Assembly (NCBI RefSeq): GCF_013184745.1
Contig: NZ_JAATVU010000049.1
Location: forward strand, 1-44,456
Length of the DNA stretch: 44,456 nucleotides
Reading direction: 5' to 3'
Source: Mangrovicoccus sp. HB161399
GTDB taxonomy: Bacteria > Pseudomonadota > Alphaproteobacteria > Rhodobacterales > Rhodobacteraceae
Below the pieces are notes generated by a model. That model was not told the origin of the DNA, did not search any database, and saw only the letters and a list, made by a program, of their open reading frames with translations. Positions 1-44,456 of this stretch are shown in pieces; within the stretch, counting starts at the first letter, position 1; each line of letters opens with the position of its first letter. A program made the position numbers and the translations under genes.

Positions 1-285
1 GGTCGCATCTATCATCACGGTCTTCTTCTCGTGGTCCTCGCCCGCCAGCCCGGCCAGCATCCGCGCGAAGATGCCCTTATCGCTCCACCGCTTCCAGCGA
101 TTGCAGAGCGTCTTGTGGGGGCCATGCTCTATCGGCGCATCCCTCCAGCGCAAGCCATTGCGATTGATAAAGATAATCCCGCTCAAGACACGCCGGTCGT
201 CGACACGCGGCTTGCCGTGGGACTTCGGGAAAAAGGGCTCCAAGCGCGCCATCTGCGCGTCGCTCAGCCAGAAGAGATCAGACAT
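1..285 (-). CDS. IS5-family transposase, N-terminal part
   Basis: The first 95 codons are open and run off the window edge. The protein starts MSDLFWLSDAQMARLEPFFP, followed by a basic stretch with conserved GLRWRDAP and W-K-R-W motifs, as in the N-terminal domain of IS5/IS427-group transposases. The DDE catalytic core would lie beyond the window, although the segment ending in MIDAT near residue 94 is probably around its first Asp. The ATG is 62 bases inside the IS end. Activity cannot be judged. The copy at 44338 differs at 12 of the first 117 bases, so these are separate lineages of the same IS rather than a recent duplication. Confidence 0.85.
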   Translation of the reverse strand, partial: MSDLFWLSDAQMARLEPFFPKSHGKPRVDDRRVLSGIIFINRNGLRWRDAPIEHGPHKTLCNRWKRWSDKGIFARMLAGLAGEDHEKKTVMIDAT

Positions 286-346
286 GTCACCGCTCGTTTT
301 CGAACGCTGAATCATGCCGTCCAGCCGAAATCAATGGGTCCTGAGC
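1..346 (-). mobile_element. IS5-family insertion sequence, 5' end only (cut by window edge)
   Basis: The stretch holds the start of a transposase read leftward plus its upstream terminal region. The outer end reads inward as GCTCAGGACCCATTGAT and nearly matches the end of a second element at 44276. The base next to the terminus begins a CTAG (347-350); TA/CTAG target sites are known for the IS427 group of the IS5 family. The rest of the element lies outside the window, so the second terminal repeat and the target duplication cannot be checked. The element has cut an integrase gene on its right. Confidence 0.85.
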
Positions 347-350
347 CTAG

Positions 351-637
351 CGAAGAACCTGACCCAGCCATTCGGCAAGCGGCAGGTGCAGAAAGAGATC
401 GAGACGATTCGGGAGGCTATCGGCGCCCGCGATGGCGATGACCGCCTCGTCCCGCACGGCTGGCGCTACACCGCCGCGCAGGAGCTTGCCGAAGCTGGAT
501 GCTCTGACTCCGACATCCAGGCCGTGACCGGCCACAGGTCGCTGGAGATGGTCCAGAAGTATCGGCGCCGCGCAGAGCAGAAGAAGGCATCTAAGCGCGC
601 GCAGCTTGCACGGGAACAGAACGAGAACGAAACGTGA
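351..637 (+). pseudogene. Tyrosine recombinase (phage-type integrase) C-terminal remnant, truncated by the IS
   Basis: The reading frame encodes the end of a tyrosine recombinase catalytic domain. It shows the H-x-x-R box (HGWRYTA), the TGHRS histidine box and a tyrosine 10-11 residues later (MVQKYRRRAEQ), then a basic tail. The N-terminal arm-binding domain, the core-binding domain and the first catalytic Arg are missing because the IS end sits directly upstream. The remaining part cannot act as a recombinase. It reads toward tRNA-Leu(UAG), whose 3' end is 84 bases downstream, which is the usual layout of an island integrase beside its attachment site. Confidence 0.88.
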
Positions 638-721
638 GAGTGGGAAACAGACTGGGAAACACCAGCGAAGCCGCGGACATGTTCTCGCATGAGAACATCA
701 CTTTCCATTTTGTTATCAATG

Positions 722-806
722 TGGTGCGGGTGGAGGGACTTGAACCCCCACGCCTTGCGGCGCCAGAACCTAAATCTGGTGCGTCTACCAATTTCGCCAC
801 ACCCGC
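722..806 (-). tRNA. tRNA-Leu (anticodon UAG)
   Basis: The minus strand folds as an 85-nt class II tRNA. The acceptor arms GCGGGTG and CACCCGC pair, followed by discriminator A and an encoded CCA (722-724). The anticodon stem CCAGA/TCTGG encloses the loop TTTAGGT, giving UAG, which reads CUN leucine codons. A long variable arm (gcgccgcaaggcgt) and a GTTCAAGTC T loop are present. The 3' end faces the truncated integrase, so this is the probable integration target of the adjoining island. Confidence 0.97.
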
Positions 807-974
807 GTACCGGGCCGTTTAGCAAAGCTCCCGCAGGGATGCGAGGGGTTTCTCGCGGCCAAATATGATCACCATCAGTGATCTCATGACCCATAAACAT
901 TCATTTCCATAATGCCACACCTTTCCCCATGTTCAGGCCATGCTTCAACCATGCCTCAACAAAGGAGATCGACC

Positions 975-1181
975 ATGGCCCATGCTGCAAGCGCCCCCCT
1001 CCTGCCAGGCTCCGGACGGATGCTCCGGCCCGCCGCCGCGGGGCTCGCCCTCATCCTCGCCCTCGCGGCCCTGGCCCGCGCACCGCAGGAGACCGCCCCT
1101 GCGGCGGGAGACATCTGGCGCGGCAACAGCGCCAGCCTCGAACGGATCGGCGAGGCCCCCGCCACCGTGCCCGCGCGCTAA
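975..1181 (+). CDS. Small exported or membrane-anchored hypothetical protein (68 aa)
   Basis: The ATG at 975 is preceded by an excellent Shine-Dalgarno sequence (AAGGAG at 962-967), which selects it over the upstream in-frame ATGs. Residues 16-35 form a hydrophobic Ala/Leu segment after two arginines, as in a signal peptide or membrane anchor. A polar tail of about 30 residues follows (APAAGDIWRGNSASLERIGEAP). No family is recognised. The gene stands alone and converges with nnrD, ending 9 bases before it. Translation looks likely; the function is unknown. Confidence 0.6.
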   Translation: MAHAASAPLLPGSGRMLRPAAAGLALILALAALARAPQETAPAAGDIWRGNSASLERIGEAPATVPAR

Positions 1182-1190
1182 ACCGCGCGG

Positions 1191-2057
1191 TCACAGCCCG
1201 ATGAAGCGGAACACCTCGGGCAGCGCTTCGGGCAGGTCCTCGGCAATCAGCCCCGGACCGACCCGGAGCGCGGCCTCGGCGTGGAGCCAGGCGCCCAGCT
1301 GCGCCGATTCCATCGCCGAGAAGCCCCGCGCCAGCAGCCCGCAGATCAGCCCGGCCAGCACGTCGCCCGATCCCGCGGTTGCCAGCCATGGGGCCGCACG
1401 CTCGCCGGTGGCGGCATGCTCGGCACTGCCGCCGCCCGGATCGGCGATCCGCGTCACCGTGCCCTTGAGCAGGACCACCGCCTGCGCCCGCTGAACCGCA
1501 CCGAAGAGCAGCCGCCGATGCGCCAGCGCCGTCTTGGCAGAGCGCATCTCCTGCGCCTCCGCCGGGAAGAGCCGGGCGAATTCCCCCATATGCGGCGTCA
1601 GAACCACCCGCCGGTGAAGCATCGAGAACAGCGTCTCGGGCGCCTCCGAGAAAGACGTCAGCGCATCGGCATCGAGCACGGCCGAGCGGCCCGAGGCCAG
1701 CACCGCCGCCACCAGCGCCCGCGTCCGCTCGCCGGTCCCCAGCCCCGGGCCGAGGCAGACCGCGCTGATCTTCGGATCCTTCAGAACCTCGCACAGCGCA
1801 TCCGCATCCGCCACCGGGCGCAGCATCACCGCGTTGAGCTGGCAGGCATTCTCGATCAGCGCGGCAGGCGGCGGCGCCACCGTCACCAGCCCCGAGCCGA
1901 CGCGCAGCGCCGCCCGCGCGGCAAGACGGGCCGCCCCGCCATGGCCCACGCCGCCCGCGAGGACGAGGGCATGGCCGTAATCGTACTTGTGCCGGTCGCC
2001 CCGCTTCGCGAGACGGGCCAGCAGCGCGGGGGAGACCCCCTCCGTGGACTTGTTCAT
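1191..2057 (-). CDS. nnrD: ADP-dependent (S)-NAD(P)H-hydrate dehydratase
   Basis: This 288-aa protein matches the YjeF C-terminal domain, a ribokinase-like fold that dehydrates (S)-NAD(P)H-hydrate using ADP and so repairs damaged NAD(P)H in the cytosol. Visible motifs are the N-terminal HKYDYGHALVLAGG nucleotide-binding start, LGPGLG, LDADAL, LTPHMGEFARL, and LKGTVTRI followed by WLATAGSGDVLAG, which holds the catalytic Asp. Its ATG overlaps the nnrE stop as ATGA, so translation is coupled. In most bacteria, including many relatives, NnrE and NnrD are one fused protein. Here the order is preserved but a -1 overlap separates them. Confidence 0.9.
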   Translation of the reverse strand: MNKSTEGVSPALLARLAKRGDRHKYDYGHALVLAGGVGHGGAARLAARAALRVGSGLVTVAPPPAALIENACQLNAVMLRPVADADALCEVLKDPKISAVCLGPGLGTGERTRALVAAVLASGRSAVLDADALTSFSEAPETLFSMLHRRVVLTPHMGEFARLFPAEAQEMRSAKTALAHRRLLFGAVQRAQAVVLLKGTVTRIADPGGGSAEHAATGERAAPWLATAGSGDVLAGLICGLLARGFSAMESAQLGAWLHAEAALRVGPGLIAEDLPEALPEVFRFIGL

Positions 2058-2713
2058 AGCCCGATATCCACCACCTTCACCTCCCCGCACAAGTCCGGGC
2101 GGAGACCATGCACCGGCTTCCGGCAATGGAAGGTGACGGTCAGGTCGGCGGGCAGCACCGTCCCCAGCGCCGCGCCGCTGTCGGCATCGAGACCGGAGGG
2201 AAGATCGACTGCGACGCGCAGCGTTCCGGCGGCAGCCGCGTCCGCGGCGATCTCCTCGAGCTGCGCTCCGAGCTCGCCCGAGATGCCGCGGCTGAGGCCG
2301 ATGCCGAAAAGCGCGTCGACCAGCACGTCGGCGGCGCCATCCTCCAGCGGGTCGGGCAACCGGGCGATGCCGCCGCGCGCCTCCCAGAGATGCCGGTTCG
2401 CCGCGGCATCCGGACCGGCAGCCTCGGGACGGCCCAGAGCCGCCACGCGCACCGTCCATCCGCGGCCGTGCAAGATGCGGGCGACGACATAGCCGTCGCC
2501 GCCGTTGTTGCCGGGACCGCAGAGCACCAGGACACGTCCGGGCTGCGGATGGCGGGCGAGAATCCCGGCCGCAACGCCCTGCCCGGCACGCTCCATCGCC
2601 TCGCGGCTGGAGATGCGTCCGCCAGCAAAAGCAGCCTCTTCGAGGTGCCGCATCGCCTCGGCGGACAGCACCTCCTGCGACCCTTTGGATTCGCGGCTTT
2701 TCATTTCGCCCAT
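2054..2713 (-). CDS. nnrE: NAD(P)H-hydrate epimerase
   Basis: This is the YjeF N-terminal domain, which interconverts the R and S hydrates of NAD(P)H so that NnrD can use both. The CGPGNNGGDGYVVAR motif binds the nucleotide. DALFGIGLSRGISG and VDLPSGLDADSG are the usual later motifs, and the protein ends in VVDIGL. The reading frame stays open to 2890. I chose the ATG at 2713 (MGEMKSRES, about 219 aa) because upstream residues resemble no YjeF protein and would intrude on the glnB promoter; ATG 2704 is equally possible. It is divergent from glnB and overlaps nnrD by 4 bases. Confidence 0.88.
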   Translation of the reverse strand: MGEMKSRESKGSQEVLSAEAMRHLEEAAFAGGRISSREAMERAGQGVAAGILARHPQPGRVLVLCGPGNNGGDGYVVARILHGRGWTVRVAALGRPEAAGPDAAANRHLWEARGGIARLPDPLEDGAADVLVDALFGIGLSRGISGELGAQLEEIAADAAAAGTLRVAVDLPSGLDADSGAALGTVLPADLTVTFHCRKPVHGLRPDLCGEVKVVDIGL

Positions 2714-2855
2714 TTCGCTTGCGCTCTGCCCATTTTTCAGGCCTGTCTCTTCCCGCGATCCGCCATCCTGCTGCCGCCCGACCCTAGTCAATTGTGGTGG
2801 CAGTTTGAAAGTGATCTGTCCGATGCAACGCCAGACGATGCGAAGGAGTCGGTGA

Positions 2856-3194
<339 letters not shown>

Positions 3195-3242
3195 GCCGGA
3201 AACCACTGGAACAACCGTTAAGAGAGAAGGGAAAACGGTCAA

Positions 3243-4649
3243 ATGAGTAAAGAAGCCGTTCTCAAACTGATCGCGGACGAGGGCGTCGAGTACGTCGACA
3301 TCCGCTTCACGGACCCGCGCGGCAAGCTGCAGCACGTCACCGTGCTGGCAGATCTGGTCGATGAGGACTTCCTGGACGAGGGCTTCATGTTCGACGGCTC
3401 CTCCATCGCCGGCTGGAAATCGATCGACCAGTCCGACATGAAGCTGATGCCCGACACCGAGTCCGTCTACATCGACCCGTTCTACGCCGAGAAGACCGCG
3501 TGCATCCATTGCTCGGTCGTCGAGCCCGACACCGGCGACGCGTATGACCGCGACCCGCGCGGCACCGCCGAGAAGGCGGAAGCCTACCTGATTTCCTCGG
3601 GCATCGGCGACGCGGCCTACATGGGTCCGGAAGCGGAATTCTTCCTGTTCGACGACGTCCGTTTCTCGGTCTCGATGAACAAGGTCTCCTTCCAGGTGGA
3701 CGCGGTCGATGCGGCCTGGAACTCGGATACCGAGTACGAGATGGGCAACACCGGCATGCGCCCGGGCATCAAGGGCGGCTACTTCCCGGTCAACCCGATC
3801 GACGACGCCCAGGACATCCGCTCCGAGATGCTCTCGACCATGAAGCGCATGGGCATGAAGGTCGACAAGCACCATCACGAAGTGGCGTCCTGCCAGCACG
3901 AGCTGGGCCTGATCTTCGGCACGCTGACCAAGCAGGCCGACGAGATCCAGAAGTACAAGTACGTCGTGCAGAACGTTGCCCAGGCCTACGGCAAGTCGGC
4001 GACCTTCATGCCGAAGCCGATTTCCGGCGACAACGGCACCGGCATGCACGTCAACATGTCGATCTGGAAGGACGGCAAGCCGCTCTTCGCAGGCGACAAG
4101 TACGCTGACCTGTCGGACGAGGCGCTGTGGTTCATCGGCGGCATCCTGAAGCATGCCAAGACCCTGAACGCCTTCACCAACCCGACCACCAACTCCTACA
4201 AGCGCCTGATCCCGGGCTTCGAGGCACCGGTGCTGCGCGCCTACTCCGCTTCGAACCGTTCGGGCTGCGTGCGTATCCCGTGGGCGGAGTCGCCGAAGGC
4301 GAAGCGCGTCGAAGCCCGCTTCCCCGATCCGGCAGCGAACCCCTACCTGGCGTTCTCGGCACTCCTGATGGCCGGCCTCGACGGCATCAAGAACAAGATC
4401 GATCCGGGCGAAGCCTCCGACAAGGACCTCTACGACCTGGAGCCGGAAGAACTGGCAGGCATCCCGACCGTCTGTGCCTCGCTGCGCGAAGCCCTCGAGT
4501 CGCTGGAAGCCGATCACGAGTTCCTGCTGGCAGGCGACGTGTTCACCAAGGGCCAGATCGAAGGCTACCTGGCGCTCAAGTGGGACGAGGTCTATGCCTA
4601 CGAGCATTGCCCGCACCCGATCGAGTACAAGATGTACTACGGCTGCTGA
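3243..4649 (+). CDS. glnA: Glutamine synthetase type I
   Basis: This 468-aa cytosolic dodecameric enzyme makes glutamine from glutamate, ammonia and ATP. It shows the grasp signature (FDGSSIAGW), the metal and glutamate motifs (GPEAEFFLFD, HHHEVASCQHE), the ATP-binding KPISGDNGTGMH, NRSGCVRIP, and the adenylylation tyrosine in DLYDLEPEE. Counting from the C-terminus places that tyrosine at residue 397, the same number as in enterobacterial GS-I, so control by GlnE adenylylation is expected. It is the second gene after glnB. Its ribosome site (AGAGAAGGGA) lies in the loop of a small inverted repeat (3214-3239). Confidence 0.97.
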   Translation: MSKEAVLKLIADEGVEYVDIRFTDPRGKLQHVTVLADLVDEDFLDEGFMFDGSSIAGWKSIDQSDMKLMPDTESVYIDPFYAEKTACIHCSVVEPDTGDAYDRDPRGTAEKAEAYLISSGIGDAAYMGPEAEFFLFDDVRFSVSMNKVSFQVDAVDAAWNSDTEYEMGNTGMRPGIKGGYFPVNPIDDAQDIRSEMLSTMKRMGMKVDKHHHEVASCQHELGLIFGTLTKQADEIQKYKYVVQNVAQAYGKSATFMPKPISGDNGTGMHVNMSIWKDGKPLFAGDKYADLSDEALWFIGGILKHAKTLNAFTNPTTNSYKRLIPGFEAPVLRAYSASNRSGCVRIPWAESPKAKRVEARFPDPAANPYLAFSALLMAGLDGIKNKIDPGEASDKDLYDLEPEELAGIPTVCASLREALESLEADHEFLLAGDVFTKGQIEGYLALKWDEVYAYEHCPHPIEYKMYYGC

Positions 4650-4674
4650 TCCCTCGCGGAGATGCAGACCGGAA

Positions 4675-4698
4675 GGGGCGCCCTCGGGCGCCCCTTTT
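4675..4698 (+). terminator. Intrinsic terminator of glnBA
   Basis: GGGGCGCCC pairs with GGGCGCCCC around a very short loop and is followed by TTTT. It begins 25 bases after the glnA stop. DUF3445 transcription converges from the other side, so the hairpin probably also helps end that transcript, although the T tract favours the plus strand. Confidence 0.88.
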
Positions 4699-4721
4699 GC
4701 GTTCCGCCCTGCCCTGCGGGA

Positions 4722-5519
4722 TCAGCCGTGAGCCTGCAGCGAGCTGCGCCAGGGCTCGGGCATGTCGGCAAGCCGCAGCACCAGCGTGTGGATCGAGAAC
4801 ACCACGCCGCGGCTGGCAGGCAGGCGGGTCAGCACCTGGCGTTCGGAGCGGACGTAGTCTCCGCCGGTCCGGCGCGGCCACTTGTCCTTTTCCGCCTGCG
4901 GCTGGAACAGGCGCGGATCCTGCGCGCGGTGCAGGTTGGCCCGCCAGATCGCCCGGCCGGGCTGCACCCCGTCCAAAAGACGCTGCACCCGCTTCGCCAC
5001 GCCGTCGTCATAGGCATCGACCGGCTTGTGGATGCGCAGCATCGGGCGGCCGAGCTTCTCCGCCAGCGTCCAGTTCGCCGGAAAGCACAGCGCCGCGGCC
5101 GTCAGGACATGCTCCTGTGCGCCGTCGGGCCGCTGCATCAGGCACAGGTCCTCCTGGACCAGCCGCCCTGCTGTCGCCATCGGCGACTCCCGGTCGATCG
5201 CCACAACCCGCCCGTCCGGGCATTCCGCCTCCGCGGCGCCGACGCGGAAGCCAGGATGGGCCGCCACCGTCTCCAGCACGGTCTCCAGCAGCTCTGCAGC
5301 CGCCTCTTCCGCCCCCGGGCAGACACCAGTGACGAGACCGGGCGTTTCGCCGATCAGCCGCTCCCGCTCGGCCATCTGCGCGGCGTAATTCTCCAGCACC
5401 CAGAACCAGGGCGCATCGCCAAGGGGAGAGATGCCGGGAAGGCCGTTGGCCTTGGACCAGAGGGTTTCGGGATCGGCGGGAGCCGCGTTCAGGATCGGGG
5501 AGGCGAGGGTCACGGTCAT
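4722..5519 (-). CDS. DUF3445 family protein (haem-dependent oxidative N-demethylase-like)
   Basis: The 265-aa protein matches the DUF3445 family, whose studied members are haem proteins carrying out oxidative N-demethylation of small amines. Recognisable family features are the N-terminal W-F-V-L-E-N-Y-A-x-Q-M-x-E-R, the central VQEDLCLMQ and ALCFPANWTLAEKLGRPMLRIHKPV segment, and the C-terminal NLHRAQDPRLF and RSERQVLTRLPASRGVVFSIHT. The substrate is unknown. Convergence with glnBA is suggestive, since demethylation of methylated amines feeds ammonia and C1 metabolism, but it proves nothing. The start at 5519 gives the expected family length. No partner subunit gene is nearby. Confidence 0.8.
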   Translation of the reverse strand: MTVTLASPILNAAPADPETLWSKANGLPGISPLGDAPWFWVLENYAAQMAERERLIGETPGLVTGVCPGAEEAAAELLETVLETVAAHPGFRVGAAEAECPDGRVVAIDRESPMATAGRLVQEDLCLMQRPDGAQEHVLTAAALCFPANWTLAEKLGRPMLRIHKPVDAYDDGVAKRVQRLLDGVQPGRAIWRANLHRAQDPRLFQPQAEKDKWPRRTGGDYVRSERQVLTRLPASRGVVFSIHTLVLRLADMPEPWRSSLQAHG

Positions 5520-7115
5520 TCCCGATCAGCAGCACGGGCCTTGGGCCCGGCCAAGCGGAATCCGCACCGAAAAAGGTCCTACCCCCACGCAATGCCTGCA
5601 AAACGGGCAGTCCCTCCGTTGCCGCCGCGTCCCCCGGCAATGCGCGCCCGATCCAACAAGGCTGCAAATGACCGCGAGCCCCCCGATCCCGGCGTCCACA
5701 ATCACCGCAACGCCCGCGGGACGGCCGGGCCGCGGCGCGGCGCGGCGGCGATGGCCAGCCCGCCGGTCGCACCGAGGCCGTCAATGCTGCCACCGGCGAG
5801 ATTTCCGCCAGCGGGCGGCGTGGCATGCCGGACACGGCAAGGTTCCGGAGCGCTCCCCACCGGATGCCCCGGACCGGGCAGCAAGATCGCGTTCCTGCCC
5901 GCCATGGCCGCAGCACGCGAGGCCGACGGAAGTGATCAAGGCGCCCCCCGTTCCGGAGGGCGCGCCGTCGCGCCGACATTCCGGCCGAGACCGATCCTTC
6001 CGGCATGCTCATTTCCGGCCGGGCCCGCGGACTGCCCCGGCACATGCCATTGCCGCCGGAGGCACAGCCGGACCCGCCCATCCTCGGTGCGCAGTGCCCA
6101 ACGGAGGATTGGGCCTGATCTGCAGATCGCTTGGCCGCGGTCCCGCCGATGGGTAGGCGCTGCCCGGCGAGACCGCAGTTCGCGCCCACCCCGCACGCCA
6201 TCTCCGCCGGCTTCCCCGAAAGCGGACGCTGCCGCCCAATGCTGGCATCAGCAAAGATCCGGTGGCGGCAACTGGCGCCTGCCCGCGTATCACCACACCG
6301 GCCCGGCGAGCGGGAAGGACCGAAAATCGGCAATGGCGAGCTCGCCATCGGCGGCTTCGCCACCTGCGCGCCGGACGGCTCGAAGACGAAGGGCCCGCGG
6401 GTTTTCGGGTTCGTCCCGGATCGGCGGCATCGCCCGCCAGCGGCACGGCTCCATCGACGCCGCCACGCCGGACGCCGCCGGGTCCACGACCGCAGAGACG
6501 AGACTGATCCCGGCATTGCCTCCACAGGCTCCTCAGACCGCCATTGCCGCTTCACTCGCCCGCACGGCAAAGGTGACGGCGAACCTGTCCCTGCCTTCTC
6601 CGCGGTCACCCGGCCAACGATCATGCCGTTGCCTTGTCCGCACCGGAATCGGGGGCGCCCACGCCAGCCCCCGGCCACGGCATCGAGCAAGCGCTTCTGG
6701 CCAGCAGCCGCAGTCCAGCGTGGCATCCGGCACCGGCCCCGGAGATTCCTCCGCCTGCATCCCGGAGTCAGCGGACAGAACGACGCCCGGCCCGCCATTT
6801 GTTTGCCCACCGGCCACCGCCCATGGCGCGAAACCGGCGCGGCGCAATCCTTTCCGGCCCGGCAGGCCTCCGCGCCTGTCCCCGGCATGGGCGGCGGCGG
6901 GCAAGAGGCGGCCAGGACGGCCGGCAGGCGCAGGATCATGGGCGGCTCCGCTTTCAACTGCGCCCGCGCCGGCGGCATCGCGTAACGTCCGCGTGTCAGT
7001 GCGCTCCGCAGGTCTCACTGGCGCGTGTCATTGGTTGCAGCGGGGTTGAGTTTGCCGCAGGGGGGCGGCATTTCTTGGAGACCCCCGCCCCGAGCAGCCA
7101 GCAGGAGTCGCGCCG
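5520..7115. other. 1.6-kb stretch with no intact gene, probably degenerate coding sequence
   Basis: All six frames give Arg/Pro/Ala/Ser-rich translations typical of non-coding high-GC DNA, with no family motif, no start with a good ribosome site and no frame that keeps coding character for long. Short minus-strand patches look more protein-like but lie in different frames: a VVLSADSGM patch near 6.8 kb, DRFAVTFAVRASEAAMAV near 6.6 kb, VIRGQAPVAATGSLLMPALG near 6.25 kb, and GGNLAGGSIDGLGATGGLAI near 5.8 kb. This fits a large Gly/Ala/Val-rich gene broken by several frameshifts. No RNA gene, CRISPR or IS was seen. Confidence 0.5.
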
Positions 7116-8330
7116 ATGGTGCCCGAACGATTCAGCTTTCCCGGCCATGACGGCGCAGAGCTGGCAGCCCGGCTTGACCTGCCCGACGGCCCGCGCCTGG
7201 CCACCGCGCTCTTCGCCCATTGCTTCACCTGCGGCAAGGACATCGTCGGCGCCCGCCGGATCGCGGCGCGGCTGGCGGCGATGGGCATTGCGGTGCTGCG
7301 CTTCGACTTCACCGGGCTGGGCCATTCCGCCGGCGAGTTCGAGAACACGACCTTCACCACGAATGTCGAGGACGTGGTGGCCGCGGCACGCGCGCTGGAG
7401 GCACGCGGCATGGCGCCCGACCTGCTGATCGGCCATTCGCTGGGCGGCGCGGCGGTGCTGCGCGCGGCCGCCGAGATCCCCTCGGCGCGGGCGGTGGTGA
7501 CGATCGGCGCGCCGTTCGACCCTGCCATGGTGACCCGCAACTTCGCCGGGGCCCTGCCCGACATCGCGGCGGCAGGTGCGGCGGAGGTCGAACTCGGCGG
7601 CCGGCCGGTGCGGATCGGCAAGGCCTTCGTCGAGGATGTCTCGGAAGCGCAGCTTGCCCCCGCGATCCGCGATCTCGACAAGGCGCTGCTGGTGCTTCAC
7701 GCGCCGCGCGACGAGGTGGTGGGCATCGACAATGCCACCCGGATCTTCCGCGCCGCGCGCCACCCGAAGAGCTTCGTGACGCTGGCCGATGCCGACCACC
7801 TTCTGACCCAGCCCGAGGATGCCGAGTATGCCGCCGAGGTGATCGCCGCCTGGGCCGGGACCAAGGTGCGGCTGCGGCCGCCCGCCCCGCCGATCGGCGC
7901 GCCCGAGGGCATCGTCCGCGTCGCCGAGGCCGATGCCGGCGGCTTCCTGCAGGACGTCACCAGCGGCCCGTTCCACCACGCGCTGGCGGACGAGCCGATG
8001 GCCTATGGCGGCACCAACAAGGGCATGTCGCCCTACGGCTTCCTCGCTGCCGGGCTGGGCGCCTGCACCTCGATGACGATCCGCATGTATGCCCGCCGCA
8101 AGGGCTGGCCGCTAGACCATGTCTCGGTCGACGTCACCCATGACAAGGTCCACGCCCAGGACTGCACGCCGGAGATCGCCTCCAAGATCGACCAGTTCAA
8201 GCGGACCATCCGGCTGGAGGGCGCGCTGAGCGAAGCGCAGCGGCAGAAGCTGATCGAGATCGCCGACCGCTGCCCGGTGCACCGCACGCTGGAGGCCAGC
8301 TCGCGCATCCTGACGGCGCTGGCCGAGTGA
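7116..8330 (+). CDS. Bifunctional alpha/beta hydrolase / OsmC-family peroxide-detoxifying protein
   Basis: This 404-aa protein joins two domains. Residues 1-250 are an alpha/beta hydrolase with nucleophile elbow GHSLG (Ser108) and likely Asp199 and His228. Residues 265-404 are an OsmC/Ohr-like domain with the two redox cysteines Cys317 (LGACTSM) and Cys386 (RCPVHRTLE). OsmC domains reduce organic hydroperoxides through a Cys pair; the hydrolase may release the acyl or peroxide substrate. The same domain order is widespread in proteobacteria, so the fusion is natural. It stands alone after the 1.6-kb empty stretch, with weak ribosome-site sequence before the ATG. Confidence 0.9.
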   Translation: MVPERFSFPGHDGAELAARLDLPDGPRLATALFAHCFTCGKDIVGARRIAARLAAMGIAVLRFDFTGLGHSAGEFENTTFTTNVEDVVAAARALEARGMAPDLLIGHSLGGAAVLRAAAEIPSARAVVTIGAPFDPAMVTRNFAGALPDIAAAGAAEVELGGRPVRIGKAFVEDVSEAQLAPAIRDLDKALLVLHAPRDEVVGIDNATRIFRAARHPKSFVTLADADHLLTQPEDAEYAAEVIAAWAGTKVRLRPPAPPIGAPEGIVRVAEADAGGFLQDVTSGPFHHALADEPMAYGGTNKGMSPYGFLAAGLGACTSMTIRMYARRKGWPLDHVSVDVTHDKVHAQDCTPEIASKIDQFKRTIRLEGALSEAQRQKLIEIADRCPVHRTLEASSRILTALAE

Positions 8331-8432
8331 CGCCGGGTTGCGCGCATTGCCCTTCTGGACCTCCGCCCCCCTTCTGCGCTAGGCCGGGCCCAGCCCATCG
8401 TGACCAGTATCCTGCCGGAGCCCCTTGATCCC

Positions 8433-8855
8433 ATGTCCAGCAAGCAGACCGAAACCCTGTCCCTCCTGGGCAAGGAGCTGGGCCAGTTCCTCCTGATCTG
8501 CGCGCTCGCCTTCGGGCTGATGCGGCTGACCGAGCATTACTGGACCGACGTGCTGAAGATGCTGGCCGGCAGCGCAGGCATCATGGCCGCGATGCTGCTG
8601 GTCAAGCGCACCCTCGCCATGACCGTCACCGGCCTCGCCGCGGGCGTCCTTGGCCCGACCTTCGCCATGCATGCCGTCAATGCCGGCGCGCTGACCTTCG
8701 CCGCGCCGCACCTGGAGGGCATCCCTGCCTGGCTCTTCCCGGTCTGGGGCGCCGGCGGCATCTTCGTGGGCAGCCTCTACGAATTCCTGCGCGTGCTGAT
8801 CGCCCAGGCCGAAACCCTGCGCGCCCATGACCGCAGCCGCGACGAAGAGGACTAG
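8433..8855 (+). CDS. Hypothetical integral membrane protein (140 aa)
   Basis: The start at 8433 (MSSKQTETLS) has a GGAG ribosome site; an upstream ATG at 8400 is less likely. Four hydrophobic segments are visible, roughly residues 17-35, 42-60, 68-90 and 105-128. The C-terminus is charged (RAHDRSRDEED). No family was recognised. The 3' end overlaps the protease gene downstream by 29 bases in another frame, suggesting translational coupling. A role beside the exported protease is possible but is inference only. Confidence 0.72.
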   Translation: MSSKQTETLSLLGKELGQFLLICALAFGLMRLTEHYWTDVLKMLAGSAGIMAAMLLVKRTLAMTVTGLAAGVLGPTFAMHAVNAGALTFAAPHLEGIPAWLFPVWGAGGIFVGSLYEFLRVLIAQAETLRAHDRSRDEED

Positions 8856-9480
8856 CCTCGCCGCGCTACTGCTCTGCGCCGCCGGGCTGGCCCATGGCGA
8901 ACCCGCCATGCTGCCGCCCGGGGCGCATGCCGCATGGCAGGCGATCGGCCGGCTCAACCGGACGGGCTACCGCAATCTCGCCATGTGCACCGCGACCCTG
9001 GTCGCGCCGCAGACCGTCCTTACGGCCGCGCATTGCGTGCAGCAGGCCGACGGCACGATGATCCCTCCCGAACGGCTGCGCTTCGTGGCCGGCTGGCTGC
9101 GGGGCAGCTATGCCGCACTCGGCGAGGTCGCCTCGGTCGCGCTGCCCCGCGCCGGCGGACAGCGCGCCGTCGCCACGGATACCGCGGTGCTGACGCTGGC
9201 CGCGCCGATGTCCGGGGTCGCGCCGCTGGACACCGCGCCGCCCGAGCCGGGACGGCCGGTGCGCATCCTCGGCTACCGCTGGGACCGGCCGCACGCGCTC
9301 AGCGATGCCGGAAGCTGCGCCTTCCGCCCGCTCGGCCAGGGCGTGCTGCGGCTGACCTGCGAGGCGACCTTCGGCAATTCCGGCGGACCGGTGCTGCAGG
9401 AGACCGCCGGGGGCTGGCGGGTGGTGGCAGTGGTCTCGGCAATCGACGCCGGCGGCACGCTGGCCGCCCCCCTGCCCTGA
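8827..9480 (+). CDS. Secreted trypsin-like serine peptidase (family S1)
   Basis: This 217-aa protein has an N-terminal signal peptide (basic start, hydrophobic residues 10-22, likely cleavage after AHG). The chymotrypsin-fold triad is complete: His69 in VLTAAHC, Asp118 in TDTAVL, Ser185 in FGNSGGPV. Cysteine pairs 54/70 and 164/178 probably form disulfides, consistent with periplasmic or extracellular location. At about 195 mature residues it is a compact peptidase without a PDZ domain, so it is not DegP-like. It overlaps the preceding membrane-protein gene by 29 bases. The substrate is unknown. Confidence 0.88.
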   Translation: MTAAATKRTSLAALLLCAAGLAHGEPAMLPPGAHAAWQAIGRLNRTGYRNLAMCTATLVAPQTVLTAAHCVQQADGTMIPPERLRFVAGWLRGSYAALGEVASVALPRAGGQRAVATDTAVLTLAAPMSGVAPLDTAPPEPGRPVRILGYRWDRPHALSDAGSCAFRPLGQGVLRLTCEATFGNSGGPVLQETAGGWRVVAVVSAIDAGGTLAAPLP

Positions 9481-9490
9481 GCCGAAAAGC

Positions 9491-9522
9491 GACAGGGCCG
9501 CACCTCGCGGCACGGCCCTGTC
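9491..9522 (-). terminator. Intrinsic terminator of carD
   Basis: GACAGGGCC and GGCCCTGTC form a 9-bp stem. Read on the minus strand it is followed by GCTTTTCGG, so it ends the carD transcript. It also lies in the convergent gap with the protease gene, where plus-strand T residues are lacking. Confidence 0.72.
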
Positions 9523-9544
9523 ATGAAATCTTATGTCAGGAAGA

Positions 9545-10054
9545 TCAGGCGGCGCGGCCGACCAGAACTTCGCCGACGGTCTTTTGGGCGGAGCCCTCGT
9601 CGGTGCCGGAGACGGCAGCGACTTCGCGGGTCAGGCGCTCCAGCGCAGCTTCGTACAGCTGGCGCTCGGAATAGGACTGCTCGCGCTGGTCGTCGGCGCG
9701 GTGCAGGTCGCGCACGACTTCGGCGATCGAGATCAGGTCGCCCGAATTGATCTTCTGCTCGTATTCCTGGGCGCGACGAGACCACATGGCCCGCTTGACC
9801 TTGGCCTTCCCGCGCAGCGTGTCCATCGCCTTGGTCACGACATCGGGGCTGGAGAGCGAACGCATGCCGACCTCGGCCGCCTTGGCCGTGGGGACGCGCA
9901 GAGTCATCTTGTCCTTTTCAAAAGAGATCACGAACAGTTCCAGCGTGATGCCGGCAATGTCCTGTTCCTCGATCGATACGATCTGCCCCACTCCATGGGC
10001 CGGGTAGACAACGTAGTCGTTCGGGCGGAATTCAGACATCTTCGCTTTGCTCAT
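9545..10054 (-). CDS. carD: CarD-family transcriptional regulator
   Basis: The 169-aa protein begins MSKAKMSEFRPNDYVVYPAHGVG, the RNA-polymerase-interacting Tudor-like domain of CarD (residues 6-65), followed by a helical DNA-binding domain containing MWSRRAQEYEQKINSGD. CarD binds the RNA polymerase beta subunit and stabilises open complexes; in Rhodobacter sphaeroides it activates many promoters, including rRNA. The start at 10054 has a GAGGA ribosome site; the frame stays open to 10213 but the extra N-terminus is not CarD-like. It forms a minus-strand group with fdxA and the helicase, 347 bases downstream of fdxA. Confidence 0.94.
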   Translation of the reverse strand: MSKAKMSEFRPNDYVVYPAHGVGQIVSIEEQDIAGITLELFVISFEKDKMTLRVPTAKAAEVGMRSLSSPDVVTKAMDTLRGKAKVKRAMWSRRAQEYEQKINSGDLISIAEVVRDLHRADDQREQSYSERQLYEAALERLTREVAAVSGTDEGSAQKTVGEVLVGRAA

Positions 10055-10401
10055 CGCGGTATAATCCTCGGCTTTCCCCAGCAATCCCGGCCCCATGATC
10101 CCTTTCCGGCACAAAAACACTCGCCGCAACCGGGACTCACAGGGCAAAAAAACGACCGCACGGATGTGCAGGCCGCTTGAGACGGGACTCGTTTGTGACG
10201 GGGTGTATAGCAAAAAATGGGCAGGAAAAAAAGTCCCAGCACCCGCATAGCCGCCATGTCACGTGAAAAGTGACGTGGCCGGACACGATCTGCCGGTTAT
10301 CTTGGCCATTCGGCCGGGCCCGCGGACAAGCCGCGATGCCCTTTCCCTCTTAGAACGCTTCTTCCGGGTGAACCAGAGCGAATCTGCCGCGTCGGCGATT
10401 C
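10055..10401. other. Intergenic region between fdxA and carD with carD promoter candidate and a dyad
   Basis: Both flanking genes are on the minus strand, so this holds the fdxA 3' region and the carD promoter. A -10-like TATACA on the minus strand (10204-10209) lies about 150 bases before the carD start. A strong dyad, GCCATGTCAC-N7-GTGACGTGGC (10253-10279), has 10-bp arms that pair fully if one G-U wobble is allowed. It lacks a T tract, so it may be an operator or a weak terminator. No protein-like frame or RNA gene was recognised. Confidence 0.45.
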
Positions 10402-10740
10402 TCAGCTGCCGGCGCCCGGAGCTTCGGAGAAGTACTTCTCCATCTTGCCGTCCTCGCCGTCATGCTTGGCGGCATCCGGCATCGGGTCCTTCTTCTCGAC
10501 GATGACCGGCCAGAGCTCGCTGTACTTGCGGTTGAACTCGACCCATTGCTCCATGCCCGGCTCGGTGTCGGGACGGATCGCGTCGGCGGGGCATTCAGGC
10601 TCGCAGACGCCGCAGTCGATGCATTCGTCGGGATGGATGACCAGCGTGTTCTCGCCCTCGTAGAAGCAATCCACGGGGCAGACTTCGACGCAGTCGGTGT
10701 ACTTGCAAGCGATACAGTTTTCGGTGACGACGTAGGTCAT
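10402..10740 (-). CDS. fdxA: Seven-iron ferredoxin (3Fe-4S / 4Fe-4S)
   Basis: The 112-aa protein matches the FdxA/FdI family, soluble low-potential electron carriers. The first cluster uses Cys9, Cys17 and the later Cys of the opposite motif; the second is C40-x2-C43-x2-C46-x3-C50-P. The stretch from [16 protein letters not shown] to [15 protein letters not shown] is nearly invariant in the family, and the long C-terminal extension (from about residue 57) is also typical. The ATG at 10740 is chosen because the family begins with MTYVVTENC. It lies downstream of the S4-domain gene with a 46-base gap. Confidence 0.95.
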
Positions 10741-10786
10741 GGACTCTCTCGATTGATCAGGTCGGTCCTTAAGGCCTTGGTCCCGG

Positions 10787-11152
10787 TCATTCAAGCGCGG
10801 AACGTTTGAGCGACCGCGCCTGTTCCCGCTCGCGGCGGCTGGGCGCCGCCCCGGCCGCGGGGGCCGAGACATCTCGCGGCTGGTCCGGGGTGAGATCCTC
10901 GTAGAGCGCCTGCGCCTCCGGAGCCGGCCCGCGGCGGGTGCCGATGGCCGCCACCTTGATCACCCGGATGCGGCTGCCCTGCGGAAAGGTCAGCGTGTCG
11001 CCGGGCTTCACCACCTGCGAGGATTTCTTCACATGCGCGCCGTTCAGGCGCAGATGCCCCGAGGACGCCACCTCTGCGGCCAGTCCCCGGGTCTTGAAGA
11101 AACGCGCCTGCCAGAGCCACTTGTCGACCCTAAGCCGCGCGTCCTCGGACAT
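10787..11152 (-). CDS. S4-domain RNA-binding protein (Hsp15/HslR-like)
   Basis: The 121-aa protein opens with the S4 fold ([47 protein letters not shown] split across residues 8-55), as in heat-shock protein Hsp15, which rescues stalled 50S subunits carrying peptidyl-tRNA. The C-terminal third is Pro/Ala-rich then strongly basic ([12 protein letters not shown]), a likely RNA-contacting tail. The ATG overlaps the helicase stop by one base (TGATG), so the two are translationally coupled. Functional equivalence to Hsp15 is inferred from the fold and length only. Confidence 0.88.
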
Positions 11153-14100
11153 CAGCGCTTGTCCTTCAGCCCCATCAGAGCGGCGGCGAAGGGATTGTCC
11201 GGATCGATGGCCTTTTCCTTGCGCTGCGGCTTGGCGGAATAGACCTTGGCGCCCTGCTCCTTGCGGGGGCCGTCCTTGTTCCAGTCGCGCTTGCCGCCGC
11301 CGGGCTTGCCCTTGCCGCGGGGCTTGCCGCCCTCGCCGCGCGGCTTGCCGTCGCGCTTGCCGCCTTCGCCGCCATTCGCCCCGGCATTGCCGCCCTGGCC
11401 GCGGAAGTTCTTGCGCCCGCCCGGACGGTCGCCGCCGCGGCGGCGCGGAGCCCAGGCAAAGGTGTAGAAGACTTCCGTCACGGTCTCGCCGGCCGCTTCG
11501 GGCTCGGCCGCGGGCTCCGCATCGGTGGAGACGATCTGCTCCTCTGCCGCCGGTTCCGCACCTGCGTCCTCGGCAGTGGGCTCGACGGACAGCGTGTCCG
11601 CCTCGGGCGCGACATCGCCTTCGGGGCCGGTGGCCTCGGCAGCTTCCTCGGCCAGCATCGGGCCTTCGGAGATCTCGGCGGGCGCGACCATTTCCTCGGC
11701 CGCAGCCGGATCGGCCAGCGCGTCGCCTCCCTCGGGCGCGGCCACGGCCACGACCTCTTCGGCTTCGGGCGCCGCGGCCTCGGCGGGTGCCGCCTTGACC
11801 TTCTGGCGCTCGCCGCGCTCGGCCTTGTAGCCCAGCCCCTGCATCAGGTCGGCGAACTGCTCCAGTGTCATGCCGGTGATCGACAGCATGTCGGGCGTCG
11901 CCTCGAAGCCGCCGCGCGTGTCCTGCGCGCGCAGCAGGTCGGCCAGGCGCTCCAGCATGTCGATGCGGATCGAGCGCACGCCGGCCGGACGGTAGCCCGC
12001 CATCGCGTGATAGCCTTCCGGCACATGCTCGTCGGTCGGCACGGTGACCAGGCCGGGCGGCGGCGCGGAGGGGAATTCGTCGAGATTGCTCTCGAGCGAC
12101 CACAGCACCAGCCGCAGCCGGGTCGGAGCCGGCTTCAGCAGGAGCGGCATGAAGATGGTGAACTGGCCGAAGCGCACGCCGTGCTTGCGCAGCTGGCCGC
12201 GGGTCTCCTGGTCGAGAGCCTTGACCTCCTGGGCGATGGCATCGCGCGGGATGATCCCCTGGCCTTCCATCATCCGGAATGCGAAGCCGCGCGCGGCCGG
12301 GCTCAGCGCCTCGTCGCGGGACATTGCCAGCAGCGGCTCGAAGGCCGCGTTGACCTTGCGGTCGATGAAGTGCTGCAGGCGGCGCTGGACCTTCTGCGCC
12401 ACGTCATGCCCCGCCTCTTCGTCGACGAAGGCCTTCACCTGCGGCTTCAGCGTCTCGGTGCCCGCGGTCAGCTTGCCGACGGCATGTTCGCCCCACATCA
12501 GGCCGCCCTGGTCGGTGAAGTCGAGCTCGGTATCCGGCGCGTTGTAGAAGCGGTCGGCGCGCAGGTGGAATTCCGGTGCCAGTGCAGCTACCGCGGCCTG
12601 GCGCAGGGTCTTGCCCTCGTCCGCCGTTGCGGCCTTGTCCTGGCTGAAGCGGAATCCTTCCAGCCGTCCGACGAACTGACCTTCGACCGTCACTTCGCCC
12701 TTGTCATTCACCTCAGCCACAAGGCTCTCCTTTTCTTTCAACCGCCGCAGAAGCACGCTGGTGCGCCGGTCAACAAATCTCTGGGTCAAACGCGCGTGAA
12801 GCGCATCCGACAGGCGGTCTTCTACAGAACGAGTCACCTCGCGCCAATGGCTTTCGTCATCCAGCCAGCCCTGGCGCTGCGCCACGTAGGTCCAGGTGCG
12901 AATATAGGACAGTCTCTTGGACAGTGCATCGATATCGCCCTCGGTCCGGTCGATGCGGCGGACTTGCGCCGCCATCCAATCCTGGCTGATTCGCCCCTGA
13001 TCGTGCAGGAATTCGTAGATCCGCTCCAGCAGCGCCGCATGCTCGGTCTCGGAGATGCCGCGGAAATCCGGAATCCGGCAGACATCCCACAGCAGCCGGA
13101 TCGACTTCGCGTTGTTGGCACGGTTGCGCACTTCGACCGACGAGGCGAGCGATTTCAGCGCCAGAACGTCGTCGGCATCGCGCGCCCGCGTCAGCCACTC
13201 GTCATGGGTGTGCTCCTCGAGCGAGGCGATCAGCCCGCCGAGATTGGCGAAGTTCAGCCGCGAATTGCGCCATTGCAGCTTGGTGACCGGCGCGAAGCGG
13301 TTGTCGACGATGGCCTGCGCCAGATCCTCGTGCAGCGGCCGCGCCTCGCCGGTGACGCCGAAGGTGCCGTCCTCGGTATGCCGTCCCGCCCGGCCGGCGA
13401 TCTGCGCCAGCTCGTTGGGCTGCAAAGGCCGCATCCGGCGGCCGTCGAACTTGTGGGTCGAGGAGAAGGCGACATGCCGGATGTCGAGGTTCAGCCCCAT
13501 GCCGATCGCATCGGTCGCGACGAGATAGTCGACGTCGCCGTTCTGGTACATCTCGACCTGCGCGTTGCGGGTGCGCGGGGACAGCGCTCCCATCACCACG
13601 GCCGCCCCGCCCTTCAGGCGGCGGATCACCTCGGCGATGGAGTAGACCGAATCCACCGAGAATCCGACGATGGCAGACCGCGCCGGCATCCGGCTGATCT
13701 TCTTCGATCCGGTATGGGACAGCTCCGAGAAGCGCTCGCGGCTCTGGAAGGTCGCCTCGGGCACCAGCGCGGCAATGGCGCCGCGCATCGTCGAGGCGCC
13801 GAGGAACAGCGTCTCCTGGAAGCCGCGCGAGCGCAGCAACCGGTCGGTGAAGACATGGCCGCGCTCGGGATCGGCGCAGAGCTGGATCTCGTCGATCGCG
13901 ACGAAATCGGCGCCGAGGCCTTCCGGCATCGCCTCGACCGTGCAGACCCAGTACTGGGTCCGCTCGGGCACGATCCGTTCCTCGCCGGTCACCAGCGCCA
14001 CGACCGAGGGGCCGCGCTTCTCGACGATGCGGTCATAGACTTCCCGGGCCAGGAGCCGCAGGGGGAGGCCGATGACCCCGGTGCGATAGGAGAGCATCCG

Positions 14101-14172
14101 CTCGATCGCGTAATGGGTCTTGCCCGTGTTCGTTGGGCCCAGAACTGCCTGGACCCGTCCGCGCGCCGTCAT
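11152..14172 (-). CDS. SUV3-type DEAD/DEAH-box RNA helicase with long low-complexity tail
   Basis: This 1006-aa protein matches the SUV3/MgpS-like helicase family. Walker A is GPTNTGKT (residues 12-19), the DEAH-type box is DEIQ (94-97), and the second RecA domain has ATDAIGMGLNLDIRHV and QIAGRAGRH. SUV3 and SUV3-C domains follow to about residue 800. The last about 200 residues are low complexity: an acidic Ala/Glu/Pro stretch, then a Gly/Arg/Lys-rich RGG-like region ending KEKAIDPDNPFAAALMGLKDKR. Relatives unwind RNA, and the mitochondrial one works with exoribonuclease. The basic tail probably binds RNA. It is coupled to the S4 RNA-binding protein, pointing to a joint role in RNA or ribosome metabolism. 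Confidence 0.92.
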   Translation of the reverse strand: MTARGRVQAVLGPTNTGKTHYAIERMLSYRTGVIGLPLRLLAREVYDRIVEKRGPSVVALVTGEERIVPERTQYWVCTVEAMPEGLGADFVAIDEIQLCADPERGHVFTDRLLRSRGFQETLFLGASTMRGAIAALVPEATFQSRERFSELSHTGSKKISRMPARSAIVGFSVDSVYSIAEVIRRLKGGAAVVMGALSPRTRNAQVEMYQNGDVDYLVATDAIGMGLNLDIRHVAFSSTHKFDGRRMRPLQPNELAQIAGRAGRHTEDGTFGVTGEARPLHEDLAQAIVDNRFAPVTKLQWRNSRLNFANLGGLIASLEEHTHDEWLTRARDADDVLALKSLASSVEVRNRANNAKSIRLLWDVCRIPDFRGISETEHAALLERIYEFLHDQGRISQDWMAAQVRRIDRTEGDIDALSKRLSYIRTWTYVAQRQGWLDDESHWREVTRSVEDRLSDALHARLTQRFVDRRTSVLLRRLKEKESLVAEVNDKGEVTVEGQFVGRLEGFRFSQDKAATADEGKTLRQAAVAALAPEFHLRADRFYNAPDTELDFTDQGGLMWGEHAVGKLTAGTETLKPQVKAFVDEEAGHDVAQKVQRRLQHFIDRKVNAAFEPLLAMSRDEALSPAARGFAFRMMEGQGIIPRDAIAQEVKALDQETRGQLRKHGVRFGQFTIFMPLLLKPAPTRLRLVLWSLESNLDEFPSAPPPGLVTVPTDEHVPEGYHAMAGYRPAGVRSIRIDMLERLADLLRAQDTRGGFEATPDMLSITGMTLEQFADLMQGLGYKAERGERQKVKAAPAEAAAPEAEEVVAVAAPEGGDALADPAAAEEMVAPAEISEGPMLAEEAAEATGPEGDVAPEADTLSVEPTAEDAGAEPAAEEQIVSTDAEPAAEPEAAGETVTEVFYTFAWAPRRRGGDRPGGRKNFRGQGGNAGANGGEGGKRDGKPRGEGGKPRGKGKPGGGKRDWNKDGPRKEQGAKVYSAKPQRKEKAIDPDNPFAAALMGLKDKR

Positions 14173-14197
14173 TGGCCTTTTCCTTGAAAAGGGCGGG

Positions 14198-14752
14198 TCA
14201 GATTTCCTGCTCGCCCAGTTCCCTTTTGATCCGCTCGATGGCCTCTTCTACGGATGGCTGGTGCGGATGTATAGCCAGTGCGGCATCGTAGACTTCCAGC
14301 GCCCGGCCGGGATGGCCCAGTTCCTCCAGGATCATGCCGAAGCCCGAGAGCGCCCCGAAATGCCGCGGGTTGAGCGCAAGCGTCCGCTCGATATCCGCCA
14401 CGGCCAGCCCCAGCTTGCCCTCCTGGTAGAAGGCGGTGGCCCGCGCGTTCCAGCCCTCGGCGAATTCCGGCGCATGGTCGGTCAGGGCGGTGAGATGGTC
14501 GATGGCGGCATCGAGGTCGCCCGCCTCCATCGCCTCGCGGCCGCGCTGCAACAGAAGATCCATCGCCGCCGAGCCCGATTTGGACCATTCCTGCCAGATC
14601 TCGGATTCGACGCCCTGCCAATTCTCGGTCCCGGGATCCTGCAGCTCGGCGAAGAGATCGTCGATGTGGTCCGCCGCCGCCGCCAGAGGCGACGCAACGG
14701 AACAGGCCAGGGCGAGGAAAACCGGTTTCAAAAGCGGCGCAGGTCTGATCAT
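14198..14752 (-). CDS. Exported tetratricopeptide-repeat protein
   Basis: The 184-aa protein starts with a signal peptide (MIRPAPLLKPVFLALACSVA, likely cleaved after PLAAA). Three TPR-like helical pairs follow from about residue 55, containing GREAMEAGDLDAAIDHLTAL, WNARATAFYQEGKLGLAVADIE and LNPRHFGALSGFGMILEELG motifs. TPRs mediate protein contacts; the partner is unknown. I chose the ATG at 14752 because it begins the signal peptide; the frame is open further to 14887 but is Arg-rich there. It is on the same strand as the helicase, 25 bases upstream of it, and divergent from the SCP2 gene. Confidence 0.82.
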   Translation of the reverse strand: MIRPAPLLKPVFLALACSVASPLAAAADHIDDLFAELQDPGTENWQGVESEIWQEWSKSGSAAMDLLLQRGREAMEAGDLDAAIDHLTALTDHAPEFAEGWNARATAFYQEGKLGLAVADIERTLALNPRHFGALSGFGMILEELGHPGRALEVYDAALAIHPHQPSVEEAIERIKRELGEQEI

Positions 14753-14814
14753 ACTTCGACCATAGCGGCTCGGCGCCGTTTTGCCATACCCATCGTGACG
14801 AGGAAGGGCCCGAT

Positions 14815-15102
14815 ATGAGCAATGTGATCGACGCGGCCGTCGAGGCCCTGCGGGCCAAGCTGGGCGACGGTTTCGACGGCTCGGCAAAGTTCCACATCGT
14901 CGGCGAGGGCAGCATCGTCGCAGACGGCGCGGGCGTGCGCGAAAGCGACGACGACACCGACGTGACCCTCTCGGCCGACCGCGAGACCTTCGAGGCGATG
15001 CTGGACGGCGCGCTCGACCCGTCCAGCGCCTTCATGTCCGGCCGGCTGAAGATCGACGGAGACATGGGCGCCGCCATGAAGCTCGGCGCGGCCCTGTCCT
15101 GA
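14815..15102 (+). CDS. SCP2 sterol-binding-domain protein
   Basis: The 95-aa protein is a single SCP2 domain, a small alpha/beta fold with a hydrophobic lipid-binding tunnel. Family features are the N-terminal KLGDGFDGSAKFHIVGEG, the acidic DDDTDVTLSADRETFEAML and the C-terminal AFMSGRLKIDGDMGAAMKLG. Bacterial stand-alone SCP2 proteins are thought to bind fatty-acyl ligands. The TGA stop overlaps the ATG of the hydrolase downstream by one base, so a lipid-related joint function is plausible. Confidence 0.9.
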   Translation: MSNVIDAAVEALRAKLGDGFDGSAKFHIVGEGSIVADGAGVRESDDDTDVTLSADRETFEAMLDGALDPSSAFMSGRLKIDGDMGAAMKLGAALS

Positions 15103-16067
15103 TGCGGGACGGAGGGGGCATGGCCGGAACCGGCATGGCACCCTTCTTCGCCGAGGACAGCGGCGCCCCCGAGGGGACGCATGCGGTCTGGCGGCGGACC
15201 CCGGACGGCGTGCGGATCCGCATCGCCGAATTCGGCCGCGGCCCCAAGGGCACGATCCTGTGCTTCCCCGGCCGGACCGAATATGTCGAGAAATACGGCC
15301 CCACCGCCCGCGACTTCCTTGCGGCGGACTACGGCTTCGCCGCGATCGACTGGCGCGGCCAGGGATTGGCGGACCGGCTGCTGCCCGATCCGCGGCTCGG
15401 CCATGTCGACCGCTTCTCCGACTACCAGCAGGACGTCGCGGCCTATCTCGCCCATGCCGGCGAGGCCGACCTGCCGAAACCCTGGTTCCTCCTGTCGCAT
15501 TCCATGGGCGGGGCGATCGCGCTGCAGGCGCTGGAAGCCGGGCTGGAGGTGCGCGCCGCCGCCTTCTCCGCGCCGATGTGGCAGGTGGCGATGGCCGCGG
15601 TGCTGCGGCCGGCCGCGCGGATCATTCCCGCCCTCGCCGAACCGCTGGGCCTGTGGCGCGCGGTGGTGCCGGGCACGACCCGGAAATCCTACATTCTCGG
15701 CGCCGATCCGGCGGACAACCTGCTGACCAGCGATCCCGCGACCTTCCGCTGGTTCCGCGGCCACCTGCAGCGCCATCCCGAACTCGCCCTGGCAGGGCCG
15801 ACCCTGCGCTGGTTTGCCGAGGCGCTGAAGGCCTGCGAGGCCATCAACCGCACCGCGCTGCCGCGGCTGCCGGTCCGGGTCTTCGTCGGCAGCCGCGAGC
15901 GCATCGTCTCGTCCGACCGGATCCGGCGCATGGCCGCGCGCTGGCCCTCGGCCGCGCTGACCGAACTGGGCGGCGCGGAGCACGAGGTGCTGATGGAGCG
16001 GCCCGAGCTGCGCAGCAGGGTGATTTCGGAAACAGTTGCGCTGTTTGACGCGCATTGCGGCATCTGA
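15102..16067 (+). CDS. Alpha/beta hydrolase, lysophospholipase L2 (PldB)-like
   Basis: The 321-aa protein has the hydrolase fold of monoacylglycerol lipases and lysophospholipases: an oxyanion region CFPGRTEYVEKY, IDWRGQGLADR, the nucleophile motif SHSMGG (Ser134) and a late GGAEHEVLMERPELR segment carrying the catalytic His. Such enzymes release fatty acids from lysophospholipids or monoglycerides. There is no signal peptide. It is translationally coupled to the SCP2 gene (TGATG overlap), so the SCP2 protein may bind its lipid product or substrate. Exact substrate specificity cannot be read. Confidence 0.87.
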   Translation: MRDGGGMAGTGMAPFFAEDSGAPEGTHAVWRRTPDGVRIRIAEFGRGPKGTILCFPGRTEYVEKYGPTARDFLAADYGFAAIDWRGQGLADRLLPDPRLGHVDRFSDYQQDVAAYLAHAGEADLPKPWFLLSHSMGGAIALQALEAGLEVRAAAFSAPMWQVAMAAVLRPAARIIPALAEPLGLWRAVVPGTTRKSYILGADPADNLLTSDPATFRWFRGHLQRHPELALAGPTLRWFAEALKACEAINRTALPRLPVRVFVGSRERIVSSDRIRRMAARWPSAALTELGGAEHEVLMERPELRSRVISETVALFDAHCGI

Positions 16068-16235
16068 GCGATTGTGATGCCCGGGGCGCGCACCTACCTT
16101 TTCCCGGTGGGCATGTCAGCCAGAAACCGCAGCCAGCTGTCCGCCCCGATGTCTGCCGCAGGTCCGGACCGGCCGTGGCCGCCCCGTCCCGCGCATCTCC
16201 GCGGCGGCGTAGATTACCGAGTGACGAGGACAAAG

Positions 16236-16940
16236 ATGAGCGACTTCCTTCGCTATGCCGTGTATTACCTGCCGCCCGAGGGCGCGCTGGCGGAGTTCGG
16301 TGCCGCCTGGCTGGGCTGGGATCCCGTCCGCGGCTGCAGCACCGAACCGCCCGCCGGGGTCGACCCCGGGATCGACCGTGCCGCGCTAACCGCCACGCCG
16401 CGCAAATACGGCTTCCACGCCACGATCAAGCCGCCCTTCCGCCTCGCAGAGGGCCGCAGCGCGGCCGAGCTTTCGATCGCCTTCCGCGATTTCTGCGCGC
16501 GCCAGCAGCCGCTGGACCTGTCCGGCCTGTCGCTGGCCAGCCTGGGCGGCTTCCTCGCCCTCGTCCCCGACGGCGACATCCGGGCGCTGTCGACCCTGGC
16601 CGGCGCCGCAGTGCGCGATCTCGACAGCTTCCGCGCCCCCGCCTCGGAAGCCGAGCAGGCCCGCCGCCGCAGCGGCGGCCTGAGCCCGGCACAGGAAGGG
16701 AACCTGGCGCGCTGGGGCTATCCCTACGTGATGGACGAGTTCCGCTTCCACATGACGCTGACCGGCCGGATCCGCGACGCGGCGCGGCAGGCGGAAATCC
16801 GCGCGGCGCTGGAGCCGGCGCTGGAGCCGCTGTTGCCCTCGCCCTTCCGGCTTGACACCCTGTGCCTTGCCGGTGCCGACGAGGAGGACCGGTTCCACCT
16901 GATCGAGCGGATCCGCCTGAGCGGACGCCCGGAGAGCTGA
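16236..16940 (+). CDS. DUF1045 protein, 2H-phosphoesterase-like (putative phosphonate metabolism protein)
   Basis: The 234-aa protein carries two H-x-T/S motifs of the 2H phosphoesterase superfamily: HAT at 61-63 (GFHATIKPPFRL) and HMT at 172-174 (FRFHMTLTGRIRD). DUF1045 genes usually sit in phn (C-P lyase) clusters, where their role is unclear. No other phn gene is visible here. The gene lies 65 bases before a PHO box and the phosphate-starvation lipid operon, so a link to phosphorus metabolism remains. The ATG at 16236 has a GAGG ribosome site; the longer open frame from 16074 is not family-like. Confidence 0.84.
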   Translation: MSDFLRYAVYYLPPEGALAEFGAAWLGWDPVRGCSTEPPAGVDPGIDRAALTATPRKYGFHATIKPPFRLAEGRSAAELSIAFRDFCARQQPLDLSGLSLASLGGFLALVPDGDIRALSTLAGAAVRDLDSFRAPASEAEQARRRSGGLSPAQEGNLARWGYPYVMDEFRFHMTLTGRIRDAARQAEIRAALEPALEPLLPSPFRLDTLCLAGADEEDRFHLIERIRLSGRPES

Positions 16941-17005
16941 GGAGGCCCATGCCCCGCAGAGACGACAGCGCTGCCGGCCGGCGGCAGCTTGCCGCTCCCC
17001 CTGTC

Positions 17006-17023
17006 CTGTCATTCACCTGTCAC
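17006..17023 (+). promoter_or_regulatory. PHO box (PhoB binding site)
   Basis: CTGTCAT-tcac-CTGTCAC is two 7-bp direct repeats separated by 4 bases, the consensus arrangement for PhoB in proteobacteria; a further CTGTC just upstream (17001-17005) may extend it. It ends 26 bases before the plcP start codon, so it would replace a -35 element and activate plcP-btaA-btaB under phosphate limitation. Confidence 0.88.
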
Positions 17024-17049
17024 GGAAAAGGTGTCTAGGGACGGCCAAG

Positions 17050-17898
17050 ATGACCTGTGCCGCCCCCCTCCCCGGCTTGCCCGCCCGCTGCCGAACGCTG
17101 TTCGTGTCCGACATCCATCTGGGCACGCGCGGCTGCCAGGCCGAGATGTTCCTCGACTTCCTGCGCCATGTGCAGGCCGAGCAGATCTACCTGGTCGGCG
17201 ACATCTTCGACGGCTGGCGGCTGCGCCGCGGCTGGCACTGGCCGCAGGCCCATAACAACGTGATCGAGGCGCTTCTCGCCCGCGCCCACCAGGGCGTGCC
17301 GATCATCTACATCCCGGGCAACCATGACGAAGTGATGCGGCGTTATCTCGGCACGCATTTCGGCGGCATCGACGTGCGCGACGAGGACACCCATGTCACC
17401 GCCGACGGCCGCCGCCTGCTGGTCGTCCACGGCGACAAGTACGACGTGGTGGTGATGAACGCCAAGTGGCTGGCCCATATCGGCGACTGGGCCTACAACC
17501 TCATCCTGCTGGCCAATACCTGGTACAACCGCGTCCGCCGCCTCTGGGGCGGGCAGTACTGGTCGCTGTCCAACTGGGCCAAGCAGACCGTAAAGCGCGC
17601 GGTGAACTTCATCGGCGAATTCGAGAAGGTTCTGGCCGACGAGGCCCGCCGCGGCGGGTTCGACGGCATCGTCTGCGGCCATATCCACAAGGCGGAGCTC
17701 TCCCGGCTCGGGGAAGTGCTCTACGCGAACTGCGGCGACTGGGTGGAAAGCTGCACGGGAATCATCGAGGATCACGACGGCAGCCTGCGCCTGGTCGACT
17801 GGGCAGGCGCCGTGCGCGAGCGCGCCCGCGAGGAGCGGGACGAGCAGCGCAAGGGCAAGAAGAAGAAGAAATCCAAGAAGGCAAAGCTCGCCTCCTGA
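17050..17898 (+). CDS. plcP: PlcP-type phospholipase C (metallophosphoesterase; often annotated as LpxH-like)
   Basis: The 282-aa calcineurin-like metallophosphoesterase has all metal motifs: DIH (21-23), GDIFDGW (50-56), GNHDE (90-94), a VVHGD and the late CGHIHKAE. Automatic annotation often gives UDP-2,3-diacylglucosamine diphosphatase. However, close homologues in Sinorhizobium and marine alphaproteobacteria are PlcP, which cuts phosphatidylcholine and other phospholipids to diacylglycerol during phosphate starvation. The PHO box directly upstream and btaA-btaB directly downstream, which use diacylglycerol, support PlcP. The C-terminus is very Lys-rich (KGKKKKKSKKAK), perhaps for membrane contact. 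Confidence 0.88.
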   Translation: MTCAAPLPGLPARCRTLFVSDIHLGTRGCQAEMFLDFLRHVQAEQIYLVGDIFDGWRLRRGWHWPQAHNNVIEALLARAHQGVPIIYIPGNHDEVMRRYLGTHFGGIDVRDEDTHVTADGRRLLVVHGDKYDVVVMNAKWLAHIGDWAYNLILLANTWYNRVRRLWGGQYWSLSNWAKQTVKRAVNFIGEFEKVLADEARRGGFDGIVCGHIHKAELSRLGEVLYANCGDWVESCTGIIEDHDGSLRLVDWAGAVRERAREERDEQRKGKKKKKSKKAKLAS

Positions 17899-17918
17899 GG
17901 CGGCACCGGGGCATCGAC

Positions 17919-19148
17919 ATGACAGATCAGAGCATCGCGCGCCAGCAGCTCGGCGGCGCCGTCCACCAGAAACCGGCGCTTTCGGCCACCGGCGCGCTGG
18001 AGCGGGTCTTCTCCAACCTCTTCACCGGGCTGGTCTATGCCCAGATCTGGGAGGACCCGGTCGTCGACATGGCGGCGCTGCAGCTCCGGCCCTCCGACCG
18101 GCTGGTCTGCATCGCCTCGGGCGGCTGCAACATGATGAGCTATCTCTCCGCCGGGCTGGCGGGCGTCACCGCTGTCGATCTCAGCCCGGCGCATGTCGCG
18201 CTGAACCGGCTGAAGCTCGCGGCGGTCCAGGCCCTGCCCAGCCACGCCACGTTCTACGATTTCTTCGGCCATGCCGACCGCAAGGGAAATGCCGCGCTCT
18301 ACGACCAGTTCGTCGCGCCCGCGCTCGACGCGGAAAGCCGCGCCTTCTGGGAGGCCCGCCAGGGCCGGATGCGCCGCCGCATCGAGATGTTCGAGAACGG
18401 CTTCTACCGCTACGGCGTGCTCGGCCGCTTCATCGCCGCCGCGCATCTGGTCGCCGGGCTCGGCAAGGTCGATTTCCGCCCGCTTCTGGCCGCGCGGACG
18501 CTGGAGGAGCAGCGCGACTTCTTCGAGGCCGAGGTAGCACCCTTGTTCGAGACCCGCGGCGTCCGCTTCCTGGCGCGGCGCAAGGCCTCGCTCTTCGGGC
18601 TCGGCATCCCGCCCGCGCAGTTCGACAAGCTCGCGGCCGACGGCGGCGGCGACATCGTCCCGGTGCTGCGCGAGCGCACCCGCAAGCTGATGTGCGATTT
18701 CCCGATCTCCGAGAACTACTTCGCCTGGGCCGCCTTCAACCGCGGCTACAAGCCGGACGGAACCGGCCCGGTCCCGCCCTACCTGGCGGCGGAGAACTGG
18801 GAGGCAGTGCGCGCTGCCGCGCCGCGCGCCGAGGTGGCGAACCGCAACCTGACCGACATGCTGGCGGAAAAGCCCGATGCCAGCCAGGACGCCTATGTGC
18901 TGCTCGATGCGCAGGACTGGATGACCGACGGACAGCTCGATGCGCTCTGGAGCCAGATCACCCGCACCGCCCGGCCCGGGGCGCGCGTGATCTTCCGCAC
19001 CGGCGGCGCCCCCGATATCCTGCCCGGCCGCGTGGACCCTGCGACCCTCGGACGCTGGGTCTCGATCCCCGAGGAGGGCCACCTATTCTGGCAGAAGGAC
19101 CGGTCCGCCATCTACGGCGGCTTCCACAAGTACACGTTCCAGGGATAG
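17919..19148 (+). CDS. btaA: BtaA, SAM:diacylglycerol 3-amino-3-carboxypropyltransferase
   Basis: The 409-aa protein matches BtaA, which transfers the 3-amino-3-carboxypropyl group of S-adenosylmethionine to diacylglycerol to give diacylglyceryl-homoserine, the first step of betaine lipid (DGTS) synthesis. Typical segments are FSNLFTGLVYAQIWEDPVVD, the SAM-binding-like VCIASGGCNMMSYL and VTAVDLSPAHVALN, and the C-terminal FRTGGAP and GGFHKYTF. It starts 21 bases after plcP and ends 8 bases before btaB. PlcP would supply its diacylglycerol substrate, so the operon replaces phospholipid with a phosphorus-free lipid. Confidence 0.95.
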   Translation: MTDQSIARQQLGGAVHQKPALSATGALERVFSNLFTGLVYAQIWEDPVVDMAALQLRPSDRLVCIASGGCNMMSYLSAGLAGVTAVDLSPAHVALNRLKLAAVQALPSHATFYDFFGHADRKGNAALYDQFVAPALDAESRAFWEARQGRMRRRIEMFENGFYRYGVLGRFIAAAHLVAGLGKVDFRPLLAARTLEEQRDFFEAEVAPLFETRGVRFLARRKASLFGLGIPPAQFDKLAADGGGDIVPVLRERTRKLMCDFPISENYFAWAAFNRGYKPDGTGPVPPYLAAENWEAVRAAAPRAEVANRNLTDMLAEKPDASQDAYVLLDAQDWMTDGQLDALWSQITRTARPGARVIFRTGGAPDILPGRVDPATLGRWVSIPEEGHLFWQKDRSAIYGGFHKYTFQG

Positions 19149-19156
19149 GGCGCGGC

Positions 19157-19816
19157 ATGCAGGCTGATCACGATCATGGCGACCTGATGGACCGGGTCTA
19201 CCGGCACCAGGCAGCGATCTACGACCTGACGCGGAAATACTACCTGCTGGGCCGCGACCGGCTGATCGACGAGCTGGACGTGGAAGGCGACGGCACGGTG
19301 CTGGAGATCGCCTGCGGCACCGGGCGCAACCTGATCCGCATCGGCAACCGCTACCGCGACGCCCAGCTCTTCGGCGTCGACATCTCCCACAAGATGCTGC
19401 GCCAGGCCTCGAAGAACAGCGCCCGCTCGGCGATGCGCTGGCGGATCAAGCTGGCCAAGGCGGATGCCTGCAGCTTCGATCCCGGGATGACGCTCGGCCA
19501 GGCGCAGTTCGACCGGATCGTGTTCAGCTACTGCCTGTCGATGATCCCCGACTGGCAGGGCGCGCTGGCGCATGCCGTGCCGATGCTGGCGCCGGGCGGA
19601 CGGATCCACATGGTCGATTTCGGCCTGCAGAGCGGCCTGCCCCGCTGGTTCGGCAAGGGCATGCACCTGTGGCTGTCGAAATTCCATGTCGCCCCGCGCG
19701 CGGGCATGGCGGAGGCGTTCGAGCGCCTCGCCGCGGAGCACGGGCTCGAGACAGACGTCCGGCCGCTCTACCGCGACTACGCGGTGATCGGCACGCTCGC
19801 GCGCCCGGCGGCATGA
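19157..19816 (+). CDS. btaB: BtaB, diacylglyceryl-homoserine N-methyltransferase
   Basis: The 219-aa class I SAM methyltransferase contains VLEIACGTGRNL (motif I), LFGVDISHKML, and FDRIVFSYCLSMIPDW (motif II). BtaB methylates diacylglyceryl-homoserine three times to the betaine lipid DGTS. The identification rests on its place directly after btaA as well as on length and sequence. Its stop overlaps the VOC gene start by 4 bases (ATGA), so the downstream gene is part of the operon. Confidence 0.93.
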   Translation: MQADHDHGDLMDRVYRHQAAIYDLTRKYYLLGRDRLIDELDVEGDGTVLEIACGTGRNLIRIGNRYRDAQLFGVDISHKMLRQASKNSARSAMRWRIKLAKADACSFDPGMTLGQAQFDRIVFSYCLSMIPDWQGALAHAVPMLAPGGRIHMVDFGLQSGLPRWFGKGMHLWLSKFHVAPRAGMAEAFERLAAEHGLETDVRPLYRDYAVIGTLARPAA

Positions 19817-20190
19817 TCAGGTCGCTCGACCATCTGGTGCTGACCACCGCGGACGAGGCGGCCTGCATAGAGTTCTATACCCGCGTTCTGGGCATGGCGC
19901 TGGAAACCTTCGGCGCGGGGCGCCGCGCCTTCCGCTTCGGCGACCAGAAGATCAACCTGCATGTGAAGGACCGGGAATTCGATCCCAAGGCGCGGATCCC
20001 GCAGCCCGGCGCGCTCGACCTGTGCTTCCTGGCGGATTGCCCGCTCGAGGAGGTGATGCGCCGCCTCGGCGATGCCGGCGCCGCAATCGAGGAAGGCCCG
20101 GTGATGCGCACCGGCGCGACCGGACCGATCCGCTCGGTCTACCTGCGCGATCCCGACGGCAACCTGATCGAGATCTCGGAACCCGCCTGA
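19813..20190 (+). CDS. VOC-superfamily (glyoxalase/dioxygenase-like) protein
   Basis: The 125-aa protein is a single vicinal-oxygen-chelate domain with HLVLTTADEAACIEFYTRVLGM at the start, INLHVK in the middle and the metal-ligand C-terminus SVYLRDPDGNLIEISEP. His7, His51-region and Glu near the end are the expected metal ligands. Functions across this superfamily range from glyoxalase to dioxygenase and antibiotic modification, so the reaction cannot be assigned. ATGA overlap with btaB makes it the fourth gene of the PHO-box operon, hence probably phosphate-regulated. Confidence 0.85.
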   Translation: MIRSLDHLVLTTADEAACIEFYTRVLGMALETFGAGRRAFRFGDQKINLHVKDREFDPKARIPQPGALDLCFLADCPLEEVMRRLGDAGAAIEEGPVMRTGATGPIRSVYLRDPDGNLIEISEPA

Positions 20191-20200
20191 GCCGCGCGGC

Positions 20201-20362
20201 TCAGTCCTGCTTGGGCTTGTCGTCGTACTCGCCCGAGAGGATGCGGCGGGCATCGCCCTCGGGGTCCTCGTACTGGTTCGCCCGCAGCGACCACAGGAAG
20301 GCGATCAGGCCCACGCCGCCGAGAAGCAGCGAAGCCGGGATCAGGATAGCCAGGATTTCCAT
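20201..20362 (-). CDS. ccoS: CcoS, cbb3 oxidase maturation protein
   Basis: This 53-aa protein was translated directly from the minus strand. It has one N-terminal transmembrane helix (residues 3-25) followed by WSLRANQYEDPEGDARRIL, the conserved CcoS signature. CcoS is needed for cofactor insertion into CcoN. Its ATG follows the ccoI TAG stop with no gap, so it is the last gene of ccoGHIS. It converges with the VOC gene, 10 bases away. Confidence 0.92.
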   Translation of the reverse strand: MEILAILIPASLLLGGVGLIAFLWSLRANQYEDPEGDARRILSGEYDDKPKQD

Positions 20363-22558
20363 CTATCTCACTCTCAATGCATTCAGCGAGACCGTGATCG
20401 AACTCGCCGACATGGCCGCGGCCGCGATCAGCGGCGAGCAGAGCCCGGCCACCGCCAGCGGCACGGCCAGGACGTTGTAGACCGTCGCGATGCGGAAGTT
20501 TTCCCGGATGCGGCGCACCGCCCTGCGCGCCGTCGCCCGCGCCTCGGGGATCGCCGACAGGTCGGCATGGAGCAGAACCATGTCGGAGGCGACCCGCGCC
20601 GCTTCCAGCGCCGAGGCCGGCGAGAGCGAGGCATGCGCCGAGGCCAGCGCCGCCGTGTCGTTCAGCCCGTCCCCGGCCATCAGCACCTTGGCGCCTTTCG
20701 CGGCCAGATCCTGCACGTAGCCCGCCTTCTCGGCCGGCAGGATTCCCGCGCGCCATTCGGAAATGCCCAGCTCCTCGGCCAGCGCGCGCACCGCCGGTTC
20801 CGCATCGCCCGAGAGCAGGTGCACCTGAAGCCCCTGCGCCTTCAGCCCCTCGACCGCCTCGCGTGCCCCCGGCCGCAGCCGGTCGCGGAAGCGGATCGCC
20901 ACCGGCGACCCGTCGCCCAGGCGCAGCCAGGTGGCCGTGCCCTGCACCGCCGCGCCCGTGCCGCCGACCCAGTCGAGCCGACCCATACGCAGCAGCGCGC
21001 CGTCCGCGCGGCCCTCTATGCCGTAGCCCGGCACTTCGCGCAGCTCCGCCACGCCGGCCGCATCGATGTCCCCGGCAGCCCGCAGGACCGCCTGCGCCAG
21101 CGGATGGGCAGAGCCGGCGGCGATCCCTGCCGCCAGCCGCTGCCATTCCGGCGCCAGAGCGGCGAAATCGACCGCTTCGGGCTGGCCGAGGGTCAGCGTG
21201 CCGGTCTTGTCGAAGACCGCCGTGTCGGTCTCTGCCAACCGCTCCAGCGCGGTCGCGTCCTTGATTAGCAGCCCGCGGCGGAACAGCCGCCCAGAGGCCG
21301 CCGTGGTCACCGCCGGCACGGCGAGGCCGAGCGCGCAGGGACAGGTGATGATCAGCACCGCCGCCGCGATGTTCAGCGCCACGCGCAGGTCGCCGGTGCC
21401 TGCGAACCAGCCGAGGAAGGCCAGCGCGGACAGGATGTGCACGCCGGGCGCGTAGAGCTTCGCCGCCTTGTCGGCCAGCGAGGAATATTGCGACCGGCCG
21501 CTTTCGGCGATCGCCACCAGGTCGGTCAGCGCATGCAGCGAGGTATCCGCCCCCACGGCGGTCGCGCGCAGCAGCAGCGGCCCGGTCAGGTTCACCTCAC
21601 CCGCCGAAACCGCCATGCCGGGCCGCGCCTGCACCGGCAGGGTCTCGCCGGTCAGCAGCGCGCGGTCGAGCTCCGACATGCCCTCGGTCACCTCGCCGTC
21701 CACCGGGATGCGGCCGCCCGGGCGGACCCGGATCAGATCGCCCGCGACCAGCTCGGCTTGCGGAACGGTTTCCTCGATGCCGCCCCGGATGCGGGTGGCG
21801 CGGGCCACTTCAAGCGCGGCCAGCTCCTCGGCGGCGGAGCGCGCGACGGCACGCGTCCGGTGGTCGAGATAGCGCCCGGCCAGCAGGAAGAAGCAGAGCA
21901 TCAGCGTCGCGTCGAAATAGGCATGCGCCCCGGACTGGATGGTCTCGTAGAGCGACGTGACGATGGTCAGCACGATGGCAAGCGTGATCGGCACGTCCAT
22001 GTTGAGCGCGCCCCGGCGCAGCGCGGCGAAGGCGTTGCGGTAGAAGGGCTGGCCGGCGAAGGCGACGGTCGGCAGGGCGATGAAGGCGCTGATCCAGTGG
22101 AACATGTCGCGGGTCGCGCCCTCTGCCCCGGCCCAGACCGAGACCGACAGCAGCATCACGTTCATCGCCGCGAAGCCCGCCACGCCCAGGCGCATCAGCA
22201 GCTCGCGCCCGGCGCGGTCGGTCTGGGTCGCGGCCAGCGTTCCGGCATCGAGCTCGTGCGCCTCGAAGCCCGCGGCCTCCAGCGCCGAGACCAGCGCCTC
22301 GGGCGTCACCCCCGCCCCGGCCGTGACCGAGGCGCGCTTCAGCGTCATGTTGACCCGCGCCTCGCGCACGCCCTCGACGCCGCGCAGCGCGCGCTCGGCC
22401 GCCAGCATCGCATCGGCATCGGCGATCCCGGGCACCGACAGCATCAGCTTCTCCGACCGCGCCGCGCGGATCTGCGCGACGGTTTCGGCCGGATCGGTGG
22501 CGACGCAGGCCGGGCAGGCAACGGCGCCGGGCAGCTCGGAAGTGTCCGCCAGCGCCAT
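20363..22558 (-). CDS. ccoI: CcoI, copper-exporting P1B-type ATPase for cbb3 oxidase assembly
   Basis: The 731-aa inner-membrane ATPase supplies copper for the cbb3 oxidase. In order: an N-terminal cysteine pair CPAC (15-18), a heavy-metal-associated domain (about 38-105), the actuator motif LLTGETLP (TGE 303-305), the transmembrane metal motif CPC (406-408), the phosphorylation site FDKTGTLT (Asp450), and GDGLNDTAAL near the C-terminus. It lies between ccoH (3-base gap) and ccoS. Context separates it from a general CopA: it is embedded in ccoGHIS. Confidence 0.95.
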   Translation of the reverse strand: MALADTSELPGAVACPACVATDPAETVAQIRAARSEKLMLSVPGIADADAMLAAERALRGVEGVREARVNMTLKRASVTAGAGVTPEALVSALEAAGFEAHELDAGTLAATQTDRAGRELLMRLGVAGFAAMNVMLLSVSVWAGAEGATRDMFHWISAFIALPTVAFAGQPFYRNAFAALRRGALNMDVPITLAIVLTIVTSLYETIQSGAHAYFDATLMLCFFLLAGRYLDHRTRAVARSAAEELAALEVARATRIRGGIEETVPQAELVAGDLIRVRPGGRIPVDGEVTEGMSELDRALLTGETLPVQARPGMAVSAGEVNLTGPLLLRATAVGADTSLHALTDLVAIAESGRSQYSSLADKAAKLYAPGVHILSALAFLGWFAGTGDLRVALNIAAAVLIITCPCALGLAVPAVTTAASGRLFRRGLLIKDATALERLAETDTAVFDKTGTLTLGQPEAVDFAALAPEWQRLAAGIAAGSAHPLAQAVLRAAGDIDAAGVAELREVPGYGIEGRADGALLRMGRLDWVGGTGAAVQGTATWLRLGDGSPVAIRFRDRLRPGAREAVEGLKAQGLQVHLLSGDAEPAVRALAEELGISEWRAGILPAEKAGYVQDLAAKGAKVLMAGDGLNDTAALASAHASLSPASALEAARVASDMVLLHADLSAIPEARATARRAVRRIRENFRIATVYNVLAVPLAVAGLCSPLIAAAAMSASSITVSLNALRVR

Positions 22559-22561
22559 GGC

Positions 22562-23023
22562 TCAGCCTTGCCCGTTCCGGATCGGGAACGGGATGCGGCG
22601 GCTGAATTCCGTGCCGTCCGCGGCCACCGCCTTCAGCCGGATGTTCCAGTTGCCGTCCGGAAGGTCCAGCGGCGTCGCATAGACCGCGCCGTTGCGGGTG
22701 AATTCCGGGGTCACGTCGTCCCGGGTCGAGGTCGCCCAGCCGACCAGCGCGGCCATCGAGGAAATCTCCGCGGGACCGCCATCCGGCCCGGTGATCTCGA
22801 TTTCCAGCACCTTGTCGGCATAGCGGGCATCCACGGTCCATCCCAGCGCCAGCTGCGCCGACTTGTGGACGTCGAATTCCTGGCTTGCCTGGTAGCTGCT
22901 GGCGGTCTCGATCCCCGGGAAGGTCGCCACCGCCTGCCAGGCCATGACCACGTTCACCGCGATGACGATCCCGAAGGAGGCCACCGCGATCATCAGAACC
23001 TTGAAGCCGGTCAGTTCGCCCAT
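22562..23023 (-). CDS. ccoH: CcoH/FixH family cbb3 oxidase assembly protein
   Basis: The 153-aa protein has one N-terminal membrane helix (residues 7-30) and a periplasmic domain with the FixH-type SYQASQEFDVHKSAQLALGW segment followed by DGNWNIRLKA. CcoH associates with the assembling cbb3 complex and stabilises it. The ATG overlaps the ccoG stop by one base (TGATG), which fixes the start at 23023 even though the frame stays open upstream. Confidence 0.92.
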   Translation of the reverse strand: MGELTGFKVLMIAVASFGIVIAVNVVMAWQAVATFPGIETASSYQASQEFDVHKSAQLALGWTVDARYADKVLEIEITGPDGGPAEISSMAALVGWATSTRDDVTPEFTRNGAVYATPLDLPDGNWNIRLKAVAADGTEFSRRIPFPIRNGQG

Positions 23024-24513
23024 CACTTCGTCCCCTTGCCGTTGAACACGGTATCCTTCTCGGTCGCTTCCTTGCTCACCGTGTCCTCGACATGGATCCA
23101 CAGGTCGGTCCGGTTCGCGGCCGCCGCCTCGGAGCCCGGCGCCGCCATGATATAGACCCGCTGCAGCATCGTCGAATCCGCTGGCACCATCACCGTCTGG
23201 GTGTCGGAACCTTCGAGATCGACGGCGAAGGGCTCGTCCGATTCCACCGTGATCAGGTAGGGCCGGTCCTCGCCGTGCTTGTTGCGCAGCCGCACGTCAT
23301 AGGTGTTGCGGATCGTGCCGTCCGAAAGGGTGATGTAGACCGGGTTGCGGATCGGCGCGACGGTGACCGATATGTCCTCGCGCATGAAGAGCGCGGCCAC
23401 CAGGCCGACGCCGACCCCGCCCCAGAGCACGGTATAGAGGATCGTGCGCGGCCGCAGGACATGCTTGAGCACCGGGATCGGGGTCTTGCCCGACTTCTCG
23501 TGCTCCTCGTCGGTCAGCGCCATGTAGTCGATCAGCCCGCGCGGCTTGCCGATCTTGTCCATGATCTCGTTGCAGGCGTCGATGCACAGGCCGCAGGTTA
23601 TGCATTCCAGCTGCTGGCCGTCGCGGATGTCGATCCCCATCGGACAGACGTTCACGCAGGCGTTGCAGTCGATGCAGTCGCCCAGGGAGGGCGCGTCCTT
23701 CGGCGCCTCGCGCTGGCTGATCGCATCGGCGGTGCGGGTCGTCTCGGCCACCTCGACATGCTTGCGGCGGTGCTTGCCGCGCGGTTCGCCCCGCCAGGAG
23801 CGGTAGGCGATGGTGATCGTGTCCTCGTCCATCATCGCCGCCTGGATGCGCGGCCAGGGGCACATGTAGATGCAGACCTGTTCGCGCATGAAGCCGCCGA
23901 AGATGAAGGTCGTGGCCGTCAGCAGCCCGACGGTCGTGTAGGCCACGAGCGGCGCCTGGAAGGTCACGAGGTCATGCAGCAGCGTCGGCGCATCGGCGAA
24001 ATAGAACACCCAGGCACCGCCGGTGGCGACGGCGATGGCGAACCAGACCGCCCATTTGGTGATCCTGAGCCGCGCCTTGTGCGCGTCCCATTTCTGCCGC
24101 AGCAGGCGGATGCGGTTGTTGCGGTCGCCCTCGATCCAGCGCTCCACCAGGATGAAGAGATCGACCCAGACGGTCTGGGGGCAGGTATAGCCGCACCAGA
24201 CCCGGCCCAGGGCCGAGGTGAACAGGAAGAGGCCGAGACCGGCCATGATCAAGAGGCCCGCGACGAAGTAGAATTCATGCGGCCAGATCTCGATCCAGAA
24301 GAAGAAGAAGCGGCGGTTGGCGAGATCGATCAGCACCGCCTGGTCGGGCAGCTTGGCGCCGCGGTCCCAGCGGATCCAGGGCGTCACGTAGTAGATGCCC
24401 AGCGTGACGATCATGATGATCCATTTGAGCCGGCGGTAGTTCCCCGAGATGCGCTTGGGGAAGATCGGCTCGCGGCTGGCATAAAGGGAGGGGGGCTGCT
24501 CGCTCGCGCTCAT
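23023..24513 (-). CDS. ccoG: CcoG/RdxA, membrane iron-sulfur cupric reductase for cbb3 assembly
   Basis: The 496-aa protein has several transmembrane helices (about 29-45, 80-105, 150-172, 183-203, 354-372). Cys motifs CGYTCPQTVW and CIYMCPWPR lie in the membrane part, and two 4Fe-4S motifs are present: CIDCNACVNVCP and CITCGLCIDACN. The C-terminal periplasmic part is the Ig-like FixG domain. Family members reduce Cu(II) during cbb3 oxidase assembly. It is the first gene of ccoGHIS, with an FNR box 66-79 bases upstream of its start codon. Confidence 0.94.
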   Translation of the reverse strand: MSASEQPPSLYASREPIFPKRISGNYRRLKWIIMIVTLGIYYVTPWIRWDRGAKLPDQAVLIDLANRRFFFFWIEIWPHEFYFVAGLLIMAGLGLFLFTSALGRVWCGYTCPQTVWVDLFILVERWIEGDRNNRIRLLRQKWDAHKARLRITKWAVWFAIAVATGGAWVFYFADAPTLLHDLVTFQAPLVAYTTVGLLTATTFIFGGFMREQVCIYMCPWPRIQAAMMDEDTITIAYRSWRGEPRGKHRRKHVEVAETTRTADAISQREAPKDAPSLGDCIDCNACVNVCPMGIDIRDGQQLECITCGLCIDACNEIMDKIGKPRGLIDYMALTDEEHEKSGKTPIPVLKHVLRPRTILYTVLWGGVGVGLVAALFMREDISVTVAPIRNPVYITLSDGTIRNTYDVRLRNKHGEDRPYLITVESDEPFAVDLEGSDTQTVMVPADSTMLQRVYIMAAPGSEAAAANRTDLWIHVEDTVSKEATEKDTVFNGKGTK

Positions 24514-24578
24514 GACATATTCCGATTCGACTGCACTTGTCTTATTCGTGTATCTGCCATGCGCGATTGGCTAGGGAC

Positions 24579-24592
24579 TTGACGTGGATCAA
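24579..24592 (-). promoter_or_regulatory. FNR box of the ccoGHIS promoter
   Basis: TTGACGTGGATCAA is one base from the TTGAT-N4-ATCAA consensus. If it acts as a class II site (centre at -41.5) the minus-strand start would be near 24544, giving a leader of about 30 bases before ccoG. A -10-like AGATAC/GATACA lies in the right place. Confidence 0.8.
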
Positions 24593-24628
24593 TCATAGCC
24601 TAATCGTCGCAAATCCCTCGATTCCGAA

Positions 24629-24684
24629 CAAAAAAACATCGGCACCCCCCAAGGAAACGCGCGAACAGGAAGGGGTGCCGATGT
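24629..24684 (-). terminator. Strong intrinsic terminator, minus strand, with an unusually large loop
   Basis: ACATCGGCACCCC (24636-24648) and its exact complement at 24672-24684 form a 13-bp perfect stem around a 23-nt loop. On the minus strand it is followed by seven T residues (24630-24636, the last pairing in the stem). No annotated minus-strand gene lies just upstream, since the DUF2270 gene runs the other way. Confidence 0.88.
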
Positions 24685-24724
24685 TGAGAGGATCCGAACG
24701 AGGTTCAGCACCGGTCGGTCCTTG
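24629..24724 (-). ncRNA. Candidate FNR-activated small RNA
   Basis: No protein gene on the minus strand ends here, yet a very strong terminator does. Upstream on that strand are a -10-like TAGAAC (24731-24736) and an FNR dyad (24759-24772). The centre-to-centre distance of 32 bases is what a class II FNR promoter requires, and it predicts a start near 24724. The transcript would be about 95 nt, with C/U-rich single-stranded patches (CCTCTC, and TTCCTG in the large terminator loop) that could pair with ribosome sites. This is inference from layout; expression is unproven. Confidence 0.5.
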
Positions 24725-24758
24725 CCCCCGGTTCTACGCGCGACTCGCCCCCCCGGCT

Positions 24759-24772
24759 TTGACACAGGTCAA
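24759..24772. promoter_or_regulatory. FNR-type dyad between ccoG and the DUF2270 gene
   Basis: TTGACACAGGTCAA is a perfect dyad, TTGAC-N4-GTCAA, one base per half from TTGAT. It is symmetric and so could serve either strand. The minus-strand -10 candidate (TAGAAC) fits better than the plus-strand one (GCACAT near 24795), which favours the small-RNA direction, but the DUF2270 gene may share it. Confidence 0.65.
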
Positions 24773-24863
24773 TCCGGCGATCCATGCTGGGCCTGCACAT
24801 GCTTCCGGCAGATAGTCGGAATGACCGGGCATAGATTCGGCAGGCTGCGGAAGGGGAGGACAG

Positions 24864-25553
24864 ATGGGCCAGGCAGAGCCGCGGGTGGCGACATCCGCGA
24901 AGAGGGAATTCACCCAGGCGGAGATCGGCGCGATCGCGCATCTCTACCGCGGCGAAGTCTACCGCAGCACGATCTGGCGGACGCGGCTCGACACGACGAC
25001 CAACTGGTCGGTGGTGACGCTGGGCGTGGCGCTGTCGATTGCCTTCTCCTCGCCGGGCGCGTCGGAGCTGCCGCTGCTGCTGGTGGGCGTGCTGATCGGG
25101 CTCTTCATGGTGCTGGAGGCGCGGCGCTACCGCTATTTCAACGTCTGGCGGGCGCGGGCGCGCTGGATGGAGACGCATTTCTACGCGCCGATGCTGGATG
25201 ACGGCGACCTGCATACCGAGGAGAACTGGCAGAAGACCCTGGCCAAGGATTATTGGCGGCCGGAATACCATGTCAGCATGTCCCGCGCGATGGGCCGCCG
25301 GATCCGGCGCAACTACCTGTGGATCCTGTCGATCCAGTATCTCGCCTATCTGGGCAAGCTGACCGTCCATCCGGTTCCCGCGCGCGGCATCGGCGACGTG
25401 ATCGGCCGCGCCGCGATCGGACCGGCGCCGGGCTGGGCGGTGCTGGGCTTCGGGCTGTTCTATCTCGGAAGCTGGCTGGCGCTGGCGGAATGGGTCCGCC
25501 GCAAGGACGCGGCCAGCGCGCGCAGGAAGGGCGGCGGCAAGTCGCTGGGCTAG
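24864..25553 (+). CDS. DUF2270 membrane protein
   Basis: The 229-aa protein matches DUF2270: FTQAEIGAIAHLYRGEVYRSTIWRTRLDTTTNW, then two adjacent membrane helices (about 48-63 and 68-85), the conserved ARRYRYFNVWRARARWMETHFYAP region (motif pieces quoted separately in the family), and two C-terminal helices (about 155-170 and 195-212). The function is unknown. The start has a GGAAGGGGAGG ribosome region. An FNR-type dyad about 92 bases upstream and the cco neighbours suggest a low-oxygen role, by context only. Confidence 0.82.
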   Translation: MGQAEPRVATSAKREFTQAEIGAIAHLYRGEVYRSTIWRTRLDTTTNWSVVTLGVALSIAFSSPGASELPLLLVGVLIGLFMVLEARRYRYFNVWRARARWMETHFYAPMLDDGDLHTEENWQKTLAKDYWRPEYHVSMSRAMGRRIRRNYLWILSIQYLAYLGKLTVHPVPARGIGDVIGRAAIGPAPGWAVLGFGLFYLGSWLALAEWVRRKDAASARRKGGGKSLG

Positions 25554-25572
25554 CGGCCGCCGCCCGTCCGGA

Positions 25573-26640
25573 TCACGCGAAGGAGATGTCGTCGGCGATG
25601 GCCGCGACATCGGTGTAGCCGAGCAGCGTCAGCGACTCGCCCCCGTCGAAGCGGAACACCAGGTCGCTTCCCTCGACCTCGGCGAAGGCATCGACCACCT
25701 CGTCGGCAGTGAGCTCGCCGGACCACAGCGCGGGATCGAACACCAGCTCGTCCGCCCCGGTGCCGAAATCGGTCACGACGTCGTCGCCGTAGCCGACGCC
25801 GAAGCGGAACTCGTCGGCCCCGCCGCCGCCTTCCAGTTCGTCGTCGCCGAGCGCGCCGTCCAGCACGTCGCGTCCGAAGCCGCCGAACAGCTTGTCCTCG
25901 CCGCGCCCGCCGTTCAGCGTGTCGTCGCCCATGCCGCCGAACAGCCGGTCATGGCCCTTGCCGCCGAAGATGTGGTCGCGCCCGGCCTTCCCGGCCAGCC
26001 AGTCGTTTCCGGTGCCGCCATAGACCCAGTCGGCGCCGAACTTGGCCGTCACGGTGTCGTTGCCGATGCCGGAATAGAACGTTTCCGACGCCGCGGTCCC
26101 GACGATCACGTCATCCTCGGTGATCATCACGCCCGGCACGTCCAGAAGGTCGAAAACCGCCGCTTCCTGCGGTGCCACCTGCAGCGCGTAGCTGCTGTCC
26201 TCTGCGGTGGTCAGCTCGAAGAACTCCACCAGCTTCGCATAGCTGCTGACGTCCAGCCCGGTGACATTGAACAGCGGGACCGGCCCGGAGACATAGTCGT
26301 CGGACAGGAAGGACAGGCCCAGCATGCCGTCATATTCGCCGCTGCCGCCGGTATCGATGTAGCGGAAGACGATGCCGGTCCAGGCCGCATCGTCCGTGGT
26401 CAGCTCCAGCCCGTCGAGCTCGAAGGCATAGGGGCTGACCGCGTCCCCGGTGCCGTCGCTGAACGTCAGGGCGTTCAGTCCCGGACTCTGCTCCAGCGGC
26501 GAGGGATCGCCCTGCACGATCGAGATGCCGTCCGGCAGGACGATGCGCAGCTCCAACGGGACATATTCATAGCCGTCGTCGCCCGGACGCAGGCTGGAAG
26601 TATTGTCGAATGCGTATCCGACAAGAACATAGGTCGTCAT
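25573..26640 (-). CDS. RTX-repeat calcium-binding protein, probably type I secreted
   Basis: The 355-aa protein has no signal peptide. Residues 1-185 are an acidic domain of no recognised family. About seven nonapeptide repeats of the GGxGxDxLx type follow (roughly 205-275: GGTGNDWLA, GGKGHDRLF, GGMGDDTLN, GGRGEDKLF and similar), which bind Ca2+ as a parallel beta-roll. A C-terminal hydrophobic/acidic segment resembles type I secretion signals. The ATG at 26640 has a GGAGG ribosome site. No ABC exporter or membrane-fusion gene is nearby, so a distant secretion system is required. It sits between the terminator of ccoNOQP and the DUF2270 gene. Confidence 0.87.
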   Translation of the reverse strand: MTTYVLVGYAFDNTSSLRPGDDGYEYVPLELRIVLPDGISIVQGDPSPLEQSPGLNALTFSDGTGDAVSPYAFELDGLELTTDDAAWTGIVFRYIDTGGSGEYDGMLGLSFLSDDYVSGPVPLFNVTGLDVSSYAKLVEFFELTTAEDSSYALQVAPQEAAVFDLLDVPGVMITEDDVIVGTAASETFYSGIGNDTVTAKFGADWVYGGTGNDWLAGKAGRDHIFGGKGHDRLFGGMGDDTLNGGRGEDKLFGGFGRDVLDGALGDDELEGGGGADEFRFGVGYGDDVVTDFGTGADELVFDPALWSGELTADEVVDAFAEVEGSDLVFRFDGGESLTLLGYTDVAAIADDISFA

Positions 26641-26695
26641 TTCAATAACCTCCGCGTCCCGAAACCATAGGGGACTACCTCTCAAACACAAATGG

Positions 26696-26715
26696 GGCCG
26701 CGGAAGACCGCGGCC
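26696..26715 (-). terminator. Terminator after ccoP
   Basis: GGCCGCGG-aaga-CCGCGGCC is a perfect 8-bp stem with a 4-nt loop, 23 bases after the ccoP stop. On the minus strand a T-rich run with interruptions (CCATTTGTGTTT) follows. It separates the cco operon from the RTX gene on the same strand. Confidence 0.75.
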
Positions 26716-26738
26716 ACCGATCGCAGGGCAGAATTTGC

Positions 26739-27605
26739 TTACTCGCCGCCGCCGAGTCCGTGGACATAGGTGGCCACGGCATTGATCTGGGCGTCGGTGA
26801 GGCGCGCATTCCAGTTCGGCATGACGCCGAAGCGGGCCTTGGTGATCGACTCGACGATGGTGTCATAGTCGCCGCCGTAGAGCCAGATTGCATCCGACAG
26901 GTTGGGTGCGCCGAATTCGCGGTTGCCCACGCCGCCTTCCATGTGGCAGGCGACGCAGTTGTCCTCGAAGAGCTGCGCGCCCTGGTCGACCAGCGAGGCA
27001 TCCTGCGGCTCGCCCGAAAGCGACATGACGTAGTTGGCCAGCGAGGCGATCTCGCCCGGGGCCAGCATCTCGCCGAAGGCCGGCATCTGGCTGAACCGGG
27101 CGTCCGGGTCGGTCTCGTTCCGGATGCCGTGGGTGACGGTGTAGTGGATCGCCTCGATGTCGCCGCCCCAGAGCCAGTCGTCGTCCAGCAGGTTCGGGAA
27201 GCCGGTGGCCCCCGCCGCGCCCGAGCCGTGGCACTGCGCGCACCAGGTGCGGAACACCGCGGCGCCGGCATTGACGGCATACTGGTTCAGCTCGGGATCG
27301 TCGCCGATCGCGGTCAGGTCGGCCGCGGCCAGCTGCGCGTCGATCGCGGCATTGGCCTCCTGCATCTGGGCGATCTCCTCGGCCACCTGGCCGCGGGTCG
27401 ACCAGCCGAGCAGCCCCGGCCAGGCGCCGGAGAAGCCGGGCCAGGACGGCATCAGGATCGAGTAGACCAGGCCCCAGCCGATGCAGATGTAGAACACGAT
27501 CAGCCACCAGCGCGGCATCGGGTTGTCGTATTCCTCGATCCCGTCCCAGGAATGGCCCGTCGTCGGGACATCGCCCTGGTGGGTCTTGTCGGAATGGTTG
27601 CTCAT
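26739..27605 (-). CDS. ccoP: cbb3-type cytochrome c oxidase subunit III (dihaem cytochrome c)
   Basis: The 288-aa subunit has a membrane anchor at residues 33-53 and two c-type haem sites, C122-x2-C125-H126 (CAQCH) and C217-x2-C220-H221 (CVACH), with likely Met ligands in SQMPAFGE and GVMPNWN. CcoP passes electrons from soluble cytochromes to CcoO and CcoN. Its ATG overlaps the ccoQ stop by 4 bases. It is the last gene of ccoNOQP. Confidence 0.97.
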   Translation of the reverse strand: MSNHSDKTHQGDVPTTGHSWDGIEEYDNPMPRWWLIVFYICIGWGLVYSILMPSWPGFSGAWPGLLGWSTRGQVAEEIAQMQEANAAIDAQLAAADLTAIGDDPELNQYAVNAGAAVFRTWCAQCHGSGAAGATGFPNLLDDDWLWGGDIEAIHYTVTHGIRNETDPDARFSQMPAFGEMLAPGEIASLANYVMSLSGEPQDASLVDQGAQLFEDNCVACHMEGGVGNREFGAPNLSDAIWLYGGDYDTIVESITKARFGVMPNWNARLTDAQINAVATYVHGLGGGE

Positions 27606-27787
27606 GTCCGGGCCTCCTGACCCGCGTCGTCCTGGGCGGGCTTGTCGTCATGGCGGAAGATGATCTCGGCGCTGTCGCGGTAGGACTTGGACTTGCCGAA
27701 GATCACCCAGATGCAGATGCCGGTGAAGATCGTGAAGAGATAGACCAGGGTGAAATGGTCCATGAACTCGCGGAAGAGCTGTTCCAT
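27602..27787 (-). CDS. ccoQ: cbb3-type oxidase subunit CcoQ
   Basis: The 61-aa protein has a single transmembrane helix (about residues 11-30, VYLFTIFTGICIWVIFG) and a charged C-terminal tail with the usual SKSYRDSAEIIF segment. CcoQ stabilises the oxidase and, in Rhodobacter sphaeroides, was linked to signalling toward PrrBA. It lies 10 bases after ccoO and overlaps ccoP. Confidence 0.93.
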   Translation of the reverse strand: MEQLFREFMDHFTLVYLFTIFTGICIWVIFGKSKSYRDSAEIIFRHDDKPAQDDAGQEART

Positions 27788-27797
27788 GGTTCCCTCC

Positions 27798-28523
27798 TCA
27801 GCGGCTTGCGTCGGGCGTGAAGGTCGAGAAATCGACCAGCGTGCCCAGCATCTGCAGGTACGAGATCAGCGCGTCCATTTCGGAGATGCCCGGCTGGCTG
27901 TCGAAGTTGCGCACCTGCGCCCCGTGATAGCGTTCCAGCATCCCCTCGTAGTCGCTGTCGGGATCCGCCTGCGCCATGAAGTCGGCCTCGGCGTTCTCGA
28001 TCATCTCGTCCGTGTAGGGGACGCCGACCATGCGGTGGGTCTCCATCTTGGCCTCGATCATCTCCGGCGTGACCAGGGTCTCGGTCAGGAAGCCGTATTT
28101 CGGCATGATCGATTCCGGGACCACAGACTGCGGGTTGGTCAGGTGCGCGACATGCCAGGCGTCCGAATAGCGGCCGCCGACGCGGGCCAGGTCCGGCCCG
28201 GTCCGCTTAGAGCCCCACTGGAACGGATGGTCGTACTGCGACTCCGCCGCCAGCGAGTAGTGGCCGTAGCGCTCCACCTCGTCGCGCATCGGGCGGATCA
28301 TCTGGCTGTGGCAGACATAGCAGCCCTCGCGGATGTAGATGTCCCGCCCGGTCAGCTCCAGCGGGGAGTAGGGGCGCACGCCCTCCACGTCCTCGATGGT
28401 GTTCTGCAGCCAGAACAGCGGCGCGATCTCGACGATCCCGCCGATGGTCACGACCAGGAAGGAGCAGACCAGCAGAAGGGTGGCGTTGGTCTCGAGGACC
28501 TTGTGCTTGTCAAGAATACCCAT
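27798..28523 (-). CDS. ccoO: cbb3-type oxidase subunit II (monohaem cytochrome c)
   Basis: The 241-aa subunit has an N-terminal membrane helix (about 13-35) and one haem c site C68-x2-C71-H72 in [14 protein letters not shown], an invariant CcoO signature. PKYGFL and a late Met supply the axial ligand region. It transfers electrons from CcoP to CcoN. It is 12 bases after ccoN in the operon. Confidence 0.97.
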
Positions 28524-28535
28524 TCTCTTCGGTCC

Positions 28536-30149
28536 TTATTCCGCGGGCTGCGCAGCCGGGGCGGCGGAAGGCGCGTCTTCCTTCGCTTCGCCGCGGGTGG
28601 CTGTCAGGTAGAGGTTGACGCACATGATGATCGCGCCGGTGACGTACATCACCCCGCCGAGCGCGCGCACGACATACATCGGGAACTTGGCCGCCACGGT
28701 GTCGGCGAAGGAGTTCACGAGGAAGCCGTTGGCGTCGACTTCGCGCCACATCAGGCCTTCCATGATGCCGGTCACCCACATCGAGGCGGCGTAGAGCACG
28801 ATGCCGATGGTGGCGAGCCAGAAGTGCCAGGAGACCATGGGCAGCGAATACAGCTTCTTCTTCTGCCAAAGCGCGGGCGTCAGGTAGTAAAGCGCGCCGA
28901 AGGTGATCATGCCGTTCCAGCCGAGCGCGCCGGAATGCACGTGGCCGATGGTCCAGTCGGTGTAGTGCGACAGCGAGTTGACCGAGCGGATCGACATCAT
29001 CGGGCCCTCGAAGGTCGACATGCCGTAGAAGCCCACCGCGACCACCATCATCCGGATGACCGGATCGGTGCGCAGCTTGTCCCAGGCGCCCGAGAGCGTC
29101 ATCAGGCCGTTGATCATGCCGCCCCAGCTGGGCATCCACAGGATCACCGACATCACCATGCCCAGCGTCGCGGCCCAGTCAGGCAGCGCGGTGTAGTGCA
29201 GGTGGTGCGGACCGGCCCAGATGTAGAGGAAGATCAGCGCCCAGAAGTGGATGATCGACAGCTTGTAGGAGAAGACCGGGCGTTCCGCCTGCTTCGGGAT
29301 GAAGTAGTACATCATGCCCAGGAAGCCCGCGGTCAGGAAGAAGCCCACGGCGTTGTGGCCGTACCACCACTGCACCATCGCGTCCTGCACGCCCGAGAAG
29401 ACCTGCACCGACTTGGAGCCGAAGAGCGAGACCGGGATCGAGATGTTGTTGACCACGTGCAGCATCGCTACGGTGACGATGAAGGCAAGGTAGAACCAGT
29501 TCGCCACGTAGATGTGGGGTTCCTTGCGCTTGATGACCGTGCCGAGGAACACGGCCAGGAAGGCGACCCAGACGATGGTCAGCCACCAGTCGACGTACCA
29601 TTCCGGCTCGGCGTATTCCTTGGACTGGGTGCCGCCCAGCAGGTAGCCGGTCGCGGCCAGGACGATGAAGAGGTTGTAGCCCCAGAACACGAACCAGGCG
29701 AGGTTGCCGCCCCAGAGGCGGGTCGCCGAGGTGCGCTGCACCACGTAGAAGGCGGTCGCGATCAGCGCGTTGCCGCCGAAGGCGAAAATCACCGCCGAAG
29801 TATGCAGCGGACGCAGGCGCCCGAAATTCATGTAGGGCTGCGCAAATTCGAAGTTCAGCCCGGGAAAGGCGAGCTGGGAGGCGATGAACGTGCCCGCCGC
29901 GAAGCCGACGACTCCCCACAGGCAGGTTGCAATTACGCCGTAGCGCACCACATCATCCATGTAGACGGTGGTGTCGATGGGCGTCTTAGGCTCGTCGATC
30001 GTGCGCAGGGTGTAGAGGAACAGCCCCCCGCTCACGAGCATGATGATGATTGCGTGCACCATGTAGGACACATCGTGGGCGTAATTCGCCGCGATGGCCG
30101 CGATGAGTGCGATCAATCCGAAGGCTATGAGCTTCAGATAATCGACCAT
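28536..30149 (-). CDS. ccoN: cbb3-type cytochrome c oxidase subunit I (catalytic)
   Basis: The 537-aa haem-copper oxidase core has about 12 transmembrane helices. Visible active-site motifs are [10 protein letters not shown] (low-spin haem His), [12 protein letters not shown] (CuB His), AGPHHLHY (CuB His pair) and [13 protein letters not shown] (haem b and b3 His). It reduces O2 to water with very high affinity and pumps protons. It is the first gene of ccoNOQP, with a perfect FNR box about 103 bases before its start. The C-terminus carries an Ala/Pro-rich tail. Confidence 0.97.
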
Positions 30150-30251
30150 GTCTTGTCCCTTCGTCCCTTGTTGAGTTGCGGAGAGAGTCGAGACGGAATC
30201 TCCGCGGGGTTTTCGTCCGTGCTGCTATGGCGAGAGCACGTTACCACCTCA

Positions 30252-30265
30252 TTGATCTGTATCAA
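30252..30265 (-). promoter_or_regulatory. FNR box of the ccoNOQP promoter (perfect consensus)
   Basis: TTGATCTGTATCAA matches TTGAT-N4-ATCAA exactly. As a class II site it predicts a minus-strand start near 30217, with CATAGC (30224-30229) at the -10 position and a leader of about 68 bases. Confidence 0.9.
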
Positions 30266-30283
30266 AACATCGCGATTACACCA

Positions 30284-30297
30284 TTGTTTCAGATCAA
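30284..30297 (+). promoter_or_regulatory. Second FNR-like site, oriented to the universal stress protein gene
   Basis: TTGTTTCAGATCAA has one mismatch in the left half-site. Its centre is 31 bases from TACATT (30319-30324), a plausible -10, which predicts a start near 30331 and a short leader containing AAAGGAGG before the ATG at 30355. Confidence 0.68.
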
Positions 30298-30354
30298 GGC
30301 GCTGCAATGCGACGCAGCTACATTGGTCGTACTCACTCGAAAGGAGGAAGGGCC

Positions 30355-31191
30355 ATGACATACAAATCCCTCATGTGCATCCTGCGCACTGCGGAGGGCG
30401 ATCTGGCGCATCTGGACCATGCGGTAAGGCTGGCCCGGCGCTACGACGCACATCTCGACGTGCTGTGCCTCGGCGTGGACCGCGTCCAGGTCGGCTTCTA
30501 CTATGCCGGCGCGACCGCGCTGGTCGCCGAGAACTCGCTCGCCCAGGCAGAGGAAGATGCCCGCAAGCTGAAGGACTTCGTCTCCGCACGGCTGGAGGAC
30601 AGCGACATCCGCTGGGCGGCCGAGGCGATGATCGTCCAGTGGGGCGCCATCGGGCCCGCCGTCGAGCAGGCCGCGCGCTATGCCGACCTCGTGATCCTGC
30701 CGCAGCCCTATGGCGAGATCCGCGGGCCGGAGGACGAGGCCATCACCGAAGCCGCGCTGTTCCTCGGTCCGACGCCTGTGCTGACCGTGCCGCCGGGCTG
30801 GGAGGGCGACGCCCCCGCCGATCCGATGATCGCGACCAACCAGGGCCCCGAGGCGATCGCCGCCGTGCGCGCCGCGATGCCCGCGCTGGAAATGGTCGGC
30901 CAGGCCAACATCGCCATCGTCGATCCGCCCCGCCATGGGCCGGAACGCTCCGATCCGGGTGGCGCGCTGTCGATGATGCTGGCCCGCCACGGCGTGCGCG
31001 CCGAGGTCTCGATCCTCGCCCGCACCATGCCGCGGATCTCCGACGTGCTGATCCGCCACCAGCAGGACCGCAAGGCCGACCTGATCATCATGGGTGCCTA
31101 CGGCCATTCGCGGCTGCGCGAGGCCGTGCTCGGCGGCCCGACCCGCGACATGCTGGCCGAGGCGCCGGTCCCGGTGCTGATGGCCCGCTGA
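30355..31191 (+). CDS. Universal stress protein with two UspA-like halves
   Basis: The 278-aa protein begins MTYKSLMCILRTAEGDLAHL. Its second half ends with the nucleotide-binding signature GAYGHSRLREAVLGGPTRDML, the G-x2-G-x9-G(S/T) pattern of ATP-binding Usp proteins. The first half lacks a clear copy (LVILPQPYG) and probably does not bind ATP. The start at 30355 is set by AAAGGAGG (30340-30347). It is divergent from ccoN with two FNR-type sites in the shared 205-bp gap, so induction at low oxygen is likely. The precise role is unknown. Confidence 0.9.
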   Translation: MTYKSLMCILRTAEGDLAHLDHAVRLARRYDAHLDVLCLGVDRVQVGFYYAGATALVAENSLAQAEEDARKLKDFVSARLEDSDIRWAAEAMIVQWGAIGPAVEQAARYADLVILPQPYGEIRGPEDEAITEAALFLGPTPVLTVPPGWEGDAPADPMIATNQGPEAIAAVRAAMPALEMVGQANIAIVDPPRHGPERSDPGGALSMMLARHGVRAEVSILARTMPRISDVLIRHQQDRKADLIIMGAYGHSRLREAVLGGPTRDMLAEAPVPVLMAR

Positions 31192-31255
31192 ACCGGGCCG
31201 CGGCAAGGCAGTCAGCCTCCGCTCCGGGCCTCCGGGCCCGGGCCGGGCAAGACGA

Positions 31256-31273
31256 CCGCCCCGCAGGGGGCGG
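31256..31273 (+). terminator. Hairpin after the universal stress protein gene
   Basis: CCGCCCC-gcag-GGGGCGG is a perfect 7-bp stem. Only a weak C/T run follows (cccctcccctttc), so it is a modest intrinsic terminator on the plus strand. Confidence 0.5.
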
Positions 31274-31290
31274 CCCCTCCCCTTTCGCCG

Positions 31291-31323
31291 AAAAAGAGCG
31301 CCCCGGTCCTTGCGGCCGGGGCG
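31291..31323 (-). terminator. Terminator of fnrL
   Basis: CGCCCCGG and CCGGGGCG (31299-31306 and 31316-31323) form an 8-bp stem. On the minus strand CTCTTTTT follows. It starts 29 bases past the fnrL stop. Confidence 0.8.
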
Positions 31324-31351
31324 TTGTCCGTTCAGTCGGGCTGCGGGCGGC

Positions 31352-32107
31352 TCAGACCAGGTAGCCGCCGTCGCTGTCGTCGCCGGTTTCGCCGAGCAGC
31401 CGCTCGAAATCCGGGATTGTGACGTGGCGCTTGCCCTCGAGCTGGATCACCCCGTCCTTGCGCAGCGCGGTGATCTGGCGGCTGACGGTTTCCAGCGTCA
31501 GGCCGAGGTAGTCGGCCATCGCCTCGCGGGTCAGCGGCAGGTCGAAGACCATCGACTTGTCCTTGCCCTTGAGGTTCAGCGAGGCGTCGCGGCGGGCGAT
31601 GATCGCGATCAGGCTGGCGATCTTCTCGCGCGCGGTCTTGCGGCCGAGCAGCAGCATCCATTCCCGCGCGGCGTCGAGCTCGTCCAGCGTCATCTCCAGC
31701 AGGCGCTGGCCGATATGCGGGGTCTTCTCCATCAGCGATTCGAACGGCCGCTTGCGGAAGCAGCAGATGATCAGGTCGGTCGTCGCGGTCACGTCATAGG
31801 CCGCGTCGTCGCGTCCCGGCCGCCCGATGAAGTCCGACGGCAGCAGCAGGCCCACCATCTGAGTGCGCCCGTCCTCCATCGTCTGCGACAGGGTCGCGAT
31901 GCCCGAGACCACGGAGGCCACGAAATCCATCCGGTCACCGGCCCAGACCACCGTCTGACCCGCCGGATAGGTACGGTAATACTTGATTTCTTCCAGCCGC
32001 TCGAGCTCTTCGGCCTCGCAGCGCGCACAGACGGCCCGATGCCGAATCGGGCAGTCGCGGCAATCGGGGACATGGTCGTTGTGGCTCAGTTTCACGGCGG
32101 TGTTCAT
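31352..32107 (-). CDS. fnrL: FnrL, Crp/Fnr-family oxygen-sensing regulator
   Basis: The 251-aa protein has the N-terminal cysteine cluster Cys16, Cys19, Cys27 (Cys30 also present) plus Cys115/116 in the sensor domain, enough for an oxygen-labile 4Fe-4S cluster. The cNMP-like beta-barrel spans about 38-130, the dimer helix about 137-165, and the HTH contains E206-TV-SR210, the residues that read TTGAT in FNR proteins. The start at 32107 was chosen over the open frame to 32176 because an FNR box occupies 32111-32124. That position, immediately before the start codon, suggests autorepression. Confidence 0.95.
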   Translation of the reverse strand: MNTAVKLSHNDHVPDCRDCPIRHRAVCARCEAEELERLEEIKYYRTYPAGQTVVWAGDRMDFVASVVSGIATLSQTMEDGRTQMVGLLLPSDFIGRPGRDDAAYDVTATTDLIICCFRKRPFESLMEKTPHIGQRLLEMTLDELDAAREWMLLLGRKTAREKIASLIAIIARRDASLNLKGKDKSMVFDLPLTREAMADYLGLTLETVSRQITALRKDGVIQLEGKRHVTIPDFERLLGETGDDSDGGYLV

Positions 32108-32110
32108 GAT

Positions 32111-32124
32111 TTGACCTCGATCAA
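32111..32124. promoter_or_regulatory. FNR box between fnrL and hemN
   Basis: TTGACCTCGATCAA is one base from consensus. For fnrL its nearest edge is 3 bases from the start codon, so binding would block initiation. For hemN on the plus strand the class II prediction puts the transcript start almost on the ATG at 32159. Confidence 0.82.
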
Positions 32125-32158
32125 GGTCGGAGGTGATGGACCGGCTAAACGTATTCGA

Positions 32159-33514
32159 ATGAGCCTGATGACACAACTCTCCCGCCTCGGATTATTTGAC
32201 GCGCGCGTTCCGCGCTACACCAGCTATCCGACTGCGCCGCAATTTTCCAACAACGTGGATGCGGCGCTGAACCGGAAGTGGATCGGTTCCGTCGCGCCCG
32301 GCTCGGAAATCTCGCTCTACGTGCATGTTCCCTTCTGCCGGCACCTGTGCTGGTTCTGCGCCTGCCGGACCCAGGGCACGCAGAAGCTCGACACCGTGCG
32401 CGCCTATCTGGATACCCTGCTGTCGGAAATCCGCCAGTTGGACGCCATGCTGCCAGAGGGCGTGACCCTGTCGCGGCTGCATTGGGGCGGCGGCACGCCG
32501 ACCATGATGGACGCGGAGATGATCCGCACCCTGTCGCAGGCGATCTGCGCCGTGGCCCCGCTGGCGCCGGGCGGCGAATTTTCGGTGGAGATCGACCCCA
32601 ACGAGATCGACGCGGCACGCATGGATGCGCTGGCCGAAGCCGGGATGAACCGCGCCTCGATCGGCGTCCAGGATTTCGACCCCGAGATCCAGAAGACCAT
32701 CGGCCGGATCCAGAGCTACGAGGTGACCGAGCAGGCGGTCCAGCTTATCCGAGCGGCGGGCGTCCGCAGCCTCAATGCCGACATCCTCTACGGCCTGCCC
32801 GACCAGACCCCCGCCCGCATCGCCGATTCCGTGCAGAAGCTGCTGAGCCTGTCGCCCGACCGGGTCGCGCTCTACGGCTATGCGCATGTGCCGTGGATGG
32901 CGCGGCGGCAGTCGATGATCCCCTCTGCGCTGCTGCCCACGCCCGAAGAGCGGCTGAAGCTGTTCGAGACCGCGCGCAAGCTGTTCCTCTGGGACGGCTA
33001 CATGGAAGTCGGCATCGACCATTTCGCCCGCCCCTTCGACAGCATGGCCGTGGCGCAGCGCGAAGGGCGGCTGCGGCGGAATTTCCAGGGCTATACCGAG
33101 GACCCGGCCGAGGTGCTGATCGGCATCGGCGCCTCGTCGATCTCGCGCTTCCCGCAGGGCTACGCGCAGAACGCCTCCTCGACCTCGGACTACACGGCGC
33201 TGGTGCGCGCGGGGCGGCTGCCGACGATGCGCGGCCATGCCTTCACCGGCGAGGACAAGGTGCGCGCCCGGATCATCGAGATGCTGATGTGCGACTTCGC
33301 CTTCGATCTCGCTCCGGTGCTCTGCCCGGACGGTCCCGGCGCCGACACCGTGCGCAGCTGGATGGCCGCCGCGGCAGCGCAGTTCCAGGGCTTCGTCACG
33401 CTAGAGGGCGACCGGTTCGAGATCACCCGCGACGGCCGTCCGCTGGCACGGATCGTCGCCCGCGCCTTCGATGCCTATGACATGAGCAAGACCGGCCACA
33501 GCACCGCGGTCTGA
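32159..33514 (+). CDS. hemN: Oxygen-independent coproporphyrinogen III oxidase (radical SAM)
   Basis: The 451-aa enzyme converts coproporphyrinogen III to protoporphyrinogen IX without oxygen. The radical-SAM cysteines are C60-x3-C64-x2-C67 with the HemN-specific Cys69, followed by HWGGGTPTMM, SIGVQDFDPEIQKTIGR and DILYGLPDQT. RVPRYTSYPTAPQF at residues 17-30 is the expected HemN start, so ATG 32159 (or 32168, three codons later) is the start although no ribosome site sits at the usual distance. It is divergent from fnrL with an FNR box between, giving anaerobic induction of haem synthesis for the cbb3 oxidase. Confidence 0.95.
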   Translation: MSLMTQLSRLGLFDARVPRYTSYPTAPQFSNNVDAALNRKWIGSVAPGSEISLYVHVPFCRHLCWFCACRTQGTQKLDTVRAYLDTLLSEIRQLDAMLPEGVTLSRLHWGGGTPTMMDAEMIRTLSQAICAVAPLAPGGEFSVEIDPNEIDAARMDALAEAGMNRASIGVQDFDPEIQKTIGRIQSYEVTEQAVQLIRAAGVRSLNADILYGLPDQTPARIADSVQKLLSLSPDRVALYGYAHVPWMARRQSMIPSALLPTPEERLKLFETARKLFLWDGYMEVGIDHFARPFDSMAVAQREGRLRRNFQGYTEDPAEVLIGIGASSISRFPQGYAQNASSTSDYTALVRAGRLPTMRGHAFTGEDKVRARIIEMLMCDFAFDLAPVLCPDGPGADTVRSWMAAAAAQFQGFVTLEGDRFEITRDGRPLARIVARAFDAYDMSKTGHSTAV

Positions 33515-33532
33515 CCGCGGCGCCGATGCCCG

Positions 33533-35164
33533 TCACACCGGCTGCGCCAGGACCTCCGGCGCGGCCGTTTCCGTTTTCGCGAAGGCCGCGGCCATCAGCT
33601 CGCGGGTATAGGCGCTTTCGGGCCGGTCGAAGACCGCCGCGCTTTCTCCGGACTCGACGATGTCGCCGCGCTTCATGACGATGACCTTGTGGCTCAGCGC
33701 GCGCACGACCCGCAGGTCGTGGCTGATGAACAGGTAGCCCAGCCTGTACTTGGCCTGCAGCCGCCGCAGCAGGTCGACGATCTGGACCTGCACCGTCATG
33801 TCCAGCGCCGAGGTAGGCTCGTCCAGCACGACCAGCTTCGGACGCAGCACCATGGCGCGGGCGATCGCGATGCGCTGGCGCTGCCCGCCGGAGAATTCAT
33901 GCGGATAGCGGTGCATCATCGCCGGAGACAGCCCGACCTCGGTCAGGATCTCGGCGACCGCCTCGTCCGGCTTGCGGCCCTCCGACGTGCCGTGCACCCC
34001 CAGCCCCTCGCCGATGATCTGGCCGATGTTCATCCGCGGCGACAGCGATCCGAACGGATCCTGGAAGACGATCTGCATGTCGCGCCGGACGGGACGCAGC
34101 TGCTTCGATTTCCAGCCCTGGATGTCGGTGCCCTGGAAGACGATCGGCCCTTCGGAACTGACCAGCCGCATCAGCGCCAGCGCCAGCGTGGTCTTTCCCG
34201 ATCCGGATTCGCCGACGATCCCCACCGTCTCGCCGCGGCGCACCGACAGCGCGGCGGCATTGACGGCCTTCACGTGGCCCACGGTCTTGCGCATGAAGCC
34301 GGCGGTGATCGGGAACCAGACGCGCAGGTGGTCGGTGCTGACGATTTCCTCGGCGCCGGCGGGCACCGGGTCGGGCACGCCGGTCGGCTCGGCGGCCAGC
34401 AGCTTCTGTGTGTAGGGATGCTGCGGATCCGCGAAGATTTCGGCCGTCGGACCGGTCTCGACGATCTCGCCGTCCTTCATGACGCAGACCCGGTCGGCGA
34501 AGCGGCGCACGATCCCGAGGTCATGGGTGATGAAGAGCATCGACAGCCCCTCCTCGCGCTTCAGCTCGGCCAGGAGGTCGAGGATCTGCGCCTGGATGGT
34601 GACATCGAGCGCGGTGGTCGGCTCGTCGGCGATCAGCAGTTCGGGCCGGTTGGCCAGCGCCATGGCGATCATCACCCGCTGCCGCTGCCCGCCGGACAGC
34701 TGGTGCGGATAGGCGGACAGGCGCGAGGCCGGATCGACGATCCCCACCTTGTCGAGCAGTTCCAGGATGCGCGCCCGCGCCGCCTCTCCCTTCAGCCCCT
34801 GGTGCAGCGCAAGGCTTTCGCCGATCTGCTTTTCCAGCGTGTGCAGCGGGTTGAGCGAGGTCATCGGCTCCTGGAAGATGAAGCTGATGTCGTTGCCGCG
34901 GATCTCGCGCAGGGCGGCCTTGCCCGCTCCGACCATCTCGCGGTCCTTGTAGGTGATCGAGCCCGACACATGCGCGTTGTCGCCCAGCAGCGAGACGGTC
35001 GAGAGCGCCGTCACCGACTTGCCCGAGCCGGATTCGCCGACCAGCGCGACGGTCTCGCCGCGGCCGACATCGAAGGCGACCCCCTTCACGGCATCATGCA
35101 GCTTGCCGTCCTGCGAGAAGGCGACCTTCAGGTCGCGGACGTTCAGGATCGTGTCGCGCGTCAT
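33533..35164 (-). CDS. yejF: Peptide/microcin C-type ABC transporter, tandem ATPase subunit (YejF-like)
   Basis: The 543-aa protein carries two complete ABC ATPase domains in one chain. The first has Walker A GESGSGKS (43-50), signature LSGGQ (156-160) and [12 protein letters not shown]. The second has Walker A GESGSGKT (318-325), signature FSGGQ (424-428) and [12 protein letters not shown]. Each ends with the oligopeptide-type [12 protein letters not shown] or [10 protein letters not shown] motif. It energises import through YejB/YejE. Its ATG overlaps the stop of the small membrane protein upstream by 4 bases. Confidence 0.93.
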
Positions 35165-35466
35165 TGCCCGGTCAGCACCCATGTCAGGAGGAAAATGCAG
35201 GCGGCAAGCGCCCAGACGGCAGTCTGCACCACCGGGCCCGGCAGGCGGCCCAGCCGCAGGTGGAGCCGCAGCCCCAGCCCGGTGCAGCCCACCGGCAGCA
35301 GAAGCGCCCCGGCCGCGATGATCTGGCCGAGCCAGGCCGGCGGCGGGAATTCCATCCCGGCATGCAGCGTCTCGACCGCGACGGCCAGGCATCCGCCGAT
35401 GATCGCCAGCGACCCGTACCAGGCCGCGGTCGCCACCATCCGCCCGTTCAGCGCGCCCCCGGTCAT
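35161..35466 (-). CDS. Small membrane protein inserted between yejE and yejF (101 aa)
   Basis: Three hydrophobic helices are visible, about residues 12-32, 45-64 and 79-98, with a short positively charged loop (LRLHLRLGR). No family was recognised. Both ends overlap neighbours by ATGA: the yejE stop with its start and its stop with the yejF start. It is therefore translated as part of the transporter operon, which argues that it is a real gene. It could be a transporter accessory or an unrelated passenger. Confidence 0.72.
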   Translation of the reverse strand: MTGGALNGRMVATAAWYGSLAIIGGCLAVAVETLHAGMEFPPPAWLGQIIAAGALLLPVGCTGLGLRLHLRLGRLPGPVVQTAVWALAACIFLLTWVLTGQ

Positions 35467-36614
35467 GCGAAGGTCTTCCGCGGATCGAAGGCGTCGCGGA
35501 CCCCCTCGAAGATGAAGACGAGCAGCGACAGCATGATCGCGAAGGTGAAGAAGGCGGTGAATCCCAGCCAGGGCGCCTGCAGGTTCTGCTTGGCCTGCAG
35601 CGTCAGTTCCCCCAGCGACGGCGCCGAGGACGGCAGGCCGAAGCCGAGGAAGTCGAGCGTGGCCAGCCCGCCCAGCGTGCTTGTGATCACGAAGGGCAGC
35701 ATGGTCAGCGTCGCCACCATCGCGTTCGGCAGGACGTGGCGCACCATGATCACCGCGTTCGACACGCCGAGCGCGCGCGCGGCGCGGACATATTCGAAGT
35801 TGCGCGCCCGCAGGAACTCGGCCCGCACCACGCCCACCAGCGCGGTCCAGCCGAACAGCGTCATCAGGAAGACCAGGAGCCAGAAGTTCATCTGGAAGAT
35901 CGCCGCCACGATGATGATGATGTAGAGCTGCGGGGTCGCGCCCCAGATCTCGATCATCCGCTGGAAGATCAGGTCGGTCCAGCCGCCGAAGAAGCCCTGG
36001 ACCGCGCCGGCCGCAATGCCGATCACCGATGTCAGGAACGTCACGGCAAGCGCGAAGAGCACCGACAGCCGGAAGCCGTAGATCACCCGCGCCAGCACAT
36101 CGCGCGCGGTGTCGTCGGTGCCCAGCCAGTGCTGCGCATCCGGCGCTGAGGGCGCCGTGCCCGAAATGTCGTTGACGGTGTTGTAGCTGTAGGGGATCGG
36201 CGGCCACAGCAGCCAGCCCGCCTGCACCTTCTCGCCCTCGACCGTGCCGCTGTCCTTTGCCTCGGCGATCACCCCCTCGGGGTCGTCCCAGCAGGCCTCG
36301 GACCCGCCCGAGACGATCAGGCACTGCACCTCGATGTCGCGGTAGACGGCTTCCGTGCGGAAATCGCCTCCGAACTGCGTCTCGGGGTAGAAGTTGAAGA
36401 TCGGCGTGTAGAAGGCGCCCTGGTAGCGCACGAGGATCGGCTTGTCGTTGGCGAGGAACTCCGCGAAGAGCGAGACGAAGAACAGCACGCCGAAGACCAC
36501 CAGCGACCAGAAGGCGCGGGAATTGGCGCGGAAATTCCGCAGCCGCCGTTGGTTCAGCGGCGACAGCCAGCCCTGGCGCGGCGGCGTCACGTCGGACATG
36601 TCGGTGGCGGCCAT
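35463..36614 (-). CDS. yejE: Peptide ABC transporter permease (YejE-like)
   Basis: The 383-aa permease has an N-terminal helix (about 28-50), a large periplasmic loop (52-165) with FYPETQFGGDFRTEAVYRD, and five C-terminal helices in the BPD-transporter domain, including the EAA-type loop EYVRAARALGVSNAVIMVRHVLPNA. The long loop is typical of YejE and distinguishes it from DppC. I chose ATG 36614 (MAATDMSD), one base after the yejB stop; the frame is open to 36662 inside yejB. Confidence 0.92.
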   Translation of the reverse strand: MAATDMSDVTPPRQGWLSPLNQRRLRNFRANSRAFWSLVVFGVLFFVSLFAEFLANDKPILVRYQGAFYTPIFNFYPETQFGGDFRTEAVYRDIEVQCLIVSGGSEACWDDPEGVIAEAKDSGTVEGEKVQAGWLLWPPIPYSYNTVNDISGTAPSAPDAQHWLGTDDTARDVLARVIYGFRLSVLFALAVTFLTSVIGIAAGAVQGFFGGWTDLIFQRMIEIWGATPQLYIIIIVAAIFQMNFWLLVFLMTLFGWTALVGVVRAEFLRARNFEYVRAARALGVSNAVIMVRHVLPNAMVATLTMLPFVITSTLGGLATLDFLGFGLPSSAPSLGELTLQAKQNLQAPWLGFTAFFTFAIMLSLLVFIFEGVRDAFDPRKTFA

Positions 36615-36615
36615 C

Positions 36616-37710
36616 TCAGGTCTCCCGGCTCTCGAAATCGATCCGCGGGTCGATCCAGACATACATCAGGTCCGACAGCAGCCCCACCAGAAGCCCGATC
36701 AGGCCGAAGACGTAGAGCGTGCCGAAGATCACCGGATAGTCCCGGCTGATCGCCGCCTCGTAGCCCAGCCGGCCCAGGCCGTCGAGCGAGAAGATCGTCT
36801 CGATGATCAGCGACGAGCCGAAGAAGACCGAGACGAAGAGCCCCGGAAAGCCCGCGATCACGATCAGCATCGCATTGCGGAAGACATGGCCGTAGAGAAC
36901 CGCGCCTTCCGACAGGCCCTTGGCGCGGGCGGTGACCACGTACTGCTTCTTGATCTCGTCGAGAAAGCTGTTCTTGGTCAGCAGCGTCAGCGTCGCAAAG
37001 GAGGCGATGGTCGAGGCCAGGACCGGCAGCGCGATGTGCCAGAAATAGTCCGCGACTTGCGCAGGGAAGCTAAGCTGCTCCCAGCCGTCGGAATGCAGGC
37101 CCCTCAGCGGAAACCATTGCAGGTAGCTGCCGCCCGCGAAGACGACGAGCAGCAAGATCGCGAAGAGGAAGCCCGGGATCGCGTAGCCGACGATGATCGC
37201 GCCGCTCGTCCAGGTGTCGAAGCGCGACCCGTCCTGCACCGCCTTGCGGATGCCCAGCGGGATCGAGATCAGGTAGGCGATCAGCGTCGACCAGAGCCCG
37301 AGCGAGATCGAGACCGGCATCTTCTCCAGAACCAGGTCGACCACCGAGATGGAGCGGAAATAGCTCTGCCCGAAATCGAAATGCGCGTAGTTCCAAAGCA
37401 TGGTGAGGAAGCGCTGCCAGGCGGGCTTGTCGAAGCCGAACTGCTTTTCGAGCTCCGCGATGAAATCCGGCGGCAGGCCGCGCGCGCCGAGATATTTGTC
37501 GGCCCCTCCCCCTGCATCCGGCGTCATCTGGGTGCCCATGTCGCCGGAGCCGGAGATCGCCGAGAAGGCGTCCCCCTGCCCCTCGATGCGGGCGATGATC
37601 TGCTCCACCGGTCCGCCGGGGACGAACTGGGTCAGCACGAAATTGATCAGCATGATCCCGATCAGGGTCGGGATGATCAGCGCAAGGCGCCGCAGGATGT
37701 AGCTGCCCAT
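36616..37710 (-). CDS. yejB: Peptide ABC transporter permease (YejB-like)
   Basis: The 364-aa permease begins [21 protein letters not shown], the standard first helix of DppB/OppB/YejB proteins. A periplasmic segment of about 100 residues follows with the YejB-type [19 protein letters not shown] and [11 protein letters not shown], then five helices with [27 protein letters not shown] as the EAA loop. It pairs with YejE to form the channel and lies 7 bases after yejA. Confidence 0.93.
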
Positions 37711-37717
37711 GGGCCCC

Positions 37718-39637
37718 TTACCTCAGCACGCCCTTCGCCTTGAGCGCATCGGCCTTGGCCTGGTCGTACCACCAGAAATCGAATTGCCCCAGGTCGAGCG
37801 GCGGCAGCATGTCGGGATGGCCGTAGATGTCGTAGTAGGCCACGAAGGTCTTGTCGTTGTACCACAGCGGGATGTCGAACCGGGTGTAGCGCAGCGCGCG
37901 GTCGATGGCCCGCGTCGAGGTCTTCAGCGCATCGAGCGAGGTCGCGGCGACGGCGGTCGCGATCAGCTTGTCGACGCCCTCGTCGCGCAGCCGCATCAGG
38001 TTGCGCGAGCTGTTGTCGGCAGTGGCCGAGCCGAACCACTGGTAGAGGCCGAGCGACGGCTCGAAATCCATGGTGAAGCCCTGGTTCGCGAGGTCGAAAT
38101 TACCCGAGCGGCGGCGCTCGACATATTGCGAGGTGTCGACCCGCTCCAGCCGTCCCTGGATGCCCATCAGCTGAAGGTTCTGCAGGAACGGGTTCACCAT
38201 GCGGTCATAGGTCGGGTTGGTCTGGATGATCACCAGTTCCAGCGGCTGGCCCTCGGCATTGCGGCGGATGCCGTCATCGCCGATCTTCCAGCCTGCATCC
38301 TCCAGCAGCTTGCCCGCCTCGCGCAGCGTCTTGCGCGACAGCCGGTTGCTGTCGGCCTCGTGCGGCACCGGCGTCACCGCCTCGTTGGTCAGGATGTCCT
38401 CGCCGAACAGCCCTTCCTCGACCAGCGGCTTCAGCAGCGCCAGCTCGCCTTCGGAGGGCGTGCCGGTCGCGGCCAGGTCGGTCCCGTCCCAGAAGCTGAC
38501 GGGCTGCTTGTAGAGATCGTAGAATATCGTCCGGTTGGTCCATTCGAAGTTGAAGGCCAGGCCGATCGCCTGCCGGACCCGCTTGTCCTGCCACTTGGCG
38601 CGGTCGAGGTTGAACACCCAGGCGAGGTGGTAGCCGACATTGCCGTCCGCAACTTCCTCCCGCTTCACCGAGCCGTTGCCAACATTGGGGAAGTTGTAGC
38701 TCTCGGCCCAGTTCTGCGCCTTGTCCTCGATCCGGAAGGTGTATTCGCCCGACTTGAAGCCCTCGAAGGCGGCCGAGGTGTCCGCGAAATACTCGACCCG
38801 GATCCTGTCGAAATTGTTGCGGCCCCTGTTGATCGGCAGGCCCTCGCCCCAGTAGTCGGGGTTGCGCTTGTATACCACGCGGCGGTTGAAGTCGTAGCTG
38901 TCCAGCATGTAGGCGCCGGTCGACATGAACGGCTCCAGCGTCGATTCATCGAGCCTCTGCCCGCGCTCCTCGAACCATTTCTTCGAGAACAGCGGCGTCG
39001 ACCCGGCCAGGCCGATCCGGTCGCGCACCGAACTGTCGGGGTTGAAGGTGAACTTGATCGTGTAGGGATCGATCACCTCGACGCTCTTGTAGAAGTTCTC
39101 CACGATCCGGCGGTATTCCGGGATGCCCTGGGTCATGAACAGGTTCGAGGTGAAGGCCACGTCCTCGGCGGTTGCCGGGGTGCCGTCCTGGAACTTGATG
39201 TCGTCGCGCAGGTGGAAGATCACCCAGCCGAGGTCCTCGGGATATTCCAGCGAGGTGCACATCAGGCAGTAGAGCCCGTAGGGATCGTCGGCAAAGGACG
39301 TCATGATCCGTTCCGAGCCGATCGTGTTCAGCGCCGCCGGCACACCCGCGATCGCGTACTGGTTGAAGCTGTCGAAATTGCCCTGAGCCCAGATCGAGAT
39401 CTCGCCGCCCTTGGGCGCGTCCGGATTGACGTAGTCGAGATGGTCGAAATCGGCAGGGTATTTCAGTTCGCCGAAATTGGAGTAGCCATAGCTTTCGATG
39501 ATTTTCGGCGCGTCCTGCGCGGCCAGCGGGCCGGCCGCCACGAGCGCCGCGAAGGAGGCCCCGAACATCCGGCCCGTCCTGCGGCCCCGCTCTCGCACGC
39601 GCAGGGGGGCGGCAGCGTCTGGTCGGAATTGCGTCAT
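37718..39637 (-). CDS. yejA: Periplasmic extracellular solute-binding protein, family 5 (YejA-like)
   Basis: The 639-aa binding protein has an N-terminal signal sequence (basic residues 14-22, hydrophobic 24-38, likely cleavage at LAAQ-D). The SBP_bac_5 fold follows with [41 protein letters not shown] and KYNPDYWG-like [14 protein letters not shown]. Family members deliver oligopeptides or peptide-like compounds such as microcin C to the YejBEF transporter. The ATG at 39637 is preceded by a GGAGG ribosome site. It is the first gene of the operon; no promoter element was recognised. Confidence 0.93.
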
Positions 39638-39812
39638 GGAGGCCTCCGTTCGGAAAGTCTGGTCCGTTGCCCTCAGCTAAAGGGGGCGGAGTCCAAGTTT
39701 CAAGCGGCGAATTCGGTGCCTTGCGGGATAGTGATGCCGCAGGCGGCCCGCTTGTTGAAGGCTGCAGGGATCCGGGCTAGGCAAAAACAGTTCGACAATT
39801 CTTGAAATATGG

Positions 39813-41018
39813 ATGGCTGACATGCCCCTCCGCGTCCTCCTGGCCTGCACAGGCAATTCCGCCCGCTCGATCCTGGCCGAGGCACTGCTGGCCCGCCTGG
39901 GCCATGGCCGGGTCGCCGCCCTGTCCGGCGGCACCGACCCTGCCCCGGAGGCCGCCCCGGCCGCGCTGCACCTCCTGGAGGAGAACGGCATCGCCTCCGG
40001 CGCCGTCCGGCCGAAGAGCTGGGACGCATTTGCCGCGCCCGGCGCAGAGCCGGTCGATATCGTGATCACGCTCTGCGACGATGCCGCCGCGTCGCCCTGC
40101 CCGGTCTTCCCGGGACCGGCCGTCCGCGCGCATTGGAGCCTGCCCGACCCGGCCGCCGCGCCGGATCCCGGCGCGGCCATGGCCGAAACCTGGCGACAGC
40201 TCGACCACCGGCTGCGCGCCATGCTGGCGCTGCCGCTGGAGACAATGGCAAAGGACGAACTGGCCGCCAGCCTGGCCGGGATCGGTGCCCGCGGGCCGGA
40301 GCCTGCCGATCCGTCGGTCCCGCAGCTCGAGGAGGCGCTGTTCCAGCCCATAGACGCCGCGCGGCTGGCGGTAGCAGAGCCGATGGGGCACCGGCCGCGC
40401 ATCCTGCTGCTCTACGGCTCGCTGCGCGAACGGTCCTTCTCGCGGCTGATGGCCGAGGAAGCCGCCCGCGTGCTGCACCGGCTGGGCGCCGAAACGAGGA
40501 TCTACGATCCTTCGGGCCTGCCCCTGCCCGACGATGCCGCCGCGGAGCATCCCAAGGTGGCCGAACTGCGCGAGATGGTGACCTGGTGCGAGGGCATGGT
40601 CTGGTCGAGCCCCGAACGCCACGGCGCGATGACCGCCGTGATGAAGGCGCAGATCGACTGGATCCCGCTCTCGCTCGGCGGCGTGCGGCCGACCCAGGGC
40701 AAGACGCTGGCGGTGATGCAGGTCTCGGGCGGCTCCCAGAGCTTCAACACGGTGAACCAGCTGCGCATCCTCGGGCGCTGGATGCGGCTGCTGACCATTC
40801 CGAACCAGAGCTCGGTCCCGAAGGCGTGGACCCAGTTCGGCGAAGACGGGCGGATGGTGGCGTCGCCCTTCTACGACCGGATGGTCGACGTGATGGAGGA
40901 GCTGGTGAAGTTCACGATGCTCACCCGCGGCCGCGGCGGCTATCTGCTCGACCGCTATTCCGAGCGGGTGGAAAGCCGCGAGGCGCTGTCGCAGCGGGTC
41001 GGCCAGGCGGAGATCTGA
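39813..41018 (+). CDS. Fused arsenate reductase (ArsC, LMW-phosphatase type) and ArsH flavoprotein
   Basis: The 401-aa protein joins two arsenic-resistance enzymes. Residues 4-140 are a low-molecular-weight phosphatase-type arsenate reductase, with the P loop C12-TGNSA-R18-[14 protein letters not shown] holding two more cysteines, and HWSLPDPAA with the general-acid Asp. Residues 175-401 are ArsH, an NADPH-dependent FMN reductase that oxidises trivalent organoarsenicals: [14 protein letters not shown] (FMN phosphate loop), [23 protein letters not shown]-type core, and [19 protein letters not shown]. No arsR, arsB or acr3 gene is next to it. A weak inverted repeat (TTCGA-N6-TTGAA, 39791-39806) lies upstream. 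Start 39813 or 39822. Confidence 0.88.
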
Positions 41019-41082
41019 AGCCGCCGGGAGAGGGAGGCCCTCTCCCGGGCCCTCACCCGCGCCCGGCCACGGCCGGAACGCA

Positions 41083-41110
41083 GAAAGGGCCGCCCGAGGG
41101 CGACCCTTTC
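41083..41110 (-). terminator. Terminator of groESL
   Basis: GAAAGGG-x-CGCCC and GGGCG-x-CCCTTTC pair over 13 positions; the x position is a U-G wobble on the minus-strand RNA. TTTCTGC follows. It starts about 25 bases after the groEL stop. Confidence 0.78.
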
Positions 41111-41134
41111 CGTAGTTCCCGGCGGAACGGCTGA

Positions 41135-42787
<1,653 letters not shown>

Positions 42788-42829
42788 TTAATTTCGGTTG
42801 TCAGGAAAGGGGATGACGCTGGCGCCTTT

Positions 42830-43141
42830 TCAGGCAGCGGCAGCGGCAGCCGCGTCCTCGATGATCCCGAGGATGTCGCTTTCCTTCATGATCAGCAGCT
42901 CTTCGCCATCGATCGAAACTTCGGTACCGGACCACTTGCCGAACAGCACCTTGTCGCCCGCCTTCACGGACATCTCGATGAGCTCGCCGGAATCCTTGCG
43001 CGCGCCTTCGCCGCAGGCGACGACGAGACCCTCGGCGGGCTTCTCTTTCGCGCTGTCGGGGATGATCAGGCCACCTTTGGTTTTCTCTTCGCTCTCGACA
43101 CGCTTGACGAGAACACGGTCATGCAGCGGCTTGAATGCCAT
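42830..43141 (-). CDS. groES: Co-chaperonin GroES (10 kDa)
   Basis: The 103-aa protein begins [31 protein letters not shown], which contains the mobile loop ([12 protein letters not shown]) that contacts Gro[16 protein letters not shown] lies in the beta-barrel core. A short Ala-rich tail (EDAAAAAAA) replaces the usual end. The ATG has a GAGAGGAGAG-type ribosome region. First gene of groESL. Confidence 0.97.
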
Positions 43142-43174
43142 CTCTGACTCTCCTCTCAGAGGTTTATGACGCTT

Positions 43175-43201
43175 TTAGCACTCACTCGGTGTGAGTGCCA
43201 A
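43175..43201 (-). promoter_or_regulatory. CIRCE operator (HrcA binding site)
   Basis: TTAGCACTC-N9-GAGTGCCAA matches the CIRCE consensus TTAGCACTC-N9-GAGTGCTAA with one change. It lies 34 bases upstream of groES, where HrcA would repress until heat shock. No hrcA gene is in this window. Confidence 0.95.
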
Positions 43202-44271
43202 CACGGGCGAGGTAGTCACCGCAGACCCCGCCTGTCAAGTCCGGCACTGCGCAAAATTGCTCCTGCTGCCCGGATTCGCGCTCCGGTGCCGCAGAAGGCG
43301 GCGACCGGCAGGCGGCGGGAACGGCCGACCCTGCCCTCCGCAGGTAGGGAGGCGCCCGGCGGGCTGCAAGCCGGGGCCAGACGGGACGGCGATTCCCCGC
43401 CGCGGCACCTCTGACCGGGAAATCGCCCGCGGAGTGACCGGCCCTTCCCGCGAAGCGCAGTGAGTTCCACCCCGGTTGCGGCACCGGTTGGGGTTGGGAT
43501 TGGCATGGCGGGTTCCTCGCGGACAGCTCCGGCCGGGGTCCGGCAGCCGGGGCATTTCCACGGCGCTGCGCCGGGGCGGCCGCAGATCTCCTCATGGATC
43601 GGTTTGGGAGCGCCGGCACCGCCGGCGCTTCCCCCGATGTCATCCAGGATTTCCGTACCGGATCCTGGCCCAAACCGGTGCGGAACTCGCTGCTGATCGC
43701 CCCCGAGTTCAAGCTCCTGTCGGCAGGGGGGCCGACTTGGATGGCCGTTCCGCCGGAACCTTCCAGATCGAGTCCGGCCCCGCTGCCTGAAATTGGAGAG
43801 CCGCAGCCCGCCCTCGGAGATGGAGGTCGCTTCGGCCCCCTCGATCAGCCGGGAATCCGGCACCAAGGAGACTTGCATGCCGATATCGATATGAAGGTCC
43901 CGGCCGAGACCGCATGAAGGTCCCGGCCGAGACCGCGCCGATGCTGCCGGTATTTTGCAGGAAGATCGCCATGCCGTCATCCGTGCGGCCCGGGGACATG
44001 CCGAAAGCGTCGCCCTGCACATGGCCGACGTTGTCGAGAATGGCGACGATGGAAACCTGGGCCGCCACTGCCGTCTGGATGACGGAATAGACGGCCGTGC
44101 CGGGTCCGCGTGCCGTCATTGAAGATCATGCGCCCGGCCAGCGTGCAGGCCGAGCCGAGCGCGGACAGGCGGACGCTGCCCGTCCCGGTGACCGCGCTGC
44201 CCTGGATGGCAGCCAGGGCGCGCAGCGGACCGATGAAGCCGTTCTCGCCGCTGGCAAGCGAAACCTTGTGC
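43202..44271 (-). pseudogene. Degenerate coding sequence, frameshifted and interrupted by the right-hand IS
   Basis: No intact gene is present. On the minus strand, protein-like patches follow each other in different frames. From about 44265, GENGFIGPLRALAAIQGS then VTGTGSVRLSALGS; from about 44095, TAVYSVIQTAVAAQVSIVAIL and DGMAIFLQNTGSIGAVSAGTF; from about 43905, LHIDIGMQVSLVPDSRLIEGA and SISEGGLRLSNF. Downstream to 43202 the translations become Arg/Pro-rich without motifs. The Gly/Val/Ser/Ala pattern suggests a beta-rich surface or phage-tail-like protein, but no family is recognised. The IS at 44276 sits at the 5' side of this remnant. Confidence 0.55.
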
Positions 44272-44275
44272 CTAG

Positions 44276-44456
44276 TGTCAGGACCCATTGATCCCAGCGG
44301 AACGGCATGATTCTCCGCGCGAAAACTGAGCGGTGACATGTCTGATCTCTTCTGGCTCAACGATGCGCAAATGGCGCGGCTGGAGCCCTGCTTCCCGAAG
44401 TCCCACGGCAAACCGCGTGTCGACGACCGGCGCGTCCTGAGCGGGATTATCTTCGC
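44276..44456 (+). mobile_element. IS5-family insertion sequence, 5' end only (cut by window edge)
   Basis: The terminus TGTCAGGACCCATTGAT lies right after a CTAG (44272-44275) and matches the left-hand element's end (GCTCAGGACCCATTGAT) except at its first bases. The orientation is opposite to that element, so the two face outward from the window. Only 181 bases are visible, so element length and second end are unknown. Confidence 0.85.
44338..44456 (+). CDS. IS5-family transposase, N-terminal part
   Basis: Thirty-nine codons are visible: MSDLFWLNDAQMARLEPCFP, then the conserved KPRVDDRRVLSGIIF. The protein differs from the left-hand copy at two of these residues (Asn for Ser at 8, Cys for Phe at 18) and again at residue 40. 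The ATG is 62 bases inside the IS terminus, the same spacing as in the left copy. The catalytic domain is outside the window. Confidence 0.83.
   Translation, partial: MSDLFWLNDAQMARLEPCFPKSHGKPRVDDRRVLSGIIF

Follow-up and report, generated by a model that had tools for sequence, protein, structure and literature searches.

Between a DUF2270 gene and ccoG of Mangrovicoccus sp. HB161399, on the minus strand of a 44,456-base stretch of DNA (hereafter the window, meaning the whole stretch analysed), a terminator-like hairpin lies behind a perfect FNR dyad. The question raised by this locus is whether the two mark a small RNA gene, an appendage of a neighbouring message, or a coincidence of sequence. 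A preliminary description had proposed an FNR-activated small RNA of about 95 nt, and the comparative analysis presented here supports that proposal, with the promoter, stem and loop found conserved in relatives. We regard the element as a probable small RNA of the FnrL regulon, with one hairpin at its 5' end and a terminator hairpin whose conserved loop is exposed; it would act in trans, most likely by pairing with mRNA. Its features are as follows.

24759..24772, minus strand: FNR/FnrL dyad, TTGACCTGTGTCAA on the minus strand (TTGACACAGGTCAA on the plus strand), perfect; read from sequence
24731..24736, minus strand: -10 box TAGAAC, 32 bases from the FNR dyad centre
24630..24724, minus strand: predicted small RNA, about 95 nt from start to end of the U-tail; from sequence, fold and -10 scoring
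24689..24722, minus strand: hairpin 1, at the predicted 5' end; predicted fold, with similar leader hairpins in dyad-bearing relatives
24636..24684, minus strand: hairpin 2, 13-bp stem, fitting the HRC-8-4 motif; from sequence reading, fold and covariation
24649..24671, minus strand: loop of 23 nt with conserved core CCUGUUCGCGCGUUUCC; from alignment of relatives
24630..24636, minus strand: terminator tail of seven U; read from sequence, weak in many relatives

The minus-strand terminator described beforehand, with its perfect 13-bp stem, 23-nt loop and seven U residues, was recovered base for base: the arms 24684-24672 (left) and 24648-24636 (right, minus strand) pair without a mismatch, and the first of the seven U (24636-24630) sits in the last stem pair. 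TAGAAC and the perfect dyad, with centres 32 bases apart, were likewise read from the sequence as claimed. A dyad at -41.5 and this spacing together predict a start at 24724 and thus an RNA of about 95 nt, and the sequence has the layout of a class II FNR promoter, in which a dyad at -41.5 is accompanied by a suitably placed -10 box. The class II assignment made beforehand also extends to relatives: among the matches listed, 36 of the 40 dyad-bearing copies have an A at +30 from the dyad centre (-11 of a class II promoter), and over these 40 the -10 score is highest at offset 29 (3.0 vs a mean of 1.1, sd 0.4). For the 98-nt RNA 24724-24627 the predicted folding energy is -39.5 kcal/mol; the 200 shuffles gave -28.3 (sd 3.4), and 0/200 were as good.

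Perfect TTGACNNNNGTCAA dyads occur once in the 44,456 bases, at 24759-24772, and one-mismatch FNR dyads twice, at 24579 and 32111; the latter site and 30252 are further FNR-like dyads of the window, and 13 dyads were counted at up to two mismatches where 7.5 are expected. A simple terminator scan of the window returned 10 candidates vs 6.3 (sd 2.2), near chance overall, and because of its loop limit the element 24636-24684 appeared there just as an alternative, shortened stem. It is therefore conservation that argues for more than chance. Terminator-like stems are common and DUF2270 is divergent from the dyad in the window genome and its two nearest relatives, which would suit an ordinary terminator beside a dyad that serves DUF2270 or arose by chance. 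Such a reading is very improbable, given that loop and stem are conserved across the family, that the -10 place on the DUF2270 side is a poor GCACAT in contrast to TAGAAC on the small RNA side, and that the dyad is kept also in 30 copies (among the matches listed) that have ccoP upstream in the same orientation. In the Rfam scan of the window, the sole gathering-score match was a tRNA, with none at the hairpin; five weak matches at E up to 10 fell on the hairpin site, none of them named FnrS.

The surroundings of the small RNA candidate comprise the following.

24579..24592, minus strand: FNR dyad of ccoG, one mismatch, between hairpin and ccoG; from the dyad scan
23023..24513, minus strand: ccoG (FixG/RdxB family); Pfam Fer4_18 and FixG_C
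24864..25553, plus strand: DUF2270 membrane protein gene, divergent from the small RNA; Pfam PF10028
25573-26691, minus strand: gene of an RTX calcium-binding repeat protein (PF00353), within the cco locus between ccoP and DUF2270
26739..27605, minus strand: ccoP, last gene of ccoNOQP; Pfam Cytochrome_CBB3 and FixP_N
31352..32176, minus strand: fnrL, presumed activator, Crp/FNR family; Pfam, with CxxC..CxxC near the N-terminus in the translation

We take the gene at 31352..32176 to act as the FnrL activator by virtue of its family. In the window, both the RTX-repeat protein gene and DUF2270 stand between ccoP and the hairpin. FnrL sites have been reported at ccoNOQP and at rdxBHIS (ccoGHIS) of R. 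sphaeroides (PMC2908626). DUF2270 is a recurrent neighbour of the hairpin, divergent upstream in the genus (L001-L003) and convergent downstream in L004, L058, L094, L101, L108, L111, L117, L122, L128 and L146, where its distance from the hairpin is 4-68 nt in nine copies and 553 nt in one.

Of 101 genomes searched by DNA, counting the window's own, 14 matched; the match extends over some 250 bases, most of the query, in two genomes of the genus and covers the hairpin only in the others. A covariance model was built from 13 of these 14 sequences (L014 being excluded as unlike) and used for the conservation check that the preliminary description had named in advance: among 394 genomes of the family it finds the hairpin in 196, one of them the window's own. 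Stem and loop are kept, and so is a dyad in far relatives whose hairpin is not beside ccoP. As ccoO is present in 355 of the 394, many oxidase-bearing genomes give no match to the model. The dyad lies 96 and 98 nt from the loop in the two same-genus genomes (98 in the window), and G003, a third genome of the genus, gave a weak hairpin-model match (E 7e-5). Carriers include Paracoccus denitrificans, P. yeei, Rhodobacter viridis, Rhodovulum steppense and Shimia, as well as Roseovarius, Thalassovita, Salipiger and Gemmobacter. When 190 genomes were drawn at class level, 12 matched at E<=0.01: two family members, one of them the window's own, with 77 and 58 bits, and ten from other families with at most 35 bits, in line with a restriction to Rhodobacterales. 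In twenty of the oxidase-bearing genomes that the model missed, the ccoP-ccoG region was inspected; a diverged loop is kept within 70 nt after ccoP in four of them (L288, L290, L291, L292), and the other 16 of the 20 ccoP-ccoG regions hold no loop trace within 70 nt after ccoP, so that absence is real in part of the family.

The constancy of the loop has to be read with the manner of sampling in mind. Loci L045-L162, at least this many among the matches listed, were picked with an exact loop pattern of 17 bases, which makes identical loops a given, and their 15 invariant loop columns are a product of that selection and not a measurement. A fairer sample is provided by 20 weaker model matches and the 20 model-missed ccoP-ccoG regions. 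In the weaker matches, not selected by the exact pattern, the loop core was read in 19 of 20 and stays CUGUUCGCGCGUUU with few changes (in L264, one of the 20, the loop pattern picked another stretch), a constancy to be taken together with the preference of a covariance model for its own loop. The loop had earlier been called unusually large; its size was confirmed but not its oddity, since it is the most conserved part of the element.

An RNA structure is evident from the stem. Among the matches listed, all 10 of the 10 tested stem pairs vary on both sides in 99 distinct copies, in which covariation amounts to 155 cells vs 45.6 in shuffles; the share of paired cells is 94.5%, compared with 79.7% in shuffles and no more than 45% in slid alignments. 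The seven outer pairs read G-U or U-G 33 times vs A-C or C-A once (among the matches listed), and this determines the transcribed strand, namely that of ccoP. The terminator-like stem with conserved nucleotides at its tip is present, and the U-run is weak in many relatives: among the matches listed, 47 of 66 near-ccoP copies and 16 of 40 dyad copies have no more than 2 U in the 8-nt windows scored behind the stem.

Two architectures can be distinguished by the distance of the hairpin from ccoP. The 145 structured copies in 140 loci (among the matches listed) were reduced to 112 by removal of 33 that were duplicates or came from loci without a cco or DUF2270 gene, and an FNR dyad was sought over 260 nt upstream of each hairpin. 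Among the matches listed, the hairpin stands within 100 nt after ccoP in 66/112 copies, with a dyad in 0/66, and farther from ccoP in 35, with a dyad in 30/35, the five dyad-less ones being second or third tandem copies; copies without ccoP upstream in the locus carry a dyad in 10/11, the exception lying 69 nt from the locus edge. Away from hairpins, the dyad background in these loci is 0.044 per 260 nt, and the Fisher test of position versus dyad gives p = 8e-21, a value that ignores kinship. The 20 weaker model matches follow the same division, 18 being within 100 nt of ccoP without a dyad, one bearing a dyad without ccoP in its 901 bases and one being a third tandem copy.

For a ccoP tree of 85 rows, a locus was kept if at least 240 ccoP residues aligned and its ccoP was not a repeat, and no ccoP-bearing locus was removed for lacking a dyad. 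On this tree the dyad follows position in every row (25/25 vs 0/60, among the matches listed). Position changes 14 times on the best tree, a count that is suggestive, because just 3 changes are forced by well-supported branches; the corresponding test on 3 well-supported independent pairs gives p 0.25. With the dyad absent near ccoP and present farther off, transcription of the hairpin appears to be linked to FnrL in both architectures. At the level of sequence, the comparisons thus demonstrate an RNA structure, its strand, a conserved loop and the link between hairpin position and FNR box.

The stand-alone small RNA of the preliminary description is accordingly only one of two forms: it agrees with the window and with the far-from-ccoP copies, which have their own dyad, but in most relatives examined (66/112 copies among the matches listed) the hairpin is to all appearance the 3' end of ccoNOQP, a form present also in the laboratory organism Paracoccus denitrificans (locus L143). 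Both forms occur on one contig of Shimia thalassica, where L071 and L092 represent two copies in one genome: the copy after ccoP lacks a dyad, and that before ccoG has an FNR dyad to itself.

A second hairpin accompanies the conserved one in either position. Among the matches listed, in all 40 predicted folds of dyad-bearing copies (40/40) a leader hairpin starts within 10 nt of the predicted start, with energies from -5.3 to -33.2 kcal/mol and p<=0.05 vs shuffles in 31/40; near ccoP, a spacer hairpin of -8 kcal/mol or lower was found in 73/74 copies including duplicates, with p<=0.05 in 59/66 distinct copies. Tandem copies with both hairpins repeated are spaced 91-92 nt apart in L052, L068 and L153, and 286 nt separate the tandem copies in L073. 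The long leaders of L036, L040, L043 and L044 open with a GC-rich hairpin tipped by GGGGCCCUCCCCC, followed by a second hairpin and then the conserved one.

These observations bear on an alternative in which the hairpin is a 3'-end element that merely ends or protects the ccoNOQP message, or binds a protein there, without action in trans. It would account well for the 66/112 copies within 100 nt after ccoP, nearly all behind another hairpin (among the matches listed), and a single protein partner would fit the constancy of the loop. Nevertheless, 40 copies off ccoP have their own FNR dyad and a predicted RNA of little beyond two or three hairpins (among the matches listed), and tandem copies would be redundant for ending a message. 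We therefore regard this alternative as rather unlikely, and a small RNA acting in trans remains the preferred reading.

In its location, its lineage and its form, as judged from the published description, the hairpin 24636-24684 fits HRC-8-4, a motif of unknown function that Brewer et al. 2021 (PMC8632094) proposed to be riboswitch-like. The description has HRC-8-4 confined to Rhodobacterales, between ccoNOQP and ccoGHIS, often with hvrB next, and with a strong terminator-like stem and conserved nucleotides at its tip (PMC8632094); the location between ccoNOQP and ccoGHIS was found in the window and in relatives. In contrast to the present element, the published section names no FNR boxes, tandem copies or 5' hairpin (PMC8632094). 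The motif itself is already published; what is new here is the link between hairpin position and FNR dyad. In our literature search, the name HRC-8-4 appeared in one paper only (PMC8632094) and four loop strings in none, and no report of a small RNA between ccoP and ccoG other than HRC-8-4 was found. Small RNAs of P. denitrificans are treated in PMC6686037 and PMC5107571, the second of which lists 167, and the parts consulted of PMC3320616 and PMC4809877 held nothing at the ccoP-ccoG place.

The authors of HRC-8-4 speculated on a riboswitch or on HvrB binding (PMC8632094), that is, on a switch, riboswitch-like or bound by a protein, within the leader of ccoG or hvrB downstream. The order of genes is compatible with this, as the nearest known gene beyond the hairpin shares its strand in 95/112 copies (ccoG in 70, LysR-type hvrB in 21, an AraC-type gene in 4, among the matches listed). 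However, an FNR dyad intervenes between hairpin and ccoG in 69/75 copies with ccoG as the next sense gene (among the matches listed), 61-100 nt before the ccoG start, so that the hairpin lies upstream of ccoG's likely promoter and not in the leader of ccoG. In 10/112 copies (among the matches listed) the next gene is the convergent DUF2270, and the start of hvrB is 266-1269 nt from the hairpin. A ccoG riboswitch is unlikely because of the intervening FNR box and the convergent gene, and the switch reading as a whole appears improbable to us. Before hvrB (22 copies; LysR-type by Pfam, hvrB by the naming of PMC8632094) and before the AraC-type gene (4 copies), no dyad lies between hairpin and gene among the matches listed, and a leader role there is possible. 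In four Shimia loci (L065, L114, L156, L159) the AraC-type gene, identified as such by Pfam in L065, begins 87-91 nt past the hairpin in the same orientation.

With the small RNA of the FnrL regulon retained as the favoured reading, its partner was sought among mRNAs. The preliminary description had suggested C/U-rich patches pairing with ribosome sites and called for target prediction against mRNA starts; such pairing was not supported, and tests of the own genome, leaders and neighbour starts, ccoG and its codons, the window and patterns in 120 genomes yielded no consistent target. In the own genome, the loop complement with up to 3 mismatches occurs at 47 sites (the hairpin itself included) vs 64 for the reversed control, hence no excess. 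Pairing with the starts of the cco genes, hvrB and DUF2270 was no better than that of shuffled loops. Over 120 genomes, two patterns of the loop complement next to ATG were more frequent than a reversed control among the matches listed, the control being unmatched for codon or ribosome-site composition. Sixty loci were taken from these hits, and an all-against-all protein comparison of those that gave a reading frame, which many did not because a single strand was read, showed no shared family. A repeated match before an apparent guanylate kinase start was dropped, since it resembles a conserved protein end. For 16S rRNA, also thought of as a partner, a partial gene was all that came up.

The strongest site in the window besides the hairpin's own antisense, near 16216 on the minus strand (-33.0 kcal/mol), beat 20 shuffles (best -31.5 kcal/mol) that used a smaller region; it was discarded, as 3/40 shuffled loops equal it in a matched scan and it lies at no evident gene start. 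Pairing with ccoG itself was also considered, in which 11-13 nt of complementarity, GCGCGAACAGG, would lie in the coding region at codons R-E-Q. The complement GCGCGAACAGG is present in the window's genome, and L290, with its diverged hairpin after ccoP, has a perfect 11-nt loop complement over the ccoG ribosome site. Against this, GCGCGAACAGG is kept in only 10/80 ccoG genes, whose codons vary there, and GCGAACAGG in 2/109 ccoG leaders, which makes the pairing with ccoG scarcely credible.

Taking the evidence together, we infer that the RNA is transcribed, is released from ccoP and acts in trans, and infer what kind of partner it has, along the following lines. At low oxygen, FnrL would activate the RNA's own class II promoter where the hairpin is apart from ccoP, as in the window, while in most relatives examined the FnrL-driven ccoNOQP message would supply the RNA from its 3' end. 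The short transcript from its own promoter would contain little besides hairpins, of which hairpin 1 may mark or protect the 5' end and hairpin 2 may end the RNA and present the loop on a stable stem. The loop would then act in trans, most likely by base pairing with mRNAs, and adjust expression as the cbb3 oxidase is made.

In our judgement, however, the constancy of the loop exceeds what drifting mRNA targets usually need, and a fixed partner such as a protein is favoured on that account. It can tentatively be supposed, as a possibility below even chances, that HRC-8-4 is the widespread small RNA of the low-oxygen switch in Rhodobacteraceae, kept by selection under FnrL either alone or on ccoNOQP, whose near-constant loop serves one fixed partner, a protein or an abundant RNA. 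If so, HRC-8-4 would be an oxygen-set decoy or adaptor and not the usual pairing small RNA. On either view of the partner, a published orphan motif, until now a candidate riboswitch, is reread as a candidate small RNA regulated by FnrL, for which start, end and strand are predicted. The RNA seemingly keeps its regulator while shifting between two gene architectures, and could offer a usable case for the interconversion of 3'-UTR and stand-alone small RNAs.

Several known small RNAs invite comparison. UdsC, a 3'-UTR small RNA, is described as likewise made with its upstream mRNA. The CcsR/cuckoo RNAs of Rhodobacter occur in tandem copies, have two stem-loops and are made with the upstream mRNA; the loop here, CCUGUUCGCGCGUUUCC, differs by being without the CcsR motif CUCCUCCC. 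FnrS of Escherichia coli is a small RNA switched on by FNR at low oxygen, and the present candidate is likewise placed, by its sequence, under FNR-type low-oxygen control; it differs in being without an Rfam gathering-score match, in sitting at the cbb3 locus and in being often the 3' end of an mRNA. FnrS is also named in PMC4263372; of the 13 FnrL sites of R. sphaeroides which that paper places outside gene promoters, two are at small RNAs. The small RNAs RSs0019 and RSs2461 are named there by other loci and are likened here by description; with FnrL sites in putative small-RNA promoters, and in the same bacterial family, they resemble the arrangement found in the window (PMC4263372).
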